Under the pieces are notes generated by a model. That model searched no databases. It saw only the letters and a list, made by a program, of their open reading frames with translations, and was not told the origin of the DNA. Below are positions 1-64,000 of a stretch of 64,000 nt of DNA, piece by piece (the stretch's first letter is position 1; the number at the start of each line of letters is the position of its first letter). Location of the stretch: assembly GCF_017795885.1 (NCBI RefSeq), contig NZ_CP059297.1:2919001-2983000 (forward strand), read 5' to 3'. Source of the DNA: Brevundimonas sp. AJA228-03. Lineage in GTDB: Bacteria > Pseudomonadota > Alphaproteobacteria > Caulobacterales > Caulobacteraceae. Position numbers and translations under genes: made by a program.

Positions 1-1668
1 GGCCTGGATCTGTACCCCCGCCGACAGGCCCGAAAAGAAGACCGAGAACCGTCGGAAGGCCGCGTCCGCCGCGCCCGTCCGCGCCAGCGCCGTCAGCAGG
101 CGCGGGGCCAGCCGCGTGAACAGCTCGCGCCCCCGGACCGAGCGGGTCGCCGGGATGCGGCCGTGGTGCCAGGACCGGATCGTGTCGGCGACGTTCGAGG
201 GGTCCGGGAACCCCATCCGCTGCAGCGTCGCCAGGGTCTCCGGGTCGTTGTCCACCCCGGTGAACACCAGGCTGCCGAACGGCGAGGACAGTTCCTCCTC
301 CCCCTCGAACAGAGCCCCGTAGCGCCGGTTGACGCCCAGCAGCACCGCCTCGACCCCCGCATCGAAGATCGCCAGGTCGCCCGCCCCCGCCAGGGCCGCG
401 ACGGCCGCGCGGCGGACGGGATCGGCGGGCAGGACGTGGATCTGTTCGTCGTCCAGCATCTGGATCCGGTGTTCCAGACCGCGCAGCTCGACATAGGCGT
501 CGGTCATCCCGGCAGCGACCCCGGCGGGCAGATGGCCCCTGTCGACGAGGGCCGCCAATGCATCGACGGTGCGGGGTTGGCGCAGGCCGGCGTCTCGCCC
601 GCCCAGGATCAGCTGCTGGGTCTGGGCATAGAATTCGATCTCGCGGATGCCGCCGCGCCCCAGCTTCAGGTTCGCCCCGGCCGCCTCCAGCCCCTCGCCG
701 GTCTTGTGGACGTGGATCTGTCGCTTGATCGACTGGATGTCGAGCACGGCCTGATAGTCGAGGCTGCGTCGCCAGACGAAGGGGACCATCTCCTTCAGGA
801 ACGCTGTCGCGGCCTCGAAGTCCCCGCAGATGGCGCGCGCCTTGATGAAGGCGGCCCGCTCCCAGTTCTGGCCGACGCTCTCGTAATAGTCCAGCGCCAT
901 GGGGACGGCCACAACCGGCGGCGTGGACGACGGATCGGGCCGCAGCCGCAGATCGACGCGGAAGACATAGCCGTCTGCGGTGCGCTCGCTCAGCAGGGCC
1001 GCGACCCCTTGGGCCACCCGGTTCATCAGCCCCTGCGCCTCCGTGCCCCCGGCCAGGACGGGGGCCAGCCGCTCGGGATCGAAGAACAGGCTGAGGTCGA
1101 TGTCGGAGGAATAGTTCAGCTCGAAGGCGCCATGCTTGCCCATGGCCAGGCCGAACAGGCCCGGAATGGGCCCGCGCGTGTCGGCGGCGGGGGTCAGCAG
1201 TTTTCCCCGTCGGCGAAGGTCCTCGGCCACGCCGGACAGGGCCGCGCGGCTGGCGACATCCGCGAACCGGCTGAGCGCGCCCGTCACCCGATCCAGATCC
1301 CAGACACCGCCCAGATCGGCGAGCGCCGTCAGAAGATGCAGCTCGGCCTTCAGGTGCCGAAGGGGGGCCCGCATGTCGTCGGCCCCGCCGGTCAGGGCGA
1401 TGGTGCGGGCGATGAGCTCGGCCAGCCGGTCGTCGACCGGATCGGTCAACACAGCCCGCAGGATCGCGGGCCAGCGCCGGGCCAGACCGAACAGATAGGG
1501 CGAGGCGGCGAAGGCCGGGACCAGGGCGGGCCATGCCGCGTCGAACACATCGCCCCATCCGCCTTCGGCCGCCAGCGGGGCCAGCCGGTCCCTCGCCCGC
1601 TCTGCCGCGTTCGCGTCGACCACCGGACCGCACGGTGCGATCCGTCGGCCCAGCGGCAGGTCGCTCAC
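1..1668 (-). CDS. glnE: Bifunctional glutamine synthetase adenylyltransferase/deadenylase, N-terminal part (cut by window edge)
   Basis: GlnE adds or removes AMP on glutamine synthetase in response to PII signalling and so couples nitrogen status to GlnA activity in the cytoplasm. The visible 556 residues carry the N-terminal nucleotidyltransferase domain: the motif ELNYSSDIDLSLFF lies at about residues 183-196 and GRGGIREIEFYAQ at about 330. The family is usually 900-1000 residues, so the C-terminal adenylylating half lies beyond position 1. The start is GTG, overlapping the stop of the upstream sensor kinase by 4 nt (GTGA), which implies translational coupling. A kinase-glnE junction is familiar from other alphaproteobacteria. 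The identification is firm. Only the missing half is unknown. Confidence 0.93.
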   Translation of the reverse strand, partial: MSDLPLGRRIAPCGPVVDANAAERARDRLAPLAAEGGWGDVFDAAWPALVPAFAASPYLFGLARRWPAILRAVLTDPVDDRLAELIARTIALTGGADDMRAPLRHLKAELHLLTALADLGGVWDLDRVTGALSRFADVASRAALSGVAEDLRRRGKLLTPAADTRGPIPGLFGLAMGKHGAFELNYSSDIDLSLFFDPERLAPVLAGGTEAQGLMNRVAQGVAALLSERTADGYVFRVDLRLRPDPSSTPPVVAVPMALDYYESVGQNWERAAFIKARAICGDFEAATAFLKEMVPFVWRRSLDYQAVLDIQSIKRQIHVHKTGEGLEAAGANLKLGRGGIREIEFYAQTQQLILGGRDAGLRQPRTVDALAALVDRGHLPAGVAAGMTDAYVELRGLEHRIQMLDDEQIHVLPADPVRRAAVAALAGAGDLAIFDAGVEAVLLGVNRRYGALFEGEEELSSPFGSLVFTGVDNDPETLATLQRMGFPDPSNVADTIRSWHHGRIPATRSVRGRELFTRLAPRLLTALARTGAADAAFRRFSVFFSGLSAGVQIQA

Positions 1669-3077
1669 GCCACGCTCGCAGGCGGCAGGATCAGGGCGAC
1701 GCGGAGGCCGGGACCGAAGCCGCCGTATTCGCCCGGACCCTCGTCCAGCTGGATGCGGCCCATGTGCGCCTCCATCACGGCACCCACCAGCGACAGGCCC
1801 AGCCCCGATCCGGCCTCGGTGCGGGAGTTGTCCAGCCGCACGAAGCGTTCGATGACCCGACCGCGATCCGCCTCGGGCACGCCCGGTCCGGTGTCGGTGA
1901 CCGAATATTCGATCTCGCCCGAGGAGCGACGACGCGCACGCAGCATCACCGCGCCCCCGACCGGGGTATATTTGATGGCATTATCGATGACGTTGGCCAG
2001 GGCCTGGGCCAGGAAGGGCCGCCCGCCCTCGATCATCAACCCGGTCTCGATCTCGGCGGAGAACTCCAGCCCCTTGTCCTCGGCGGCGGGCTCGTACAGC
2101 TCGGCCATGTCGGCAGCCAGGTCGGCGGCGTCGAACACGGCGGCGTCGGGAATCCGCCCCGCCGCAGCCTGCAGCCGGGCGATGGCCAGGACGGTGTTGA
2201 AGGTCTTCAGTAGGGTATCGGCCTCGTCCAGCGCGATGCCCAGGGCCTCGACGCCCGAAACCTTGCCATTGTCGGCGTCGATCAGGGCGACCTCCAGCTT
2301 GGCCCGCATCCGCGTCAGCGGCGAGCGCAGGTCGTGGGCGATGGCGTCGCCCGCATGCCGGATCGAGGCCATCGACCCCTCCAGCCGGTCCAGCATGTGG
2401 TTCAGGCCGCGCCCCAGCTCGTCCAGCTCGTCGCCCGACGCCTTGACCGGCACACGAGCCTTGAGATCCCCCTCCTCCACGGCCGTGACGACGCGGGTCA
2501 GCCGCGCCATCGACCGTTCAAGATTTCGGCTGATGAGGAGCCCGCCGCTGAGCCCCAGCAGCAGCACCATGCCCATGGCCGCCCACAGCGCCTGGGTCAG
2601 CCGGTTCAGATAGGCCTCGGTATCGCCGAGGCTCTCGCCGACGATCAGGGTCTCGCCACCCGACAACCGTGAGGTCACAGCCCGCACCTGGGGCCGGATC
2701 ACGCGCCCCTCGGCGTCGATGTCGGTGAAGGGGAAGGTGATCCACGCGCCGTCCTGCGCCGTCGGCTCGAAGGGATTAACGCTCAGGCTGCCGGTGATCG
2801 GCATCCCGCTTCGGTCGATCAGCTGGTAGACGAAGGCGTTTCTGCTGATCGAACGATCGATGACCGCCATGTTCAGCGCGTCGATCCCGCGCGTGTCATA
2901 GATGCCCCGCAGGGTCAGCAACTCGCCCGTCACATCCGCCTCAGCCTTGGCCTGCGCCTCCGTCGCCGAGGCGATGTAGACATAGGCCAGGATCGCGCTC
3001 GCCGCCGCCGCGAACAGGGCGAGGAACAGCAGCGTCAGGCGAAAGGGCGTGCGGCGAAAGAGGGAGGGAAGCTGCAT
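1665..3077 (-). CDS. Sensor histidine kinase, OmpR-pair type
   Basis: A 470-residue inner-membrane histidine kinase. It has a first membrane segment at about residues 14-36, a periplasmic sensor loop of about 125 residues, a second segment at 164-183 and a HAMP linker at about 184-236. The phospho-accepting His is H248 in AHDLRSPL. The ATPase domain has NVIDNAIKYTP, DTGPGVP and GSGLGLSLV. It follows its presumed response regulator but is separated from it by 136 bp holding a striking inverted repeat. No clear Shine-Dalgarno precedes the ATG, because the repeat begins only 5 bp upstream. The place downstream of degP and upstream of glnE resembles the FeuPQ-like arrangement of rhizobia. The signal is unknown. 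Confidence 0.9.
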   Translation of the reverse strand: MQLPSLFRRTPFRLTLLFLALFAAAASAILAYVYIASATEAQAKAEADVTGELLTLRGIYDTRGIDALNMAVIDRSISRNAFVYQLIDRSGMPITGSLSVNPFEPTAQDGAWITFPFTDIDAEGRVIRPQVRAVTSRLSGGETLIVGESLGDTEAYLNRLTQALWAAMGMVLLLGLSGGLLISRNLERSMARLTRVVTAVEEGDLKARVPVKASGDELDELGRGLNHMLDRLEGSMASIRHAGDAIAHDLRSPLTRMRAKLEVALIDADNGKVSGVEALGIALDEADTLLKTFNTVLAIARLQAAAGRIPDAAVFDAADLAADMAELYEPAAEDKGLEFSAEIETGLMIEGGRPFLAQALANVIDNAIKYTPVGGAVMLRARRRSSGEIEYSVTDTGPGVPEADRGRVIERFVRLDNSRTEAGSGLGLSLVGAVMEAHMGRIQLDEGPGEYGGFGPGLRVALILPPASVA

Positions 3078-3082
3078 CGCTT

Positions 3083-3210
3083 AGTGGCGAGTGGCGAGTG
3101 GCGAGTGGCGAGAGCGGAAACGAGCAGCAGCGCACCCTTGGACCCGAGCGCAATCAGACCATATCGCCGGCCGCGACCAACTCGCCACTCGCCACTCGCC
3201 ACTCGCCACT
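3083..3210. repeat. Perfect 30-bp inverted repeat built from 7-bp units
   Basis: The left arm 3083-3112 is four tandem copies of AGTGGCG plus AG. The right arm 3181-3210 is its exact reverse complement, four copies of CTCGCCA plus CT. The loop is 68 bp. The element fills most of the gap between the response regulator stop (3214) and the kinase start (3077), so the transcript would carry a very long stem just before the kinase ATG. Confidence 0.95.
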
Positions 3211-3213
3211 GGC

Positions 3214-3885
3214 TCAAGCCTCCAGCCGGTACCCCGCGCCCCGGACCGTCTGCAGCATGGCGCGATCGAAACCCTTGTCGATCTTGGAGCGCAGGCGGCT
3301 GATGTGGACGTCGATGACGTTGGTCTGGGGGTCGAAATGGTATTCCCAGACCTTTTCCAGCAGCATGGTGCGGGTCACCGACTGGCCGGCATGACGCATC
3401 AGGAATTCCAGCAGCTGGAACTCGCGCGGCTGCAGGTCGATCTCGGTCGAGCCGCGATGCACGGTGCGGGCAATCAGGTTCATCTCCAGGTCGCCGACCT
3501 TCAGCACGGTCTGCACCCCGCCCGTCTCGCGGCGGCGCGACAGGGCCTCGACCCGGGCGATCAGCTCTGCGAAGGCATAGGGCTTGACCAGATAGTCGTC
3601 GCCCCCGGCCTTCAGCCCCACGACGCGGTCCTCGACCTCGCCCATGGCCGACAGGAACAGCACCGGGGTCTGGTCGCCGTCCTTCCTCAGGGTCTCGACC
3701 ATGCCGATGCCGTCCAGCCGGGGCATCATCCGGTCGACCACATAGACGTCGTAGTCGCCCTTCTGCGCCTCCAGCAGGCCATAGGCCCCGTCGATGGCGT
3801 GGGACACGGTGTGGCCGCCCTCGGTCAGGCCCCGCACCATTGCCTGGGCCGCCTCGGCGTCGTCCTCGACAACCAGAATTTTCAT
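3214..3885 (-). CDS. OmpR/PhoB-family response regulator
   Basis: A 223-residue two-domain regulator. The receiver domain has the acidic pair ED at residues 7-8, phospho-acceptor D51 in VVDRMMPRLDG and the switch lysine K101 in LVKPYAF. The C-terminal winged helix (about 130-223) has the typical LQPREFQLLEFLMRH and INVxDVHISRLRxK-type segment. It is probably phosphorylated by the kinase encoded downstream at 1665-3077. It lies 88 bp downstream of the degP-like protease, which suggests an envelope-stress theme, as in FeuP- or CpxR-like systems. The target genes cannot be read from the sequence. Confidence 0.92.
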   Translation of the reverse strand: MKILVVEDDAEAAQAMVRGLTEGGHTVSHAIDGAYGLLEAQKGDYDVYVVDRMMPRLDGIGMVETLRKDGDQTPVLFLSAMGEVEDRVVGLKAGGDDYLVKPYAFAELIARVEALSRRRETGGVQTVLKVGDLEMNLIARTVHRGSTEIDLQPREFQLLEFLMRHAGQSVTRTMLLEKVWEYHFDPQTNVIDVHISRLRSKIDKGFDRAMLQTVRGAGYRLEA

Positions 3886-3973
3886 GGCACCGCCCTCCAG
3901 ACGCAGATTCGCCGCCGACGGTAGCCCATCGGCGGCGAACTTGGGAGTTACGGCTTGTTCAGGGTCGGGACGA

Positions 3974-5530
3974 TCACTTGTCCTCGAGTTCCAGCACGAA
4001 CGGCCGGTTGCCCTGCGGAACGCGGAACATCAGCAGCACGCTGTCGCGATTGGCAGTACGCAAGGCCGCGATGACCCCGCGCAGCTCGGCGACGCTGGCC
4101 ACCGGTCGGCCGTTGGCCTGGGTGATGACGGCACCGGCGGGGATCTGGGCCCTCCCCGCCCGCGACGTTGCCGACACCCCGGTCACGACCAGTCCGCGGA
4201 CGCCCTCGTCGATCGAATAGCGAGACCGAAGGGCCTCGGTGATCGGCGCGACCGTCATCCCTTCGATGACTTCCCCTGCCAGAGGTTGCACGCGATCCGG
4301 GCGAACCGTCTGGTCCTCATCGGCTCCGTTCGCCTGGGCATTGACGTCTGCCGGGCGGGTCCCGGACCGGACATTGATCGTCTGGCGACGGCCTTCGCGG
4401 AAGATCTCAAGCCGCAGGACATCGCCCGGCGAGGCCTGTCCCACGCGACGGGTCAGTTCGGTCGAACTCGTGACGGGCTGGCCGTTCAGGGCCACCACGA
4501 CGTCGCTTTCGCGCAGCCCGGCCTCGGCCGCCGGGCCGCCGGGCGTGACCTCGGCGATGAAGGCGCCTTCCTGTTCTGCAGGAAGGCCCAGCGGCTCGCG
4601 ATAGTCTTCCGGCAGGTTCTGGATCTGGACGCCCAGATAGCCGCGCTCTATCGCTCGGCCGCTCATCAACCGATCCGTCACCGACTTGGCGATCGAGGCC
4701 GGAATGGCGAAGCCGATGCCCACCGAGCCGCCGGTCGGTGAGAAGATCGCGGAGTTCACCCCGATCACCCGGCCGTAGATATCGAACGTCGGCCCACCCG
4801 AGTTGCCCCGGTTGATGGCGGCATCGATCTGCAGATAGTCCGTATAGGGCGTCGACCCGTCGCCGATGTCGCGGGCGCGTGCCGAGACGATCCCGGCCGT
4901 GGCGGTGCCGCCCAGGCCGAAGGGGTTGCCCACGGCGATGACCCAGTCGCCGACGCGCGGTTCGGCCGCTTCCTCGAAGCTGACGAATTTGAAGTCCGAT
5001 CCCTCGACCTTCACCACGGCCAGGTCCGTATCCTTATCGCGACCGACCAACCGGGCCTGAAGTTCTCGCCCGTCCGACAGCTTGACCATAATTTTGGTAG
5101 CGTTCTCGACGACGTGATTGTTGGTCACGATGAAGCCGTCGGCCGAGATGAAGAAGCCGGACCCGGCCCCTTGGGCCGTCCGGGGCTCCTCGTCCTCATC
5201 GGGCTGCTGGGTCTCGGGGGCCTGGAAGCCGAAGCCCGGCAGGCCGGGGATGGGGATCATGCCGCCGCGCGGGCGCTCGACCGGGGTCTCGACATCGATC
5301 TGGACCACGGCGGGCGCGACCTGTTCGAAGATGTCGGCAAAGCTGAGCGGCGCGCCCTGCGGCGGGGCGAAGGCCAGGCCCGCTCCGGCCGAGGGGATCA
5401 GGCGTCCGGCGGCGGTCGGCCGTTCGGCCGCATTGGCACCCGGCCAGTCGATCACGCCCCCGGCGGTCGCCGCGGCGGCGAAGGTCAGGCCGACGGCGGC
5501 CCCCAGGATGAATTCCTTGCGTTTCAGCAT
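3974..5530 (-). CDS. degP: Do/DegP-family periplasmic serine endoprotease
   Basis: An HtrA-type protease of 518 residues that degrades or refolds misfolded envelope proteins. The chosen ATG at 5530 starts MLKRKEFILG, followed by a hydrophobic segment that acts as signal sequence or anchor. An in-frame ATG at 5611 would add 27 polar residues and is less likely. The catalytic triad is H139 (TNNHVV), D169 (DKDTDLAVV) and S244 (NRGNSGGPTFD). Two PDZ domains follow, at about 290-375 and 420-510. It sits downstream of ccmH, an order (cycHJKL-degP) known from rhizobia and Caulobacter relatives, and upstream of a two-component pair that may control it. Confidence 0.93.
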   Translation of the reverse strand: MLKRKEFILGAAVGLTFAAAATAGGVIDWPGANAAERPTAAGRLIPSAGAGLAFAPPQGAPLSFADIFEQVAPAVVQIDVETPVERPRGGMIPIPGLPGFGFQAPETQQPDEDEEPRTAQGAGSGFFISADGFIVTNNHVVENATKIMVKLSDGRELQARLVGRDKDTDLAVVKVEGSDFKFVSFEEAAEPRVGDWVIAVGNPFGLGGTATAGIVSARARDIGDGSTPYTDYLQIDAAINRGNSGGPTFDIYGRVIGVNSAIFSPTGGSVGIGFAIPASIAKSVTDRLMSGRAIERGYLGVQIQNLPEDYREPLGLPAEQEGAFIAEVTPGGPAAEAGLRESDVVVALNGQPVTSSTELTRRVGQASPGDVLRLEIFREGRRQTINVRSGTRPADVNAQANGADEDQTVRPDRVQPLAGEVIEGMTVAPITEALRSRYSIDEGVRGLVVTGVSATSRAGRAQIPAGAVITQANGRPVASVAELRGVIAALRTANRDSVLLMFRVPQGNRPFVLELEDK

Positions 5531-5638
5531 CGGTCTCTTGCGATCCTTCAATGGACCCCTTGCGGGTGTCCGTTTCGCCTTTGGATATAGGACGATGGCG
5601 ACTTTCGCCAACCTCCGCTGTTTGACGATTCTACCCGT

Positions 5639-6304
5639 CTAGCGCCCGTCGTGAGGCGCGCTTGCGTCAGGATCGGGGCGAACCGTTTCCGTTTGGAGAA
5701 GATCGGCCAGCCGACGCTCCTCATCAGGCGAAAGCGGTGGGGATTCCACGGTCTGGCGGCGCGTGAAGGCAATCAGCGCCAGCCCGCCCAGCACGACCAG
5801 CATCAGCGGCCCGAACCACAGCAGCCAGGTCCCCTCGCGCACCGGCGGCGTGAACAGGATGTAGTCGCCATACAGCCTGACCAGGTCGGCGCGGACGGCG
5901 GCGTCGGTATCGCCCGAGGCGATCTCCTCGCGGATGCGCTGGCGCATGTCGCCGGCGATGCCCGCCGGGCTGTCGGCGATGGACTCATGCTGGCAGACGA
6001 CGCAGCGCACGTCCTTGAACAGGGCCTGGGCGCGGGCTTCCTGGGCGGCATCGGGCAGGGGCCGGTCGGGTGCCGCGGCGGGCTCGGCGGCCAAGGCGGG
6101 CGCTGTAATCATGCACAGCATAGCAATGATGAGCGAAAGAAGCACCGTCGCTCCCCCTCCGCTCATCCCCGCGAAAGCGGGGACCCAGTGCTTTCGTGGC
6201 GCAGGGTGCGCAGGATCGCGCTCAATAAGGACCTCATGGGAGCCCCTCCCCCACAGGACTGGGTCCCCGCTTTCGCGGGGATGAGCGGAAGTCTCGATGT
6301 TCAT
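5639..6304 (-). CDS. ccmH: Cytochrome c-type biogenesis protein CcmH/CycL, with a repeat-derived N-terminal insert
   Basis: CcmH is a thiol-redox subunit of the cytochrome c maturation system I that handles apocytochrome CXXCH cysteines in the periplasm. The mature part shows the family redox motif VRCVVCQ, then a region ending in a membrane anchor near LLWFGPLMLVVLGGLALIAF. The ATG at 6304 overlaps the ccmF stop (ATGA), so it is the coupled start. From there residues 7-49 are encoded by a 130-bp palindromic repeat (HPRESGDPVL and WVPAFAGM signatures), and only then does the hydrophobic export signal begin. An internal ATG at 6166, inside the repeat, would give a normal signal peptide starting MSGGGATVLLSL. 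Which start is used is open. Confidence 0.88.
   Translation of the reverse strand: MNIETSAHPRESGDPVLWGRGSHEVLIERDPAHPAPRKHWVPAFAGMSGGGATVLLSLIIAMLCMITAPALAAEPAAAPDRPLPDAAQEARAQALFKDVRCVVCQHESIADSPAGIAGDMRQRIREEIASGDTDAAVRADLVRLYGDYILFTPPVREGTWLLWFGPLMLVVLGGLALIAFTRRQTVESPPLSPDEERRLADLLQTETVRPDPDASAPHDGR
6159..6288. repeat. Palindromic dispersed repeat inside the 5' end of ccmH
   Basis: Arms 6159-6189 and 6258-6288 are perfect 31-bp reverse complements, each containing CCCCGCGAAAGCGGGG. Translated, they give the HPRESGDPV and WVPAFAGM peptides that I recall as hallmarks of a palindromic repeat family widespread in alphaproteobacterial genomes. The reading frame stays open through the element, so ccmH is not broken. 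Confidence 0.92.
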
Positions 6305-8295
6305 GTCGCCACCGCCTTCCTGCGCCCTCCGACGGCCAGCCTCAGCCTCCGGTCGAACAGGCTCAGCAGGCCGCCCAGCGCCATGATGAACGGTCCCAGG
6401 AAGATCAGCCGCGCCCACGGATTGACATACACCCGCACCGTCCAGGCGTTCTGGCCCTGGGCCCCCGCGCGGCGCTCGCCCATGACCACATAGACGTCGT
6501 CCAGGCCCCGGAAATCCAGACCGACCTCGGTCGTCGTCTGGCCGCCCGCCGGGAAGAACCGACGCTCGGCGGTGATGGTGCGGGTCTGCGGGCCCGCATC
6601 GACCGGGGCGACCGTCAGCGTGCCCCGCTCGGCCAGATAGTTGGGCCCCTCGACGACCTCGACCTTGTCCAGGGTGACCCGCCATGGCCCGGCGGTCACG
6701 GTCTGGCCGATGGAGACGGGGGCAGCGGCCTCGACCTTGAATCCGGTCTCGATCACGGCCCCCAGGACGAAGACGCCCAGACCGGCATGGGCCAGGGTCA
6801 TGCCCCAGGCCCCCAGCGGCAGGCCCCGCGTGCGGCGCAGGACCTCGGCCAGGGGGGCCTTGAACAGCCGGACCCGCTCGATCACCTCCGCGAGCGCCCC
6901 GAAGATCAGCCAGGCGCCGATAGCGAGACCCCCTGCGGTCAGGGCCTTCTTCGGCTCGAACGCCAGCCAGCCGACGAATCCGGCACCGATGGCCAGGGCT
7001 CCGGCGACGGCCAGACGCTGGATCGCGCCCCGGGCATCGCCCCGCTTCCAGGCCAGCAACGGCCCGGCCGGCAGGATCAGGAAGGCGACCAGCATCAGGG
7101 GCGTGAAGGTCAGGGCGAAATAGGGCGGGCCGACCGAGATGGTCGCGCCGGTCGCGGCCTCCAGGATCAGGGGATAGAGCGTACCCAGCAGGACGGTGAC
7201 GGCCGCGACGGTCAGGAACAGGTTGTTCAGCACCAGCGCGCCCTCGCGGCTGATCGGGGCGAACAGACCGCCGCCCTTCAGCTGGGGTGCCCGCCAGGCG
7301 AACAGGGCGAAAGCGGACCCGGCGGTGAAGCCCAGAATGGCCAGCAACATCATGCCCCGCTCGGGATCGACGGCGAAGGCGTGAACGCTGGTCAGGACGC
7401 CGGAGCGCACCAGGAAGGCACCCAGCATCGACATGCTGAAGGCCAGCAGGGCCAGGAAGACGGTCCAGCCCGCCAGCGCCCCGCGCCGCTCGGTCACCAC
7501 GGCACTGTGAAGCAGGGCGGTGCCCGCCAGCCAGGGCATGAAGCTGGCGTTCTCGACCGGGTCCCAGAACCACCAGCCCCCCCAGCCCAGTTCGTAATAG
7601 GCCCAGAAGGAGCCCAGTGTGATGCCGCCGGTCAGAAAGACCCAGCTGGCCAGGGCCCACGGTCGGACCCAGCGCCCCCAGGCGGGCCAGAAGCCGGAGA
7701 AGGCCTTGCCCTCGATCAGGGCCGCGACCGCCAGCGAGAAGGTCACCGAAAACCCGACATAGCCCATGTAGAGAAGCGGCGGATGGAAGGCGAGTGCCGG
7801 GTCCTGCAGCAACGGGTTCAGCGACGCCCCCTGGATCGGGGCCGGATCCAGCCGGCTGAACGGGTTCGAGGTGAAGACAGCGAAGGCCAGAAACAGGGAG
7901 CCGAGCGCGCCCTGCACGCCGACGGCCGAGGCCTTCAGCCCGAACGGCAGGCCGCGCGCGCGCGTCAGGGCGGCACCGAACACCGTCATGACCAGGCACC
8001 ACAGGACCAGCGAGCCCTCGTGGCTGCCCCAGGCGGCCGCGACCTTGTAGAGCATCGGCTTGTCGGTGTGACTGTTGGAGGCCACATTGGCGACCGAGAA
8101 GTCGGAGGTGGCGAAGGCGAAGATCAGCGCGCCGAACGCCAGCGCCACGGCTCCGGCAGCGGCGAGTGCGGCCCCTTCGGCACCGCCCGCCAGCAGCGGA
8201 CTGCGGCGCGTCCGGCCGACCGCGGACAGCCCCGTCTGCAGCACCGACAGGGCCAGGGCCAGGACCAGGCAGAAGGACCCGAATTCAACGATCAT
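6301..8295 (-). CDS. ccmF: Heme lyase subunit CcmF/CycK
   Basis: A 664-residue multi-spanning inner-membrane protein that, with CcmH and CcmI, ligates heme from CcmE to apocytochrome c. The WWD heme-handling motif is GWGGWWFWDPVEN, in a hydrophobic protein with more than ten membrane segments and a large periplasmic loop near the C-terminus. The ATG at 8295 (MIVEFGSFCL) overlaps the ccmE stop by ATGA, which fixes the start. Nine extra upstream codons in frame are not needed. It is followed by ccmH, again with an ATGA overlap. The order ccmI-ccmE-ccmF-ccmH without ccmG is the cycHJKL arrangement of alphaproteobacteria. Confidence 0.95.
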   Translation of the reverse strand: MIVEFGSFCLVLALALSVLQTGLSAVGRTRRSPLLAGGAEGAALAAAGAVALAFGALIFAFATSDFSVANVASNSHTDKPMLYKVAAAWGSHEGSLVLWCLVMTVFGAALTRARGLPFGLKASAVGVQGALGSLFLAFAVFTSNPFSRLDPAPIQGASLNPLLQDPALAFHPPLLYMGYVGFSVTFSLAVAALIEGKAFSGFWPAWGRWVRPWALASWVFLTGGITLGSFWAYYELGWGGWWFWDPVENASFMPWLAGTALLHSAVVTERRGALAGWTVFLALLAFSMSMLGAFLVRSGVLTSVHAFAVDPERGMMLLAILGFTAGSAFALFAWRAPQLKGGGLFAPISREGALVLNNLFLTVAAVTVLLGTLYPLILEAATGATISVGPPYFALTFTPLMLVAFLILPAGPLLAWKRGDARGAIQRLAVAGALAIGAGFVGWLAFEPKKALTAGGLAIGAWLIFGALAEVIERVRLFKAPLAEVLRRTRGLPLGAWGMTLAHAGLGVFVLGAVIETGFKVEAAAPVSIGQTVTAGPWRVTLDKVEVVEGPNYLAERGTLTVAPVDAGPQTRTITAERRFFPAGGQTTTEVGLDFRGLDDVYVVMGERRAGAQGQNAWTVRVYVNPWARLIFLGPFIMALGGLLSLFDRRLRLAVGGRRKAVAT

Positions 8296-8756
8296 GAGCG
8301 GGCGGGCGTCTCGGGCCGCCATTCGCCGTCGGCCTTCAGGCGGTCCGCGACCTCACGCGGCATATAGCGTTCGTCGTGCTTGGCCAGAACCGTGTCGGCG
8401 TGGAAGGTGCGGTCGGGCTGGAACGACCCTTGCGCCACGACCCCCTGCCCCTCGCGGAACAGGTCGGGCAGGTCGCCGCGATAGACGACGCGGGTGGTCG
8501 CCTTGTTGTCGGTGACGGCGAAGCTGACGTCCGCTCCGTGCATCCGGACGCTGCCGGTCTCGACGAGGCCACCCAGACGGATGACCCGGCCGGTCGGGGC
8601 CTTCTGCTCGGTCACCTCGGACGGCGAGAAGAAGAAGGTCACACTGTCCTGCATGGCCCACAGGGACAGGCCGACGGCCAGAGCCAGCACGGGCGCGGCG
8701 GCCGCCACGACCCATAGACGACGCCGGGCCTTGGGCGATTTGGGAAGCCAGCTCAT
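8292..8756 (-). CDS. ccmE: Cytochrome c maturation heme chaperone CcmE/CycJ
   Basis: A periplasm-facing, membrane-anchored heme chaperone of 154 residues. It starts MSWLPKSPKARRR with one transmembrane segment (about 15-36), then an OB-fold. The covalent heme-binding His is in the conserved LAKHDERYMP near the C-terminus, with the usual Tyr four residues later. The ATG at 8756 fits the family. Longer in-frame extensions upstream encode a non-conserved tail. It lies 70 bp downstream of ccmI and overlaps ccmF. Heme loaded here is passed to CcmF. Confidence 0.95.
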   Translation of the reverse strand: MSWLPKSPKARRRLWVVAAAAPVLALAVGLSLWAMQDSVTFFFSPSEVTEQKAPTGRVIRLGGLVETGSVRMHGADVSFAVTDNKATTRVVYRGDLPDLFREGQGVVAQGSFQPDRTFHADTVLAKHDERYMPREVADRLKADGEWRPETPARS

Positions 8757-8826
8757 GGGTGCGCGAAACCGGTCAGATCGGAACAGGATGCTGCGTATAG
8801 ACCCGCATGCGGGCGGCACCAACGGG

Positions 8827-9639
8827 TCATCCCGCCGCTGCCAGCCGGGCCACCAGACCGGCACGGCGCGGGTCGGCCGGATCGAGCACGGCGATCAGCG
8901 GGCCCCACATTTCCCGCGCCCGTGCCGGGTCGCCGCGCGCCAGTGCGGCCTGCCCCAGGAAAAAGCGCGCGCCCAGCTGATCGGGATCGCGCCGGATGGC
9001 CTCGACGAAGGCGGCTTCGGCGTCCGTGCCGACCGTGCCCTCATTGGCGCGGACCAGGCTTTCCCCCAGACGCGACCAGCTCTGGGCGTCGTCCGGCCGG
9101 ATCTCCAGCGCCTTGCGGAAGGCCGAGGCCGCGCCGATCGGATCCTCGGCCTGGAAGCGCGCGGCCCCGAGCATGGTCAGGGCGGTGTGGTTGCCGGGAT
9201 CGCGCTTGACGGCGCGGGTGAGGACGGCCGCCATCCGGGGCGCGTCGAGCGTCTCGGGCGTCGCGGTCCATTCGTCGATGCGCCGCTCATAGGTCTGGTC
9301 CGGCAGACCGGGGGCACCGAAGACGAAATACAGGCCCAGGGCGACGACGGCGGTCGCCCCCAAGGCTGACATGACGATGGTCCGGTCGCGCGATCCGACC
9401 TGCACGACGGGCTCCGGCCCCGAATCGGCCAGAAGGCGACGCGCCGCCTCGGCCCGCGCGCCGGCATAGGCATCGTCGTCCAGCAAGCCGCGTGCCTTCA
9501 GGCGGTCCAGCTCCGCCAGCTCTGCGGTCGCGGTGTCGGACGGCACCGGAACCACCGTCCGTCCCTGTCGGGCCGCCGTCAGCACCAGCCATCCTGCGAG
9601 CGCCGTGGCGAACCCGGCCAGAGTCCAGAATACGATCAT
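8827..9639 (-). CDS. ccmI: Cytochrome c biogenesis protein CcmI/CycH
   Basis: A 270-residue apocytochrome chaperone. Two membrane segments lie at about residues 2-22 and 90-112, flanking a cytoplasmic loop rich in charged residues (DRLKARGLLDDDAYAGARAE). The periplasmic domain has tetratricopeptide-like helices (ALTMLGAARFQAEDPIGAAS, SWSRLGESLVRANEG). It is the first gene of the ccmIEFH run and starts with ATG at 9639, 17 bp from the neighbouring gene stop at 9657. Family assignment rests on the repeats plus gene order. Confidence 0.9.
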   Translation of the reverse strand: MIVFWTLAGFATALAGWLVLTAARQGRTVVPVPSDTATAELAELDRLKARGLLDDDAYAGARAEAARRLLADSGPEPVVQVGSRDRTIVMSALGATAVVALGLYFVFGAPGLPDQTYERRIDEWTATPETLDAPRMAAVLTRAVKRDPGNHTALTMLGAARFQAEDPIGAASAFRKALEIRPDDAQSWSRLGESLVRANEGTVGTDAEAAFVEAIRRDPDQLGARFFLGQAALARGDPARAREMWGPLIAVLDPADPRRAGLVARLAAAG

Positions 9640-9656
9640 CCCGGCGGCTTAGCGGA

Positions 9657-11045
9657 TCACGCGGCCTGGGGCGAGGCCTCAGGTGTCGCGGGGTTCAGGG
9701 CGACCTTGGCGGCGGTGGCACGACGGCGCACGGTCTTGGCCAGGTCGGTGGCGTCGATCAGCGTCAGGAACTCCGACAAGGTCTCGACCAGATGCAGGGC
9801 GGCATGGACATCCGGGGCCTCGCCTTCATTGACGATCTCCATCACCAGATCGACGTAGCTGGTGAGCCGCTCGATCACCGTCTGTTCCAGCTGATATCTC
9901 TGGGACTCGCAGCCGAAGACCTTGGCCGAGCTGCGGATGGCCCCGACCAGGGTCAGCATGACCCGTGTGGTCTCGATGACGTCCGGCCCGGCCATCTTGT
10001 CCAGGTCGGCGGCTTCGCGGGTCATGCGGCCGGCGGTCCGGGCCCGCCGGGTCGGCATGATCTTGTCGAGGGACCTTTCCGTGGATTTCAGCATGTCCGA
10101 CAGAGTGCCGTTGATGCGGACGCGGGCCTCGCGCGCCGACCTGCCCCATGCGCCTTCGGGCGCCAGCTGAAGGGTACGGTCCAGTTCCTCCAGGATCTCG
10201 CCACACCAGATGATGTCGTCCTCCACGCCGACACCCGGGGCGGAGTCGGCACGCCCGGGTTTGAAGGCGGCGATACGGGTCACCCGGTCTTCCACTGCGG
10301 CGATCAGCCGGTCGACGAAGACCGCCATCTCCGATGCCGACAGCATGCCTTCCTGGCTCGCGGCGCGCGACGAGTTGATCACCAGACGCAGGATCCGCGC
10401 CGCATCGCCCAGGTGTGCAAACAGGATTTCGACAAGGCGCGGTCCTCCGTCATGCGCGATCTCGGAAGCGTCGCGGATCATCAGACGCAGCTCGGCCAGC
10501 TGAGCCTCGGTCGGGCGGGCGGTCAGGGCCGGAAGAGCCGCGATGCCGCTTCGGGCCAGAATGGACAGGTCGAAACAGGCCGCCAGTTCACTGAGACCTT
10601 CGGCCCGCGTGTCTTCGTCCCACCCGTCCGCAGGCCAGATGATGTCGGGCTGGTCCCGGATCACGCCGGAGGCCGCGATACAGATGCGATTGGCCACCGC
10701 CACGACCTTGGGATCGTCCTCACGGAACCGGACGTCTTCCAGCTGGCGCAGCAGCTTGGGCTCGCGGGCCGTGGCGGCCTTCCACACGCGAGGCAGGACG
10801 GTGGACGGAAAGGTCAGGGCGGCGACGCCGTCAGGACGCGGGCCAAACATGGGCAGAAGGGGCGCGAACACCACGGCGCGGCGCTGGCGGTCGGCGGTCT
10901 CTTCAGCCAGCATCTTGCTGAGCGCGCGGGCGCGATCCCCTGGCATCTCGCCAACGGTCATCGACAGCGTATCCAGAACGCTGCCGGGCACGCGCTCCAG
11001 CATCTGGGCGAGCACAGCGCACTGAGCGACCGACAGTGCGGCCAT
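9657..11045 (-). CDS. Uncharacterised helical protein
   Basis: I do not recognise this 462-residue protein. It looks soluble and almost entirely helical, rich in Ala, Leu and Arg, with no signal peptide and no membrane segment. I chose the ATG at 11045 (MAALSVAQCAVL) because GGAG sits 6 nt upstream. An earlier in-frame start at 11087 lacks a ribosome site. The segment WPADGWDEDTRAEGLSELA and the Asp/Glu-rich helices give no catalytic signature. It is transcribed towards ccmI and lies next to a PhoP/PhoQ-like pair. HEAT-like repeat proteins such as DUF2336 are a possible but unproven relation. Confidence 0.75.
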   Translation of the reverse strand: MAALSVAQCAVLAQMLERVPGSVLDTLSMTVGEMPGDRARALSKMLAEETADRQRRAVVFAPLLPMFGPRPDGVAALTFPSTVLPRVWKAATAREPKLLRQLEDVRFREDDPKVVAVANRICIAASGVIRDQPDIIWPADGWDEDTRAEGLSELAACFDLSILARSGIAALPALTARPTEAQLAELRLMIRDASEIAHDGGPRLVEILFAHLGDAARILRLVINSSRAASQEGMLSASEMAVFVDRLIAAVEDRVTRIAAFKPGRADSAPGVGVEDDIIWCGEILEELDRTLQLAPEGAWGRSAREARVRINGTLSDMLKSTERSLDKIMPTRRARTAGRMTREAADLDKMAGPDVIETTRVMLTLVGAIRSSAKVFGCESQRYQLEQTVIERLTSYVDLVMEIVNEGEAPDVHAALHLVETLSEFLTLIDATDLAKTVRRRATAAKVALNPATPEASPQAA

Positions 11046-11125
11046 TCTGGTCTCCGATAGACGGGCTTCGCCCCGCTTTCGGACCATCTTGACCGCTGAA
11101 GTTTAAGATTCGGCAAGCGGACGGT

Positions 11126-12574
11126 TCAGGCCTCGGCAGCCGGCAGCTCCAGCACCGCCTTCAGACCGCCCAGGTCGCTGGCCGCCAGGGTCAGCCGCCC
11201 GCCATAGGCCCTCGTCAGGTCCTCCACGATCGCCAGACCCAGGCCCGACCCCGGGGCTTCCTCGTCCAGACGGGCCCCGCGCTTCAGGACCTCGTCACGC
11301 TGGTCGGCGGGCAGGCCGGGGCCGTCATCCTCGACCACGGCGATCATCTGGCCCAGGCCGCTGCCCCCGGCCGAGACCCGAACCCGCCGCGTCGACCATT
11401 TGCAGGCATTCTCCATCAGATTGCCGAGCACCTCCTGCAGGTCCTGACGCTCACCCAGGAAGGCGAGGTCGTCGGGCGCGCGCCAGTCGATCTCGACCCC
11501 TTTGGACTGGAAGACCCGTTCCAGCATCACGGCCAGTTCGTCGATGACCTCTCCCACGGGCGTGCGCTCGCCCAGGCCCTGCGCCCGGGCGGCGGCGCGG
11601 GCGCGGCGCAGGTGGTGATCGACCTGGCCCTTCATGATCTCGGATTGACGGCGCACGACCCCGGCCAGCGGTGTCGGATCGCTTTCCGCCTCGGCCAGCA
11701 TGACCGAGAGCGGCGTCTTCAGGGCGTGCGCCAGATTGCCGACGTGGGTCCTCTGGCGCTCCACCACCTCCTGATTATGGTCCAGCAGGCGATTGACCTG
11801 TTCGGCCAGAGGCTGGATCTCGGTCGGATAATCGCGGGCGATCCGGGCCGCGCGGCCCTTGCGGACGTCGGCGATCTCGTTCCTCAGATCGAACAGGGGC
11901 CGCAGCCCGATCTGGACCTGCAGGAAGACCGCGATCACCAGCCCGATCCCCAGGATCAGCAGCGCCGTCCAGGTGAAGGTCGCGAACTGGCGCGTGTCCG
12001 TCTCGATGTCGGACCGGTCGATGCCGGCCATGAAGACCAGGGGGCGCGCCCGGTCGGGCAGGGACTTCATGCTGGCGGCAATGTACAGGGGCTGACTCTG
12101 GGGGGCCTTGAGCACGCCGGGGTCGTTGAAGCTGATCAGGGTGCCGAACGACGCCTGCAGCCGTTCGGGCAGCTCTCCGCCGACATAAAGTGTCTCTCCC
12201 GCCAGTGAGGGCGAACGCGCCAGGATGCGCATCCGACCGTCGGGCCCGACCTCGGCCACCTGCCAGTATTTGCCGGATAGTCCGCGCAGGGTGCGGGCGT
12301 CCTTGATCTCGGCGACCGCGATGCCGTCGGGCGTTGCCACGCTGGCCAGGACGACCTCGTCTATGGTGGTGGCCAGGACGTTGCCCAGGCGCCGGAAGGC
12401 GCTTTCCTCATACTGGCGCGTCAGCATCCAGCCCGTCAGCATCAGGGCCAGGATGATCCAGGCCGACGCCAGCCAGATGAGGCGGCGCGTCAGACTGCGG
12501 CCCGGCCTTCCGAACCAGCGGTCCCAGGACGGTGCCACTTTCGAGCGTACCGGGGTCCCCGCCTCGGGGCTCAC
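11126..12574 (-). CDS. Sensor histidine kinase, PhoQ-like
   Basis: A 482-residue membrane kinase. It has a first membrane segment at about residues 30-52, a periplasmic domain of about 150 residues, a second segment at 200-220 and a HAMP linker after it. The phospho-His is H282 in LAHALKTPLSVM. The ATPase domain has NLMENACKWS, EDDGPGLP and GSGLGLAIVEDL. The start is GTG at 12574, overlapping the response regulator stop by GTGA. A longer frame upstream only shadows the regulator gene. The AHALKTPL box is typical of PhoQ-like kinases. The small PepSY-like gene upstream suggests sensing of envelope conditions. Confidence 0.92.
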   Translation of the reverse strand: MSPEAGTPVRSKVAPSWDRWFGRPGRSLTRRLIWLASAWIILALMLTGWMLTRQYEESAFRRLGNVLATTIDEVVLASVATPDGIAVAEIKDARTLRGLSGKYWQVAEVGPDGRMRILARSPSLAGETLYVGGELPERLQASFGTLISFNDPGVLKAPQSQPLYIAASMKSLPDRARPLVFMAGIDRSDIETDTRQFATFTWTALLILGIGLVIAVFLQVQIGLRPLFDLRNEIADVRKGRAARIARDYPTEIQPLAEQVNRLLDHNQEVVERQRTHVGNLAHALKTPLSVMLAEAESDPTPLAGVVRRQSEIMKGQVDHHLRRARAAARAQGLGERTPVGEVIDELAVMLERVFQSKGVEIDWRAPDDLAFLGERQDLQEVLGNLMENACKWSTRRVRVSAGGSGLGQMIAVVEDDGPGLPADQRDEVLKRGARLDEEAPGSGLGLAIVEDLTRAYGGRLTLAASDLGGLKAVLELPAAEA

Positions 12575-13251
12575 GCCGCCTCGGACTCGCCGGTCAGCGG
12601 CGTCAGGCGATAGCCGAGCCCGCGCACGGTCTCGATCCGGTCTGATCCGACCTTCTTGCGCAGGCGGCCGATGAAGACCTCGATCGTGTTGGAATCCCGG
12701 TCGAAGTCCTGATCGTACAGGTGCTCGACCAGTTCGGTCCGGCTGATGACCCGGCCCTGGTGCATCATCATATAGTGCAGCAGCCGGTATTCCAGCGACG
12801 TCAGCCGCAGCGGCTCGCCATTCACGGTCGCGCGCGCCGCCTTGGGATCCAGCCGCAGGCCGCCGCATGACAGGGTCGCCGAGGCGATGCCGGCCGAACG
12901 CCGCAGCAGGGCCCGCAGCCGCGCCAGCAACTCCTCGGTGTGGAAGGGCTTGGTCAGATAGTCGTCGGCCCCGGCATCGAAGCCCGAGACCTTGTCCGAC
13001 CAGGCCCCGCGCGCGGTCAGGATCAGCACGGGTGTCGTCTTGCCATCCCGCCGCCAGCGCTCCAGCACCGAGACGCCGTCGATCTTGGGCAGACCCAGAT
13101 CCAGCACCACGACGTCATAGGGTTCGGTGTCGCCCAGAAAATGGGCTTCCTCGCCGTCGGCGGCGTGATCGACGGCATAGCCGGCGTCGCCCAGCGCCAT
13201 CTTCAGCTGACGCGACAGGTCAACGTCATCCTCGACAAGCAGAACACGCAT
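12571..13251 (-). CDS. OmpR/PhoP-family response regulator
   Basis: A 226-residue regulator with receiver acidic residues E7-D8-D9, phospho-acceptor D51 (VVLDLGLPKIDG) and K101 (YLTKPF). The winged-helix C-terminus shows LTSLEYRLLHYMMMHQG and DSNTIEVFIGRLRKK. The sequence resembles PhoP-type regulators. It is translationally coupled to the kinase by a GTGA overlap and is preceded 17 bp upstream by a small secreted protein, probably all one transcript. Its regulon is not visible here. Confidence 0.92.
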   Translation of the reverse strand: MRVLLVEDDVDLSRQLKMALGDAGYAVDHAADGEEAHFLGDTEPYDVVVLDLGLPKIDGVSVLERWRRDGKTTPVLILTARGAWSDKVSGFDAGADDYLTKPFHTEELLARLRALLRRSAGIASATLSCGGLRLDPKAARATVNGEPLRLTSLEYRLLHYMMMHQGRVISRTELVEHLYDQDFDRDSNTIEVFIGRLRKKVGSDRIETVRGLGYRLTPLTGESEAA

Positions 13252-13268
13252 GATCGTTCCCCCAGACC

Positions 13269-13556
13269 TCAGCCGCCGGCGTCGACGGAAATGTCCATGA
13301 CACGACCGTCGCGCTCGAAGCGGAAGACATGGCTGTTGCCGCGCATCCCCATATAGCCGACGAAGCGCGCGCCCCCTGCCCGGCCCTGGGCGATGGACTG
13401 GGCCTCGGCCACGCTCATCTGTCGGCGCTCGCGCATGTCGCTGCGATCATCGTTGCGATCGCGATCCCCGCGGAAGCCGCCACGGTCCTGCGCGGCCGCG
13501 CTCAGGGGCGCTAAGGCGATCAGGGCGGCGAGAAGGATGGCGGAAACGCGGGACAT
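13269..13556 (-). CDS. Small PepSY-like secreted protein
   Basis: A 95-residue protein with a clear signal peptide (MSRVSAILLAALIALAPLSAAAQ) and a short, very polar Arg/Asp stretch (about residues 25-45), then a C-terminal fold (MSVAEAQSIAQGRAGG to DISVDAGG) that resembles the PepSY domain. Small PepSY proteins often precede PhoP/PhoQ-like pairs and may act as periplasmic inputs or inhibitors. That role is inference from context. It lies 17 bp upstream of the response regulator. No GxxxA lipobox is visible, so it is likely free in the periplasm. Confidence 0.8.
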   Translation of the reverse strand: MSRVSAILLAALIALAPLSAAAQDRGGFRGDRDRNDDRSDMRERRQMSVAEAQSIAQGRAGGARFVGYMGMRGNSHVFRFERDGRVMDISVDAGG

Positions 13557-13682
13557 GGGACGCTATGTGACAGATCGCCCGTGAACGGCGGCTGAACATC
13601 CAGCTTAGACAGGTTTAACCTCGCGCGAAACCGCTCAGCCGGAGACGCGATCCGAAAAGGGTCGCGCCCCCTTTCGCGTTTC

Positions 13683-14489
13683 TCAGACTCGAAGAACACC
13701 GTCCATCACGGTGATCGCCCGCCCCCGGATCAGCACGCGGTCGCCGGCGCGCTCGCACTCGAACCGTGCGCCGCGTCCGGGAAAGGCCTGCAGGAACCGC
13801 AACGTCCGCTGCCCCAGCTTTTCGGCGAACAGGGCCGTCAGCCCGCCGCGCGCCGAGCCCGTCGCCGGGTCTTCGTCCAGCCCGCAGCCCGGCCCGAAGA
13901 ACCGGTCGATCACATCGACGTCGTCCAGATCCGACAGGGCACAGGCGATCACCTGCCCGCGCTCCATCGCTCCATCGCCGAATGCCAGCAGGGCCTTGCT
14001 GTCGGGCCTCAACGACCGGACCGTCGCGGCATCGGCCATGACCGCCATCAGATAACGGCTGGCCCAGACCTCGACCGGCTCGGCCCCCAGCGCCTCGGCC
14101 AGGCCCGGTGGCACCTCGACCCGGGTAACGGGATCGACGGGAAAGTCCATCTCGTAACCCTCGCCGCGACGCCCGACCGTCAGCGGTCCGGAGGCGGTGT
14201 CGAAGGTCAGGGCATCGGCCGTCACCCCAGGCTCCGCGTACAGAACATGGGCCGCCGCCAGGGTCGCGTGGCCGCACAACGGGACCTCCGTCGCCGGGGT
14301 GAACCAGCGCAGATCGAACCGCGCCGGGTCCGGGGTCCGGCGCAGGAAAGCCGTCTCGGAATGGTTGTTCTCGGCCGCCAGGGCCTGCATCCAGCCGTCG
14401 TCTGGCCAGACCTCGAACGGTTCGACCACGGCGGCGGGATTGCCCATGAAGGGTCGGTCGGCGAAGGCATCGATGGTCCACTGGCGCAT
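13683..14489 (-). CDS. PhzF-family isomerase-like protein
   Basis: A 268-residue protein of the PhzF/diaminopimelate-epimerase-like fold. Visible signatures are [14 protein letters not shown] at the N-terminus with the conserved NxE context (ENNHSETAF, whose Glu is the family catalytic residue), [14 protein letters not shown], and [13 protein letters not shown] near the C-terminus. The ATG at 14489 overlaps the upstream stop by ATGA. Most family members have unknown substrates. Phenazine synthesis is not suggested here, because the neighbours are folP, thiD and a nucleotidyltransferase. It is the last gene of that run. Confidence 0.9.
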
Positions 14490-15070
14490 CAGTTGGGCTC
14501 CCGGTCTCGCACCGTCAGCTCCGGCCACCGCGCTGTCAGCCTGTCGACCACCCGCGCCCAGTCCCCGGCCACGCCCCGGTTCGGATTGGGGCGCAGGATC
14601 AGGCCGAACAGGTCGTCCAGCCCCAGGGGGGCCGCGACGCTGATCGTGTCGTCGGTCTCCAGCCGGATGCCGACGGCGAAGGCCGGGGCCACGAACCGCT
14701 CCAGCGCCTCGTCCGTGCTGGCGATGGGGTCATAGGGCTCGCCGAAATGGGCGGGGAACCAGATCGGCACGCGGGCCTGGTTGCGGACCTCGACCGTGCT
14801 GGCGAACGGTTCGGCGAAAGCGGCTGCCACCCGCCTGATGACGATATCCTCGGCGTCCCACGAGGTGTCGGCGTCATAGTAGCCGACGTCGAAATCCTTG
14901 CGCCCGTAGCCCGCCGGTCGCCCGGTCAGGGCGTTCCAGACCGACTGATAGACCGCCCCCGAAAAGATGCGCCAGTCGGGCAGGTCCTGCGCGCGGACGA
15001 CGGTCAGCACATGCATCAGGCCATCATCGGCGCCGACGATCTCGACCAGACGGGCTTCAAGGTCGCTCAC
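14489..15070 (-). CDS. Nucleotidyltransferase family protein (NTP_transf_6-like)
   Basis: A 193-residue protein beginning [12 protein letters not shown] at a GTG that overlaps the thiD stop by GTGA. The segment [15 protein letters not shown] followed by KDFDVGYYD matches the nucleotidyltransferase family PF06042 as I know it: a G-S/A pattern then DxD-like acidic residues that would bind metal. Its substrate is unknown. It is coupled at both ends, to thiD upstream and the PhzF-like gene downstream (ATGA), so all three are probably made in concert. Confidence 0.85.
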
Positions 15071-15861
15071 CGCCCGACCCGCAACGGCCAGCCATGGTCC
15101 AGCGGGCCGTGTCCGCCGCCCAGCCCCGGGGCCCGCCGGATCGCCTCGGCGACATAGGCCCACCCCTCCGCCACCGCGACCTCCAGCGGCCGCCCCCGCG
15201 CCAGCCCCGCCGCGATCGCGCTGGCCAGGGTGCAACCCGTCCCGTGGGTCGAGGTCGTGTCGACACGCGCGCCTTCCAGCAGGGTCTCGCCGCGCGGCGT
15301 CAGCAGCAGGTCGACGACGTTCGGCCCGGGCACATGGCCGCCCTTCATCAGCACCGCGCGCGCGCCCAGCGTCAGAAGCGCCTCGCCGGCCCGGCGCTGG
15401 CTGTCCAGATCGACGACCGGGATCCCGGTCAGGGCCTCGGCCTCGGGGGCATTGGGGGTCAGCAGCCCGGCGCGCGGGATCATCAGCGACCGCACGGCCT
15501 GCACGGCGTCCTCGTCCAGCAGGGCCGCCCCGCCCTTGGCCACCATCACCGGATCGACCACGGCGATGGCGTCGGACGTATCCAGAATGGCCGCGACCCG
15601 CTCCACCACCGCGACCGATCCCAGCATGCCGGTCTTGATCGCATCGGCCCCGATGTCGTCCAGCACGGCCCGCGCCTGGGCCCCGATCAGGTCGAGCGGC
15701 AGGGGATGGACGCCGTGAACACCCAGGGTGTTCTGCACCGTGATCGCGGTGATCGCGGTCGCCGCATAGCCGCCCATCGCCGTCACGGCCTTGATGTCGG
15801 CCTGGATCCCCGCGCCCCCTCCGGAGTCGGACCCGGCGATGATCAGGACCCGGCCCCTCAC
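15067..15861 (-). CDS. thiD: Hydroxymethylpyrimidine/phosphomethylpyrimidine kinase
   Basis: ThiD phosphorylates HMP and HMP-P in thiamine biosynthesis. The 264-residue protein has the PfkB-like substrate segment IIAGSDSGGGAGIQADIK at the N-terminus, the conserved DPVMVAKGG region and the anion-hole and catalytic motif STHGTGCTLASAIAAG near residues 210-225. It starts with GTG overlapping the folP stop by GTGA and ends overlapping the nucleotidyltransferase. The combination with folP places two pterin/pyrimidine cofactor genes in one operon. Confidence 0.94.
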   Translation of the reverse strand: MRGRVLIIAGSDSGGGAGIQADIKAVTAMGGYAATAITAITVQNTLGVHGVHPLPLDLIGAQARAVLDDIGADAIKTGMLGSVAVVERVAAILDTSDAIAVVDPVMVAKGGAALLDEDAVQAVRSLMIPRAGLLTPNAPEAEALTGIPVVDLDSQRRAGEALLTLGARAVLMKGGHVPGPNVVDLLLTPRGETLLEGARVDTTSTHGTGCTLASAIAAGLARGRPLEVAVAEGWAYVAEAIRRAPGLGGGHGPLDHGWPLRVGR

Positions 15862-16667
15862 GGAACGGCCCCCTCGATCGCCGCCTGCACGGCCAGGGCC
15901 TGGACCGTCTCGCGCACATCGTGGACCCGCACGATGGAGGCCCCCCGCGCCGCCGCGTCCAGGGCGATGGCCAGCGAACCCCCCAGCCGGTCTCCCGCCT
16001 CGACCGCCGACGGATCGAGGTTGCGGATCATGCGCTTTCGACTGGCTCCCATCAGCACCGGATAGCCGGTCCGGGTCAGCTGTCCCAGCCCGGCGATCAG
16101 CGTCAGATTGTGCTCGATCGTCTTGCCGAAGCCGACCCCGGGATCGAGGGTGATCCGCGCCCGCGCGACGCCCGCCGCCTCGGCCACCCGCGCCCGCGCG
16201 ACCAGATAGTCCGTCACCTCGGCCATCACGTCGTCATAGCGCGGTTCCACCTGCATCGAGCGTGGCTCGCCCAGCATGTGCATCAGCACGACCTCGCACC
16301 CCAGATCGGCCGCGACCGCCGGGCTGTCGGGCGAGAAGGTCAGGGCCGTCACATCGTTCCAGATCCTGGCCCCCGCCGCCATGGCCGCGCGCGCGACCTC
16401 GGGCTTCATGGTGTCGATGCTGATGGGGCCATGCCAGCGGGCGTGGACCGCCTCGATCACCGGGATCGTCCGCGCGATCTCCTCGTCGGCCGGAACCGGC
16501 TCGGCCCCCGGCCGCGTCGACTCGCCCCCGATGTCCAGGATGTCGGCCCCGTCGCCGATCAGCTTCATCGCCTGGGCCAGCCCGCCCTCGGCCGAGGCAT
16601 GCAGGCCACCGTCCGAGAAACTGTCCGGCGTGACGTTGAGAATGCCCATGACGCGGGGACGGCTCAC
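15858..16667 (-). CDS. folP: Dihydropteroate synthase
   Basis: FolP joins p-aminobenzoate to dihydropterin pyrophosphate in folate synthesis and is the sulfonamide target. Both family signatures are present in the 269-residue protein: MGILNVTPDSFSDGG at residues 7-21 and DIGGESTRPGAEPV at about 46-59, then later KTIEHNL and GASRKRMI. The GTG at 16667 overlaps, by GTGA, the stop of a 29-codon ORF that bridges it to the winged-helix gene. An ATG at 16649 would start just at the first signature and is less likely. It may be translated only by coupling through the upstream gene. Confidence 0.94.
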   Translation of the reverse strand: MSRPRVMGILNVTPDSFSDGGLHASAEGGLAQAMKLIGDGADILDIGGESTRPGAEPVPADEEIARTIPVIEAVHARWHGPISIDTMKPEVARAAMAAGARIWNDVTALTFSPDSPAVAADLGCEVVLMHMLGEPRSMQVEPRYDDVMAEVTDYLVARARVAEAAGVARARITLDPGVGFGKTIEHNLTLIAGLGQLTRTGYPVLMGASRKRMIRNLDPSAVEAGDRLGGSLAIALDAAARGASIVRVHDVRETVQALAVQAAIEGAVP

Positions 16668-16753
16668 GCGGGTTCCGCCTGCGGACAGAGGGTCCCGGGG
16701 TCACGCGGGGTGAAGCGCTGAAGGACGCGCGAATCGACGACCACCGGCGCCAT
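16664..16753 (-). CDS. 29-codon ORF tiled between the winged-helix gene and folP
   Basis: ATG at 16753 overlaps the regulator stop (ATGA) and TGA at 16664-16666 overlaps the folP GTG (GTGA). The peptide begins MAPVVVDSRVLQRF and ends CPQAEPA. It could be a translated leader that relays ribosomes to folP. It could also be the original FolP N-terminus separated by a frameshift, since the peptide runs right up to the folP start in another frame. I do not recognise it. Confidence 0.4.
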   Translation of the reverse strand: MAPVVVDSRVLQRFTPRDPGTLCPQAEPA

Positions 16754-17055
16754 CAGCCCCTCTTTCCGATCAGTCCGCCCAGGGCTTCGAGATAGGCGGC
16801 GAATGCCTTTCGGCCAGAGGGGGTCAGGGTCACACGCGTCAGGGGCTTGTTGTCCCTGAAGCTCTTGTCGATCGCCACATGGCCCGCCTCCTCCAGCTTC
16901 TTCAGATGGACGGAGAGGTTGCCCTGCGTGGCCTCCAGCACCGTCTTCAGCTCGGTGAAGTCGGCCGTCTCGACGTCGGCCAGATAGACCATGATCCCCA
17001 GCCGCATGCGACCGTGGATGACCTCGTCGATCCGGCCCAGATCGCCCAGCGACAT
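16753..17055 (-). CDS. Winged-helix transcriptional regulator
   Basis: A 100-residue single-domain regulator. The segment ADFTELKTVLEATQGNLSVH followed by LKKLEEAGHVAI is a typical winged-helix recognition region, and the wing carries TRVTLTPSGRKAFAAYLEAL. No metal-binding Cys cluster is present. The ATG at 17055 has GAGG 9 nt upstream and falls 4 bp after the membrane protein stop. A GTG at 17085 is weaker. It is in one operon with the membrane protein and acyltransferase upstream and may autoregulate the promoter at about 19.0 kb, where a palindrome lies. Confidence 0.85.
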   Translation of the reverse strand: MSLGDLGRIDEVIHGRMRLGIMVYLADVETADFTELKTVLEATQGNLSVHLKKLEEAGHVAIDKSFRDNKPLTRVTLTPSGRKAFAAYLEALGGLIGKRG

Positions 17056-17059
17056 GGAG

Positions 17060-17704
17060 TCAGGCCTCGGCGCGGAGGGCGTCACGCAGGATGATGGCGC
17101 CGGGCAGGGCGAACAGCAGGAACAGGGCGGCCGTCGCGACCCAGAGATAGGTGACCGGCTCCCGCACCAGCAGGCCCAGGGCCACGGCCGTCGTCCAGTG
17201 CCCGGCGGCCACCAGTCCCATCCAGGCCTTGCGCTTCAGGGTCCAGGCCACGAACCAGGCCATGGCCTGGAAGGCGAAGACGATGGCGGGATAGTAGAGC
17301 CAGACCGCGAAATCGGCGTCTCGCGCCGAACCGGCGCCGAAGATGATGATGACCGCCATATTGCCCAGGCCCGTGGCGGTGAAGGCGCTGTTCATGGCAC
17401 GGCCGGCCGTCGGTCCCTTGGTCGCCGCGACGCCGGACCGACGGTCTGCGACGACCACCCAGGCGATGGCCACGCACATCGCCCCTGTGATGGCCACGAC
17501 GAAGGTCAGGGTCGCCCAGTCGGGCCAGCGGACCAGGCCGGCGATCTGGCCCAGATGGAACAGACACTGGACCCCGTAGAGGAGCCCGCCGACCAAAAAG
17601 AGCACGCCCATGGGAATTTGCTTGCGCCCACCCCCGCCCTCCACGATCGCGCGCAGGAAGGCGAGGTCGGCCTCGGCGGACGGCTTGCTGGAGTGTTCGG
17701 ACAT
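17060..17704 (-). CDS. Uncharacterised integral membrane protein
   Basis: A 214-residue protein starting MSEHSSKPSAEADLAFLRAI, with about five to six membrane segments (for example PMGVLFLVGGLLYGVQCLF, ATLTFVVAITGAMCVAIAWV, YPAIVFAFQAMAWFVAW and LWVATAALFLLFALPGAIIL). AGAGAGA-type purine sequence lies just upstream of the ATG at 17704. I do not recognise a named family. Pairing of a small membrane protein with a winged-helix regulator immediately downstream is common and suggests co-regulation. Confidence 0.85.
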   Translation of the reverse strand: MSEHSSKPSAEADLAFLRAIVEGGGGRKQIPMGVLFLVGGLLYGVQCLFHLGQIAGLVRWPDWATLTFVVAITGAMCVAIAWVVVADRRSGVAATKGPTAGRAMNSAFTATGLGNMAVIIIFGAGSARDADFAVWLYYPAIVFAFQAMAWFVAWTLKRKAWMGLVAAGHWTTAVALGLLVREPVTYLWVATAALFLLFALPGAIILRDALRAEA

Positions 17705-17763
17705 AGCGATTCTCTCTCTGGACCGGCCCGTCCGGGGTGGACGAGCCGGTCGATCTTGGCAAG

Positions 17764-18978
17764 CTATTCGGCGGCGACGGTCGTCATCGGCACGGATTTG
17801 CGCCACGGGACGCGCCGACCGTTCAGCCAGCGTCCCATGAAGCTGTGGCGGATCAGCAGTTCATAGGTGATCAGGCAGACGGCGAAGACGCCCAGCGACA
17901 CCCCGCCCAGCTTCAGCCACCAGGGCCCGGCCCAGTCCTGCACCCAGACCTGGGCCAGCATGACGAGCGGCAGATGCAGGATGTAGACCCAGTAGGAGGC
18001 ATCGGCGAGATAGCGCCGGATCGCGCTGTATCCCGACAGGAAGCGCAGGCACAGCCCCATCGCCGCGAGGGCGGAGCTGTAGACGGCCAGGGCCGTCACC
18101 GCCGCCGCGATCGCCTTTTCATCGGTCAGTTCGACCATGGGCGTGATCTTCGGGCCGCCGGCCAGATGCCAGGCGGCGACACCCGAAACCACGGCGACGA
18201 CCAGGAACAGCGGCGACCAGGCGGCGATCCGGTTCAACAGGTCGCGACGCCGGTCGATCAGGAAGCCGAGGCCGAACGCCAGACCGAACCCGACCAGGGC
18301 CGCGGTGTGCGGCACCAGTCCCGCATCCGGCGTCGGCACGGCGAAGAAGGCGATCCATTTCGGATCCAGATAAAGGGCCAGGGCCAGGGGCGCGGCCAGA
18401 ACGGCCGGCGTCCACGGCCCGATCAGGGCACCGGTCATCCTGTCCACCATCCGACCCCAGCCGCCATCCCTGTCCAGCAGGGCGAAGGGCGCGCGCAGGA
18501 TCAGAACCCCCGCATAGAAGAGGGTCAGCACATAGAGGAACCACAGGTGTGTCAGCGGGAAATTGGTCCAGTCATAGGTCGGCGGCGGGGGCGCCGACGC
18601 GCCCGGCACGACCAGGCCGTTCACATAGGAGGTCCAGATCAGGGCCCCGACGATGCCGACCATCACCGGAAACCAGAAGGCCGCCAGTGGCCCCGTGATC
18701 CGCAGGGCCCGGTCCCTGACAAAGCCCGGCCATCCCCGGCGCGCCAGCATCATATGGGCGAACAGGCCTGCGATCAGGAAGAAGGCCGTCATGCGGAACA
18801 GGTGGATGGCGAAGAACAGCCCGGCCGCGCCGATGGACCGGCTCTCGTCGGCGACGATCCAGATCTGCTGCGGAAAGAAGGCCAGGCTCGCGTGCAGGAC
18901 GACGCCCAGCAACAGGGCGCCGGCCCTCAGTGCGTCCAGTCCATGCAGTCGGTCCGGTCGGTGGATTTCGGTGGTCAT
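17764..18978 (-). CDS. Acyltransferase 3 family membrane protein (OpgC/MdoC-like)
   Basis: A 404-residue protein with ten or so membrane segments. The N-terminus RLHGLDALRAGALLLGVVLH matches the acyltransferase-3 signature, in which R and the following D/E and H face the active site, and FRMTAFFLIAGLFAHM is the second conserved helix. Such proteins acylate periplasmic glucans, polysaccharides or antibiotics. The substrate is not evident here. The ATG at 18978 is preceded by GGAG at 7 nt, which decides against an upstream ATG at 19032. It is the first gene of the operon that runs to folP and thiD. Confidence 0.88.
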   Translation of the reverse strand: MTTEIHRPDRLHGLDALRAGALLLGVVLHASLAFFPQQIWIVADESRSIGAAGLFFAIHLFRMTAFFLIAGLFAHMMLARRGWPGFVRDRALRITGPLAAFWFPVMVGIVGALIWTSYVNGLVVPGASAPPPPTYDWTNFPLTHLWFLYVLTLFYAGVLILRAPFALLDRDGGWGRMVDRMTGALIGPWTPAVLAAPLALALYLDPKWIAFFAVPTPDAGLVPHTAALVGFGLAFGLGFLIDRRRDLLNRIAAWSPLFLVVAVVSGVAAWHLAGGPKITPMVELTDEKAIAAAVTALAVYSSALAAMGLCLRFLSGYSAIRRYLADASYWVYILHLPLVMLAQVWVQDWAGPWWLKLGGVSLGVFAVCLITYELLIRHSFMGRWLNGRRVPWRKSVPMTTVAAE

Positions 18979-19014
18979 GACGCTTCTCCCTCGTGTGGAG
19001 CGCCATATCTCACA

Positions 19015-19039
19015 GACTTGTTTAGATTGCAAACATGTT
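19015..19039. promoter_or_regulatory. Candidate operator upstream of the acyltransferase operon
   Basis: TGTTTAGATTGCAAACA at 19019-19035 is an inverted repeat (TGTTT/AAACA, 7-bp spacer) extended by further matched bases on both sides. It lies about 40 bp upstream of the acyltransferase ATG, in AT-rich DNA between that gene and the ftsH terminator, where a promoter is expected. Confidence 0.45.
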
Positions 19040-19043
19040 CATC

Positions 19044-19080
19044 AAAAAGACCCCCGCCTCGTTGCGCGAGGGCGGGGTTC
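19044..19080 (-). terminator. Rho-independent terminator of ftsH
   Basis: On the minus strand a GC-rich hairpin (ACCCCGCCCTCG, short loop, CGAGGCGGGGGT) is followed by CTTTTTG, 7 bp after the ftsH stop codon. Confidence 0.85.
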
Positions 19081-19086
19081 TTATGC

Positions 19087-21030
<1,944 letters not shown>

Positions 21031-21088
21031 CGCTCTGATTTCCTAGGTCACCGGACCGCTGTCCGGCATGGGTTTCACGTGTTCGGAT

Positions 21089-22342
21089 TCAAAATAGGTC
21101 AGACGGCGGCGTTTCGCCATGGATCGGTCCGTGAAGGTCGCATTCCTGCGTCGTTTCGCCCAGCGCCAGGGCCAGACGACGCGGCGCAAGCGCACGAACC
21201 CTCGCCTCTCGCCATGCAAGAACCGGCCCATCCGATCCGTCCCGGATCAGCACCGGCAGGGCAGCGCGGCCCCAGGGCTCGACCGTATCGACGATGGCGC
21301 GATCCGCCTTCGACAGCCGGTTCAGGCGGCCGAGGGCGGCGGTCACGGTCCAGCCGGGTTCGCGCGCGGTGATCTCATAGCGACCGTCCCAGACGGCGGG
21401 GATGTTGGGATGAAGGGAGATGTCGGCGACGGGCTTTCGCTTCAGTTCGCCCGCCTCGCGGCCGATGATCCCGCGATCGGACGAGACCTCGATCCTCGCC
21501 CCGGCCAGGGTCGCGGTGAAAGGGTCACCCGTTCGGAGCCGGTCCGCGAGGGCCGCCAGCCGCTCGGTCCGGGGCAGACGATCGTGCCCGGCGGCGCAGA
21601 GCAGGGTCATGGCGAGATCCGCTCCCACTTCCTCGAATCCCTCTCCCAGCGGGAGAGGGCTTGAGACTCGCAGAGCGGAGCGATGCGCCTTCAGCCGAAA
21701 GGGTGAGGGGTCAAGGTGCGAACCGGCAAGCGCATGACGCGCTCGCCCCCTGGCAAACCGGTCATTCCCCGGATCCTCGATCCATCCCTGACCGGCCCAG
21801 CGCAGCCTGTCCCGCAGCGCCTCCCGCCGCTCGCCCAGCATCGGCCGCATCAGCATCAGCCCCCGCCCCTGAGGCCAGGCCGGGCTCGGCGACCATTCCC
21901 GCAAGCCCCCCAGGGTCGAACCCCGCATCCGCATCCAGTCGCTTTCGGCGATGTCGTCGGCGGTGTGGGCGAACAGCACGACCCTGCCCCCCGCCTCTCG
22001 CGCCGCGTCGGCGATCAGGGCATGGCGGGCCCGGCGCGCGGCGGCGGGCAGGCCGGTGGCGGGCTTGTCACCCTGCCAGCGGCGTTCGATCCAGTCCGCG
22101 CCGACGGCCCGTGCCGCCCCGGCACAGAAGCGGCTCCAGGTGGCGGCCTCAGGGTTCAACCCGTGATCGACGGTGATGGCCAGAAGCCGACGCCCGGCCT
22201 CGCGCGCCCAGTCGGCCGCGATCGACAGCAGGGCCATGGAGTCCCCGCCGCCGGACAGGGCCAGAGCAATGGGAGGGTCGACGTTCCGCTCCAGCCGCGC
22301 ATCCAGCCGTGCCCGGACCCGCGCGCCCAGATCGTCGGTCAG
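21089..22342 (-). CDS. tilS: tRNA(Ile)-lysidine synthetase, apparently starting at CTG
   Basis: TilS converts C34 of tRNA-Ile(CAU) to lysidine so that it reads AUA. The PP-loop LALSGGGDSMALLSIAADW is essential, but the first ATG (22237) falls after SGGGDS, so an ATG start would remove the ATP-binding loop. Upstream in the same frame there is no ATG, GTG or TTG before a stop. The codon in the expected 4-nt overlap position with the cpoB stop is CTG at 22342 (CTGA), giving LTDDLGARVRARLDARLERN before the PP-loop, 417 residues in total. About residues 209-240 (21623-21718) come from a dispersed repeat with the peptide SSPLPLGEG. The C-terminal substrate domains follow. Function is certain; the start is inferred. 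Confidence 0.88.
   Translation of the reverse strand: MTDDLGARVRARLDARLERNVDPPIALALSGGGDSMALLSIAADWAREAGRRLLAITVDHGLNPEAATWSRFCAGAARAVGADWIERRWQGDKPATGLPAAARRARHALIADAAREAGGRVVLFAHTADDIAESDWMRMRGSTLGGLREWSPSPAWPQGRGLMLMRPMLGERREALRDRLRWAGQGWIEDPGNDRFARGRARHALAGSHLDPSPFRLKAHRSALRVSSPLPLGEGFEEVGADLAMTLLCAAGHDRLPRTERLAALADRLRTGDPFTATLAGARIEVSSDRGIIGREAGELKRKPVADISLHPNIPAVWDGRYEITAREPGWTVTAALGRLNRLSKADRAIVDTVEPWGRAALPVLIRDGSDGPVLAWREARVRALAPRRLALALGETTQECDLHGPIHGETPPSDLF
21623..21718. repeat. Repeat element inserted in frame in tilS
   Basis: About 96 bp containing CCCTCTCCC-AGC-GGGAGAGGG, which translates on the minus strand to DPSPFRLKAHRSALRV then SSPLPLGEG. I recognise this peptide pattern as one translated from a dispersed intergenic repeat. 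The length is a multiple of three, so the frame is kept. Exact ends are estimated. Confidence 0.65.
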
Positions 22343-23196
22343 CGGCAGTTCGCGGCCCGGCCGGTGTCCGCCGCGATCTGGCGCAGACCCGGCGTCGAGG
22401 TCGCCGCATAGCGCCGGTTGTACTCACCCAGCGCCGCGCACGCCTGCGGATCGCGATTGGTCGCCTCCAGACCGCGCGCCAGCTTCAGCGTGACCTCGCC
22501 CGCCCAGGCCAGCGTCGGCCAGCCCTGCAGGGCCTGGGCATATTGCTGTACCGCCCCGGTCTGATCGCCACCCGCGCGGATGATGTCGCCCACCCGCCAC
22601 AGCGCCTCGCGCGCGGTAGGGGTATCGGGCCAGTTGATGGTCACGGCCTCCAGCGCCGCCCGACCCCGCGCCGGATCGGTGCCCAGCAGCACCCGGGCCG
22701 CGGCCAGGTCCGAGGCGGCGTCGCCGGTCGGGGAGCGGGGCCGGGCCGCTTCGGCTTCGGCGGCTTCCTGGGCGGCGCGGGCCTCGGCGGCGGCGCGCTC
22801 CAGCGCCTGCACGCGGCCTTCCACGTCGGTCAGGCGCATGCGCAGGGCCGCATTGTCGCGGTCGCTCTCGTCCAGCGAGAAGGTCATCCGCTCCAGATCG
22901 CCGTTCACCCGCTGGACCGTGGCCTCCAGATCGCGAAGCCGTCGATCCATCGCGCCGACGCGCCCCTGCAGCGCCAGGACCTCGGGGTCCGGCTCGACCA
23001 GCACGGGCTGTCCCTGACTGTTCCTCTGGGTCAGGGCGCGCTCCAGACGCCGGACGTTGCGGTCCAGCGTATCGAGGCGGCGATTGTCCCACTGTACCGC
23101 GGGCAGCGGCTGGGTCTGGGCCACGACGGCCCCGCCGACCAGCCCGCAGCCGACGACGGCCAGGGCGATGTTCCGAAAGGTGAGCAGGCTTTTCAT
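22339..23196 (-). CDS. cpoB: Cell division coordinator CpoB/YbgF
   Basis: A 285-residue periplasmic TPR protein that links the Tol-Pal complex with septal peptidoglycan synthesis. It starts MKSLLTFRNIALAVVGCGL (signal peptide), continues with a coiled-coil region (NRRLDTLDRNVRRLERAL, and RVQALERAAAEARAAQEA) and ends with TPR units (TPTAREALWRVGDIIRAG, QYAQALQGWP). The last gene of tol-pal operons is usually this one. Here a DUF3667 gene separates it from pal. The ATG at 23196 is chosen because the signal peptide begins there. The stop overlaps the CTG of tilS. Confidence 0.9.
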   Translation of the reverse strand: MKSLLTFRNIALAVVGCGLVGGAVVAQTQPLPAVQWDNRRLDTLDRNVRRLERALTQRNSQGQPVLVEPDPEVLALQGRVGAMDRRLRDLEATVQRVNGDLERMTFSLDESDRDNAALRMRLTDVEGRVQALERAAAEARAAQEAAEAEAARPRSPTGDAASDLAAARVLLGTDPARGRAALEAVTINWPDTPTAREALWRVGDIIRAGGDQTGAVQQYAQALQGWPTLAWAGEVTLKLARGLEATNRDPQACAALGEYNRRYAATSTPGLRQIAADTGRAANCR

Positions 23197-23236
23197 GATG
23201 CTACAGCTTTCACCGATTTGGGGCCACCGCAAGGCG

Positions 23237-24343
23237 TCAGGAGGTCAGCCCCAGAACGATGATGCCCAGAATGAAGAAAACCAGCACAAAGAAGCAGAAG
23301 ATCAGCAGGGCGACCGTTCGCCAGAGCGCCGAAAAGATCGACAGACCATAGGTCCCCTTCAACTGCGCAAACATATGAATGGGGATGATCCAGAACACCG
23401 CCGCGCTGGTGATCGCCCCCATCCAGCCAGGGCCCATACCGGATGCCAGCTGACCCATAAAGAGGATCGACATGAAGGTCAGAGAGTACAGCACGAAGAC
23501 GCCGTGGTCGTACCAGGTGAATCCTCGCTTCCAGGCGAACAACAGCCAGACGAACGGGATCGACAGCGGCACGAGCAGGAAGGCGAATTTGTAGAGCGTC
23601 TGCTGGATCTTGTAGAGGGCGAAGTCGGGGTTTGCGAGCTTGTGCAGGATCTTCTCCTTCAGCTTCTCGTCACCGATCCCGATCTGGACGCGCCGGTCAT
23701 GAACCGCATCGGCCACCCCGGCCTGCCAGCTGCCGGGGGTCAGACCATCCGCGCGCGGACCGGCCGTTCTGGCCTCCTCAAGGGAGCGGAGCGACGTTTT
23801 CGCCCCCTCCACAGCGGCTTCCGCACCCGCAATGACCCCCTCGGCACCCGGGTCATCGACGGTGCTTTCGGATCGGGCTTCCGCGAGCTCCGCTTCGGCT
23901 TCGGCCACGGCCTCCCGCGCGGAGGCGATGCGCTGCTCCAGCGGTTCTTGTTGGACAATCCCGCCACCGGCGAAACTCAGCAGAAAGAACATCAGGAAGA
24001 CGGTGAACAGGAAGATGGCCAGAGGCGAGACGTAGCGCGTCCGCCTTCCATGGATCCATTCGCGCGTCAGCTTGCCGGGATTCAGCAAGAGCAGCGGCAG
24101 GGTGCGCCAGATGCGGGCATCGAAATGCATGACGCCGTGCAGCAGTTCTTCGCCCAGATGCAGCAGGGTGCGGTGGACATGGGTCGGCTGGCCGCAGTTG
24201 GCGCAGAAGTTGGCCGTGACCGGCTCGCCGCAGTCGCTGCAGGTGCCGGAATGGGCCTCGCCCGCATGACCGGTCGGCTTCTCGACCGCGCCCGCAATCA
24301 TGCCGCCGGTGATCAGACCCCCGGTCGCCTCGATATCCACCAT
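23237..24343 (-). CDS. DUF3667-type membrane protein with N-terminal zinc ribbon
   Basis: A 368-residue protein. Near residue 35 it has a zinc-ribbon pair (CSDCGEPV and CANCGQP). Then comes the conserved FDARIWRTLPLLLLNPGKL followed by membrane segments (SPLAIFLFTVFLMFFLLSF). A polar, Glu/Ala-rich coiled-coil periplasmic region of about 120 residues follows, then four C-terminal membrane helices. This architecture matches DUF3667 as I know it; no function has been established. The ATG at 24343 is preceded by GGGGGA. Its insertion between pal and cpoB is unusual. A repeat element separates it from pal. Confidence 0.8.
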   Translation of the reverse strand: MVDIEATGGLITGGMIAGAVEKPTGHAGEAHSGTCSDCGEPVTANFCANCGQPTHVHRTLLHLGEELLHGVMHFDARIWRTLPLLLLNPGKLTREWIHGRRTRYVSPLAIFLFTVFLMFFLLSFAGGGIVQQEPLEQRIASAREAVAEAEAELAEARSESTVDDPGAEGVIAGAEAAVEGAKTSLRSLEEARTAGPRADGLTPGSWQAGVADAVHDRRVQIGIGDEKLKEKILHKLANPDFALYKIQQTLYKFAFLLVPLSIPFVWLLFAWKRGFTWYDHGVFVLYSLTFMSILFMGQLASGMGPGWMGAITSAAVFWIIPIHMFAQLKGTYGLSIFSALWRTVALLIFCFFVLVFFILGIIVLGLTS

Positions 24344-24395
24344 GGGGTCCCCCAGACCATGCATCGCACAATCTGCCGGTCAGCCAGGGCGGAGG

Positions 24396-24572
24396 CAAGG
24401 GTCGAGACCGAAGTCTCATCCTCGTTCGCGCAGCGAATGGGGAGGTGGCACGGCGCGCCTTCAGCGCCGTGACGGAGGGGTTCTTCAACGGCACTCAGCG
24501 GTGGGGCAGCAAGAACCCCTACACCGCTTCGCGGTCCCCCTCCCCATCCTGCGGACGGGGAGGAGACCCGTT
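24396..24572. repeat. Composite inverted repeat between pal and the DUF3667 gene
   Basis: The left half contains ATGGGGAGGTGGCACGG and GGAGGGGTTCTT. The right half contains AAGAACCCCTACACCGCTT and GGTCCCCCTCCCCAT in inverted orientation, so the segment can fold on itself. Its right half matches elements at 31683-31745 and 40664-40733. Confidence 0.75.
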
Positions 24573-25127
24573 CTAGTTCGCGCCCGTCACGATCGCCGTG
24601 TGGCCATTGCGGTTCCGGGCCCAGGCGTCCTCGTTGGCACCCTGGGCGATCGGGCGTTCCTTGCCGAAGCTGATGGTGTCGATCCGGCCGGCGGGCACGC
24701 CCCGATCGATCAGATAGTTGCGGATCGACTCGGCGCGCCGGGCACCGAGCGCCAGATTGTATTCACGGGTGCCGCGTTCGTCGGCATTGCCCTCGATCCG
24801 GACCTGAACCTGCGGATAGCGCTGCAACCAGGCGGCCTGGGCGTCCAGGCGTGGATAGGCCTCGGGGCTGACCTCATAGCTGTCCAGGTCGAAATAGACC
24901 CGGTCGCCGACGTTGACGACGAAGTCCTGTTCAGAACCCATCGCCGCCGGGCCGGTCGCGCTGCCGTCGATGCCGCCGTTGCCGGGCCCGGGATAGACGG
25001 GATTGTTGGCCACGGCCCCGACGGTGCCGTCCGTCGCGCCGGTCACCGGGCGCCGCGGGGTGCAGGCGGCCATGGACAGGGCGGCCAGACCGACCAGGGC
25101 GATCTTCACTACAGTGGACTGGGACAT
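24573..25127 (-). CDS. pal: Peptidoglycan-associated lipoprotein Pal
   Basis: A 184-residue outer-membrane lipoprotein. The signal peptide ends in a lipobox around LSMAAC (Cys22). A Gly/Pro-rich linker leads to an OmpA-like peptidoglycan-binding domain: VYFDLDSYEVS, IEGNADERGTREYNLALG and RAESIRNYLIDRGVPAGRI. It anchors the outer membrane to the wall and interacts with TolB. GGAG stands 9 nt before the ATG. It lies 83 bp downstream of tolB in the tol-pal operon. Confidence 0.96.
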   Translation of the reverse strand: MSQSTVVKIALVGLAALSMAACTPRRPVTGATDGTVGAVANNPVYPGPGNGGIDGSATGPAAMGSEQDFVVNVGDRVYFDLDSYEVSPEAYPRLDAQAAWLQRYPQVQVRIEGNADERGTREYNLALGARRAESIRNYLIDRGVPAGRIDTISFGKERPIAQGANEDAWARNRNGHTAIVTGAN

Positions 25128-25210
25128 TCTCGGGGTCTCCTTCGTCTGTTCTCGGCCGTACCAAGCCTTACCATAAGGCCGCGACCCGTGGTTGGTTTCG
25201 TCGGGAAAAG

Positions 25211-26611
25211 TCAGGTCGGGCAGCTGTCGGCACCGCCGGTGCCCAGGTTCCGGGGCGCGCTGTCCAGCAGGGGCGACCAGGCCGGGTCCGACCCCCTGCC
25301 CTGATAGCCGGACTGGGCGATGACCCGCCCCGACAGGTCCACCATCCACAGATTGGTGTTCCCGCCCCGCGTCTGGCGCGAGAACATCAGATAGCGGCCG
25401 TTGGGGGCCCAGGACGGACCTTCCTCGAAATAGGACCGGCTCAGCATCCGCTCGCCCGAGCCGTCGGTGGCCATGACACCGATCCCGAACTGTCCGCCGC
25501 CCGACTTGGTGAAGGCGATCAGGTCGCCGCGCGGGCTCCAGGCCGGGGCCGTATAGCTGCCGCCGCCCCGGCTGATCGGCCGCTGGTTCGATCCGTCGGC
25601 ATTCATCACATACAGGCGCGGCGTCCCGGTCCGGTCGGAGTTGAACACGATCCGCGACGCGTCGGGCGAAAACGACGGCGAGGTGTCGATGCCGGGATCC
25701 GAGGTCAGGCGCGACAGCTGGCGGGTGCGCAGGTTCATCACATAGACGTCGGTATTGCCGCCCCGGATGATCGAGAAGGCCACCCTGGTCCCGTCCGGAG
25801 AGTATCGCGGCGCCAGGGCCTGGCCGTCGAATTCGCCGAGGCTTTCCCTCCGCCCGGTCTGCAGATTGTACAGGTAGATGCGGCTGTAATCCCGCCCCAG
25901 CGCCATATAGGTGATCTCGTTCGGATTGGACGAGAAGCGCGGCGTCAGGATGATCTCGCTGCCGTCGGTCAGGAAGACGGGGTTGTATCCGTCCTGGTCC
26001 ACGATCGCGAGGCGGCTGAGGCGGTTCAGCTCGGTGCCGCTCTCGGCCACATAGATGATCCGCGTGTCGAACACGCCGGTCTCGCCGGTCATGCGCGCAT
26101 AGACGACGTCGGCGATCTTGTGCGCGATCCGGCGCCACTGCTCGGGCGTGGCGGTGAAGTTGTAGCTGACCAGCTGGCACTGGCGGTACGGGTCGTACAG
26201 GCGAAAGCCGAAGTCGTTCCGGCCATCCGGACGCGGGGTCACCGACCCGTACAGCACCGCCTGGGCCCCGATCTGGGTCCACTGCGGAAAGTTCGGCGCA
26301 TTGGCCAGCGTCAGGCCCGTCTCGATGAAACTGGCCGGATTGATCGGCTCGAAAAAGCCCGAGCGGCGCAGGTCGCCCGACAGGACTTCGGTCAGGGAGG
26401 TGCCGTTCTGGCCGCTGAACGGGGCCACCGCGATCTGGAAGGGGCGCAGCACGCCCTGGTCGATCTCGACCTCGATCGGTTCGCCCGTCTGGGCCGGCTG
26501 GGCCTGGGTCTGCTGGCGGCTGGGCCCGTTCAGGCCGGAAGTCTGGGCCTGCGGCGAGGTCGCCAGGATGCCAATGGCCGCCACGGTGCCGAGAAGCAGG
26601 TTCAGACGCAT
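25211..26611 (-). CDS. tolB: Tol-Pal system protein TolB
   Basis: A 466-residue periplasmic protein with a signal peptide ([20 protein letters not shown]), an N-terminal alpha/beta domain (about 40-165) and a six-bladed beta-propeller whose blades show the WSPDG-like repeats [29 protein letters not shown] and [12 protein letters not shown]. It interacts with Pal and with TolA to power outer-membrane constriction. It is followed by pal. The upstream gap to tolA is unusually long (356 bp) because of a palindromic element. Confidence 0.95.
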
Positions 26612-26967
26612 CGATGTCTCCTTGAGGCGCAGGCGAGAATGTCCCGGTCCTTATCGCCAGACCGTGTGACAAACGCCAGCTTGCGGGCGATTGGGGCGAC
26701 TTTCGGGACGGCAATCCTTGCCGGGGAGTGGTGTCAGGGATGGTCAGACGTTGATGCGCCTGCAAATCCTTCGTCATCCTCCGGCGAGCGCAGCGAGACC
26801 GGGGGACGCAGCGGCGCGCGGGAGCGCGAACCTGCCGCGCACACAATACCTCCAACATCCGACATGAACAGATCGCCTTCGGCGCCGCTGCGTCCCCCGG
26901 TCTGCGCCGCAAAGACGCGGCTTGCCGGAGGATGACGAAAACAGCGGCAGAATCCCGAGCGCCAAAA
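26612..26967. repeat. tolA-tolB gap with large palindromic repeat
   Basis: The arms 26772-26816 and 26883-26937 are reverse complements with small interruptions; the outer 15 bases match CGTCATCCTCCGGC to GCCGGAGGATGACG, and the inner arm matches CCGGGGGACGCAGCGGCG. The element spans about 166 bp. The rest of the gap (26612-26771) has no ORF that I support. It may contain a tolB promoter. Confidence 0.85.
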
Positions 26968-27747
26968 CTAACGATTCCGGCACGCCCGTTCCGTCACGAA
27001 CACCGGCCGGAACGCGCCGCCCGGAAATCCCTGCGGCACGTCGAACGGCGCGGTCTGGCGGATCGCGCGCAACGCCCCGTCGGCGGCGGCGCGATAGACC
27101 GGGTCCGACCGGGCATTGCGCAACGTCGGCCCCGAGGTGATCCGCCCGTCAGCCGACAGGGTGACATCCATCTCGATCCGCAGGGCGTTCGCCCCGGGGA
27201 TGTCGCAGGGCAGGATCCAGTTCGGATAGACCTGGTTGAAGATGGCGGTCAGCTGCGGTCCCGTGGCCTGCGGAGCCTGTCCGCGTCCCTGCTGGCCGGT
27301 CGCGGCGCGTGGTCCCGGGGCCGGGGCCGGACGACGAGGTCCGGCCAGGCTGTCCAGGTCCAGCGACGGCGTCTCGCGCGGGGTCGCGGCCGGGCGGGTC
27401 GGCGGTGTGGGGCGGGGCGGTGTGGGACGGGGCGGCGTCGGCGCAGGCGTCGGACGCGGCGCGGGCGTCGGCGGCGTCGGTGCGGGAGGCGTCGGGGCCA
27501 CCTCGGCCTCGACCGGCGCGGTGGCGGCGTCCTCGGTGACCATTTCCTCGGAGGGATTGTCGGCGGCGGCGGCCTCGACGACTTCGGACGACACGATCGA
27601 AACGGGCACCGAAGACACCATCGGCACGATGTCCTCTTCCGCCTGCGGCCAGCGCAGCAGGAACAGGGCCGCCACGCCCGCGTGCAGCAGGATCGCGCCC
27701 AGAATCGCCGGGAGGGGGATCGCCGGGGAAGGAGCCCGCGCGGCCAT
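26968..27747 (-). CDS. tolA: TolA-like energy transducer of the Tol-Pal system
   Basis: A 259-residue protein with one N-terminal membrane helix (about 12-32), a long Pro/Ala/Thr linker (about 83-125, dominated by TPAP and RPTPP units) and a compact C-terminal domain with QVYPNWILPCDIPGANALRI and the paired cysteines Cys180 and Cys256 (by count about). Position between tolR and tolB and this three-part layout make it TolA, although it is shorter than the E. coli protein and the linker is proline-rich rather than helical, as is usual in alphaproteobacteria. It starts 2 bp after the tolR stop. Confidence 0.88.
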   Translation of the reverse strand: MAARAPSPAIPLPAILGAILLHAGVAALFLLRWPQAEEDIVPMVSSVPVSIVSSEVVEAAAADNPSEEMVTEDAATAPVEAEVAPTPPAPTPPTPAPRPTPAPTPPRPTPPRPTPPTRPAATPRETPSLDLDSLAGPRRPAPAPGPRAATGQQGRGQAPQATGPQLTAIFNQVYPNWILPCDIPGANALRIEMDVTLSADGRITSGPTLRNARSDPVYRAAADGALRAIRQTAPFDVPQGFPGGAFRPVFVTERACRNR

Positions 27748-27749
27748 GC

Positions 27750-28202
27750 TCAGGACTCGGCCGCCGTGTCCGTGATCAGGTTCAGCTTCGTGAACCCGGC
27801 CGCCGACAGCCGCGCCATCACCCGCGCCACAGCCTGATAGGGGGCCCGCCCGTCGGCCCGCACGAAGATCGAAAGCTCTTCCCTTTCCGTATCGCCCGCC
27901 TCGTCGGTGACCCGTTCGATCAGGGCATCAAAGGCGGTCTCGTCGCGCGCCACGAAGATCGCGCCCTCCTTGTCGATGGAGACGGTCACCGGCGGCTTGT
28001 CGGTCTCGACCGCGCTGGCCTCGGTCTTCGGCAGTTCGACCGGCACGCCCACGGTCAGCAGCGGGGCCGAGATCATGAAGATGATCAGCAGCACCAGCAT
28101 CACGTCGACCAGCGGCGTGACGTTGATCTCGCTCAGCGGCTTCCTGCGCGCGCGGCGTCGGCCCCGGACGTGGCCGCCTCCGCCGCCTCCACCCATCGCC
28201 AT
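27750..28202 (-). CDS. tolR: Tol-Pal proton channel subunit TolR
   Basis: A 150-residue ExbD/TolR-family protein with a glycine- and arginine-rich N-terminus, one membrane segment (NVTPLVDVMLVLLIIFMI) in which the conserved Asp takes part in proton conduction, and a periplasmic domain ending ADGRAPYQAVARVMARLSAA. The ATG at 28202 has GGAG 8 nt upstream and falls one base after the tolQ stop. The frame extends further upstream but without need. It forms the motor with TolQ and acts on TolA. Confidence 0.95.
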   Translation of the reverse strand: MAMGGGGGGGHVRGRRRARRKPLSEINVTPLVDVMLVLLIIFMISAPLLTVGVPVELPKTEASAVETDKPPVTVSIDKEGAIFVARDETAFDALIERVTDEAGDTEREELSIFVRADGRAPYQAVARVMARLSAAGFTKLNLITDTAAES

Positions 28203-28203
28203 C

Positions 28204-28968
28204 TCAGACGCTCCGGCGATAAGGCGCGGCACCGGATGAGGGCGGCGGCGTCACCGGCGCGGGCGTGCCGGATCCCAGCCGACGCGCGACGGCCGCCTGC
28301 AGATCGTCGGCGAAGCTTTCCAGCCGCCCGGTGAACTTGCCCGCATCGATCGAGAATTTGTTGTAGGCGACATAGGCCGGAATGGCCGCCGCCAGACCCA
28401 CGGCGGTGGCGAACAGGGCCTCTGCGATGGCCGGGGCCACCGTGGTCAGATTGGTGTTGCCCGCTGCCGCGATCCGCCCGAAGGCGTTCATGATGCCCCA
28501 GACGGTCCCGAACAGGCCAATGAAGGGCGAGGCCGTGGCCACCACCGATAGCACCCCCAGCCCCTCCTCGATCCTCTGGCCCTCGCGCGCGATCAGGGAA
28601 TCCAGCGCCCGGTCGATGCGGCTGATCAGCAGATTGCCCTGGGTGTCCGTCATCGGCCCCTTCAGGCGCGTCTCCTTCCAGTCGCCCAGGGCGATGACCA
28701 GCATGCGCGGCAGGGCATGGGTCGGCTGTGGCCCCGCCTGGGCCGCCACGTCTTCCAGCGAACGCCCCGAGCCGATCGCGTCCTCGAACGCATCGGCCTG
28801 GCGGTTCAGGGCGGTGAAGCGGAACGCCTTGTCGATGATGATGGTCCAGGACCAGACCGAGGCCACGGCCAGACCCAGCATCACCCCCTTCACCACCCAG
28901 TCGGCGGCCATGAACAGGGTGACCGGGTTCATCATGGAGGCGTCGGTGGCCACGGCGGCAACGGTCAT
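28204..28968 (-). CDS. tolQ: Tol-Pal proton channel subunit TolQ
   Basis: A 254-residue MotA/TolQ/ExbB-family inner-membrane protein. Three membrane segments are evident, at about 18-45, 140-165 and 175-200, with the family signature ASPFIGLFGTVWGIMNAF and AIAEALFATAVGLAAAIPAY. AGGA lies upstream of the ATG. With TolR it converts proton motive force into motion of TolA. It is the second structural gene of the operon, 93 bp after an unrecognised small membrane protein gene. Confidence 0.96.
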   Translation of the reverse strand: MTVAAVATDASMMNPVTLFMAADWVVKGVMLGLAVASVWSWTIIIDKAFRFTALNRQADAFEDAIGSGRSLEDVAAQAGPQPTHALPRMLVIALGDWKETRLKGPMTDTQGNLLISRIDRALDSLIAREGQRIEEGLGVLSVVATASPFIGLFGTVWGIMNAFGRIAAAGNTNLTTVAPAIAEALFATAVGLAAAIPAYVAYNKFSIDAGKFTGRLESFADDLQAAVARRLGSGTPAPVTPPPSSGAAPYRRSV

Positions 28969-29061
28969 ACGGGAATCCTGAATGCGTCTTTCGCCCTATC
29001 GAGCGACGGGCGGTGGCGGTTCTAAGGCAGGGTAGCGGAGGACGGGCGGTTCGGGAGCCGC

Positions 29062-29511
29062 CTATTCCTGACGACCGCCGGTCTGTGGCTGCACCGCCAC
29101 GGAGACGGGCGCCCCGACCGAGACGATCACCCCCTCATGGCCTTCCTTGGCGATGGAATAGGTCGCCGCGTCGCGCAGCAGCTGGTTGATGCAGGCGCGA
29201 TCGTTCGCCAGCCCCACGTCCTCACACCCCCGTTTGGCCGCATCGGCCCAGCCGCGCACGCGCCGCGTCGCCGCCTCCGCCCGCTTGATGGAGGCCTCGT
29301 CCTCGGCCGCGGCCTGGGCGATCAGGGCCTGACGCGCGCCCTGCTGGTACTGCAGCTCGGCCTGACCGGCCATCTTCTGCTTCCAGACGTTATAGTAGGG
29401 ACAGCCCACCAGCCCGCCGCCGACCAGCATCGCCAGCAGCAGGAAGGTGACGATCACCGCGCTGCTCGTCATCGTGACGTCCGCAGACGCCTTGTTGTCC
29501 GAAGTGGCCAT
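29062..29511 (-). CDS. Uncharacterised single-span membrane protein in the tol operon
   Basis: A 149-residue protein with a short polar N-terminus, one membrane segment (VIVTFLLLAMLVGGGLVGC), and an extracytoplasmic helical region (about 45-105) rich in Ala, Glu and Gln that could form a coiled coil. Two cysteines, in RGCEDVG and RACINQL, sit about a dozen residues apart. I do not recognise the family. It lies between ybgC and tolQ on the same strand, so co-transcription with tol-pal is likely. Confidence 0.7.
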   Translation of the reverse strand: MATSDNKASADVTMTSSAVIVTFLLLAMLVGGGLVGCPYYNVWKQKMAGQAELQYQQGARQALIAQAAAEDEASIKRAEAATRRVRGWADAAKRGCEDVGLANDRACINQLLRDAATYSIAKEGHEGVIVSVGAPVSVAVQPQTGGRQE

Positions 29512-29575
29512 CGATCTCTCCCCCGCTTGCCCGTGAGTCTAGCCGCGCCGCCCCGCGCGGCAAGTGACGAAACCG

Positions 29576-30022
29576 TCAGACGGATGCCAGCCACGGCGCG
29601 ACCGCCTCGACCAGGGCCTTCGTCGGCCGCCGGGGCCGCCCGTCCAGATGGATGCAGACCGCCGTCACTTCCGCCCGGCAAAGCGCCTCGCCGTCCCGCT
29701 CCACGGCCTGGGAGATCATCAGCCGCGGACCCTTCACCGCATCATAGGTGGTCCGCACGACCATGGCGTCGTCGATCCGCGCCGGCTTGACGAACTGCAG
29801 CCTCATCTCCGCGATCACGAAGGCCATTGGGGCCTCGCCCTCCAGCAGCTGCGCATGGCCGATGCCGAGGGCGCGCAGGAAATCGGACCGCCCCCGCTCG
29901 AAATAGCGGACATAGTTGGCGTGATAGACCACTCCGGTGAAGTCGGTGTCCTCGTAATAGACCCGCACGGGCAACAGATGCGCACGGCCGTCGAAGCGGC
30001 CCATGGCGGGCGGGTCGGTCAT
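29576..30022 (-). CDS. ybgC: Tol-Pal associated acyl-CoA thioesterase YbgC
   Basis: A 148-residue hotdog-fold 4HBT thioesterase. The signature [21 protein letters not shown] carries the catalytic Asp, followed by [11 protein letters not shown]. YbgC is the usual first gene of tol-pal operons and hydrolyses short-chain or hydroxybenzoyl-type acyl-CoA esters. The ATG at 30022 has AGGAG 7 nt upstream; the frame upstream is not coding. Divergent from def, with 98 bp between, which must hold promoters for both. Confidence 0.93.
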
Positions 30023-30120
30023 GGTCGGGCTCCTTTCGCGGCGTCGGCCCTCTCCTACAGCAAACCCGCGCGGCATGCGCCAAACTTGACCCTGGAGGCC
30101 CCCACGCCTACCTGACGGAC

Positions 30121-30708
30121 ATGGCCATCCGACGCATCCTGACCATCGACAACGCCTCCGACCTGGCGATCCTGAAACAGGTGTCAAAGCCCGTCGACGG
30201 GGTCGACGACGCCGTGCGCGCCCTGATGGATGACATGCTGGACACCATGTATGACGCCCCCGGCATCGGCCTGGCCGCCGTGCAGATCGGCGCGCTTCAG
30301 CGCGTGGTCGTCATGGACCTGGGCGACGGCCCGGCCCCTGCGGGCGGCGAACCGGCCGCAGAGGGCGAGGGCGAGGGCGAGGGCGGGAGCCGCGTTCCCA
30401 ATCCCCGCTACTTCGTCAATCCGGAGGTCCTGTGGGCCTCGGAGGAGACCTTCTGCTACGAGGAAGGCTGCCTCTCCATCCCCGAATATTTCGATCAGGT
30501 CGAACGCCCCGCCCGCGTGCGCGTCGCCTATCTGGACCGCAGCGGCACCCGCATCGAGGAAGAGATCGAGGGCCTGTATGCCGTCTGCTTCCAGCACGAG
30601 CTGGACCACCTGAACGGCGTGCTGTTCATCGACCACCTGTCGCGCCTGCGCCGCGACCGCGCCATGTCCAGGGTGAAGAAGACCATGCGCCTGAGAGAGG
30701 ACGCCTGA
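30121..30708 (+). CDS. def: Peptide deformylase with acidic insert
   Basis: A 195-residue enzyme that removes formyl from the N-terminal methionine of new proteins. The three family motifs are GIGLAAVQ (48-55), EGCLS (115-119) and HELDH (159-163), giving the metal ligands Cys117, His159 and His163. Between motif 1 and [10 protein letters not shown] there is an insert of about 20 residues rich in Gly, Glu and Ala, encoded partly by four copies of GAGGGC. The next gene begins at the last base of the stop codon (TGATG). No fmt neighbour is present, so this may be one of two deformylases. Confidence 0.95.
30361..30384 (+). repeat. Hexanucleotide tandem repeat in def
   Basis: Four perfect copies of GAGGGC encode a Glu-Gly run within the acidic insert of the deformylase. 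Copy-number change would stay in frame. Confidence 0.9.
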
Positions 30709-30926
30709 TGGCCCGCGCCAAGTCCCGCATCATCGACCCGACCGGTCGTCGTCGCCTGACGCGCTCGGAGAAGATCGGCATCGGCTCGGTCGCCACCCTG
30801 GTCGGCGTCGCCGCCCTGGGCGTGCTCGCCGGCGTCCTGCTGGACCGGCTGCTCGACTTCGACGACGCGCTCGATGCCGGCGGCGAATGGGACGAGGGCG
30901 GCGGCGTGGGAACGCGCTGGCAATAG
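30708..30926 (+). CDS. Small single-span membrane protein
   Basis: A 72-residue protein starting [19 protein letters not shown], a basic cytoplasmic head, then one membrane helix (IGIGSVATLVGVAALGVLAG) and an acidic tail (DFDDALDAGGEWDEGGG). The ATG shares a base with the def stop (TGATG), so it is translated with def. I know no function. The charge pattern (positive inside) predicts an N-in orientation. Confidence 0.75.
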   Translation: MARAKSRIIDPTGRRRLTRSEKIGIGSVATLVGVAALGVLAGVLLDRLLDFDDALDAGGEWDEGGGVGTRWQ

Positions 30927-31004
30927 GCCTCCCCCTGCAACGCAACGTCACTTGACGGGACGGCGCGTCCGGACGATTCCGGCTGAGCCTTTCCGGAGCC
31001 CGCC

Positions 31005-31676
31005 ATGCCGCACGACCGCCTCACCGTCCTGACCGCCCTCCAGGCCCAGGGCGTCTGCCCGGTCTTCTATCATGCGGACCCCGAGGTCGCGCTGAACGTC
31101 ATCCGCGCCTGCGCCCGGGGCGGCGCGCCGGTGATCGAGTTCACCAACCGGGGCGACTTCGCCGTCGATCTGTTCGCCGACATCGCCCGCGAGATCGCCC
31201 GCACCGACCCGGACATCATCCTCGGCATCGGTTCGGTGCTGGATGCGGGCACGGCCGCCCTGTACCTGAACCGCGCCGCCCGCTTCGTGGTCAGCCCGGC
31301 CCTCGTCCCCGAGGTCGCCCAGGTCTGCAACCGGCGCATGGTCGCCTATTTCCCCGGCTGCGGTTCGGTGCGCGACATCACCGAGGCCCACGCCCTGGGC
31401 TGCGACATCATCAAACTGTTCCCGGGGGCCTCGGTCGGCGGGCCGGACTTCGTCAAGGCGGTCATGGGCCCCATGCCCTGGACCAAGATCATGCCGACCG
31501 GCGGCGTCGATCCCGACGCGGCCTCGATCGCCCGATGGTTCGGCGCGGGCATCGTCGCCGCCGGCATGGGCTCGAAGCTGATCACCGATGCGGCCGTCAA
31601 GGCCGGCGACTGGGCGGGGATCGAGGCTTCGGTCCGGTCTGCCGTGGACGCGGTGAAGGCGTTCCGCCAGGCCTGA
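31005..31676 (+). CDS. KDPG/KHG aldolase-family protein
   Basis: A 223-residue class I aldolase of the 2-dehydro-3-deoxyphosphogluconate/4-hydroxy-2-oxoglutarate family. Conserved features are E45 in PVIEFTNR, the IGSVLDAGTA loop, FVVSPALVPEV and the Schiff-base lysine K137 in CDIIKLFPG, with the phosphate loop MPTGGVDP. It would split KDPG to pyruvate and glyceraldehyde 3-phosphate or act on a related keto acid. The neighbours are not Entner-Doudoroff genes, so the substrate is uncertain. A repeat follows it. Confidence 0.88.
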   Translation: MPHDRLTVLTALQAQGVCPVFYHADPEVALNVIRACARGGAPVIEFTNRGDFAVDLFADIAREIARTDPDIILGIGSVLDAGTAALYLNRAARFVVSPALVPEVAQVCNRRMVAYFPGCGSVRDITEAHALGCDIIKLFPGASVGGPDFVKAVMGPMPWTKIMPTGGVDPDAASIARWFGAGIVAAGMGSKLITDAAVKAGDWAGIEASVRSAVDAVKAFRQA

Positions 31677-31682
31677 CCGTCT

Positions 31683-31745
31683 CCTCCCTGTCGCGTAACG
31701 ATGGGGAGGGGACCACGACGTGGTGGAGGGGGTCTTGCCCCCCTA
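31683..31745. repeat. Dispersed repeat, copy 2
   Basis: Contains CTCCTCC...GATGGGGAGGGGACC and a GGTGGAGGGGGTCTTG end, matching the right half of the element at 24396-24572 and the element at 40664-40733. It fills most of the 159-bp gap between the aldolase and the convergent peptidase gene. Confidence 0.65.
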
Positions 31746-31835
31746 CCGACCTCACCCGCTTGATGACCCCTCCGTCTCCTCCGCTTCCCTGTTGCCGCCC
31801 TTTGCGGCGCAGACCCTGAATTACGAACGGGACGA

Positions 31836-34800
31836 TTACCGCTGCGGATACACCGGATATGGCGGCCGACGGGGCTGCTCGGGCGGTGCCGCCTGCAGGG
31901 CCTGCATGGCGATGGCCACCGCCGCGTCCAGTTGCGGATCGGCCCCGTCGGCCACGGCGCGGGGGTCCTGATCGACCATCACGTCCGGGGCCACGCCCGC
32001 GTTCTCGACCTCCCATTCGCCCTCCGGGTTGAAGAAGCCGACGTTGGGCGAGGTGACCTGGCCGCCGTCCATCAGGGGCGGCATGCCGCCGATCCCGACC
32101 AGACCGCCCCAGGTCCGCTTGCCGACCAGGGTGCCCAGCTGCTCGCGCTTGAACATCCAAGGCAGGGCGTCGCCGCCCGAGCCCGCGACCTCATTGGCGA
32201 TCATCACCTTGGGCCCCAGGATGGCGTGCGCGGGCGTCCGGTCGATGGAGCCGTAGCGCGGCGCCCACCAGCTCTGCAGCCCGCGCCCCAGCACCTCGAT
32301 GATGTAATCGGCCATCTGGCCGCCGCCGTTGAACCGCTCGTCGATGACAGCCCCTTCGCGGTCGCTCTGGGCGAAATAATAGCGGTTGAAGCTGGTGAAC
32401 CCGCCCTGCCCCGTGTCGGGCAGATGCACATAGGCCAGCCGCCCGCCCGACAGCCGGTCGACCCTCTGGCGGTTGCCCTCGATCCAGTCGAGGTAGCGCA
32501 GGCGCGCCTCGCTGGCGACCGGCTGCACCGTCACGTCGCGCCCGTTGGCCCCCGAGGCCGCGCCCAGTCTCAGCGTCACCATCCGCCCGGCCGTGCCCTC
32601 CAGCGCCGCCTGGATGTCCATGTCGGCGCTGACCGCCCGGTCGTCGACCGACAGCACGCAGTCGCCGACCCTTGCATCCACCCCCGGCTGGGCCAGCGGC
32701 CCCGTCACGTCGGGCGAGAAGGCCGTCGGGCCATAGATTCTGGTGATGCACCAGCGTCCGCCCTGGATCGCATAGTCGGCCCCCAGAAGGCCGCCCGACA
32801 CGCGCCGCGCCGACGGAATCGTCCCCCCGCCACCCCTCAGGTGGCCGACCGACATGCCGGTCAGGGCCTCGTGGAACACATAGTTCAGGTCGGTCCGCGA
32901 CAGGATGGCGTCGGCAAGGGGCTGCAGCCGCGCCTGGACGGCGGTCAGGTCCGAGCCGTGGAAGTTGGGGTCATAGAAATAGGCCCGCTGCATGCGGAAC
33001 AGCTCGCGATACATCTGGGCCCATTCGGCGCGCGGGTCGCTGCGGACGTCCAGCTGCTCGAACGACACCCCGCCCTCGCCCGCCTTCACCGGCGCATTGG
33101 CAGGCACCACGGCCCAGGACGGCGGGCGGGGCGGCGTGCCCGGGACCGCCTCTCCACCTGCGCGCGTCGAGATCAGCATCTTCTCCCCGTCGGCCGACAG
33201 CTCGAAGTTCACCACCCGCTGGGCCAGCACCTCGACCTTGCGGTCCTTCAGGGTGAACCGGTTCAGCGACATGTCGGCGGGCCCCGTGGCACCTGCCGGA
33301 CTGGTCTGTTCCATGAAGAAGATCACGCCGGTCTTGCCCGCCGTCAGGTCCGAATAGGCCCGGACCGGCACCGGCAGGGCGACCGTCCGCCGCTGGATCT
33401 GGTCGGGCGTCATCCCGCCGATGTCGATGGCCCTCGGCGGCGTGTTCGCCCCCGACATGGCGTCGCCACCGGTCGTCCGGTCGCCCGCCTCGCCCTCCTC
33501 CTCGTCGCTCTGCGGCGCGACCGGCGAGGCGACGCCTGCGTTCAGCGCGACGGCATAGATCGAATGCGTCGGCGTGAAGAGGTTGCTGGTCATGTCCAGC
33601 CCATAGGTCTGGCCGCCCGCATTGTTGCTGGCGACGTAATACAGGTAGTCGCCCCCGGCATCGAAGGCCGGGTCGCGCGCATCGCCCAGGTTCGAGGTCA
33701 GCGGCGTGGATGTCCCGTCGGCCACCGAATACAGGTTCAGCACCGTCAGCCGGTTGGCCCCGTTGCGCGAATAGACCAGCCAGTTCGAATTCGGCGACCA
33801 GGCCATGTCGGTGGACTGAACGGTGAAGCCCCCGTGCGCCTGGGCCGTGCCGACCTCGCCGAGCCGCCCCGTCGTGGTGTCCAGAACCCAGTTGCGCAGA
33901 TGGTTGTCCGAAAACGCGATCTTCCTCGAATCCGGCGACCAGACCGGATTGGCGTAATAGGTCGGCTCGGCCGCCAGAGGAAACTTCCGCACCGCGCCCT
34001 CGCCGTTCTGCGGCGCGACGTGCAGGGCATACAGGCCGGACTCGTCCGAGAAATAGGCCACACTCTGCCCGTCCGGGCTCCAGGCCGGGCTGCGCTCCAT
34101 CACGCCCGGCGTATTGGTCAGGTTGCGCACCGACCCGCGCGTGACCGGTGCCGTCAGGATCTCGCCCCGCGCCTCCACCGCCACCCGCGCGGCCGAGGGC
34201 GACAGGCTGACCGCCTGCACCTGGTCGGCGACATTGATGATGCGCGGCCGGGCGTCTGGCATGTCACCGGCGACGTCCACGCCCAGGGCCTGCGGCTCGC
34301 CGCCCGGCACCAGGGTCGACAGCGTGCCCAGCCGGTCGAAGATCAGGGTCCGGCCGTCCGTCGACAGCGACCGGATCGGCGACCCGTCGTTGGTCCACAC
34401 ACTGGCCACGGCCCGCGTCGCCGGATCGTAGCTGTAGATCGAGATCGGCCCGTCGCGGTCCGACAGGAAGTAGATCCTGCCGCCCATCCACACCGGCGAC
34501 AGGTCGTTGCTGCCCTGGCCTTGCGGCACCTCGACCGTCGCCAGCCCGTCCAGCGTCGTCACCTTGATGGTCGACGCCCTCCCGCCGCGATAGTTGCCCC
34601 AGGCCGTATAGTTGCCGAACTCGAACCCGAAAGCCGGGGCGAAGGGGCTGTAGGCGATGGCCCGCCCGTCCGGCGACATCTGGCCGGTGTGGGCATAGGG
34701 CAGAGGCATGACATCCGGCGCGCCGCCCTCGGCCGACACGGAGAACAGCTGGGTGTAGCGGCTGGCCGCCGACCGGTTCGAGCGGAACAGGACCCGGCTG

Positions 34801-35174
34801 CCGTCCGGCGACCATCCCACCGCTGCGTCATTGCCGGGGTGCCAGGTGATCCGCTTCGGCTGCCCGCCGCTGGCCGGCACGGTATAGACGTCGATGTTGC
34901 CGTCATATTCGCCGGTGAAGGCGATGCTGCGTCCGTCGGGCGAGAACATCGGCGCGCTCTCGATCCCGACCCCGATCGTCAGGCGCTGCGCCCGCCCGCC
35001 GCCGCGCGCCACGGTCCACAGGTCCCCGCCATAGACGAAGGCCACCTGATCGGCGCTGATCGCGGGCTGCTGCAGGATCTGCGACTGGGCCGACGCCTCG
35101 CCCGCCAGCCCTCCCGAGACCAGTGCGCTCGATGCGAGCCACAACGCCATCCGGCGACCCAGACCCAGAACCAT
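31836..35174 (-). CDS. Tricorn-like S41 family peptidase
   Basis: A 1112-residue exported peptidase. A signal peptide (MVLGLGRRMALWLASSALVS) leads into beta-propeller repeats with FSPDGRSIAFT, GWSPDGSRVLFRS and AWSPDGQSVAYFSDE in about residues 30-620. A linker, a helical C1 domain and a PDZ-like domain (GVDARVGDCVLSVDDRAV) follow. The S41 core has a catalytic His candidate in GMSVGHLRGG, the substrate-binding RFNGGGQMADY and the nucleophile Ser in NEVAGSGGDALP. Such enzymes degrade peptides that enter the propeller tunnel. The ATG at 35174 was chosen for the signal peptide; the frame is open further upstream. Confidence 0.93.
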   Translation of the reverse strand: MVLGLGRRMALWLASSALVSGGLAGEASAQSQILQQPAISADQVAFVYGGDLWTVARGGGRAQRLTIGVGIESAPMFSPDGRSIAFTGEYDGNIDVYTVPASGGQPKRITWHPGNDAAVGWSPDGSRVLFRSNRSAASRYTQLFSVSAEGGAPDVMPLPYAHTGQMSPDGRAIAYSPFAPAFGFEFGNYTAWGNYRGGRASTIKVTTLDGLATVEVPQGQGSNDLSPVWMGGRIYFLSDRDGPISIYSYDPATRAVASVWTNDGSPIRSLSTDGRTLIFDRLGTLSTLVPGGEPQALGVDVAGDMPDARPRIINVADQVQAVSLSPSAARVAVEARGEILTAPVTRGSVRNLTNTPGVMERSPAWSPDGQSVAYFSDESGLYALHVAPQNGEGAVRKFPLAAEPTYYANPVWSPDSRKIAFSDNHLRNWVLDTTTGRLGEVGTAQAHGGFTVQSTDMAWSPNSNWLVYSRNGANRLTVLNLYSVADGTSTPLTSNLGDARDPAFDAGGDYLYYVASNNAGGQTYGLDMTSNLFTPTHSIYAVALNAGVASPVAPQSDEEEGEAGDRTTGGDAMSGANTPPRAIDIGGMTPDQIQRRTVALPVPVRAYSDLTAGKTGVIFFMEQTSPAGATGPADMSLNRFTLKDRKVEVLAQRVVNFELSADGEKMLISTRAGGEAVPGTPPRPPSWAVVPANAPVKAGEGGVSFEQLDVRSDPRAEWAQMYRELFRMQRAYFYDPNFHGSDLTAVQARLQPLADAILSRTDLNYVFHEALTGMSVGHLRGGGGTIPSARRVSGGLLGADYAIQGGRWCITRIYGPTAFSPDVTGPLAQPGVDARVGDCVLSVDDRAVSADMDIQAALEGTAGRMVTLRLGAASGANGRDVTVQPVASEARLRYLDWIEGNRQRVDRLSGGRLAYVHLPDTGQGGFTSFNRYYFAQSDREGAVIDERFNGGGQMADYIIEVLGRGLQSWWAPRYGSIDRTPAHAILGPKVMIANEVAGSGGDALPWMFKREQLGTLVGKRTWGGLVGIGGMPPLMDGGQVTSPNVGFFNPEGEWEVENAGVAPDVMVDQDPRAVADGADPQLDAAVAIAMQALQAAPPEQPRRPPYPVYPQR

Positions 35175-35253
35175 CTTCAACCCCCATGGAACAGGCAGGG
35201 ATACTCCGTCAGCGGATCGACGCTGGCAAGGCCGCGCGCCAGGGGCATCGGGC

Positions 35254-35499
35254 TCAGGCTTCGAACATCTCGGGCAGACGCCCGGCCCGGAAGAGGATGG
35301 TGGGGCTCTCGTCGTAATCGCCCATCTCGGTATCGGCCGAGACCGAAAACGCCACCACGCCCAGCCGGAGGGGGGCCAGCCGCTCGGCCTTGCGCTGTGC
35401 CTCCGCGGCATCCTTGCATCCGACCTGAGGCTCCGCCTTCAGCCCGCTGCCGCGCCCCTGAACATAGGCCTGCACGATAAACACGGTCTCGGTCGCCAT
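35254..35499 (-). CDS. Small uncharacterised protein
   Basis: An 81-residue soluble protein starting MATETVFIVQAYVQGRG, with one Cys and alternating beta-like segments (LRLGVVAFSVSADT) ending FRAGRLPEMFEA. I do not recognise a named family, though similar short proteins occur widely in alphaproteobacteria. It lies upstream of the tricorn-like gene on the same strand, 79 bp away. Codon use matches its neighbours, and the frame is the only long one here, which supports it as real. Confidence 0.72.
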   Translation of the reverse strand: MATETVFIVQAYVQGRGSGLKAEPQVGCKDAAEAQRKAERLAPLRLGVVAFSVSADTEMGDYDESPTILFRAGRLPEMFEA

Positions 35500-35553
35500 C
35501 CGCGCGACAGGGGCCTGTTCGGACCTGGCGTCAAGGGCGCAGCGAATGCAAAC

Positions 35554-36165
35554 CTACGAACGCGCCGCGAAGAACATCAGATAGACCAGTCGTCCGGTTT
35601 CGGGCGTCGTGCCGAACCCGGGCCGGCTGTTGTGGAACAGCCAGGGCGAGAACAGGGCCAGCCGGTTGAACCGCATGGGAAGGCTCATCGTCCTTTCCCA
35701 GGCACTGGGCTTCAGGGTGTCGCGGTTCACGACATCTTCGATCAGGGCGTTGATGTCGCCATAGCCAGCCCTGACGAGACCATCGTCCGTCATCGGAACA
35801 CGGTCCAGCCCCGTGCGCCTGTGGCGATAGAAGTCCGTTCCGCCCCGCGCGTGCTCCGGCGGGCTCAGATACAGGATGCCGGAAAAATAGGCCGGATCGA
35901 TATGAACGCCGCTGGCCCCGCGGTCGCTGGCCAATGCGATCCGGCAGTGGCCATGCAGGGTGCCCGGCGCGGCCTGCACCGGCACTCCGATCAGGCGCGA
36001 CACGGTCTCGTCCAGGCCCGGGATCTCGATCGCCCGGTCCGAGGTGACCCCCGAATAGTTGCCGTGCTGCGCAGCGCGGTCATATCCCAGGGCCAGCGCA
36101 CGCTGACGCAGGTCCTGGGGATTGGCCAGGAAGTCGTCGACCAGGACGACCGAGGGCAGGCTCAC
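35554..36165 (-). CDS. DUF6445-like protein, 2-oxoglutarate-oxygenase-like
   Basis: A 203-residue protein. It begins with VVLVDDFLANPQDLRQRAL, and its core has GVHIDPAYFSGILYLSPPEHA followed by GGTDFYRHRRTG and a C-terminal RLALFSPWLFHNSRPGFG. The HxD...H arrangement and the double-stranded beta-helix feel resemble the DUF6445 family, which in Caulobacterales often lies near TonB receptors and tryptophan-halogenase-like genes. Neither is adjacent here. Iron and 2-oxoglutarate use are inference. It is the gene just downstream of the autotransporter, 34 bp away. Confidence 0.72.
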   Translation of the reverse strand: MSLPSVVLVDDFLANPQDLRQRALALGYDRAAQHGNYSGVTSDRAIEIPGLDETVSRLIGVPVQAAPGTLHGHCRIALASDRGASGVHIDPAYFSGILYLSPPEHARGGTDFYRHRRTGLDRVPMTDDGLVRAGYGDINALIEDVVNRDTLKPSAWERTMSLPMRFNRLALFSPWLFHNSRPGFGTTPETGRLVYLMFFAARS

Positions 36166-36199
36166 GCCCGCCCCCGCTCGCGACCTCGCACGATCGACG

Positions 36200-39100
36200 T
36201 CAGAAGCGCCAGCTGAGCGCTGCGCGGTAGGTCTGGTAGTTGATATCGTCCCGCTCGGTCGTCGTGTCGGCCGAGATGTCCAGCTTCATGTCGCCCCGGC
36301 TGACCGACAGTCCGCCGCCCAGCTCGAACCAGCTGTTCTCGCCGGTCGCCCGCGGGACTCTCAGCCGGTTGCCCACGCCCGCAAAGCCCACCACGAACGG
36401 GGCGTCGCCATCGCTGAACTCATGCACCAGACGGACGGAGCTGTGCGGCGCGATGGCATAGCCGTGGGTGTTGAACGGCAGCGCGAAGTCGATGCCCACA
36501 CGGCCCTGCAAGCTGTTGTAGCGCCCGCTGCCGATATCCAGAGCGGCCGAGCCCCCGGTTTCGCGCACGTCATCGAAATCCGTGGTCGTGGCACGCAGGC
36601 TGGCCTGGGGCGTCATGAAGACGCCGCCATTTTCGTACTCCTTGCTGATCGAGGCCTCGCCACCGAAGGAGAAGACGTCTTCCGAGCTGGTGAGGGTCTG
36701 CGTCGTCGTGCCCAGCGTCACCAGGCGCTCGGTGTCCAGGCTGGTCGTGCCGATGTTGCCGCCGACCGACAGAATAAAGCCGTCGCCGACTTCACGCGTG
36801 GCGTAGATCGCGCCGCGGAAGGTGTCGGACCCGGTCTTCTGCAGGGGCGTGGCCGAGCCGTCGCTGCTCGCATAGGCCAGGTTGGCACCGAGCATCCAGC
36901 CCGTTTCCGGATAGAGTTCCACGCCCGCCACGCCGAACCAGCCGTCCAGCGTATCGCGCTTGTCCCCACCGAACGTCGGGCGGGAATCGCCTTCGAAATA
37001 ACCGGCATGGATATAGGCACCGACGTCATCGGGCAGGGTCATGCGCCGGACAGGGCCCGTCGCGGATTGCAGCTGGGTCATCAGCGACTGACGGTCGAAC
37101 TCGCCATTCAGCGACATGGCTGCGGGATTGCCGCCGATGGTCAGGGTGCCGGCCAGGTCGTGGCGGGCGCCCTTGTGCATCCGGTCGGACGTGAAGTCCG
37201 CCAGCACCTCATTGACGAGCACGGCCTGGGACCGCTTGGCCAGGGCCACGTGCGGTGCCAGCTGGTTCAGGGTCGAACGGATGCCGGCCAGGCTCTGGAT
37301 GTCCGTCTGATCGTAGATCCCGGCGAGGGCCGCATAGTTGGCCGCCCGGTTGGCATCCAGCAGTCGACCGGTGAACAGTTCCCCCCGGCGCACGCCGCTC
37401 AGGGTGGCATAGTCCAGAGCGTCGATGCGGACGCCCACGGACGAGCTGGTATAGCTGACGGTGCCGTAAAGGATCGGGGTCAGCTGGGTGTTCAGGGTGG
37501 TGAACTGGCCCGTCACGCCGCCCGCGGCCGAAAGCACGGTATAGCTCGCGCCATAGCTCGGCCGACCGATGGCGTTCAGCGTCAGGGTCCCGCCCAGCAG
37601 CGCCGTGCCCGCCTGACCCGACCCTGCCGCGACGCTCAGGCGATCGGCGCCGGTCGTCGCGATATCGATCACCAGCCGGCTGCCCGAGGACAGCACCAGA
37701 TTGCCGTCGATCCCCAGGGCGCCCACGCCGCCGAGCGTACCGGGGGTGATGGTGCCCATCACATTGGTCACGAACGGTGCCGCGATCCGGCCATTGCCCG
37801 ACAGCAGACCGCTCAGGATCATATAGTCCCCGCGCGAGGTCAGGTTACCGTCGACCGACAGCGTGCCGGTCATCTGGTTGACGTCCATCAGACTGGTCAG
37901 CGACCCGCCCGTGGCGATGTTCAGACGGCTGTTGGCGCCGGTGATCCGGAACCGGTCGACCGTGGCGGTCGAGCTCAGCGTGGTGGTGCCCTGGGCCGAC
38001 AGATTGACGTCGAAATACCGGCCGATCGAACCCGTCAGGCGGTCGGGATCCACGTTGTTGGGCGTGAAGCCTGTCGCGCCCGGCAGGCCGTTGGCCAGGG
38101 TCGCGGCCGGCAGGGCGGCCAGACCGATGGTCCCCCCGGCCTGGGCCGTCGCCTCGCCCGAAACCTCGACCTGGGCCTCGGCATAGCCACTGACCGGCTC
38201 GATGATCGCCTCGCCGGGCGCATGGGTGGCGACACCCACGTCGGACCCGCCCCCGGTCCCGATCGGCCGGGTGTCGACCCGATTGACGCCGGTCGCGACG
38301 TTCAGGCACTCGCTGATACCGCCGGACTGGAAGCAAATCTCGCCGAACTGGCCCGAGGTGCCGTTCTTCTGCTGGCCGGGGTCGTTGGGCAGGCCGTTGA
38401 TGATCTGGCCGGTGGGGCCGATGATCTGGTAGTTCGGATCCAGGGTGGTGACCCAGTTGGTCGGATCGGTCCAGGCCCGGTCACCCGCGACATTGCTGAC
38501 ATAGCGGTACGGATTGTTCGCCGCGATCCAGTCCCAGTACAGATACAGCGGCTGATAGAAGCTGACCGTGCCATATCCGTTCGACGACTGGGCACCGAAG
38601 AACCGCGTATAGCCGCCCGACAGCACGCCGATGGCCAGGTTCAGGTTCTGGGCGTTCTGCAGGATCAGCGGCCCGCCGGAATCCCCCCCGGCCGTCGTGC
38701 CCTCGGTCGTGCCTCGGGCATTGTCGCGAAAGGCGTTGAAATCGAAGCGGCTGGCCCCGGCCGTGCCGCGCAGGGGATCGTCGAAGTCGATGAAATAGAG
38801 GTTCTGGGTCAGGCCGTTGGGCGCACCGCCGAACAGGAAGCCTTCGAACGTCTGGAGCGAGGTCAGGGCGCCGACGATGTTGTCGGCGATCCGGCGTCGG
38901 AAATCGATCGGGGCCGTGCCGCTGGTTCCCGTGCCGTTGCCGCCATATCCGGCGATGCCGACGTTATAGCCCGTGCCCGCGGCCGTGATCGTCGTCGGGG
39001 CCAGCGGCGAGAACAGCATGGCCCAGGTCGGAATGCCGGCGGCCGGCGTGTCCAGCGTCGCGGTCGCGACATCGCCGTACAGGAAGCCTCGCGCCGCCGG

Positions 39101-39652
39101 CTCCAGCGACAGCGGATTGTAGCGGACCTGATCGACGTTGAAGAAGGACGACCCGATGTTGGTCCGGTACTGGTTGGGACCGGCCAGCAGCCATTGTATC
39201 AGCTCATCCGGTCGGCCCGCAGCCTCGGCGCGGAGGTTGGCCTCGAAGCCGAACCCGATCCGTGTTCCGCCCGCGCCATAGGCGATGGCCGACCGGGTGT
39301 TCACGCAGTGGGCGGCGAACAGCACCGTCCGCGGGTTGATCAGCGAGCCCGTGCACAGGCCCACCGAACCGCCGCCGTTATCGATGATCATCTGGCCGAT
39401 GCCGGTGATGTTGACCGGGTCCCGCGCCGTCGTCGGCGTGTTCGGGTTGGCGATCAGGATCTGCGGTTCCGGCGCGACCGGCACGACCTGGCCGGCCGAG
39501 TGGGGCACGGGCGCGACCGGCGCGACATAGCCGTTATGCGGCTCGGGCGAGGTGGGCGCGACATAGCCGGACTGGGCTGCCGCCGCCATCGGGACAAGCA
39601 GGATGGCGCTGGACAGCATCAGGCTGTGGCGCAGGTTCGCATTGGTCGTCAT
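36200..39652 (-). CDS. Autotransporter with trypsin-like serine protease passenger
   Basis: A 1150-residue surface protein. A signal peptide and a short repeat region (GYVAPTSPEPHN, GYVAPVAPVPH) lead to an S1-type protease domain with candidate triad H115 (LFAAHCVN), D194 (YGDVATATLD) and S325 (AGGDSGGPLI). A beta-helical stalk follows (about 450-800) with repeated LSSGSRLVIDIATT-like strands and SYGASYTVLSAAGGVTGQF. The C-terminal 270 residues form an autotransporter beta-barrel and the last residue is Phe (ALSWRF), as the BAM complex prefers. The ATG at 39652 is preferred over a GTG at 39670. It is probably secreted and may cleave itself or host/environmental proteins. Confidence 0.92.
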   Translation of the reverse strand: MTTNANLRHSLMLSSAILLVPMAAAAQSGYVAPTSPEPHNGYVAPVAPVPHSAGQVVPVAPEPQILIANPNTPTTARDPVNITGIGQMIIDNGGGSVGLCTGSLINPRTVLFAAHCVNTRSAIAYGAGGTRIGFGFEANLRAEAAGRPDELIQWLLAGPNQYRTNIGSSFFNVDQVRYNPLSLEPAARGFLYGDVATATLDTPAAGIPTWAMLFSPLAPTTITAAGTGYNVGIAGYGGNGTGTSGTAPIDFRRRIADNIVGALTSLQTFEGFLFGGAPNGLTQNLYFIDFDDPLRGTAGASRFDFNAFRDNARGTTEGTTAGGDSGGPLILQNAQNLNLAIGVLSGGYTRFFGAQSSNGYGTVSFYQPLYLYWDWIAANNPYRYVSNVAGDRAWTDPTNWVTTLDPNYQIIGPTGQIINGLPNDPGQQKNGTSGQFGEICFQSGGISECLNVATGVNRVDTRPIGTGGGSDVGVATHAPGEAIIEPVSGYAEAQVEVSGEATAQAGGTIGLAALPAATLANGLPGATGFTPNNVDPDRLTGSIGRYFDVNLSAQGTTTLSSTATVDRFRITGANSRLNIATGGSLTSLMDVNQMTGTLSVDGNLTSRGDYMILSGLLSGNGRIAAPFVTNVMGTITPGTLGGVGALGIDGNLVLSSGSRLVIDIATTGADRLSVAAGSGQAGTALLGGTLTLNAIGRPSYGASYTVLSAAGGVTGQFTTLNTQLTPILYGTVSYTSSSVGVRIDALDYATLSGVRRGELFTGRLLDANRAANYAALAGIYDQTDIQSLAGIRSTLNQLAPHVALAKRSQAVLVNEVLADFTSDRMHKGARHDLAGTLTIGGNPAAMSLNGEFDRQSLMTQLQSATGPVRRMTLPDDVGAYIHAGYFEGDSRPTFGGDKRDTLDGWFGVAGVELYPETGWMLGANLAYASSDGSATPLQKTGSDTFRGAIYATREVGDGFILSVGGNIGTTSLDTERLVTLGTTTQTLTSSEDVFSFGGEASISKEYENGGVFMTPQASLRATTTDFDDVRETGGSAALDIGSGRYNSLQGRVGIDFALPFNTHGYAIAPHSSVRLVHEFSDGDAPFVVGFAGVGNRLRVPRATGENSWFELGGGLSVSRGDMKLDISADTTTERDDINYQTYRAALSWRF

Positions 39653-39799
39653 GAAGGCCCCCGGAAACACAATTCAACCTTTGTGACGGACGACGGGGGC
39701 GTTTCGCAACCCTTAACATCGGGCACGGGACAATTCCGCCATCGGATGGTGATTCGCGGCCACGCCTCGCGCCACGACCGTCCGTTCACAGCACAATCG

Positions 39800-40534
39800 T
39801 CACCCCTCATCACGCTCCGGCACCTCGCCCCCCAGCTCCCGGACCAGGGCTTCCAGACGTCGCATCCGCCGCAGGTTGTCCATGCGCCACGCGGAGACCG
39901 CCGCGCGCTTGGCACCCTCGATCCGGGCAAAGCGCTTGCGCAAGGGATAGGTCGGCGACTCCGTGTCCGGGCCATCCGGTTCCACGCAGAACCGCGCCCG
40001 GGCCGCATCGTTCTCGGTCACCAGAATGTCGAACAGCAGCTGCAGATCGATGGTCTCGATCGTGATCTTCGCCGCCTCCGCGCTCTTCGCCTCCCGCTCC
40101 GCCAGCCGCGCATAGGTCTCGGCCAGCCCGGCCAGAGCCTTCGCCTCGTTCCACAGCCGCCCCTTCATCGCCCGCCCGCTGGCCAGGGTCGCCGCCCGGG
40201 CCAGTTCGGCCGGGTCCGTCGCCGAGGCATCGTCGACCGGCGCGGGCTGGAACAGCGCCTTCAGCGCCCGCGACCCCACCGGCTGCATCGACCGGACCGA
40301 GGCCTCCTCCTCCTCGACCATCCGCGCATGGGCCCGCGCCCGCGCATCGCCCATCCCCTTCTTGGTCCAGCCGTCGCGGCAGGCGTAACGATAGACCGAC
40401 GAGGGCGCGACCTTCCACTTGGCCCCGATGTCCTTCGCCGTCGCCCCGTTCCTGTATTCCTCGGCGATGATCGCCCAGGTCTCGGGCTTCAGCCGGAAAT
40501 GGGTCGCGGGCGCTTCGACATAGGCTCGGGTCAT
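39800..40534 (-). CDS. HTH protein resembling a terminase small subunit
   Basis: A 244-residue protein starting MTRAYVEAPATHFRLKP. The segment IIAEEYRNGATAKDIGAKWK then APSSVYRYACRDGWTKK is a helix-turn-helix like that of phage terminase small subunits and Nu1-like proteins, followed by basic and coiled helical regions (AEREAKSAEAAKITIETIDL). No terminase large subunit or other packaging genes are next to it, so it may be a remnant of a prophage or gene transfer agent cluster, or a free-standing regulator. It abuts the nuclease island. Confidence 0.7.
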   Translation of the reverse strand: MTRAYVEAPATHFRLKPETWAIIAEEYRNGATAKDIGAKWKVAPSSVYRYACRDGWTKKGMGDARARAHARMVEEEEASVRSMQPVGSRALKALFQPAPVDDASATDPAELARAATLASGRAMKGRLWNEAKALAGLAETYARLAEREAKSAEAAKITIETIDLQLLFDILVTENDAARARFCVEPDGPDTESPTYPLRKRFARIEGAKRAAVSAWRMDNLRRMRRLEALVRELGGEVPERDEG

Positions 40535-40663
40535 GCCCCCATTATTGCCGTGCCAGAAGACAAGGCGCGTTCGACGCCGCGATTTCATCGGCCACCCCTG
40601 AAACGAAACGCCAATTCGCCGCCAGCGCGGACAATCCGGTCCCCGGGAGCGGACATCCCGCCC

Positions 40664-40733
40664 CTCTCCTCCCCCGTCATGGGGCAGGGGGACCGCGAAG
40701 CGGTGGAGGGGTTCTTGACGCGCGCCAGAACGA
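40664..40733. repeat. Dispersed repeat, copy 3
   Basis: Contains CTCCTCCCCCGTCATGGGG, then GGGGGACCGCGAAGCGGTGG and AGGGGTTCTTG. The sequence matches the reverse complement of the right half at 24396-24572. It marks the left edge of the HNH-TcmP island. Confidence 0.75.
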
Positions 40734-40768
40734 CTTGAGGAAAGGCACAACCTGCGCGACCATCCGCC

Positions 40769-41674
40769 ATGGCCAAGGGCGTGTTCACGACAAAGCTTAG
40801 TCCGAGCTACGACGACCTCCCCGAGGAACGATACCACTTTGGCCGGGACTATCTCGCCCGCGTCGAGCGAACGCTTGGCGACACGATCGTGTATTACGAG
40901 CCCAGACGAAGCTCGGAGCATCTGAGCAGCCGTGGGGGGCGACAGTCCTACTTCGCGGTAGCGAGGCCCTATAAAATCACGGAAGACCCGAAGAAGGCTG
41001 ATCACTTCTATTGCCACGTTTCGGACTATCTGGATTTCGAACAGGCAGTCTCATTTCGTAACGGCAGCACATATTTCGAGAACGCTCTTCGGCGCGACGA
41101 CGGCGGTACGAACAGGGGAGCCTTTGGCCATGCCGTTCGCATCGTCCCTGAAGACGAGTTCGAGGCAATTTTGGCGGCGGGTTACAGCACCTCCCGCGTC
41201 GACTTCGCCATCCAACCAGACCTGGCCACACCGCTCTCAAGTTTCGCTGAAGACATGGCCCAGTTTGAGCGGCCGATGGTGGAGCTGACCATCACAAAGC
41301 CGTTCAGGGACGTTGCCTTTCGCCGTTCGGTCCGCGCGGCCTATGACAATCGCTGCGCCGTCACCGGCCTCCGATTGATCAACGGCGGCGGCCGACCAGA
41401 GGTCCAAGCCGCGCATATCCAAGCGGTAGAGGATCGTGGCCCGGACTCGGTCCGCAATGGCCTTGCTCTATCGGGTACCATTCATTGGCTGTTCGATCGC
41501 GGGCTGATCGCCGTGGCTGACGACATGCGCATCTTGAAGGCCAAGGGGCATGTGCCCGACGAAGTCGAACGTCTGATCAACGCCAGCGGCTACATCAACC
41601 TTCCGCCCGATCCGAACCATCGACCCCATCCGGCGTTCCTGAGCTTCCACCGGGAAAATCGGTTCAAGGGATAG
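40769..41674 (+). CDS. HNH endonuclease
   Basis: A 301-residue protein. The C-terminal HNH_2-type domain (about 195-270) shows YDNRCAVTGLRL, EVQAAHIQAVEDRGPDSV, NGLALSGTIHWLFDRGLI, i.e. the conserved Cys/AH/N/H pattern for metal binding and cleavage. The N-terminal half, with GGRQSYFAVARPYKI, DHFYCHVSDYLDFEQAV and YFENALRRDDGG, may form a PUA/EVE-like reader fold; that is inference from the look of the sequence. HNH proteins with a reader half often act as modification-dependent restriction enzymes. Base composition is lower in GC than the neighbours. It heads a short accessory island. Confidence 0.88.
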   Translation: MAKGVFTTKLSPSYDDLPEERYHFGRDYLARVERTLGDTIVYYEPRRSSEHLSSRGGRQSYFAVARPYKITEDPKKADHFYCHVSDYLDFEQAVSFRNGSTYFENALRRDDGGTNRGAFGHAVRIVPEDEFEAILAAGYSTSRVDFAIQPDLATPLSSFAEDMAQFERPMVELTITKPFRDVAFRRSVRAAYDNRCAVTGLRLINGGGRPEVQAAHIQAVEDRGPDSVRNGLALSGTIHWLFDRGLIAVADDMRILKAKGHVPDEVERLINASGYINLPPDPNHRPHPAFLSFHRENRFKG

Positions 41675-41688
41675 ACATAGCGGCCACG

Positions 41689-41901
41689 TTAGGCTCGACC
41701 CGGTCCATAGGGGTTCCGCTCGAACCGGATCAGGTCATGCTTCTCAGCAAACCACGCAACGAAGGCTGAGGGCTTGTCGCCTTCCTGCCAGTAGCGATTG
41801 AGCTCGTCGTCGCTGAGGCCAGCGTCCGAGGTGTCAATGCACCAGTCTCGCAGCATCAGGCGATCGACTTCGGCAATCCACGCGACCCGCTCTATTGTCA
41901 T
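41689..41901 (-). CDS. Small acidic protein, convergent to the HNH gene
   Basis: A 70-residue protein starting MTIERVAWIAEVDRLMLRDW, rich in Asp, Glu and Trp, ending FERNPYGPGRA. AGGA lies 7 nt before the ATG at 41901, which decides against an extension of the frame to 42090 (that would cross the upstream DUF5131 start). It is divergent from the DUF5131 gene and ends 14 bp from the HNH stop. Similar short proteins exist on mobile elements. An antitoxin- or inhibitor-like role is speculation. Confidence 0.65.
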   Translation of the reverse strand: MTIERVAWIAEVDRLMLRDWCIDTSDAGLSDDELNRYWQEGDKPSAFVAWFAEKHDLIRFERNPYGPGRA

Positions 41902-42010
41902 CTCTGTTCCTTGCCATTCCAGCCGCCAAATGAGAACATAGCACGAACATTTCGTGGTGGCATGGTTAATGCATGGGTCGGCTCTGCGCTCGAAAGTGAT
42001 AGGATCGACC

Positions 42011-42766
42011 ATGGCCGACACCACGATTGAATGGACAGACTCTACCTGGAATCCTGTCGCCGGCTGCACGGTGATCACGCCGGGATGCACGAACTGCTAT
42101 GCAATGCGCATGGCGGCGCGGCTCGATGCGATGGGCGTTCCAAAGTACGAGGGACTGACGCGAAAGAGTGGCGATCGCTATGTCTGGACGGGAAAAGTGC
42201 GACTTGACGAAGCCTCGCTCGACGCCCCGCTCAAGTGGCGCAAGCCGCGAAAGATTTTCGTCAACTCGATGTCGGACCTTTTTCACGCGGACGTTCCTGC
42301 AGAATTCATAGCGCGCGTGTGGAAGGTGATGGAACAGACACCTCAGCACACATATCAAATTCTAACCAAGCGACCCGAGCGCATGCGTGAGGTGCTCGTG
42401 GCACTCGACTTGCCGGTACTGCCGCACGTGTGGCTGGGTGCCAGCGTTGAGGACTCAGCGGTTCTCAGTCGGCTTGATGATCTAAGAGCGACGCCAGCAA
42501 TCATCCGTTTCGTGTCGTTCGAACCCCTAATAGGGTCGGTGGCGAATGCCGACCTAACAGACATTCATTGGGCGATCATTGGGGGCGAGTCCGGTCCGCG
42601 AGCGCGCGTGATGGATCCGGAATGGGTCGAGGAAATCCAGCTTTGCTGTCGAAATGCCGGGACGGCGTTCTTCTTCAAGCAGTGGGGAGGCCGGAATAAG
42701 AAAGCAACTGGCCGATCGCTGCACGGCCGGGAGTGGAACGAACTACCGGAATCTGCAACGTTGTAA
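42011..42766 (+). CDS. DUF5131 (phage Gp37/Gp68-like) three-Cys-motif protein
   Basis: A 251-residue protein starting MADTTIEWTDSTWNPVAGC. The cluster GCTVITPGCTNCYAMRMAAR gives a CX7CX2C pattern like that of radical-SAM-related phage Gp37/Gp68 proteins. Later conserved stretches are IFVNSMSDLFHADVP, QILTKRPERMREV, PHVWLGASVED and WAIIGGESGPRARVM, then FFFKQWGG. AGGA precedes the ATG by 6 nt. The family is almost always next to a TcmP gene, as here. To my knowledge its reaction has not been shown. Confidence 0.9.
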   Translation: MADTTIEWTDSTWNPVAGCTVITPGCTNCYAMRMAARLDAMGVPKYEGLTRKSGDRYVWTGKVRLDEASLDAPLKWRKPRKIFVNSMSDLFHADVPAEFIARVWKVMEQTPQHTYQILTKRPERMREVLVALDLPVLPHVWLGASVEDSAVLSRLDDLRATPAIIRFVSFEPLIGSVANADLTDIHWAIIGGESGPRARVMDPEWVEEIQLCCRNAGTAFFFKQWGGRNKKATGRSLHGREWNELPESATL

Positions 42767-42789
42767 ACGGACAACTGAAAGGCGATTCG

Positions 42790-43944
42790 TTGGCGACCGA
42801 TATGCAGGCCTACGCTGGTCGTGAGCAGACACAAGCAAAGCACTTCATCCTTCGAAAGTACCTGCAAGCGCTGGCCTTCAAGGTGCTGCGGCATTGGGAT
42901 GTTACGTATGTGGACGGCTTTTCGGGGCCTTGGAAAGCCGAGCGAGAGGACTACGGTGATACGTCCTTCATGATCGCCATCAACGTCCTAAAAGACGCTC
43001 AGAATCTGATCAAGGAACAAACTGGACTCCGGCGACGTATCCGCTGCTTCTTCTCTGAAAACGACCCTGAGGCATACGCCCAGCTCGAAGCGGCTGTTAG
43101 GCCTCATCATCGACCCGCGGATGGCTTTGAGATTCAGACTTTTTGCGGAAAGTTCGAAGACGCGGTTCCTACCATTCAATCGTTTATCGGTATCTCGTTT
43201 CCACTGATCTTTATCGATCCAACCGGCTGGACTGGATATCCATTCTCGAAAATCTCGCCGCTGTTTCAGCGTGAGAAATGCGAAGTGCTCATCAACTTTA
43301 TGTACGCATTCGTCAGCCGCTTCCTAAACCATCCGGACGAAAAGATCATTGGATCGCTCGACCCAATCCTAGGAGGTTCAGGCTGGCAAACTCGCCTAGA
43401 GGCCGGCATGGAACCCGCCTTGGCTGTGGAAAGTCTATTCCGCTCAACCCTGCGACAAGCCGGCTCCTTCGACTACGTTGTCTCCACGCGGATCGACAAA
43501 AGCACGGAAGATAGGCCTCACTTTTTCTTGGCCTACGGGACGAAAGATCGTGCTGGTCTAAAAGCGTTTCGGGACATCGAGTACGCTGCCCTGCGCGAGC
43601 ACGCGAGAAATCGGTCTACCGCCAAAGAACGAAAGCGTGAAGACAAAACGGGCAACGTCGACTTGTTCGCCGCTTTCGAAGCCGATGTTCAGGAAGCCTC
43701 GATTGAATCAGTCGTTGCGCAACAAAAGCTATTGGCGCGCTCGCATCTGACCAACCTCCTACGAGCGGGACCCACGCGGTTTTCCCAAGTTACAGACGTC
43801 TTGCTGCAAGCGTTCATGCTTAGGGAAACGAACGTGAAAGATATCTGCGTCGAATTGAGTCGATCGAACACGATCGCAAACACTTGGGGTACCGGAGGTC
43901 GGAAGCCTCAAGGTGATTCAATCATTCAGTTGATAGTCAATTAG
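42790..43944 (+). CDS. tcmP: Three-Cys-motif partner protein TcmP
   Basis: A 384-residue protein that I recognise as TcmP, the obligate neighbour of the three-Cys DUF5131 protein. The sequence shows methyltransferase-like features: VTYVDGFSGPW (motif I-like DxFxGxG loop), CFFSENDPEAY (acidic motif II) and PLIFIDPTGWTGYPF (a D-P-x catalytic-loop-like motif IV). These suggest a class I SAM-dependent methyltransferase core. I chose TTG at 42790 because AAAGG sits 8 nt upstream; ATG 42802 or GTG 42733 are alternatives. The C-terminal 120 residues (STAKERKREDKTG onward) are a separate helical region. Base composition is clearly lower in GC than the flanks. Confidence 0.88.
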   Translation: MATDMQAYAGREQTQAKHFILRKYLQALAFKVLRHWDVTYVDGFSGPWKAEREDYGDTSFMIAINVLKDAQNLIKEQTGLRRRIRCFFSENDPEAYAQLEAAVRPHHRPADGFEIQTFCGKFEDAVPTIQSFIGISFPLIFIDPTGWTGYPFSKISPLFQREKCEVLINFMYAFVSRFLNHPDEKIIGSLDPILGGSGWQTRLEAGMEPALAVESLFRSTLRQAGSFDYVVSTRIDKSTEDRPHFFLAYGTKDRAGLKAFRDIEYAALREHARNRSTAKERKREDKTGNVDLFAAFEADVQEASIESVVAQQKLLARSHLTNLLRAGPTRFSQVTDVLLQAFMLRETNVKDICVELSRSNTIANTWGTGGRKPQGDSIIQLIVN

Positions 43945-43991
43945 CGTTTCGACCTTACTGGCGCATCCGCGTCTTGCTGGGCTTCTGATCC

Positions 43992-44219
43992 TCACGCCGC
44001 GAGGATGACCGCGTGGTCGACCTCCCGCGCCGCATAGGCCAGGCAGGCCGAGATGTCCTCGGCCTCCAGATCGGGGTGGTGTTCGAGGATGGAGGCCGGG
44101 GTTTCCCCGGCAGCCAGCATGCCCAGGACATCGCTGACACGAATCCGCATGCCCCGGATGCATGGACGCCCCCCACAGGTGTCGGGACGGATCGTGATGC
44201 GGGCCAGAAGATCGCTCAT
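43992..44219 (-). CDS. DUF433-family antitoxin, orphan copy
   Basis: A 75-residue protein: ARITIRPDTCGGRPCIRGMR is the DUF433 signature, followed by VSDVLGMLAAGETPASILEH and the typical ISACLAYAARE end. DUF433 proteins are VapB-like antitoxins usually followed by a DUF5615 PIN-like toxin. No toxin follows on this strand: only 47 bp remain before the convergent TcmP stop. The intact homologous pair is at 62499-63055 in this window. So this copy looks like a solitary antitoxin at the edge of the island. Confidence 0.88.
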   Translation of the reverse strand: MSDLLARITIRPDTCGGRPCIRGMRIRVSDVLGMLAAGETPASILEHHPDLEAEDISACLAYAAREVDHAVILAA

Positions 44220-44426
44220 GACCGAACCTTAGCGCAAAGTCGGGCGCGGCGAAATCGGGGTGGTTCGTGTTGGTCTGTGTCATGCCGCCATCATCCTGCT
44301 CGTCGATATCGAGAGGATAAGTCGGCCGCTGAAGCGGCAACGCGGGTCGGACCTAATGCCGAATGGCGTTCTATTTCAGATAGCTAAGTCCGGAGAGGTG
44401 CTGGCCTGGTCGGGGGTATAACCCCC

Positions 44427-46235
44427 TCAATCCTCATCCATCTTCAGCGCGGCGATGAAGGCCTCCTGCGGGATCTCCACCTTGCCGAACTGGCGCATCC
44501 GCTTCTTGCCGGCCTTCTGCTTCTCCAGCAGCTTCTTCTTGCGCGTCGCGTCGCCGCCATAGCATTTCGACGTCACGTCCTTCCTCAGGGCGCGGACGGT
44601 CTCGCGGGCGATGATCTTGCCGCCGATGGCGGCCTGGATCGGGATGACGAACATGTGGGGCGGGATCAGGTCCTTCATCTTCTCGACCATGCCCCGGCCG
44701 CGCGTCTCGGCCCGGCCGCGGTGGACCAGCATGGACAGGGCATCGACCGGCTCGGCATTGACCAGAATGCTCATCTTGACCAGATCGCCGACCTTGTAGT
44801 CCGTCAGCTCGTAATCGAAGCTGGCATAGCCCTTGGAGATGGACTTCAGCCGGTCGTAGAAGTCGAAGACGACCTCGTTCAGCGGCAGCTCATAGACCAC
44901 CAGCGCCCGGGTGCCGACGTAGGACAGCTCGATCTGGCTGCCGCGCCGGTCCTGACACAGTTTGATGACCCCGCCGAGGTATTCGTCGGGGGTCAGGATG
45001 GTGGCCTTGATCCAGGGTTCCGAGATGGTCTCGATCTGCATCACATCGGGCAGGTCGGCGGGGTTGTGCAGGTCCAGCGTCGTGCCGTCCCTCAGGCCGA
45101 TCTTGTAGACCACCGACGGCGCCGTCGCGATCAGGTCCAGGTTGAACTCGCGGCTGAGCCGCTCCTGGATGATCTCCAGATGCAGCAGCCCCAGGAAGCC
45201 GCAGCGGAAGCCGAAGCCGAGGGCGGCGCTGGATTCCATCTCATAGGTGAAGGAGGCATCGTTCAGCCGCAGGCGGCCGATGGCGGCGCGCAGGTCCTCG
45301 AAATCGGCGGCGTCGACCGGGAACAGGCCGCAGAAGACCACCGACTGGACGTCCTTGAACCCCTTCAGCGGCTCGGCCGTGGGCTTCTTTTCGTCGGTGA
45401 TGGTGTCGCCGACGGCGGCGTGGGCGACCTCCTTGATCTGGGCGGTGATGAAGCCGACCTCGCCGGGGCCGAGGCTTTCGACCGGAGTGTTCTTGGGCAG
45501 GAAGACGCCGACCCGGTCGACCAGATGGGTCGAGCCGTTCTGCATCATCTTGACCCGCATCCCGGCCTTCAGCTGGCCGTCGAACACGCGCACCAGGACC
45601 ACGACGCCCAGATAGGGGTCGTACCAGGCGTCGACCAGCAGGGCCTTCAGCGGGGCGTCGGGGTCGCCCTTCGGGGCCGGCAGGCGGGTGACGATGGCCT
45701 CCAGCACCTCCTCGATGCCGATGCCGGACTTGGCGCTGCACAGGACGGCGTCGCTGGCATCGATGCCGATGACGTCCTCGATCTGCTGGCGCACCCGCTC
45801 GGGCTCGGCGGCGGGCAGGTCGATCTTGTTCAGGACCGGCACGATCTCGTGATTGTTGTCGATGGCCTGATAGACATTGGCCAGGGTCTGGGCCTCGACG
45901 CCCTGACTGGCGTCCACGACCAGCAGCGAGCCCTCACAGGCGGCCAGCGAGCGCGAGACCTCATAGGCGAAGTCCACATGCCCCGGCGTGTCCATCAGGT
46001 TCAGGACGTAGTCGAGCCCGTCCCGGGCCGTATAGTTCAGCCGCACCGTCTGCGCCTTGATCGTGATCCCCCGCTCCTTCTCGATATCCATCGAATCCAG
46101 AACCTGGGCCGACATCTCCCGCGCCGTCAGGCCTCCGGTAAACTGGATCAGCCGGTCGGACAGGGTCGATTTCCCATGGTCAATGTGGGCGACCACGGAG
46201 AAGTTGCGGATTCGGTCGATGGGGGGCGTCGTCAT
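44427..46235 (-). CDS. lepA: Elongation factor 4 (LepA)
   Basis: A 602-residue ribosomal GTPase. The P-loop AHIDHGKST is at about residues 16-24, effector [11 protein letters not shown] and DTPGHVDF follow, and NKIDLPAA is the guanine-specificity motif. The C-terminal domain unique to LepA ends [20 protein letters not shown]. LepA acts on translocation and assists initiation and ribosome biogenesis. Start ATG at 46235; divergent from the RND efflux adaptor. It stands 207 bp from the DUF433 gene. Confidence 0.97.
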
Positions 46236-46292
46236 GGTGCGGCGCGGTTAGCATGGCCCGGGCTGTCGCGCCAACGCGGCAGAAGGTGCGAA

Positions 46293-46357
46293 CGACCGTC
46301 ACATCTGTGGCCCATTACTTCGACGTAATGCGACGGTCGCGCGTTTGAGAACGCGCG
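46293..46357. promoter_or_regulatory. Cluster of three inverted repeats in the lepA-RND divergent promoter region
   Basis: CATTAC-TTCGAC-GTAATG (46313-46330) lies inside CGACCGTC/GACGGTCG (46293-46300 and 46332-46339). Directly next to it is CGCGCGTT-TGAG-AACGCGCG (46338-46357). The 220-bp gap between divergent lepA and the efflux genes is where a TetR-type operator for the pump would be expected. Confidence 0.5.
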
Positions 46358-46455
46358 GTGAACGCGGTATGAGGCCTCGCGCCGCCAAAGCTTGGCCTGG
46401 CAAAGACCCGACTTCCGGCCGGCGATTTCGCCCGCCTCATCGACAGGACCCTTCC

Positions 46456-47604
46456 GTGGCCCCCACGACGCCGACGCGCCTTCGTTCCTCCGCCCTGACC
46501 ATTGGTGCCATTGCGGCACTGGGCCTGTTGATCACCGCCTGCGGAGGCGGGGACAAGGAAAAGGCCGCACCGGTCCAGCGTCAGTCGGTGACGGCCGCGA
46601 CGGTGGTAGCCACCAACCTTCCGCGTGTCGTCAACGCCTCGGGCAGCGTCTCGGCCTGGGAAGAGGTGCCGGTGGGCGCCGAGACCGGAGGCCTGGTCGC
46701 CACTGGCGTCTTCGTCGACGAGGGGACCTATGTCCGGCAGGGTCAGGCCCTGGTCCAGCTGAACGACGCCGTCCTGCGCGCCCAACTCAGCCAGCAGCAG
46801 GCGCAGGTCCAGACCGCCGAGGCCAACCTCGCGCGTGACGATGCGGCCCTGGCCCGGTCACGGGAGTTGAAAGAGCGCGGCTTCCTCAGCCAGGCCTCGC
46901 TGGACACAGCCCAGGCCAATCAGCGCGCCTCGGCGGCGGGCGTCGCCCAGGCGCGCGCAGCCCTCAGCCAGACCCAGACCCAGCTCAATCAGGCCACCGT
47001 ACGCGCCCCGGTGTCGGGCCTCGTCATCCGGCGCAGCGTCACGCGTGGGCAGATCGTTCAGGCGGGCTCGGAGCTGTTCCGCATCGTTCGCGACGGCCGT
47101 CTGGAACTGGACGCCCAGGTGCCCGAGACGGACCTGCCGCTGGTCCGCGCCGGCATGTCGGCCGTCATCGTCGCCGACCAGGGCGGCGAGACCGCCGGCA
47201 CGGTTCGGATCGTGACGTCGGAAGTCGATCCCCAGACCCGCCTTGGCGTCGCGCGCGTGGCCCTGACCAACGGCACCGGCCTGCGTCCGGGCATGTTCGC
47301 CCGCGCGCGTATCGATGTCGGCGACGCGCCGGTGCTGACCGTGCCATCGGACTCGGTCGTGTTCCGCGAGGGCCGGGCGGGCGTCTATGTCATCGACGCC
47401 AACTCCACCGTGAAGTTCGTGCCCGTCCAGACCGGCGATCGATCCGGCAGTCTGGTCGCGGTGACCGCAGGTCTCGGTGCCGGTCAGCGTGTGGTGGTCC
47501 AGGGGTCCGGGTTCCTGGGCGAGGGTGACGCAGTAAGCGTGACAGACGCCAGTGCCGCAGCCGGCGCACCCGCGACGACTCCGGCTGCCGGAGCCGCGCG
47601 ATGA
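46456..47604 (+). CDS. RND efflux periplasmic adaptor lipoprotein
   Basis: A 382-residue membrane fusion protein (HlyD/AcrA family). It has a lipoprotein signal with the lipobox LLITAC in IAALGLLITACGGG, a biotinyl-lipoyl-like half (GSVSAWEEVPVGAETGG), an alpha-helical hairpin (about 105-180, QLSQQQAQVQTAEANLARDD), then NQATVRAPVSGLVIRR and a beta-barrel. I chose the GTG at 46456: AGGA sits 7 nt before it, and the lipoprotein signal begins right there. Its stop overlaps the pump start by ATGA. It links the pump to an outer-membrane channel that is not encoded nearby. Confidence 0.92.
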   Translation: MAPTTPTRLRSSALTIGAIAALGLLITACGGGDKEKAAPVQRQSVTAATVVATNLPRVVNASGSVSAWEEVPVGAETGGLVATGVFVDEGTYVRQGQALVQLNDAVLRAQLSQQQAQVQTAEANLARDDAALARSRELKERGFLSQASLDTAQANQRASAAGVAQARAALSQTQTQLNQATVRAPVSGLVIRRSVTRGQIVQAGSELFRIVRDGRLELDAQVPETDLPLVRAGMSAVIVADQGGETAGTVRIVTSEVDPQTRLGVARVALTNGTGLRPGMFARARIDVGDAPVLTVPSDSVVFREGRAGVYVIDANSTVKFVPVQTGDRSGSLVAVTAGLGAGQRVVVQGSGFLGEGDAVSVTDASAAAGAPATTPAAGAAR

Positions 47605-50600
47605 ATTTCGCCAACATCTCGTCCTGGTCGATCCGGAATCCGATCCCGATCATCCTGATGTTCGTCATCCTGACGCTGGCGGGCGTCGGCAGTTACTTCA
47701 ATCTGCGCACCAATAACTTCCCCGACGTCGACCTGCCGGTCGTGGCCGTTTCGGTCGTACAGGCCGGGGCGGCTCCGACCGAAATGGAGACCCAGGTGAC
47801 CCGCCTGGTCGAGGATGCCGTGGCCGGTCTGGGGCAGGTCAAACACATCACTTCGACGGTCAACGACAGCGTTTCCACCACGTCGATCGAGTTCCAGCTG
47901 GGTGTCGACCTGGAAAAGGTCACCAATGACGTGCGCAATGCCGTGACAGGCATCCGCCAGAACCTGCCCGCCGATGTTCAGGAACCGATCGTTCAACGCA
48001 TCGAGTTCACCGGCACTCCCATTGCCAATTTCGTCGTGCGCGCGCCGGGCATGAGCCCTGAGGAACTCAGCTGGTTCGTCGACAATACGGTGGCCAAGCG
48101 CCTTCTGACCGTGAAGGGCGTCAGCCAGATCCAGCGTGACGGCGGCGTCGATCGCGAAATCCGCATCAAGCTGGATCCAGGCCGGCTGGAGGCCCAGGGC
48201 ATCACGGCCGCGGCCGTCTCGAGCCAGCTGCGCGGCTCCAATATCAATCTGCCCGGCGGGCGCGGCGAGATCGGCGGCGAGGAACAGGCGATCCGGACGG
48301 TCGGCTCGGCATCGTCGGTCGAGGCCCTGGCGCAGACCCTGATCCCCGTCGATGGCCGCACGGTCCGGCTGGGCGACCTCGGCCAGGTCATGGACGAGTG
48401 GTCCGAGCCGCGCGGGCGTGCCCGGTTCAACGGACAGGAAGTGGTCGGCTTCGGCGTCGTCCGCTCGATCGGGTCCAGCGAGGTCGACGTCTACGAGCAG
48501 TCCAGGGCTGCGATCGAGGCCCTGGACGCCGAACGCGCCGACGTGACGATCGAGGAGGTCGCCAACACCACCTCGGACGTCATCAACAACTTCCACGCCT
48601 CGGTCGAGGCTCTGCTGCTTGGCGCGATCCTGGCCGTGATCGTGGTGTTCGTCTTCCTGCGTGACTGGCGTGCGACCTTCATCACCGCCGTGGCCATGCC
48701 CCTGTCGCTGATCCCGACGTTCTGGATCATGGACCTGACCAACCAGTCCCTGAACGTGGTCACCCTGCTGGCCCTGTCGCTGACGGTCGGCATCCTGGTC
48801 GATGACGCCATCGTCGAGATCGAGAACATCGTCCGCCACATCCGGCAGGGCAAGGCACCCTATCCCGCCGCGATCGAGGCGGCCGACGAGATCGGCCTGG
48901 CGGTCCTGGCCACCACCGCCACCCTGGTCGCGGTGTTTGCGCCCACGGGCTTCATGCCGGGCATCGTCGGGCAGTTCTTCAAGAGCTTCGCCATCGCCAC
49001 CTGCGTCAGCGTGCTGTTCTCCCTGCTGGTCGCCCGAACCCTGACACCCCTGATGGGTGCCTATCTGCTGAAGGCCGATCAGGGCAAGGAACACGCGGAT
49101 CCGTTCTGGATGGCCCCCTATCAGAAGGCCCTGGCCTGGGCGCTGGGCAGTTCGGCATCGCGCGCCGAGACGGACCTGGTGAGGGCGAGGCGTCCGCTGG
49201 GGCGGCGGATCAGGGATCGCCTGCTGGATCATCGACTGTGGGTGTTGGGCATGGGCGGCCTGTTCTTCTTCCTCTCGATCTGGCTGGCCACGAGGATCCC
49301 GGGCGAGTTCATTCCCGTCGAAGACGTGTCCCGTTCCAGCGTGACGGTCGAGATGGCCCCGGGCACCACCCTGGACCAGACCGACGCCGCCGTTCAGCGG
49401 ATCACCCGGGAATTGCAGAAGCGGCCCGAGGTCGCATCGGTCTATTCGTCGATCGGCTCGGCCACGACCAGCTTCGGCGGTGGAGGCAATTCGAGCGCCG
49501 GGGAGGTCCGCCGTGCCAGTCTGACGGTCAACCTTGTGCCCAAGGCCGATCGCAGCATCAGCCAACAGGCGCTGGAAGCCGAGGTGGGGCCGATCCTTCG
49601 CCAGACGCCCGGTGCCCGCGTGCAGTTCGGTAGTGGCGGCGGCGGGGGAGGCGGCAGCCTGCTGACCATCGCCCTGGTGGGCGACGACGGCGCGACGCTG
49701 GAGGCCACCGCCGCCAATGTGGCCCGCGAGATGCGTGGCATCGACGGCCTGTCGAACGTGGTATCCTCGGCCGCCCTGGTTCGTCCTGAAATCCTGATCA
49801 CGCCAAAGGCCGATGTCGCCGCCCTGACCGGCGTCTCGACCCAGGACATCAGCCAGGCCGCCCGCGTGGCCACCCTGGGCGACGCCGACCAGCTCTTGCC
49901 CAAGTTCAACCTGGGCGACCGGCAGATTCCCATCCGCGTCATGCTGACCGAAGATTCCCGCCAATCCATCAGTGTGATCGAGAATCTGAAAGTACCGACC
50001 GCGTCGGGCAGTTCGGTCCCCCTCTCGGCCGTCGCCGACATCAGTTTCGGGGCCGGTCCCAACCAGATCGACCGCTATGACCGGCGCCGCGTCGCGAACA
50101 TCACCGCGGAGATGCCCGGAACGACGCTCGGGTTGGCGACCACGGCCGTGAACGCCCTGCCCTCGATCGCCAACCTGCCGGCCGGTGTCGCCCAGGCCGC
50201 CTCCGGCGATGTGGAGAGCTTCCAGGAGCTGGGCGTCGGCTTCGGCTTCGCGATCGTGACCGGAATCCTGCTGATGTACGCGGTGCTGGTCCTGCTGTTC
50301 AAAAGCTTCCTGCACCCGATCACCATCCTGGCCGCCCTGCCGGTCTCGTTCGGCGGGGCTTTCATCGCCCTGCTGCTCACCGGCAAGTCGCTGTCCATGC
50401 CCGCCCTGATCGGCATCATCATGCTGACGGGGATCGCGGCCAAGAATTCCATCCTTCTGGTGGACTACGCCATCATCGCCATGCACGAGGGGATGAGCCG
50501 CTACGACGCCCTGATGGACTCGGCTCACAAGCGGGCCCGTCCCATCATCATGACGACCCTGGCCATGGGTCTGGGCATGCTGCCGATCGCCCTGGCGCTC

Positions 50601-50831
50601 GGCGAGGGCACCGGCTTCCGTTCGCCCATGGCTGTCGCCGTGATCGGCGGGCTGATCACCTCAACCGCCCTGTCTCTGTTGTTCGTGCCCGTCATCTTCA
50701 GCCTGATCGACGGGCTGAAGGTCCGCATCGAACGCCGGATGAGTCGGATGTTCGCCGGCCAGCGGGGCGACGCGGCAACAGGCGACTCACTGGCGACCCC
50801 GCCAAGCCTCGGTTCCGGTCCGGCGGAATAG
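47601..50831 (+). CDS. RND-family efflux pump permease
   Basis: A 1076-residue inner-membrane transporter of the HAE-1 type (AcrB/MdtBC-like) with 12 membrane segments and two large periplasmic loops. It begins with the SIRNPIPIILMFVILTLAGVG helix. The charged relay is in helix 4, LTVGILVDDAIVEIEN, with paired aspartates that carry protons. The second half has IMLTGIAAKNSILLVDYA and RPIIMTTLAMGLGMLPIAL. It is coupled to the adaptor by an ATGA overlap. Substrates and regulation are not visible. No tolC-like gene is in the window. Confidence 0.94.
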   Translation: MNFANISSWSIRNPIPIILMFVILTLAGVGSYFNLRTNNFPDVDLPVVAVSVVQAGAAPTEMETQVTRLVEDAVAGLGQVKHITSTVNDSVSTTSIEFQLGVDLEKVTNDVRNAVTGIRQNLPADVQEPIVQRIEFTGTPIANFVVRAPGMSPEELSWFVDNTVAKRLLTVKGVSQIQRDGGVDREIRIKLDPGRLEAQGITAAAVSSQLRGSNINLPGGRGEIGGEEQAIRTVGSASSVEALAQTLIPVDGRTVRLGDLGQVMDEWSEPRGRARFNGQEVVGFGVVRSIGSSEVDVYEQSRAAIEALDAERADVTIEEVANTTSDVINNFHASVEALLLGAILAVIVVFVFLRDWRATFITAVAMPLSLIPTFWIMDLTNQSLNVVTLLALSLTVGILVDDAIVEIENIVRHIRQGKAPYPAAIEAADEIGLAVLATTATLVAVFAPTGFMPGIVGQFFKSFAIATCVSVLFSLLVARTLTPLMGAYLLKADQGKEHADPFWMAPYQKALAWALGSSASRAETDLVRARRPLGRRIRDRLLDHRLWVLGMGGLFFFLSIWLATRIPGEFIPVEDVSRSSVTVEMAPGTTLDQTDAAVQRITRELQKRPEVASVYSSIGSATTSFGGGGNSSAGEVRRASLTVNLVPKADRSISQQALEAEVGPILRQTPGARVQFGSGGGGGGGSLLTIALVGDDGATLEATAANVAREMRGIDGLSNVVSSAALVRPEILITPKADVAALTGVSTQDISQAARVATLGDADQLLPKFNLGDRQIPIRVMLTEDSRQSISVIENLKVPTASGSSVPLSAVADISFGAGPNQIDRYDRRRVANITAEMPGTTLGLATTAVNALPSIANLPAGVAQAASGDVESFQELGVGFGFAIVTGILLMYAVLVLLFKSFLHPITILAALPVSFGGAFIALLLTGKSLSMPALIGIIMLTGIAAKNSILLVDYAIIAMHEGMSRYDALMDSAHKRARPIIMTTLAMGLGMLPIALALGEGTGFRSPMAVAVIGGLITSTALSLLFVPVIFSLIDGLKVRIERRMSRMFAGQRGDAATGDSLATPPSLGSGPAE

Positions 50832-51196
50832 ACGAGTACGGGGCCTTTCGCCTGCGCGGGAGGCCCGACCCTGGTGACCGTCCGGCTGCTTTGTCCGAAG
50901 CGTTGCCCATGCCAGGCCGGGCCTTGCGGCCTCAAGGCAGGACGCACGGGACGTATCGGGGGCGAGCGGCCTGCGACCGCGAATGATGCGGATGTCGTTC
51001 AGCCTCATTCCGGATCCCTGCTACCGGGAGGATATCGGGCAGAGCAAGCCCGTTGCCCCTACTCCGGAACTGCACAATCTGCACAATCTGCACAATCTGC
51101 ACGATGCAGCGTCATTTCTCCGGGCTCGACCAGATAGAATACACAGGCCCGGTATCATTTGAGGCTGGCACCGTCCTGTCGTCGCCAGACGCCAGG
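50832..51196. other. Intergenic region without a supported gene
   Basis: This stretch between the pump and the TonB receptor holds no ORF with family likeness. It contains a 9-bp tandem repeat at 51070-51105; the receptor terminator follows it. No RNA gene is recognised. Confidence 0.6.
51070..51105. repeat. 9-bp tandem repeat (CTGCACAAT, 4 copies)
   Basis: Three perfect copies of CTGCACAAT (51070-51078, 51079-51087, 51088-51096) and a fourth with one change (CTGCACGAT, 51097-51105). It lies in a non-coding spacer. Confidence 0.92.
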
Positions 51197-51234
51197 CAAA
51201 GAAAAGGCCGGTCGGGGCCATCCCCGACCGGCCT
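51197..51234 (-). terminator. Rho-independent terminator of the TonB receptor gene
   Basis: On the minus strand a perfect 13-bp stem (AGGCCGGTCGGGG/CCCCGACCGGCCT, loop of 4) is followed by TTTTCTTT. It starts 29 bp after the receptor stop. Confidence 0.92.
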
Positions 51235-51262
51235 GGTCACTCCGGCCTCTGGAGGCCGAAGA

Positions 51263-53890
51263 TCAGTACTTGATGCGCAGCGTCGCGCCGTAGGTGCGCG
51301 GGGCGCCCAGGAAGGCGTCGATGGTCTGGGTGTCGCCGGCCGGGTTGTAGAAGGTGCCGGCATACGGGCCGCTGGCGGTCGCCGTGGACTGGAAGCCCGA
51401 TCCCTGCAGGAAGCCGTTGTAGGCAACCTGGACATACTCTTCGTCTGTCAGGTTCTGGGCCCAGACTTCCAGGGCCCAGCGCTCGTCTTCCGAACCGAGG
51501 GTGATGCGGCCGTTCAGCGTGCCGAACCCGTCCTGCAACTTGTAAGGCAACAGGTCGGAGCCGGTGTTGTAGTCGGTCATATATTTGCCCGAGAGGCTGA
51601 ACCCGGCGCGGAGGCCGTTGCCGATCGACCGGTCGAAGTTGATCGAGGCGACGTACGACCATTCCGGCGCGAACGACGGCCGGTTGCCCGGCAGCAGGGA
51701 CAGGCCGCCGAAGTTACCCGGGTTGGTCAGCTGCGAGGCCGTGAACTTGCCGAACTGCGCGTCCGTGTAGGTGACGCCGCCGCCCAGGGTCAGCCCTTCC
51801 AGAGGCGTGAACCACAGGAAGTCGGCGTCCACGCCGCGCGAGGTCAGCTCGGGGATCGACTCCACCACGAAGGCGGTGCCGAGGAAGGTGTTGAGCTGGA
51901 AGTTCTCGAACCTCTGGTCGAAATAGGTCGCGTTCAGCAGCATGGAGCGGTTGAACAGGGTGGTCTTGACGCCCAGTTCATAGCTGTCGACGTCTTCCGA
52001 GGGGAAGAACAGCGACGGGGCCGGGTTGATCGGCAGCGGCACTGCTGCCGTCGCAACCTGCACGCGGTCCTGGTTGTAGCCGAAGCTCTTGTAGCCGCGG
52101 GCATAGGACGCATAGACCAGGATCGACTCGTTCAGCCGATAGGCCGCCTTGACCGTGCCCGACAGGGTCCCGTCATTGACGCTCTCGTTGATGCCGCGGT
52201 TGGCATAGAAGGGGTTGGTCCAGGGCAGGCAGAAGCGGGCCAGGAAAGCCCCGCCATTGGCCGTACCCAGCACGCCGAGGATGGCGCCCTGGTTGCCCAG
52301 GGCGGCGGCGCAGACGCCCGAATTCGTGCCGACATTGTTCTGCACCCCGATCAGGCGCTTCTCGTCATAGGTATAACGAAGGCCGAGCGTGAGCTCGAAC
52401 GCGTCCGTCACCTTGTAGGTGTTGTTGGTGAACAGGGCGATCGAGTCCGAACGCTGCATGTACCGGTCGCGCAACGACTGACCGGGCACGATCGTCGGCC
52501 CGCCACCGGAAATGGCACCTTGCGTACCCAGGCACTGCTGCAGGCCGAGCGCGGTCTGGGCCGGGCGCGTGAAGCAGGGGATGATCGACGGGCTGGTCGG
52601 GATGGCCCCGGCCGTCGCTGCACTCAGGGCCGCCGACAGCTGGAGCGACAGGGCCGGCGCATAGTCGTCGCCTTCAAAGAAGCTGTCGCGACGGTTGACG
52701 TTCTCGCGCGTGGCGAAGAAGCCGACCAGCCAGTCCAGCTTGTCCGTGGCCCCGGCCAGGCGGAATTCCTGGGTGATGTTGCGCACCGAGGCACCGAAGT
52801 CACCGTCCGGCAGGCGATAGGCGATGTCGGCACCGGTGAAGTCGGCGTCCTGACCATTGGTGGTCGACCAGTTGCGCCACGAGCTGATCGAGGTCAGCGT
52901 CGCGTTCCAGGCATCGATGTCGATGTTGGCTTCCGCCGACACACCCATGTCCTCGATCTCCTGATCGGTCACACGGTTGGCATAGGCGAGGCGCGCGAAG
53001 GGCAGGTAGCCGAACCCTGCGGCTGCCGGTGTATTGCCCGGGCCCGTCGACAGGCTGTCGATGATGGCACCGATGGGTCCGGTACGACGCTGCACGCCGA
53101 CGCAGCAGAACTCGTCACGGCGCGAGTAGTCAGCGATCAGTCGGACGGAGGCACTGTCGTTTGGCAGAACCAGGAGCTGGCCACGGACCGTGAAGAAGTC
53201 CTGGGTGCCGTCTTCGGTGAGGGTGCGCGGGCCGTCGCCCACATTGACGTCATAGAAGCCTTCCCGCTCACGGTGCGCGGCGTACAGGCGATAGGCGACC
53301 TGGTCGTTGAGCGGACCCGTCATCGAACCGGCGACACCCCAGGCACCATAGTTGCCGAGGGTCAGTTCCGCGCCGCCGCCCGGCGTGAACGACGGGGCCT
53401 CGGTCAGGATGTTGATGACGCCGGCCGAGGTGTTCTTGCCGAACAGGGTGCCTTGCGGGCCCTTCAGGACTTCGATGCGGCTGAGTTCGCCCAGGTCGCC
53501 GAAGCCGACGCCGTTGCGCGAACGATAGACGCCGTCGATCACGACACCGACCGAGCTTTCCAGACCGGGGTTGTCGCCCACGGTTCCGACGCCGCGGATG
53601 CGGGCGGTGGTCGAGGCTTCCGACGAGGTCGAGGTGACCGTCAGGCCCGGTGTCAGGATCTGCAGATCCTTGATGTCGCGGACGCCCGCGTTCTCGAGCG
53701 CTTCCTGCGACAGGCTGGTGACCACGATCGGCACATCCTGCAGGCTCTGCTCGCGCTTCTGGGCGGTGACGATGATGTCGTCGACCGAGGACGCCTGGTC
53801 CTGGGCGGAGGCGACGCCGGCCCAGCCGAACACGGCAGTGCCGACCACGGCCGCCGAGGCGGTGCAGCGGAGGAAGTTGGTAAGACGCAT
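51263..53890 (-). CDS. TonB-dependent receptor
   Basis: An 875-residue outer-membrane receptor. The signal peptide MRLTNFLRCTASAAVVGTAV ends near VASAQ, followed by the TonB box DDIIVTAQKR. The plug domain has QDVPIVVTSLSQEALENAGV and DLQILTPGLTV, and the barrel ends with an aromatic residue after GATLRIK. Its sequence matches the large Caulobacterales family of receptors for siderophores, glycans or cofactors. No transport or glycosidase genes are adjacent, so the ligand is unknown. The ATG at 53890 has GGGAG 6 nt upstream, and extra in-frame codons to 54040 are not coding. Confidence 0.92.
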   Translation of the reverse strand: MRLTNFLRCTASAAVVGTAVFGWAGVASAQDQASSVDDIIVTAQKREQSLQDVPIVVTSLSQEALENAGVRDIKDLQILTPGLTVTSTSSEASTTARIRGVGTVGDNPGLESSVGVVIDGVYRSRNGVGFGDLGELSRIEVLKGPQGTLFGKNTSAGVINILTEAPSFTPGGGAELTLGNYGAWGVAGSMTGPLNDQVAYRLYAAHREREGFYDVNVGDGPRTLTEDGTQDFFTVRGQLLVLPNDSASVRLIADYSRRDEFCCVGVQRRTGPIGAIIDSLSTGPGNTPAAAGFGYLPFARLAYANRVTDQEIEDMGVSAEANIDIDAWNATLTSISSWRNWSTTNGQDADFTGADIAYRLPDGDFGASVRNITQEFRLAGATDKLDWLVGFFATRENVNRRDSFFEGDDYAPALSLQLSAALSAATAGAIPTSPSIIPCFTRPAQTALGLQQCLGTQGAISGGGPTIVPGQSLRDRYMQRSDSIALFTNNTYKVTDAFELTLGLRYTYDEKRLIGVQNNVGTNSGVCAAALGNQGAILGVLGTANGGAFLARFCLPWTNPFYANRGINESVNDGTLSGTVKAAYRLNESILVYASYARGYKSFGYNQDRVQVATAAVPLPINPAPSLFFPSEDVDSYELGVKTTLFNRSMLLNATYFDQRFENFQLNTFLGTAFVVESIPELTSRGVDADFLWFTPLEGLTLGGGVTYTDAQFGKFTASQLTNPGNFGGLSLLPGNRPSFAPEWSYVASINFDRSIGNGLRAGFSLSGKYMTDYNTGSDLLPYKLQDGFGTLNGRITLGSEDERWALEVWAQNLTDEEYVQVAYNGFLQGSGFQSTATASGPYAGTFYNPAGDTQTIDAFLGAPRTYGATLRIKY

Positions 53891-54105
53891 GGATGGCTCC
53901 CGGCTCATGTGCCGGACGAACCCTCCCGGGCGTGTCGCGGCGATTCCTGATTCCCAGACCGCGCCCTTCTTGCGAGGCGTCGGATTCTCGAACTGTTGCG
54001 TTAGTCCAAGCCGCGTCCAGCGACAAGCGACCGCACGCAATCACGACATGTTTCAGCCTCGTCCCGGCTGTGTGTGTGACGCAAAAGCGACAGACGACGA
54101 TGACC

Positions 54106-55335
54106 CTAGGTCAATATTGGTGCGCCAGGATCAGTATTCGTCGAGGGTCGGGCCTTCGAATTGCGCCGACGTCTGGCCGCCACCGCCAGGATCACGGCAC
54201 CCAGGGACGCCGAAAGGGTCGACCCCAGGATCACGCCCAGCTTGACCTCGACCTGTTCGGGGGCGTCGATGGTACCGGGAAACGCAAGGATGCCGATGAA
54301 CAGGCTCATGGTGAAGCCGACCCCGCACAGAAGACTCACCCCATAGATTTGCAGCCAGGTTGATTGGGCCGGCTTCTTGCCCAGCTTCAATCGTGTCGTC
54401 AGCCAGGTCGCGCCGAAGACGCCGATCTGCTTGCCAAGGAAAAGGCCTGCCGCCACGCCCAGGACAAGCGGTGCGAACAGCTGATCCAGCGACAGTCCGG
54501 CAAAGGACACCCCCGCCTTGGCGAAGGCGAACAGCGGCAGGATCAGGTAGGCGACATAGGGGTGGAGGTCGTGCATCGCCTCTTTCAGCGGGCTTTGACC
54601 GTCATTGATGCGAGGTTCCACCGGCACGATCGCGGCGAAGGCGACCGCAGCCAGGGAGGTGCTCAGGCCGGCCTGGACGCTCAGCCACCAGACGGCCAGA
54701 AAGCCCATGATCCAGAAAGGGGCTGCGATGGGCCGTCGGGACGCGGCCGCGCCGACCGCCAGCAACCCGGCCGCCCAGGCCAGGGGCACCCCGTCGATCC
54801 CGCTGCTGAACAGCACCGCGATCAGTCCGATGGCCCCCAGATCGTCGACGATGGCCAGGGTCAGCAGGAAGACCCGCAGCGAGGAGGGCAGGCCTCGCCC
54901 TGCGATGGCGAAGACGCCCAGGGCAAAGGCGATGTCGGTGGCCAGCGGAATGGGCCAGCCGCCGGGCGGCCCTCCCGTCGCGCCGGATATCGCCAGATAG
55001 ACCAGGGCGGGCGCGATCATCCCGCCCAGCGCCGCGAGGACGGGGGTCGCCAGCTTCCTCGGATCGCTGAGCTCCCCGCGAAGGATTTCGTATTTGATCT
55101 CCATGCCGACCACGAGAAAGAAGACCGCCATCAGGCCTTCCTTGATCCATTCCGACACGGTCAGCTCCAGACGGAGCGGCCCCGCCTGGAACAGGTGTTC
55201 GCTCTTGAGCCAGGCGAAATAGGCGTCGGACAGCGGCGAATTGGCCACCACCAGCGCTGCCGCGGCGGCCAGGCCGAGCACGGCCCCGGACGCGGCCTCT
55301 GTCTTCAGGAAGTCGAGCGTCAATCTGCGAGCCAC
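54106..55335 (-). CDS. nhaA: Na+/H+ antiporter NhaA
   Basis: A 409-residue electrogenic antiporter with 12 membrane helices. The family residues are D134 in LATDIAFALG and the pair D164/D165 in AIVDDLGAIG, equivalent to E. coli D133, D163 and D164. The N-terminal segment EAASGAVLGLAAAAALVVAN is also conserved. It exports Na+ in exchange for protons for pH and salt homeostasis. It is divergent from selO with 213 bp between the chosen starts. A cytoplasmic C-terminal tail of about 20 residues is rich in Arg and Thr. Confidence 0.95.
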   Translation of the reverse strand: MARRLTLDFLKTEAASGAVLGLAAAAALVVANSPLSDAYFAWLKSEHLFQAGPLRLELTVSEWIKEGLMAVFFLVVGMEIKYEILRGELSDPRKLATPVLAALGGMIAPALVYLAISGATGGPPGGWPIPLATDIAFALGVFAIAGRGLPSSLRVFLLTLAIVDDLGAIGLIAVLFSSGIDGVPLAWAAGLLAVGAAASRRPIAAPFWIMGFLAVWWLSVQAGLSTSLAAVAFAAIVPVEPRINDGQSPLKEAMHDLHPYVAYLILPLFAFAKAGVSFAGLSLDQLFAPLVLGVAAGLFLGKQIGVFGATWLTTRLKLGKKPAQSTWLQIYGVSLLCGVGFTMSLFIGILAFPGTIDAPEQVEVKLGVILGSTLSASLGAVILAVAARRRRNSKARPSTNTDPGAPILT

Positions 55336-55548
55336 GATGGCCTCCGATCAGGGGGTCTGCTGGCACCCGGTTATCGACGGGCACCGGACCGGGTTCGCCT
55401 ATCCCCCTGCACGGAAATCGACGCCGGCCTGGTCGGGCGTGTCGCCGACCTGATCGCTGCCTTCACCATAGCCATCCGGGGCGAGCGTTCAATGAAAACC
55501 GGGCCGTCCGTGGTTGCGTCCGCCACCGTCAGGTCGCATCTGCGACCC

Positions 55549-56952
55549 ATGCCCGTCAGCCCGACCTATCGCCCCGAGCCTCGCTTCTTTGATCTAGGCC
55601 CGGAATTCGGCGACGCGGTCCGCCCCGCCGACTTCCCCCAAACCGTCCTGCGCCACCGGAACGATCGGGCGGCCGCAGATGTCGGCCTGGCCACACTGGG
55701 CGACGCCGAATGGGTCGACCATTTCGGTCGGTTCCAGCCCCTGCCCGGCCAGCCCGGCCCGGTCGCCATGCGCTATCATGGCCATCAGTTCCGCACCTAC
55801 AATCCGGACCTCGGCGACGGACGCGGCTTCCTGGCCGCCCAGATGAGAGCCTCCGACGACAGAGTGCTGGATCTGGGCACCAAGGGCTCGGGCACCACCC
55901 CATGGTCGCGCGCGGGCGACGGGCGTCTGACGCTGAAAGGCGGCGTGCGCGAGGTCCTGGCCGCCGCCATGCTGGAAAGCCAGGGCGTCCCGACCAGCCG
56001 GGCGCTGAGCCTGATCGAGACCGGCGAAGCGCTGGAGCGCGGCGACGAGCCTTCGCCGACCCGCTCTGCGGTGCTGGTCCGGCTGCAGTACAGCCACGTC
56101 CGTTTCGGGACCTTCCAGAGGGCCGGCTTCTTCGGCCGCGCCGACCAGATCGAGACCCTGGTCGAGCATGTGCGCAGTCTCTATCATCCGACGGTCGCGG
56201 TCGGCGACGCGCCCGGCCTGCTGGCCGTCATCGTCGCGGCCTCCGCCCGCCTGACCGCCCGCTGGATCGCCGCCGGCTTCGTCCACGGCGTGCTGAACAC
56301 CGACAATCTGAACGTCACGGGTGAGAGCTTCGACTATGGGCCCTGGCGGTTTCTGCCGTCCTATGAACCCGGTTTCACCGCCGCCTATTTCGACCACTCG
56401 GGCCTCTATGCCTTCGCGCGCCAGCCCGAGGCCGTGTTCTGGAACCTGACCCAGCTGGCGGGCACGCTGAAGCTGGTCGGCGACGCCACCCCTCTGACCG
56501 AGGCCCTGAACGGGTTCGGTCCGGCCTATATCCGCGAACTCCGCGCGGCCTTCCTGGAGCGGCTGGGCGTCAGGAGCCTGGGCGAGGCGGCCGACCAGCG
56601 CCTGCTGGACACGACGCTGGCGCTTCTGCGCGATAAGGGCGAGGCCATCCGCTGGGAACCCCTTTTCCACGACTGGTTCGCCGGCTTCTCCTCCTCGGCG
56701 CGCGCCCTGTCCGGACCGCGCGCCAAGGCCTGGCAGGGCGAGGCCTTCGACGCCTTCCGCTTCGCCCTGTTCGAGCATGAACCCGACCGGCCCGAGCGAC
56801 TGGAGCATCCCGCCTTCGTCCGTCCCGAGCCGGAAGAAATGCTGATCCACGAGGTCGAGGCGATCTGGTCCGCGATCGACGCACATGACGACTGGTCGCC
56901 GCTGGAGGCCAAGCTGGCGCGCGTGGAAGAGGCTCGGTCCGCCCGAACCTGA
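55549..56952 (+). CDS. selO: Protein adenylyltransferase SelO (YdiU/UPF0061)
   Basis: SelO is a pseudokinase-fold enzyme that transfers AMP to Ser, Thr or Tyr residues of proteins, linked to redox stress. The 467-residue protein begins MPVSPTYRPEPRFF and carries LDLGTKGSGTTPWSRAGDGR, LTLKGGVREVLAAAML and GVLNTDNLNVTGESFDYGP, the last holding the Asn/Asp pair that binds metal. The length is close to the family norm of about 480. ATG 55549 matches the family N-terminus; an ATG at 55492 would add 19 residues. It is a stand-alone gene divergent from nhaA. Confidence 0.92.
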   Translation: MPVSPTYRPEPRFFDLGPEFGDAVRPADFPQTVLRHRNDRAAADVGLATLGDAEWVDHFGRFQPLPGQPGPVAMRYHGHQFRTYNPDLGDGRGFLAAQMRASDDRVLDLGTKGSGTTPWSRAGDGRLTLKGGVREVLAAAMLESQGVPTSRALSLIETGEALERGDEPSPTRSAVLVRLQYSHVRFGTFQRAGFFGRADQIETLVEHVRSLYHPTVAVGDAPGLLAVIVAASARLTARWIAAGFVHGVLNTDNLNVTGESFDYGPWRFLPSYEPGFTAAYFDHSGLYAFARQPEAVFWNLTQLAGTLKLVGDATPLTEALNGFGPAYIRELRAAFLERLGVRSLGEAADQRLLDTTLALLRDKGEAIRWEPLFHDWFAGFSSSARALSGPRAKAWQGEAFDAFRFALFEHEPDRPERLEHPAFVRPEPEEMLIHEVEAIWSAIDAHDDWSPLEAKLARVEEARSART

Positions 56953-56974
56953 AACTTACCTTACAAAAGTTTCA

Positions 56975-57035
56975 TATCGTTTATCGACAATTTTCTTGAT
57001 CGATAATCAATGAACCTATATCGACTATCGACATG
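56975..57035 (+). promoter_or_regulatory. AT-rich promoter region with repeated TATCGAC boxes
   Basis: TATCGAC occurs at 56982-56988, 57019-57025 and 57026-57032; TATCGA (56982-56987) pairs with TCGATA (57000-57005) as an inverted repeat with a 12-bp spacer. This AT-rich tract stands out in GC-rich DNA, directly upstream of the DUF2975/XRE pair, and is a likely promoter and operator for the XRE protein. Confidence 0.55.
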
Positions 57036-57066
57036 ATCGCACATATCGCGGCGTGGAGGTCGTCAA

Positions 57067-57588
57067 GTGAAGCTCATCGGTCGTCGTTCCGTCGCCAGCG
57101 TCCTGCGCTGGGTCCTGGGGTTCGGGAACATATTCGTGGCCCTCGCCGTGATCGCCACGGGCCTGATGCTTGTGGCGTCTCTGGTCATGCCGGACTTCGG
57201 TGCCGGCTTCATCGATGCCCTCGCGGACAACGAGGACAGCTGGCGAACGTTGATGCTCAACGAGCGCGCCACCTTCCTCGCCGCCTTCGTCGCCACCCTG
57301 AGCACCTGGTGGGTCCTCAACCGCCTGCGCCGGATGTTCCTCGCCGTGAATCAGGGCGACGCGTTCGAACGCGCCAATGTCGGACGCCTGCAGGGGGTCG
57401 GCCTCGGTCTGATCGGGGTGCAGATCAGCGCGTTCATCCTGGCCTGGACTGTGCCGGAGGGGATCATCGACGACCTCGACTATTCGGTCGATCTCGGTGC
57501 CTGGCTGGGCATCCTGATCGTCTTCATGCTGGCCGAGGTGTTCCGGCAGGGGTCGGCCATGCGCGACGACCAGCAGATGACGGTCTGA
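57067..57588 (+). CDS. DUF2975 membrane protein
   Basis: A 173-residue membrane protein with four segments (about 10-35, 65-85, 110-130 and 140-160), including LGFGNIFVALAVIATGLMLV and LGILIVFMLAEVFRQGSAMR, the latter being the conserved C-terminal helix of DUF2975. The start is GTG at 57067 with GGAGG 7 nt upstream. DUF2975 genes are regularly followed by a small XRE-family HTH gene, as here. The function is unknown; a link to stress or membrane maintenance is only suggested by analogy. Confidence 0.85.
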   Translation: MKLIGRRSVASVLRWVLGFGNIFVALAVIATGLMLVASLVMPDFGAGFIDALADNEDSWRTLMLNERATFLAAFVATLSTWWVLNRLRRMFLAVNQGDAFERANVGRLQGVGLGLIGVQISAFILAWTVPEGIIDDLDYSVDLGAWLGILIVFMLAEVFRQGSAMRDDQQMTV

Positions 57589-57596
57589 GGCGCCCC

Positions 57597-57833
57597 ATGG
57601 CCATCATTGTGCAACTGGATCGGATGCTCGTCGAACGCCGCATGTCGCTGACGGAACTCAGCGACCGGGTCGGGGTCACCATCGCCAACCTGTCCATCCT
57701 GAAGACCGGCAAGGCCCGCGCCATTCGCTTCTCCACCCTGGACGCCCTGTGCCGCGAACTGGACTGCGCCCCGGGTCAACTGCTGGCGAACTCCGCCGAA
57801 CCTCAGCCGCCCGGCGAGACGGACGAGGCCTGA
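57597..57833 (+). CDS. Small XRE-family (YozG-like) HTH regulator
   Basis: A 78-residue protein with a lambda-repressor-type helix-turn-helix (RRMSLTELSDRVGVTIANLS, then KTGKARAIRFSTLDALCREL) typical of the small regulators that accompany DUF2975 proteins. GAGG is 6 nt before the ATG, which starts 8 bp after the DUF2975 stop. It probably controls its own promoter at about 57.0 kb, where repeated TATCGAC boxes lie. No ligand-binding domain is present. Confidence 0.88.
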   Translation: MAIIVQLDRMLVERRMSLTELSDRVGVTIANLSILKTGKARAIRFSTLDALCRELDCAPGQLLANSAEPQPPGETDEA

Positions 57834-58159
57834 GCCCCGGACGTCGACAGTCCGGGCAGGCTGGACAGGGCCTCGCACGCCGCGTGCGGGGCCCTATCCG
57901 CGTCCATCGGCCGGGGGGTGGATGTGCTGCTGAAGACCGGTGGCAGCGGCGCGGACAGGTCTATCTCCGCTGTGGCCGGTGATTCACGCGGATTACCGAT
58001 CCGTAGGCATCGGGCCACGGTGTCGCCGCGTCGTTGAGGCACAGCTTGTTCATCACAACCGGTTACGGTGCGGTTCTCAAGCCCTTGCGAAACCGCTCCA
58101 CCAATCTGATCTAGCCACTGTTGCCAATACCCCGTCCTCCCCGACGAAACGAAATCCAG
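57834..58159. other. Intergenic region without a supported gene
   Basis: A 326-bp spacer between the XRE gene and the DoxX gene. A short hairpin (CCCGGAC 57836-57842/GTCCGGG 57850-57856) sits just after the XRE stop, but no T-run follows it. No ORF with likeness to a family was found on either strand. Confidence 0.55.
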
Positions 58160-58606
58160 ATGTCCACAAGCCTCGCGCCACCCGCCTCCACGCGCCCGAC
58201 CCTGTCGGCGGCCCAGATCCGCAATCGGGCGGCGTTCAGGAATCTGACGCTGTGGACCCTGCAGGGCTGGGTGGCGATGTTCTTCGCAGCCGCCGGCTAC
58301 GCCAAGCTGACCGAGTCGATCTCGAACCTGACCGCCCTGATGAACTGGCCCGGGATGGTCAGCGAAAGCCTGGTCCGGGGCATCGGCATCGTGGAGATCG
58401 TGCTGGCGCTCGGCATGATCGCGCCCCTGCTGTCGTGGAAGCTGGGTCGCTGGCCGCTGCTGGTCTCGGCCGTTGGTCTGGTCATGCTGGAAGCCACCAT
58501 GCTGGCGGTTCACGCGATCGGCCTGGACCTGGGCCTCGCCCTGACCAACGTCCTGTTGCTGGCCATCACGATCCCGGTTTACCTGGGCCGTCGCGTTTCG
58601 CGCTGA
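58160..58606 (+). CDS. DoxX-family membrane protein
   Basis: A 148-residue protein with four membrane segments; FRNLTLWTLQGWVAMFFAAAG followed by YAKLTESISNLTALMNWPGM and GIVEIVLALGMIAPLL fit the DoxX/DoxD-like family. Members are small quinone- or redox-linked membrane proteins, often of unknown role. The ATG at 58160 is used; the frame opens at 58121 but the extension lacks conserved residues. It converges on the DUF2256 gene and overlaps it by 41 bp at the 3' ends. Confidence 0.85.
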   Translation: MSTSLAPPASTRPTLSAAQIRNRAAFRNLTLWTLQGWVAMFFAAAGYAKLTESISNLTALMNWPGMVSESLVRGIGIVEIVLALGMIAPLLSWKLGRWPLLVSAVGLVMLEATMLAVHAIGLDLGLALTNVLLLAITIPVYLGRRVSR

Positions 58607-58769
58607 GCCTCCGGGCCGACCGGCAGCGGTCGGAGCACACGGTGATGACGTCCCAGTCCCGAGCCCATTTGGCCCGCCAGGCGAAGGGACGTTGACACAC
58701 CACACAGGTCTTTTCCGGCAGATCGCCCTTTCGTGGCGACAGTCCCTTGTTGACGTGTTTGCGTGACAT
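58566..58769 (-). CDS. DUF2256 zinc-ribbon-like small protein
   Basis: A 67-residue protein: KTCVVCQRPFAWRAKWARDW followed by VITVCSDRCRSARR is the DUF2256 signature, with four Cys residues (CX2C and CX3C) forming a small zinc site. The family has unknown function and often lies near photolyase or cryptochrome genes; none is visible here. It overlaps the 3' end of the DoxX gene by 41 bp, so the two convergent genes share a terminator region. Confidence 0.85.
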   Translation of the reverse strand: MSRKHVNKGLSPRKGDLPEKTCVVCQRPFAWRAKWARDWDVITVCSDRCRSARRLSAKRDGPGKPGS

Positions 58770-58850
58770 CGGCGGTCCTATCCGCCCGGGCGAACCGCTG
58801 CGTCAACCTGAAAGCTTCCCTTTACGTCCGCGTCAAGTTATGAAGCGCTT

Positions 58851-59333
58851 ATGGCGACTGCAGACGACCATCGCTCCTATTCGATCCGGCAGCTGTGCCG
58901 GGAGTTCGGTGCGACCGCACGCGCCCTGCGCTTCTATGAGGACAAGGGCCTTCTGACCCCCGCCCGCAAGGGCCAGACCCGGGTCTATGACGCTCGCGAC
59001 CGCGCCCGTCTGAAGCTTATCCTGCGCGGCCGCCGCATCGGTTTCACCCTGACCGAGATCCAGGAAATGCTGGATCTGTACGACCGCAACGACGGCAACA
59101 CCCATCAGATGGCCATTGCCCTGCGTCGTCACCGCGCACAGATCGAGGCCCTGAAGCGGCAGCGCGAAGACCTCAACGCCGCCATCCAGATGGCCGAAGA
59201 GGCCTGTGCGGCCATGGAAGAACGCCTCAACGACCAGCGTCCCGACCTTCTGCCCGGGGCCGAGGAATATGCCTCGGTGCTGCGCCAGCACCTCGACAAC
59301 CACGCCCACCATCCCTTCAAGCTGAGAGCCTGA
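58851..59333 (+). CDS. MerR-family transcriptional regulator
   Basis: A 160-residue regulator with an N-terminal MerR helix-turn-helix (YSIRQLCREFGATARALRFYE, then DKGLLTPARKGQTRVYD) and a coiled-coil dimerisation helix (about 90-130). No Cys pair for metals is present in the C-terminal part, so it resembles the LiuR-type regulators of acyl-CoA metabolism. It lies directly upstream of an acyl-CoA dehydrogenase (4 bp gap), which it probably controls, in an operon-like layout. Confidence 0.92.
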   Translation: MATADDHRSYSIRQLCREFGATARALRFYEDKGLLTPARKGQTRVYDARDRARLKLILRGRRIGFTLTEIQEMLDLYDRNDGNTHQMAIALRRHRAQIEALKRQREDLNAAIQMAEEACAAMEERLNDQRPDLLPGAEEYASVLRQHLDNHAHHPFKLRA

Positions 59334-59337
59334 CCCC

Positions 59338-61119
59338 ATGGCCTACAAGGCGCCCGTCCGCGACCTGACCTTCATCCTCAACGAGGTTCTGGAGATCGAC
59401 CGCTATTCCAACCAGCCCGGGTTCCAGGACGTCTCGTCCGACCTGGTCCAGCAGGTGCTGGAGGAAGGCGCCAAATTCGCCGAGGAGGTCATCGCCCCGA
59501 TCAACCATTCGGGCGACAAGGAAGGCTGCCACTGGGACAACGGGGTGGTCACCGGTCCGAAGGGCTACAAGGAAGCCTATCAGGCGATGGTCGAGGCCGG
59601 ATGGCCGGCCCTGTCGGCTGATCCGGCCTATGGCGGCCAGGGCATGCCCGCCGTGGTCGGCATGGCGTTCGGCCAGTTTACCGCCGGGGCCTCGGCCGCT
59701 TTCTCGATGTATCCGGGCCTGACCGCCGGGGCCTATGCCGGCATCCACGCCAATGCGTCGGAAGAGCTGAAGACCAAATACCTGCCCAAGATGGCCACCG
59801 GGGAGTGGGGCGGGACCATGAACCTGACCGAGCCCCAGTGCGGCACCGACCTCGGCATGGTCCGCACCAAGGCCGTGCCCCAGGGCGATGGCACCTACAG
59901 GATCACCGGCCAGAAGATCTGGATCTCGGCCGGCGAGCACGACTTCACCGACAACATCATCCACACGGTCCTCGCCCGCGTCGAGGGCGCGCCGGCCGGC
60001 ATCAAGGGCCTGTCCCTGTTCCTGGTGCCCAAGGTGATGGTCAACGACGACGGAAGCCTGGGCGAGCGCAATTCGCTGATGTGCGCGGGCCTCGAACACA
60101 AGATGGGCATCCACGGCAACGCCACCTGCGTCATGCAGTATGACGGCGCCACCGGCTGGCTGATCGGCGAGGAAGGCCGGGGCATGAACAACATGTTCGT
60201 GGTCATGAACGAGGCGCGTCTCGGCACCGGCCTGCAGGGCCTGGCCATCGGTTCCGCCGCCTATCAGGCCGCGCTGGAGTTCGCCAAGGACCGCATCCAG
60301 GGCCGCAGCCTGACGGGGCCGAAGAACCCGGACGCCCAGGCCGACAGCATCATGGTGCACCCCGACGTCCGCCGCATGCTGCTGGAGGCCAAGGCCTTCG
60401 TGGAAGGCGGACAGGCCTTCGTCCTGTGGACCGCCCTGCACGCCGATCTCGAGAAATCCGCCGACGAGGCCACGGCCACCAAGGCCAAGGACTATATGGG
60501 CCTGCTGACCCCGGTGCTGAAAGCCTATCTGACCGACAAGGGCTTCCACGTCGCGTCGCTGGGCATGCAGGTCCATGGCGGCTCCGGCTACACCGAGCAT
60601 TTCCAGGCCAGCCAGTATCTGCGCGACGCCCGGATCACCATGATCTACGAAGGCACCAACGGCATCCAGGCGCTGGATCTGGTGGGCCGCAAGCTGCCGT
60701 CGAACGGTGGACGCGCGATCATGAGCTGGTTCGCCGACATCGACGCCTTCGTCGCCGAGAACAGTGCCGAGGGCCCGATCAAGCCCTTCGTCGACGGACT
60801 GGCCGACGCCAAGACGAAGCTGCAGGACGGCACGATGTGGCTGATGCAGAACGGCATGCAGAACCCGGACAATGCCGGTGCAGCATCCACCGATTACCTC
60901 AACCTCTTCGGGCTCACGGCCCTGGCCTATATGTGGGCCCAGATGGCCAGGGCCGCCCAGGCGAAGATCGATGCGGGTTCGGACGATCCCTTCTACATCA
61001 CCAAGCTGCAGACCGGCCGCTATTTCGTCGAACGCATCCTGCCCGACGCCCAGGGGCACCTGGTCAAGATGAAGACCGGCTCTGACGTGCTGATGCAGAT
61101 TCCGGCGGAGGCGTTCTAG
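59338..61119 (+). CDS. Acyl-CoA dehydrogenase, long form (DmdC/FadE-like)
   Basis: A 593-residue flavoenzyme that introduces a double bond at the alpha,beta position of an acyl-CoA. It shows GTMNLTEPQCGTDLGMVR (the FAD/acyl loop), QKIWISAGEHDF, and GLEHKMGIHGNATC, then the catalytic-glutamate context YEGTNGIQALDLVGRKL. The C-terminal extension of about 130 residues marks the long subfamily of DmdC and FadE5-like enzymes. It is preceded by a MerR gene by 4 bp and followed by a second acyl-CoA dehydrogenase across a repeat. Substrate chain length cannot be deduced. Confidence 0.93.
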   Translation: MAYKAPVRDLTFILNEVLEIDRYSNQPGFQDVSSDLVQQVLEEGAKFAEEVIAPINHSGDKEGCHWDNGVVTGPKGYKEAYQAMVEAGWPALSADPAYGGQGMPAVVGMAFGQFTAGASAAFSMYPGLTAGAYAGIHANASEELKTKYLPKMATGEWGGTMNLTEPQCGTDLGMVRTKAVPQGDGTYRITGQKIWISAGEHDFTDNIIHTVLARVEGAPAGIKGLSLFLVPKVMVNDDGSLGERNSLMCAGLEHKMGIHGNATCVMQYDGATGWLIGEEGRGMNNMFVVMNEARLGTGLQGLAIGSAAYQAALEFAKDRIQGRSLTGPKNPDAQADSIMVHPDVRRMLLEAKAFVEGGQAFVLWTALHADLEKSADEATATKAKDYMGLLTPVLKAYLTDKGFHVASLGMQVHGGSGYTEHFQASQYLRDARITMIYEGTNGIQALDLVGRKLPSNGGRAIMSWFADIDAFVAENSAEGPIKPFVDGLADAKTKLQDGTMWLMQNGMQNPDNAGAASTDYLNLFGLTALAYMWAQMARAAQAKIDAGSDDPFYITKLQTGRYFVERILPDAQGHLVKMKTGSDVLMQIPAEAF

Positions 61120-61128
61120 GCCGCTCCT

Positions 61129-61271
61129 CTCCCTCCCCCTCGGGGGAGGGTGGTCGGCGCGTAGCGACGACCGGGTGGGGAGGGCCGGGCGATCCACACG
61201 CCGGTGCCCGCTCCGCCTTGCCGCCCCCACCCGGCCGCTGCGCGGCCACCCTCCCCCGCAGGGGGAGGGAG
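61129..61271. repeat. Inverted repeat between two acyl-CoA dehydrogenase genes
   Basis: The left arm has CTCCCTCCCCCTCGGGGGAGGG then GACCGGGTGGGG. The right arm has CCCCACCCGG then CACCCTCCCCCGCAGGGGGAGGGAG in inverted order. The element occupies nearly all of the 168-bp gap and could fold into a long hairpin that separates expression of the two genes. Confidence 0.85.
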
Positions 61272-61287
61272 AAGATCGAGTGAAACC

Positions 61288-62451
<1,164 letters not shown>

Positions 62452-62498
62452 CTCCGACACGCCTGTAACTCATGAGGATTACATGGTAGGTTCCCCTC

Positions 62499-62726
62499 AT
62501 GATCGACTACCGTCAATACATTACGATCGAGGCCGGTAAGCGAGGCGGGCGCCCGTGTGTCCGAGGCATGCGTATCTCTGTCGAAGATGTATTGGGGTGG
62601 CTCGCCGAAGGGATGAGTCACTCTGAGATCATGAAAGACTTCCCCGAACTGACCGAAGACGACATTCGCGCTGTGCTCGCTTACGCGGCCGACCGACATC
62701 GCCGGACCACTTTCGCGGCCGCGTGA
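62499..62726 (+). CDS. DUF433-family antitoxin
   Basis: A 75-residue protein with the DUF433 signature TIEAGKRGGRPCVRGMRISV followed by LGWLAEGMSHSEIMKDFPEL and the end AVLAYAADRH. It is the antitoxin-like half of a VapBC-type pair. The toxin gene starts inside its stop codon (GTGA overlap), so the two are translated together. It resembles the solitary DUF433 copy at 43992-44219. Confidence 0.92.
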   Translation: MIDYRQYITIEAGKRGGRPCVRGMRISVEDVLGWLAEGMSHSEIMKDFPELTEDDIRAVLAYAADRHRRTTFAAA

Positions 62727-63055
62727 AACTTCTGTTCGATCAGAATCTCAGCCACCGGCTGCCGAACGTTCTCGAAAATCTGTTTCCCGGCTCGTCCCAG
62801 GTCCGTCTTCTGCACCTGGATCAGGCTGACGATACGACGATTTGGAGTTACGCTGCCGAGAATGGCTACTGTATCGTGACTCTCGATGGGGATTTTGCCG
62901 ACCTCTCAGCCCTTCGTGGCTCTCCCCCGAAAGTGGTTTGGCTTAGATGCGGCAATCGCTCAACGACCTATGTCCATGTCCTCCTCAGGATGCACGCGAA
63001 CGACATCCTGGCCATGGATCGGGCGGATGACATAGACTGCCTCGCAATCGGCTGA
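62723..63055 (+). CDS. DUF5615 PIN-like toxin
   Basis: A 110-residue Mut7-C/PIN-like protein. MKLLFDQNLSHRLPNVLENL contains the first acidic residue of the PIN-like site (Asp6), and IVTLDGDFADLSALRG gives a second acidic cluster; such proteins are predicted RNases. It starts with GTG overlapping the antitoxin stop. Lower GC than the neighbours and isolation from the surrounding metabolic genes suggest horizontal arrival. Confidence 0.9.
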   Translation: MKLLFDQNLSHRLPNVLENLFPGSSQVRLLHLDQADDTTIWSYAAENGYCIVTLDGDFADLSALRGSPPKVVWLRCGNRSTTYVHVLLRMHANDILAMDRADDIDCLAIG

Positions 63056-63075
63056 GCCAAAGCTATTATGCGCGG

Positions 63076-63213
63076 ATGGCCAAGGTCAAAAAAGGACTGC
63101 TAACTCCAGCAGGCGAATGGTGGAAACACTTTCGCTGGCGAAAACGTGCGTTCTGGAATGGCGAACGACAGGCCGCAAAAGCTGTAGCCTCAAACGATGC
63201 GTCCGAGCGGTGA
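63076..63213 (+). CDS. 45-residue basic protein coupled to rsmE
   Basis: The ORF encodes MAKVKKGLLTPAGEWWKHF and continues with Arg/Lys/Trp-rich sequence to NDASER. Its TGA overlaps the rsmE GTG start (GTGA), the junction used at many genes in this window. The composition, basic with four Trp, is unlike random frame content, so I take it as a real small gene. I do not know a function. Confidence 0.6.
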   Translation: MAKVKKGLLTPAGEWWKHFRWRKRAFWNGERQAAKAVASNDASER

Positions 63214-63947
63214 TCCGCCTCCACGTCCCCCAGCCCCTCTCCGCCGGTGCCGCCGTCGCGCCGACGCTGGACCAGTCCCGCTATCTGACCCAGGTCATGC
63301 GGCTGAAGCTCGGTGACGCCCTGCTGGTCTTCAACGGCCGCGACGGCGAGTGGCGCTGCGTGATCGCCGAAATCCTCAAGAAGGGCGTCATCCTCCGGGC
63401 CGAGGAACAGGTCCGGCCCCAGGCGTTCGGCCCTGACCTCGAACTGATCGTCGCAGTGGTCAAGAAATCCCGCGTCGAGACCATCGTCGAGAAGGCCGCC
63501 GAGCTAGGGGCCGCCCGCGTGCGCCTGGCCGTCACCCAGCGGACCAATGTCGAGCATGTCCGCCTCGACCGGCTGGACGCCATCGCCATCGAGGCCGCCG
63601 AACAGACCGGGCGGCTGGACGTGCCGACGGTCGACGACCCGCAGAAACTGGCCACCATCCTGGACGCCTGGGACCCGTCGCGCCGGCTGATGTTCTGCGA
63701 CGAGACGGGGGGTCAGCCGGTGATGCGGGCGCTGGAGTCTCCCTCCCCCAAGGGAGAGGGAGAACGGGCTCCCTGGGCCATCCTGATCGGGCCGGAGGGT
63801 GGCTTTTCGCCGGAGGAACGCGAGCGTCTGCGATCCCTGCCCTTCACGACGGCCGTCTCGCTGGGCCCCCGCATCCTGCGCGCCGACACTGCCGCCATCG
63901 CGGCCATGGCCCTGTGGCAGGCCGCCGTCGGCGACTGGGAGCGATAG
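63210..63947 (+). CDS. rsmE: 16S rRNA (uracil(1498)-N(3))-methyltransferase
   Basis: A 245-residue SPOUT-class methyltransferase that methylates U1498 of 16S rRNA in the 30S subunit. It starts with GTG (VIRLHVPQPLS), coupled by GTGA to the small ORF. N-terminal PUA-like part: LDQSRYLTQVMRLKLGDALL. The trefoil-knot SAM site includes ILIGPEGGFSPEERERLR and VSLGPRILRADTAAIAAMAL. A loop of about 11 residues (SPSPKGEGER) near 180 is derived from a repeat-like sequence with CCCTCCCCC-AAGGGAGAGGG. Confidence 0.94.
   Translation: MIRLHVPQPLSAGAAVAPTLDQSRYLTQVMRLKLGDALLVFNGRDGEWRCVIAEILKKGVILRAEEQVRPQAFGPDLELIVAVVKKSRVETIVEKAAELGAARVRLAVTQRTNVEHVRLDRLDAIAIEAAEQTGRLDVPTVDDPQKLATILDAWDPSRRLMFCDETGGQPVMRALESPSPKGEGERAPWAILIGPEGGFSPEERERLRSLPFTTAVSLGPRILRADTAAIAAMALWQAAVGDWER
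63737..63763. repeat. Short repeat-like hairpin in rsmE
   Basis: CTCCCTCCCCCAAGGGAGAGGG resembles the arm of the element inside tilS and gives the peptide SPSPKGEG. It falls in a surface loop before the SAM-binding knot. Only one arm is visible here. Confidence 0.5.
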
Positions 63948-64000
63948 GCGACGCGCGCCCGCGACGCGAACCCTGGCCCCTTGAGTCATGCCTCAATCCC

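Follow-up and report, generated by a model that had tools for sequence, protein, structure and literature searches.

The flank of lepA in Brevundimonas sp. AJA228-03 raises the question of whether an HNH endonuclease, a DUF5131 protein, and the methyltransferase-like TcmP encoded there constitute one restriction/modification or defense module, as a first-pass annotation had proposed for the 64,000-nucleotide stretch of DNA analyzed (the window). The segment holding these genes had a GC content of 0.565 and none of 244 sliding 3,176-base windows was as low, the lowest (0.568) overlapping the segment itself. The coordinates, strands, and low GC content of the three genes (HNH 0.597, DUF5131 0.581, and TcmP 0.528; window 0.674) were borne out, as was the dispersed repeat at the left that has 16 matching places in its own genome, itself included (Table 1). 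Longer open frames were present for DUF5131 (from 41954) and for TcmP (alternative start 42733). No tRNA that would bound an island was found in the 64-kb window. A 70-codon gene (here small70) that had been overlooked stands between HNH and DUF5131, and the three genes are therefore not contiguous. At the right, the annotated antitoxin gene (DUF433) was present, while the DUF5615 partner that directly follows DUF433 in the close relative G345 and follows it in locus L207 had been missed together with the partial second copy of the lepA 3' end that adjoins DUF433. This copy matched the lepA 3' end of L252 and L207 (80% over 50 columns) and formed a direct repeat with 44489-44532 (82% over 44 nt).

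Table 1. Features of the variable segment and its borders (positions in the window).
Feature	Position	Strand	Basis or remark
HTH-type gene, left border	39800..40588	-	gene call; weak HTH_23/HTH_7 matches below cut-off
Dispersed repeat, left edge of swapped nuclease gene	40667..40711	.	homology to L207 stops at 40711
EVE-like reader + HNH endonuclease (Type IV-like restriction enzyme)	40769..41674	+	PF13391 E 2.4e-11
small70, 70-aa CbtA-like companion gene	41689..41901	-	convergent with HNH
DUF5131, radical-SAM-like	42011..42766	+	PF07505 E 4e-96
TcmP, RlmJ-like class I methyltransferase fold with C-terminal helices	42802..43944	+	TIGR04474 E 8.8e-42
Partial second copy of lepA 3' end	about 43949..44000	.	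direct repeat D3
DUF433 gene without DUF5615 partner	43992..44219	-	PF04255 E 2.8e-26
lepA, core gene bordering variable site	44427..46235	-	

The modeled fold and active-site residues of the HNH protein place it among VcaM4I-like (Type IV) endonucleases, and we infer that it depends on modified DNA. Its HNH domain (PF13391) carries the catalytic residues H216, N230, and H239 that were invariant in an alignment of 79 sequences, although the catalytic stretch 205-229 was modeled at pLDDT < 50. The N-terminal half, for which a possible base reader had been suggested, was indeed modeled as a base-reader fold (EVE/PUA). The best Foldseek match was VcaM4I (PDB 6yex; E 2.6e-6), which likewise has an N-terminal EVE-like and a C-terminal HNH domain in about 300 aa (excerpts of PMC7897488), with 13-19% identity over structural alignments whose whole-chain TM-score was low (0.28) and rmsd high. 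The base pocket of VcaM4I comprises P24, W82, and Y130. On our reading of the sequence alignment, VcaM4I H224, N241, and D250 lie opposite H216, N230, and H239, the third residue thus being histidine in the window protein versus aspartate in VcaM4I. The small70 companion gene is a further feature in which the window HNH differs from VcaM4I. Likeness to the phosphorothioated-DNA restriction enzyme NF045808 was limited to the C-terminal HNH part (residues 172-300 only; E 2.9e-21) and identity as a phosphorothioate-reading enzyme was rejected at 75.9 bits versus a cut-off of 180.

A restriction-modification-like module in which DUF5131-TcmP labels the cell's own nucleic acid, leaving unlabeled molecules to be cut by the HNH protein, would be consistent with the methyltransferase fold of TcmP, the reader fold joined to HNH, and the adjacency of the genes, which was seen in the window only. 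This reading is very improbable, as neither DUF5131 nor TcmP occurred in any of 111 other stretches with an HNH relative (4-17 kb, median 15.8 kb; L197 and L098 from one contig both counted, L198 equal in size to L100, and the full-length or near-full-length matches G118, G107, G140, G193, and G281 left out). The reverse check across genomes identified HNH_2 in seven of 29 other TcmP genomes with none shown near TcmP; two were on the same contig at about 112 and 451 kb and five on other contigs. This survey covered HNH_2 and in part other HNH families, and the 104 TcmP neighbors of 60 aa or longer were listed by the 25 commonest of 137 Pfam families, such that single HNH proteins could hide among the rest. 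Also against a single module, small70 interrupts the genes on the opposite strand, and G330 has this DUF5131-TcmP insert next to small70 with a different neighboring nuclease, one of the NOV_C type.

The segment is instead very probably a patchwork downstream of lepA in which units were exchanged separately and HNH and DUF5131-TcmP became neighbors by accretion. The lepA flank was variable in 38 same-genus loci. Homology of the window to L252 (41726-43953, 78.8%) breaks off within the terminal part of small70, and the nuclease past that point is a different one; homology to L207 covers 39814-40711, 41711-41868, and the sequence from 43987 on. A 93% identical counterpart of the HTH-type protein at the left border occurs in L207, other lepA flanks encode similar proteins, and relatives of its gene lie near lepA in several same-genus genomes.

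Within this patchwork, the HNH gene belongs with the overlooked small70 rather than with DUF5131-TcmP. A restriction-enzyme-like gene stood beside small70 in 38 of 39 loci (in L270 at 183 bases), the exception being L269 with adenylosuccinate synthetase, and the partners were of unrelated architectures (HNH_2, NOV_C, MrcB_N, and GmrSD_N). In lepA-flank loci, all six small70 genes adjoined a restriction-enzyme-like gene versus 13 of 351 other genes. A profile search found 24 same-genus small70 loci, and the 23 examined (G684 left out) were all beside such a gene; many of them share one site by descent and hence are not 23 independent events. A stop fell within the profile match in three of the 24 copies (G336, G343, and G684), of which G336 and G343, with open frames of 61 and 77 codons, were counted among the small70 loci. 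The 39 loci count L197 and L098, being one contig, once, and exclude G159 (stops in small70), while weak matches in G100, G185, G389, and G394 were set aside. Nucleases of these kinds also occurred near lepA without small70 (L214, L219, L226, and L233). A literature search for NO VEIN domains in phage defense found nothing.

The small70 protein weakly resembles residues 15-80 of CbtA (YeeV), a type IV toxin of Escherichia coli, as judged from profile alignment with an hhalign probability of 92.5 in a single comparison. CbtA is about 124 aa versus the 70 aa of small70, and its C-terminal third (residues 81-124) is without a counterpart as the alignment stops at residue 80. According to excerpts of PMC5624674, CbtA contacts FtsZ through F65 and MreB through R15; F65 aligned to small70 W50, a position that is aromatic (W, Y, or F) in 33 of 48 family members, and R15 aligned to a gap. 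No Pfam match was obtained for the window small70, while PF06755 was detected at E up to 1 in 16 of the 48 members (best E 3.1e-4; window member none), a set that includes all five of 91 relatives already bearing this family. Alignment A6 comprised 39 of the 91 relatives. The CbeA antitoxin (PF06154) was found in none of 24 genomes with small70, and small70, unlike CbtA, stands beside nuclease genes. Plasmids and phages gave no small70 match at E 0.001, and a PDB counterpart was rejected as a chance-level match (E 0.056).

Several roles may be considered for small70. As a regulator or brake on the neighboring nuclease, acting by binding or repression and so limiting self-damage, it would fit the tight packing of the genes: the gap was -38 to +16 bases in 32 of the 34 pairs measured (14 bases in the window), and no pair was divergent. 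Removal of the EVE domain and linker leaves VcaM4I a toxic nuclease (excerpts of PMC7897488), which argues that restraint of the nuclease matters. Such a brake is nevertheless somewhat unlikely, since one 70-aa protein would need to recognize all the unrelated partner architectures, and most relatives of the nuclease are without small70 (98 of 111 EVE-HNH stretches). The gene could alternatively be a neutral passenger or recombination anchor whose conserved sequence marks the edge of nuclease swaps, a tentative possibility suggested by the exchange breakpoints in the end of small70 and by the presence of lepA in the stretch of 25 of the 39 loci, contigs ending nearby in some of the other 14. 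Against this, small70 pairs with the same tight spacing occurred in stretches without lepA, including records from outside the order (L127, L128, L146, and L153).

As small70 accompanies nucleases of different architecture, action on a common target in the host, which might slow division during the cutting of foreign DNA, appears slightly likelier than inhibition of one nuclease and is itself proposed tentatively. That small70 would be a dedicated CbtA-like companion of modification-dependent restriction, coupling several restriction kinds to a pause in division or shape and forming a two-gene immune unit with an interchangeable nuclease, is an unlikely reading on present evidence.

The DUF5131-TcmP pair probably modifies nucleic acid as a separate candidate defense pair. 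DUF5131 matched PF07505 with 321.7 bits (cut-off 28.9) and PADLOC PDC-M41B (E 4.1e-105), and the radical SAM mobile pair protein A model TIGR04471 with 76 bits (E 2.9e-21), below its cut-off of 355. Its cysteine cluster, annotated as CX7CX2C, is CX6CX2C in the window and in each of the 25 (of 28) proteins whose N-terminus was reached, differing from the canonical radical SAM motif CX3CX2C. A PDB search with the DUF5131 sequence returned nothing at E 0.1. TcmP matched TIGR04474 with 143.8 bits (cut-off 53) and no Pfam family at E up to 0.1, RlmJ PF04378 (RsmJ) included; PDB relatives by sequence were rejected as a chance-level match (E 0.045). The structure prediction (pLDDT 87.8) agreed with the proposed methyltransferase in giving a class I fold, for which Foldseek ranked catechol O-methyltransferases first and VIA-align RlmJ first. 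Within VIA-align, RlmJ covered more residues (about 208; catechol type, about 172) and outscored the next different fold by 2.7 Z units, and its likeness was preferred on these grounds; TcmP is thus modeled as an RlmJ-like methyltransferase by fold match only. RlmJ is the 23S rRNA A2030 N6-methyltransferase (DUF519) and has the motif DPPY, in place of which TcmP has DPTGW, and TcmP, unlike RlmJ, bears extra C-terminal helices.

The expected co-inheritance of the pair was evident, DUF5131 adjoining TcmP in 27 of 29 loci (G026, a short contig, and G219, a partial match, left out). Both proteins match the PADLOC phage-defense candidates PDC-M30/PDC-M41, DUF5131 best with M41B and TcmP best with M30A, for which no demonstrated function was found in the literature searched. 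An alternative in which the pair is a DNA/RNA modification system of phages or mobile elements and not a defense system is consistent with 161 phage records with a DUF5131 match and nine with a direct TcmP match, with 25 plasmid records containing TcmP, and with the pair being present in two plasmid records examined. This alternative is somewhat unlikely, as PADLOC lists both families as defense candidates and Gordonia phage Fairfaxidum encodes DUF5131 together with a gene resembling TcmP (hhalign probability 96.9) between the integrase and immunity repressor, an interval where prophages often carry defense genes. A Synechococcus phage gene beside DUF5131 resembled TcmP weakly (probability 56.5).

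We therefore propose, at the level of a model, that the variable site downstream of lepA would accrete separately exchanged units. One would be the EVE-like reader fused to the HNH nuclease which, by analogy with VcaM4I, may take up a flipped-out modified base in the EVE pocket and cleave the DNA, restricting phages or plasmids with modified DNA; small70 would accompany this unit and persist as unrelated nuclease genes take the place of its neighbor. Another would be DUF5131-TcmP, a radical-SAM-like enzyme with an RlmJ-like methyltransferase, and a third DUF433, putatively left over from a DUF433-DUF5615 pair that had entered at the lepA 3' end.

What is unexpected at this locus is the very small gene that had been overlooked, which is CbtA-like and lies next to restriction-enzyme-like genes of many kinds. 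The DUF5131-TcmP pair was already known among the PADLOC candidates, and dropping its unsupported link with HNH keeps that problem clean. The lepA flank supplies a naturally occurring series of nuclease swaps at the same site within a single genus, so that the small70 question can be tested directly. Should small70 act together with Type IV-like nucleases, enzyme families otherwise studied singly would have an accessory in common, and restriction would be linked to a toxin-like function directed at the host.

The genes of the segment under study (40769..43944) are listed below. As the first-pass annotation had proposed, GC content was low, with the segment value of 0.565 being the window minimum (0/244 windows as low), and the segment was flanked on the left by a repeat dispersed over 16 places in the genome and on the right by an antitoxin-type gene (DUF433). 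The cysteine motif of DUF5131, previously read as CX7CX2C, was corrected to CX6CX2C.

Genes of the segment, in window positions
Gene	Coordinates	Strand	Basis or position
HNH	40769-41674	+	gene calling, family scans
small70 (70 codons)	41689-41901	-	between HNH and DUF5131
DUF5131	42011-42766	+	gene calling, family scans
TcmP	42802-43944	+	gene calling, family scans

The same annotation combined the HNH gene (EVE-like reader plus endonuclease, EVE-HNH) and the DUF5131-TcmP pair (radical-SAM-like plus RlmJ-like methyltransferase) in one module, a link not supported at present sampling. Across 299 genomes of the order, HNH was matched in 62 (37 full length) and TcmP exceeded the cut-off in 28. 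DUF5131 or TcmP occurred in 0/111 HNH stretches (31 order loci and 80 from GTDB genomes; 4-17 kb, median 15.8 kb), and when the 104 genes lying no more than two genes from TcmP/DUF5131 were assigned to 137 Pfam families, no HNH family ranked in the top 25 by frequency. HNH_2 was present in 7/29 other TcmP genomes, lying approximately 112 kb (G238) and 451 kb (G158) from TcmP in the two with both on one contig, and on a different contig, where no distance is measurable, in five. In two loci (L068 and L092), TcmP genes of different subfamilies flanked a single DUF5131 gene, whose radical-SAM-like product may therefore work with both methyltransferase-like proteins. Of the 104 TcmP neighbors, three matched ThiC, which also belongs to the radical SAM enzymes, apparently in L085, L087, and L094 with the short (~290 aa) TcmP type.

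The 91 relatives of small70 were unnamed or hypothetical and five carried precomputed PF06755 (CbtA_toxin). With E-values no higher than 1 (lowest 3.1e-4), this family was matched by 16/48 small70 family members, a set of 48 containing all five relatives already bearing it, and the window small70 gave no match in the same scan. Alignment with Escherichia coli CbtA spanned CbtA 15-80 (hhalign probability 92.5) and the small70 profile scored 20.6 bits on CbtA, whereas 2,000 shuffled versions of CbtA reached 9.7 bits at most. Passages of PMC5624674 describe CbtA contacts with FtsZ via F65 and MreB via R15; F65 lies opposite small70 W50 (aromatic in 33/48 members) whereas R15 lies opposite a gap. 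As the CbtA match is partial, R15 falls in a gap, and the CbeA antitoxin was not found in 24 genomes with small70, the protein is termed CbtA-like and not CbtA. A search of literature listings found no paper joining CbtA-like proteins to Type IV enzymes; PMC5512222 mentions CbtA in connection with polyvalent proteins, and passages of PMC7641849 mention EVE-HNH without a CbtA-like partner.

Profile searches identified small70 in 24/131 genomes of the genus, 20/299 of the order (two weak), and, class-wide (289 genomes), only in the window plus two weak cases; four HNH stretches from other orders also contained it (L127, L128, L146, and L153). Counted once each, 39 small70 loci including the window adjoined EVE-HNH (13/39), NOV_C (13/39), MrcB_N-NOV_C (4/39), a second and a third HNH_2 family (3/39 each), GmrSD_N (1/39, L266), a weakly related HNH gene 183 bases away (1/39, L270), or adenylosuccinate synthetase (1/39, L269), the loci reached via HNH being a biased sample. 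NOV_C-only proteins are presumably Type IV-like, and L239 matched PADLOC PDC-S36. In the profile set, a restriction-enzyme-like neighbor was present in 23/23 same-genus cases examined (of 24, window among them) and 11/12 good matches outside the genus, the latter including L270 and G159, whose small70 contains stops. This G159 copy (G159:C18:21549-21734) has two in-frame stops and adjoins an EVE-HNH gene. The 34 small70-nuclease pairs measured were convergent (20), nuclease first (nine), or small70 first (five) and never divergent, with gaps of -38 to +16 bases in 32/34. Small70 was missing from 98/111 EVE-HNH stretches and from L214, L219, L226, and L233, loci that contain nucleases of its neighbor kinds. 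In L239, L256, L258, and L260, small70 was flanked opposite the nuclease by members of a single protein cluster, the L239 member being Bro-N (PF02498).

Gene presence and order, fold-level similarity, family matches, and exchange breakpoints were observed. Cutting by HNH likely depends on a modified base, and DUF5131-TcmP would modify nucleic acid. Action of small70 on a host target is a tentative and rather doubtful role; that it restrains the adjoining nuclease, or that it is a neutral passenger or recombination anchor, is in each case nearly as likely.

Sequence after lepA differed widely between same-genus genomes, with groups sharing an arrangement (38 loci); lepA was missing from 14/39 small70 stretches, some of which stop at a contig end. 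The closest relative, G345 (locus L207), had the order lepA, DUF433, DUF5615, two more partial lepA 3' copies, an SseB-like gene, small70, an HNH_2 gene of a sequence family other than the window HNH, an 81-aa gene, and the window's left-hand gene. The partial copies (L207 2138-2347, 210 nt, 90%; L207 3103-3166, 64 nt, 91%) suggest repeated insertion at the lepA end. Left of its HTH gene, L207 runs straight on with window 31668 and below, so that window 31669-39813 (approximate), with its gene for a 1150-aa protein (36200-39652), is either missing from L207 or relocated in it; L207 carries window 35254-35535 on the opposite side of the HTH gene. A second DUF433-like gene occurred at window 62499-62726 (+; phmmer E 3.3e-17 to the first). 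EVE-HNH lay within 300 bases of lepA in 10/111 HNH stretches (L098, L101-L107, L191, and L197; L098 and L197 are one contig), which, where known, came from a different family within the order (f4, with records of Glycocaulis and Oceanicaulis), and the lepA linkage therefore predates the window's genus or has arisen repeatedly. G330 (L252) had the order lepA, TcmP, DUF5131, small70, and NOV_C protein, with 24 bases separating the TcmP and lepA ends. Alignment mapped the nuclease-gene exchange from the small70 end (41711-41726) to about 40711-40720. The DUF5131-TcmP insert is common to G330, the DUF433 unit to G345, and the window nuclease is in neither; from these arrangements and the breakpoints, the window combines the G330 insert, the G345 DUF433 unit, and its own nuclease. 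The segment is probably a patchwork of separately exchanged units in a variable site downstream of lepA.
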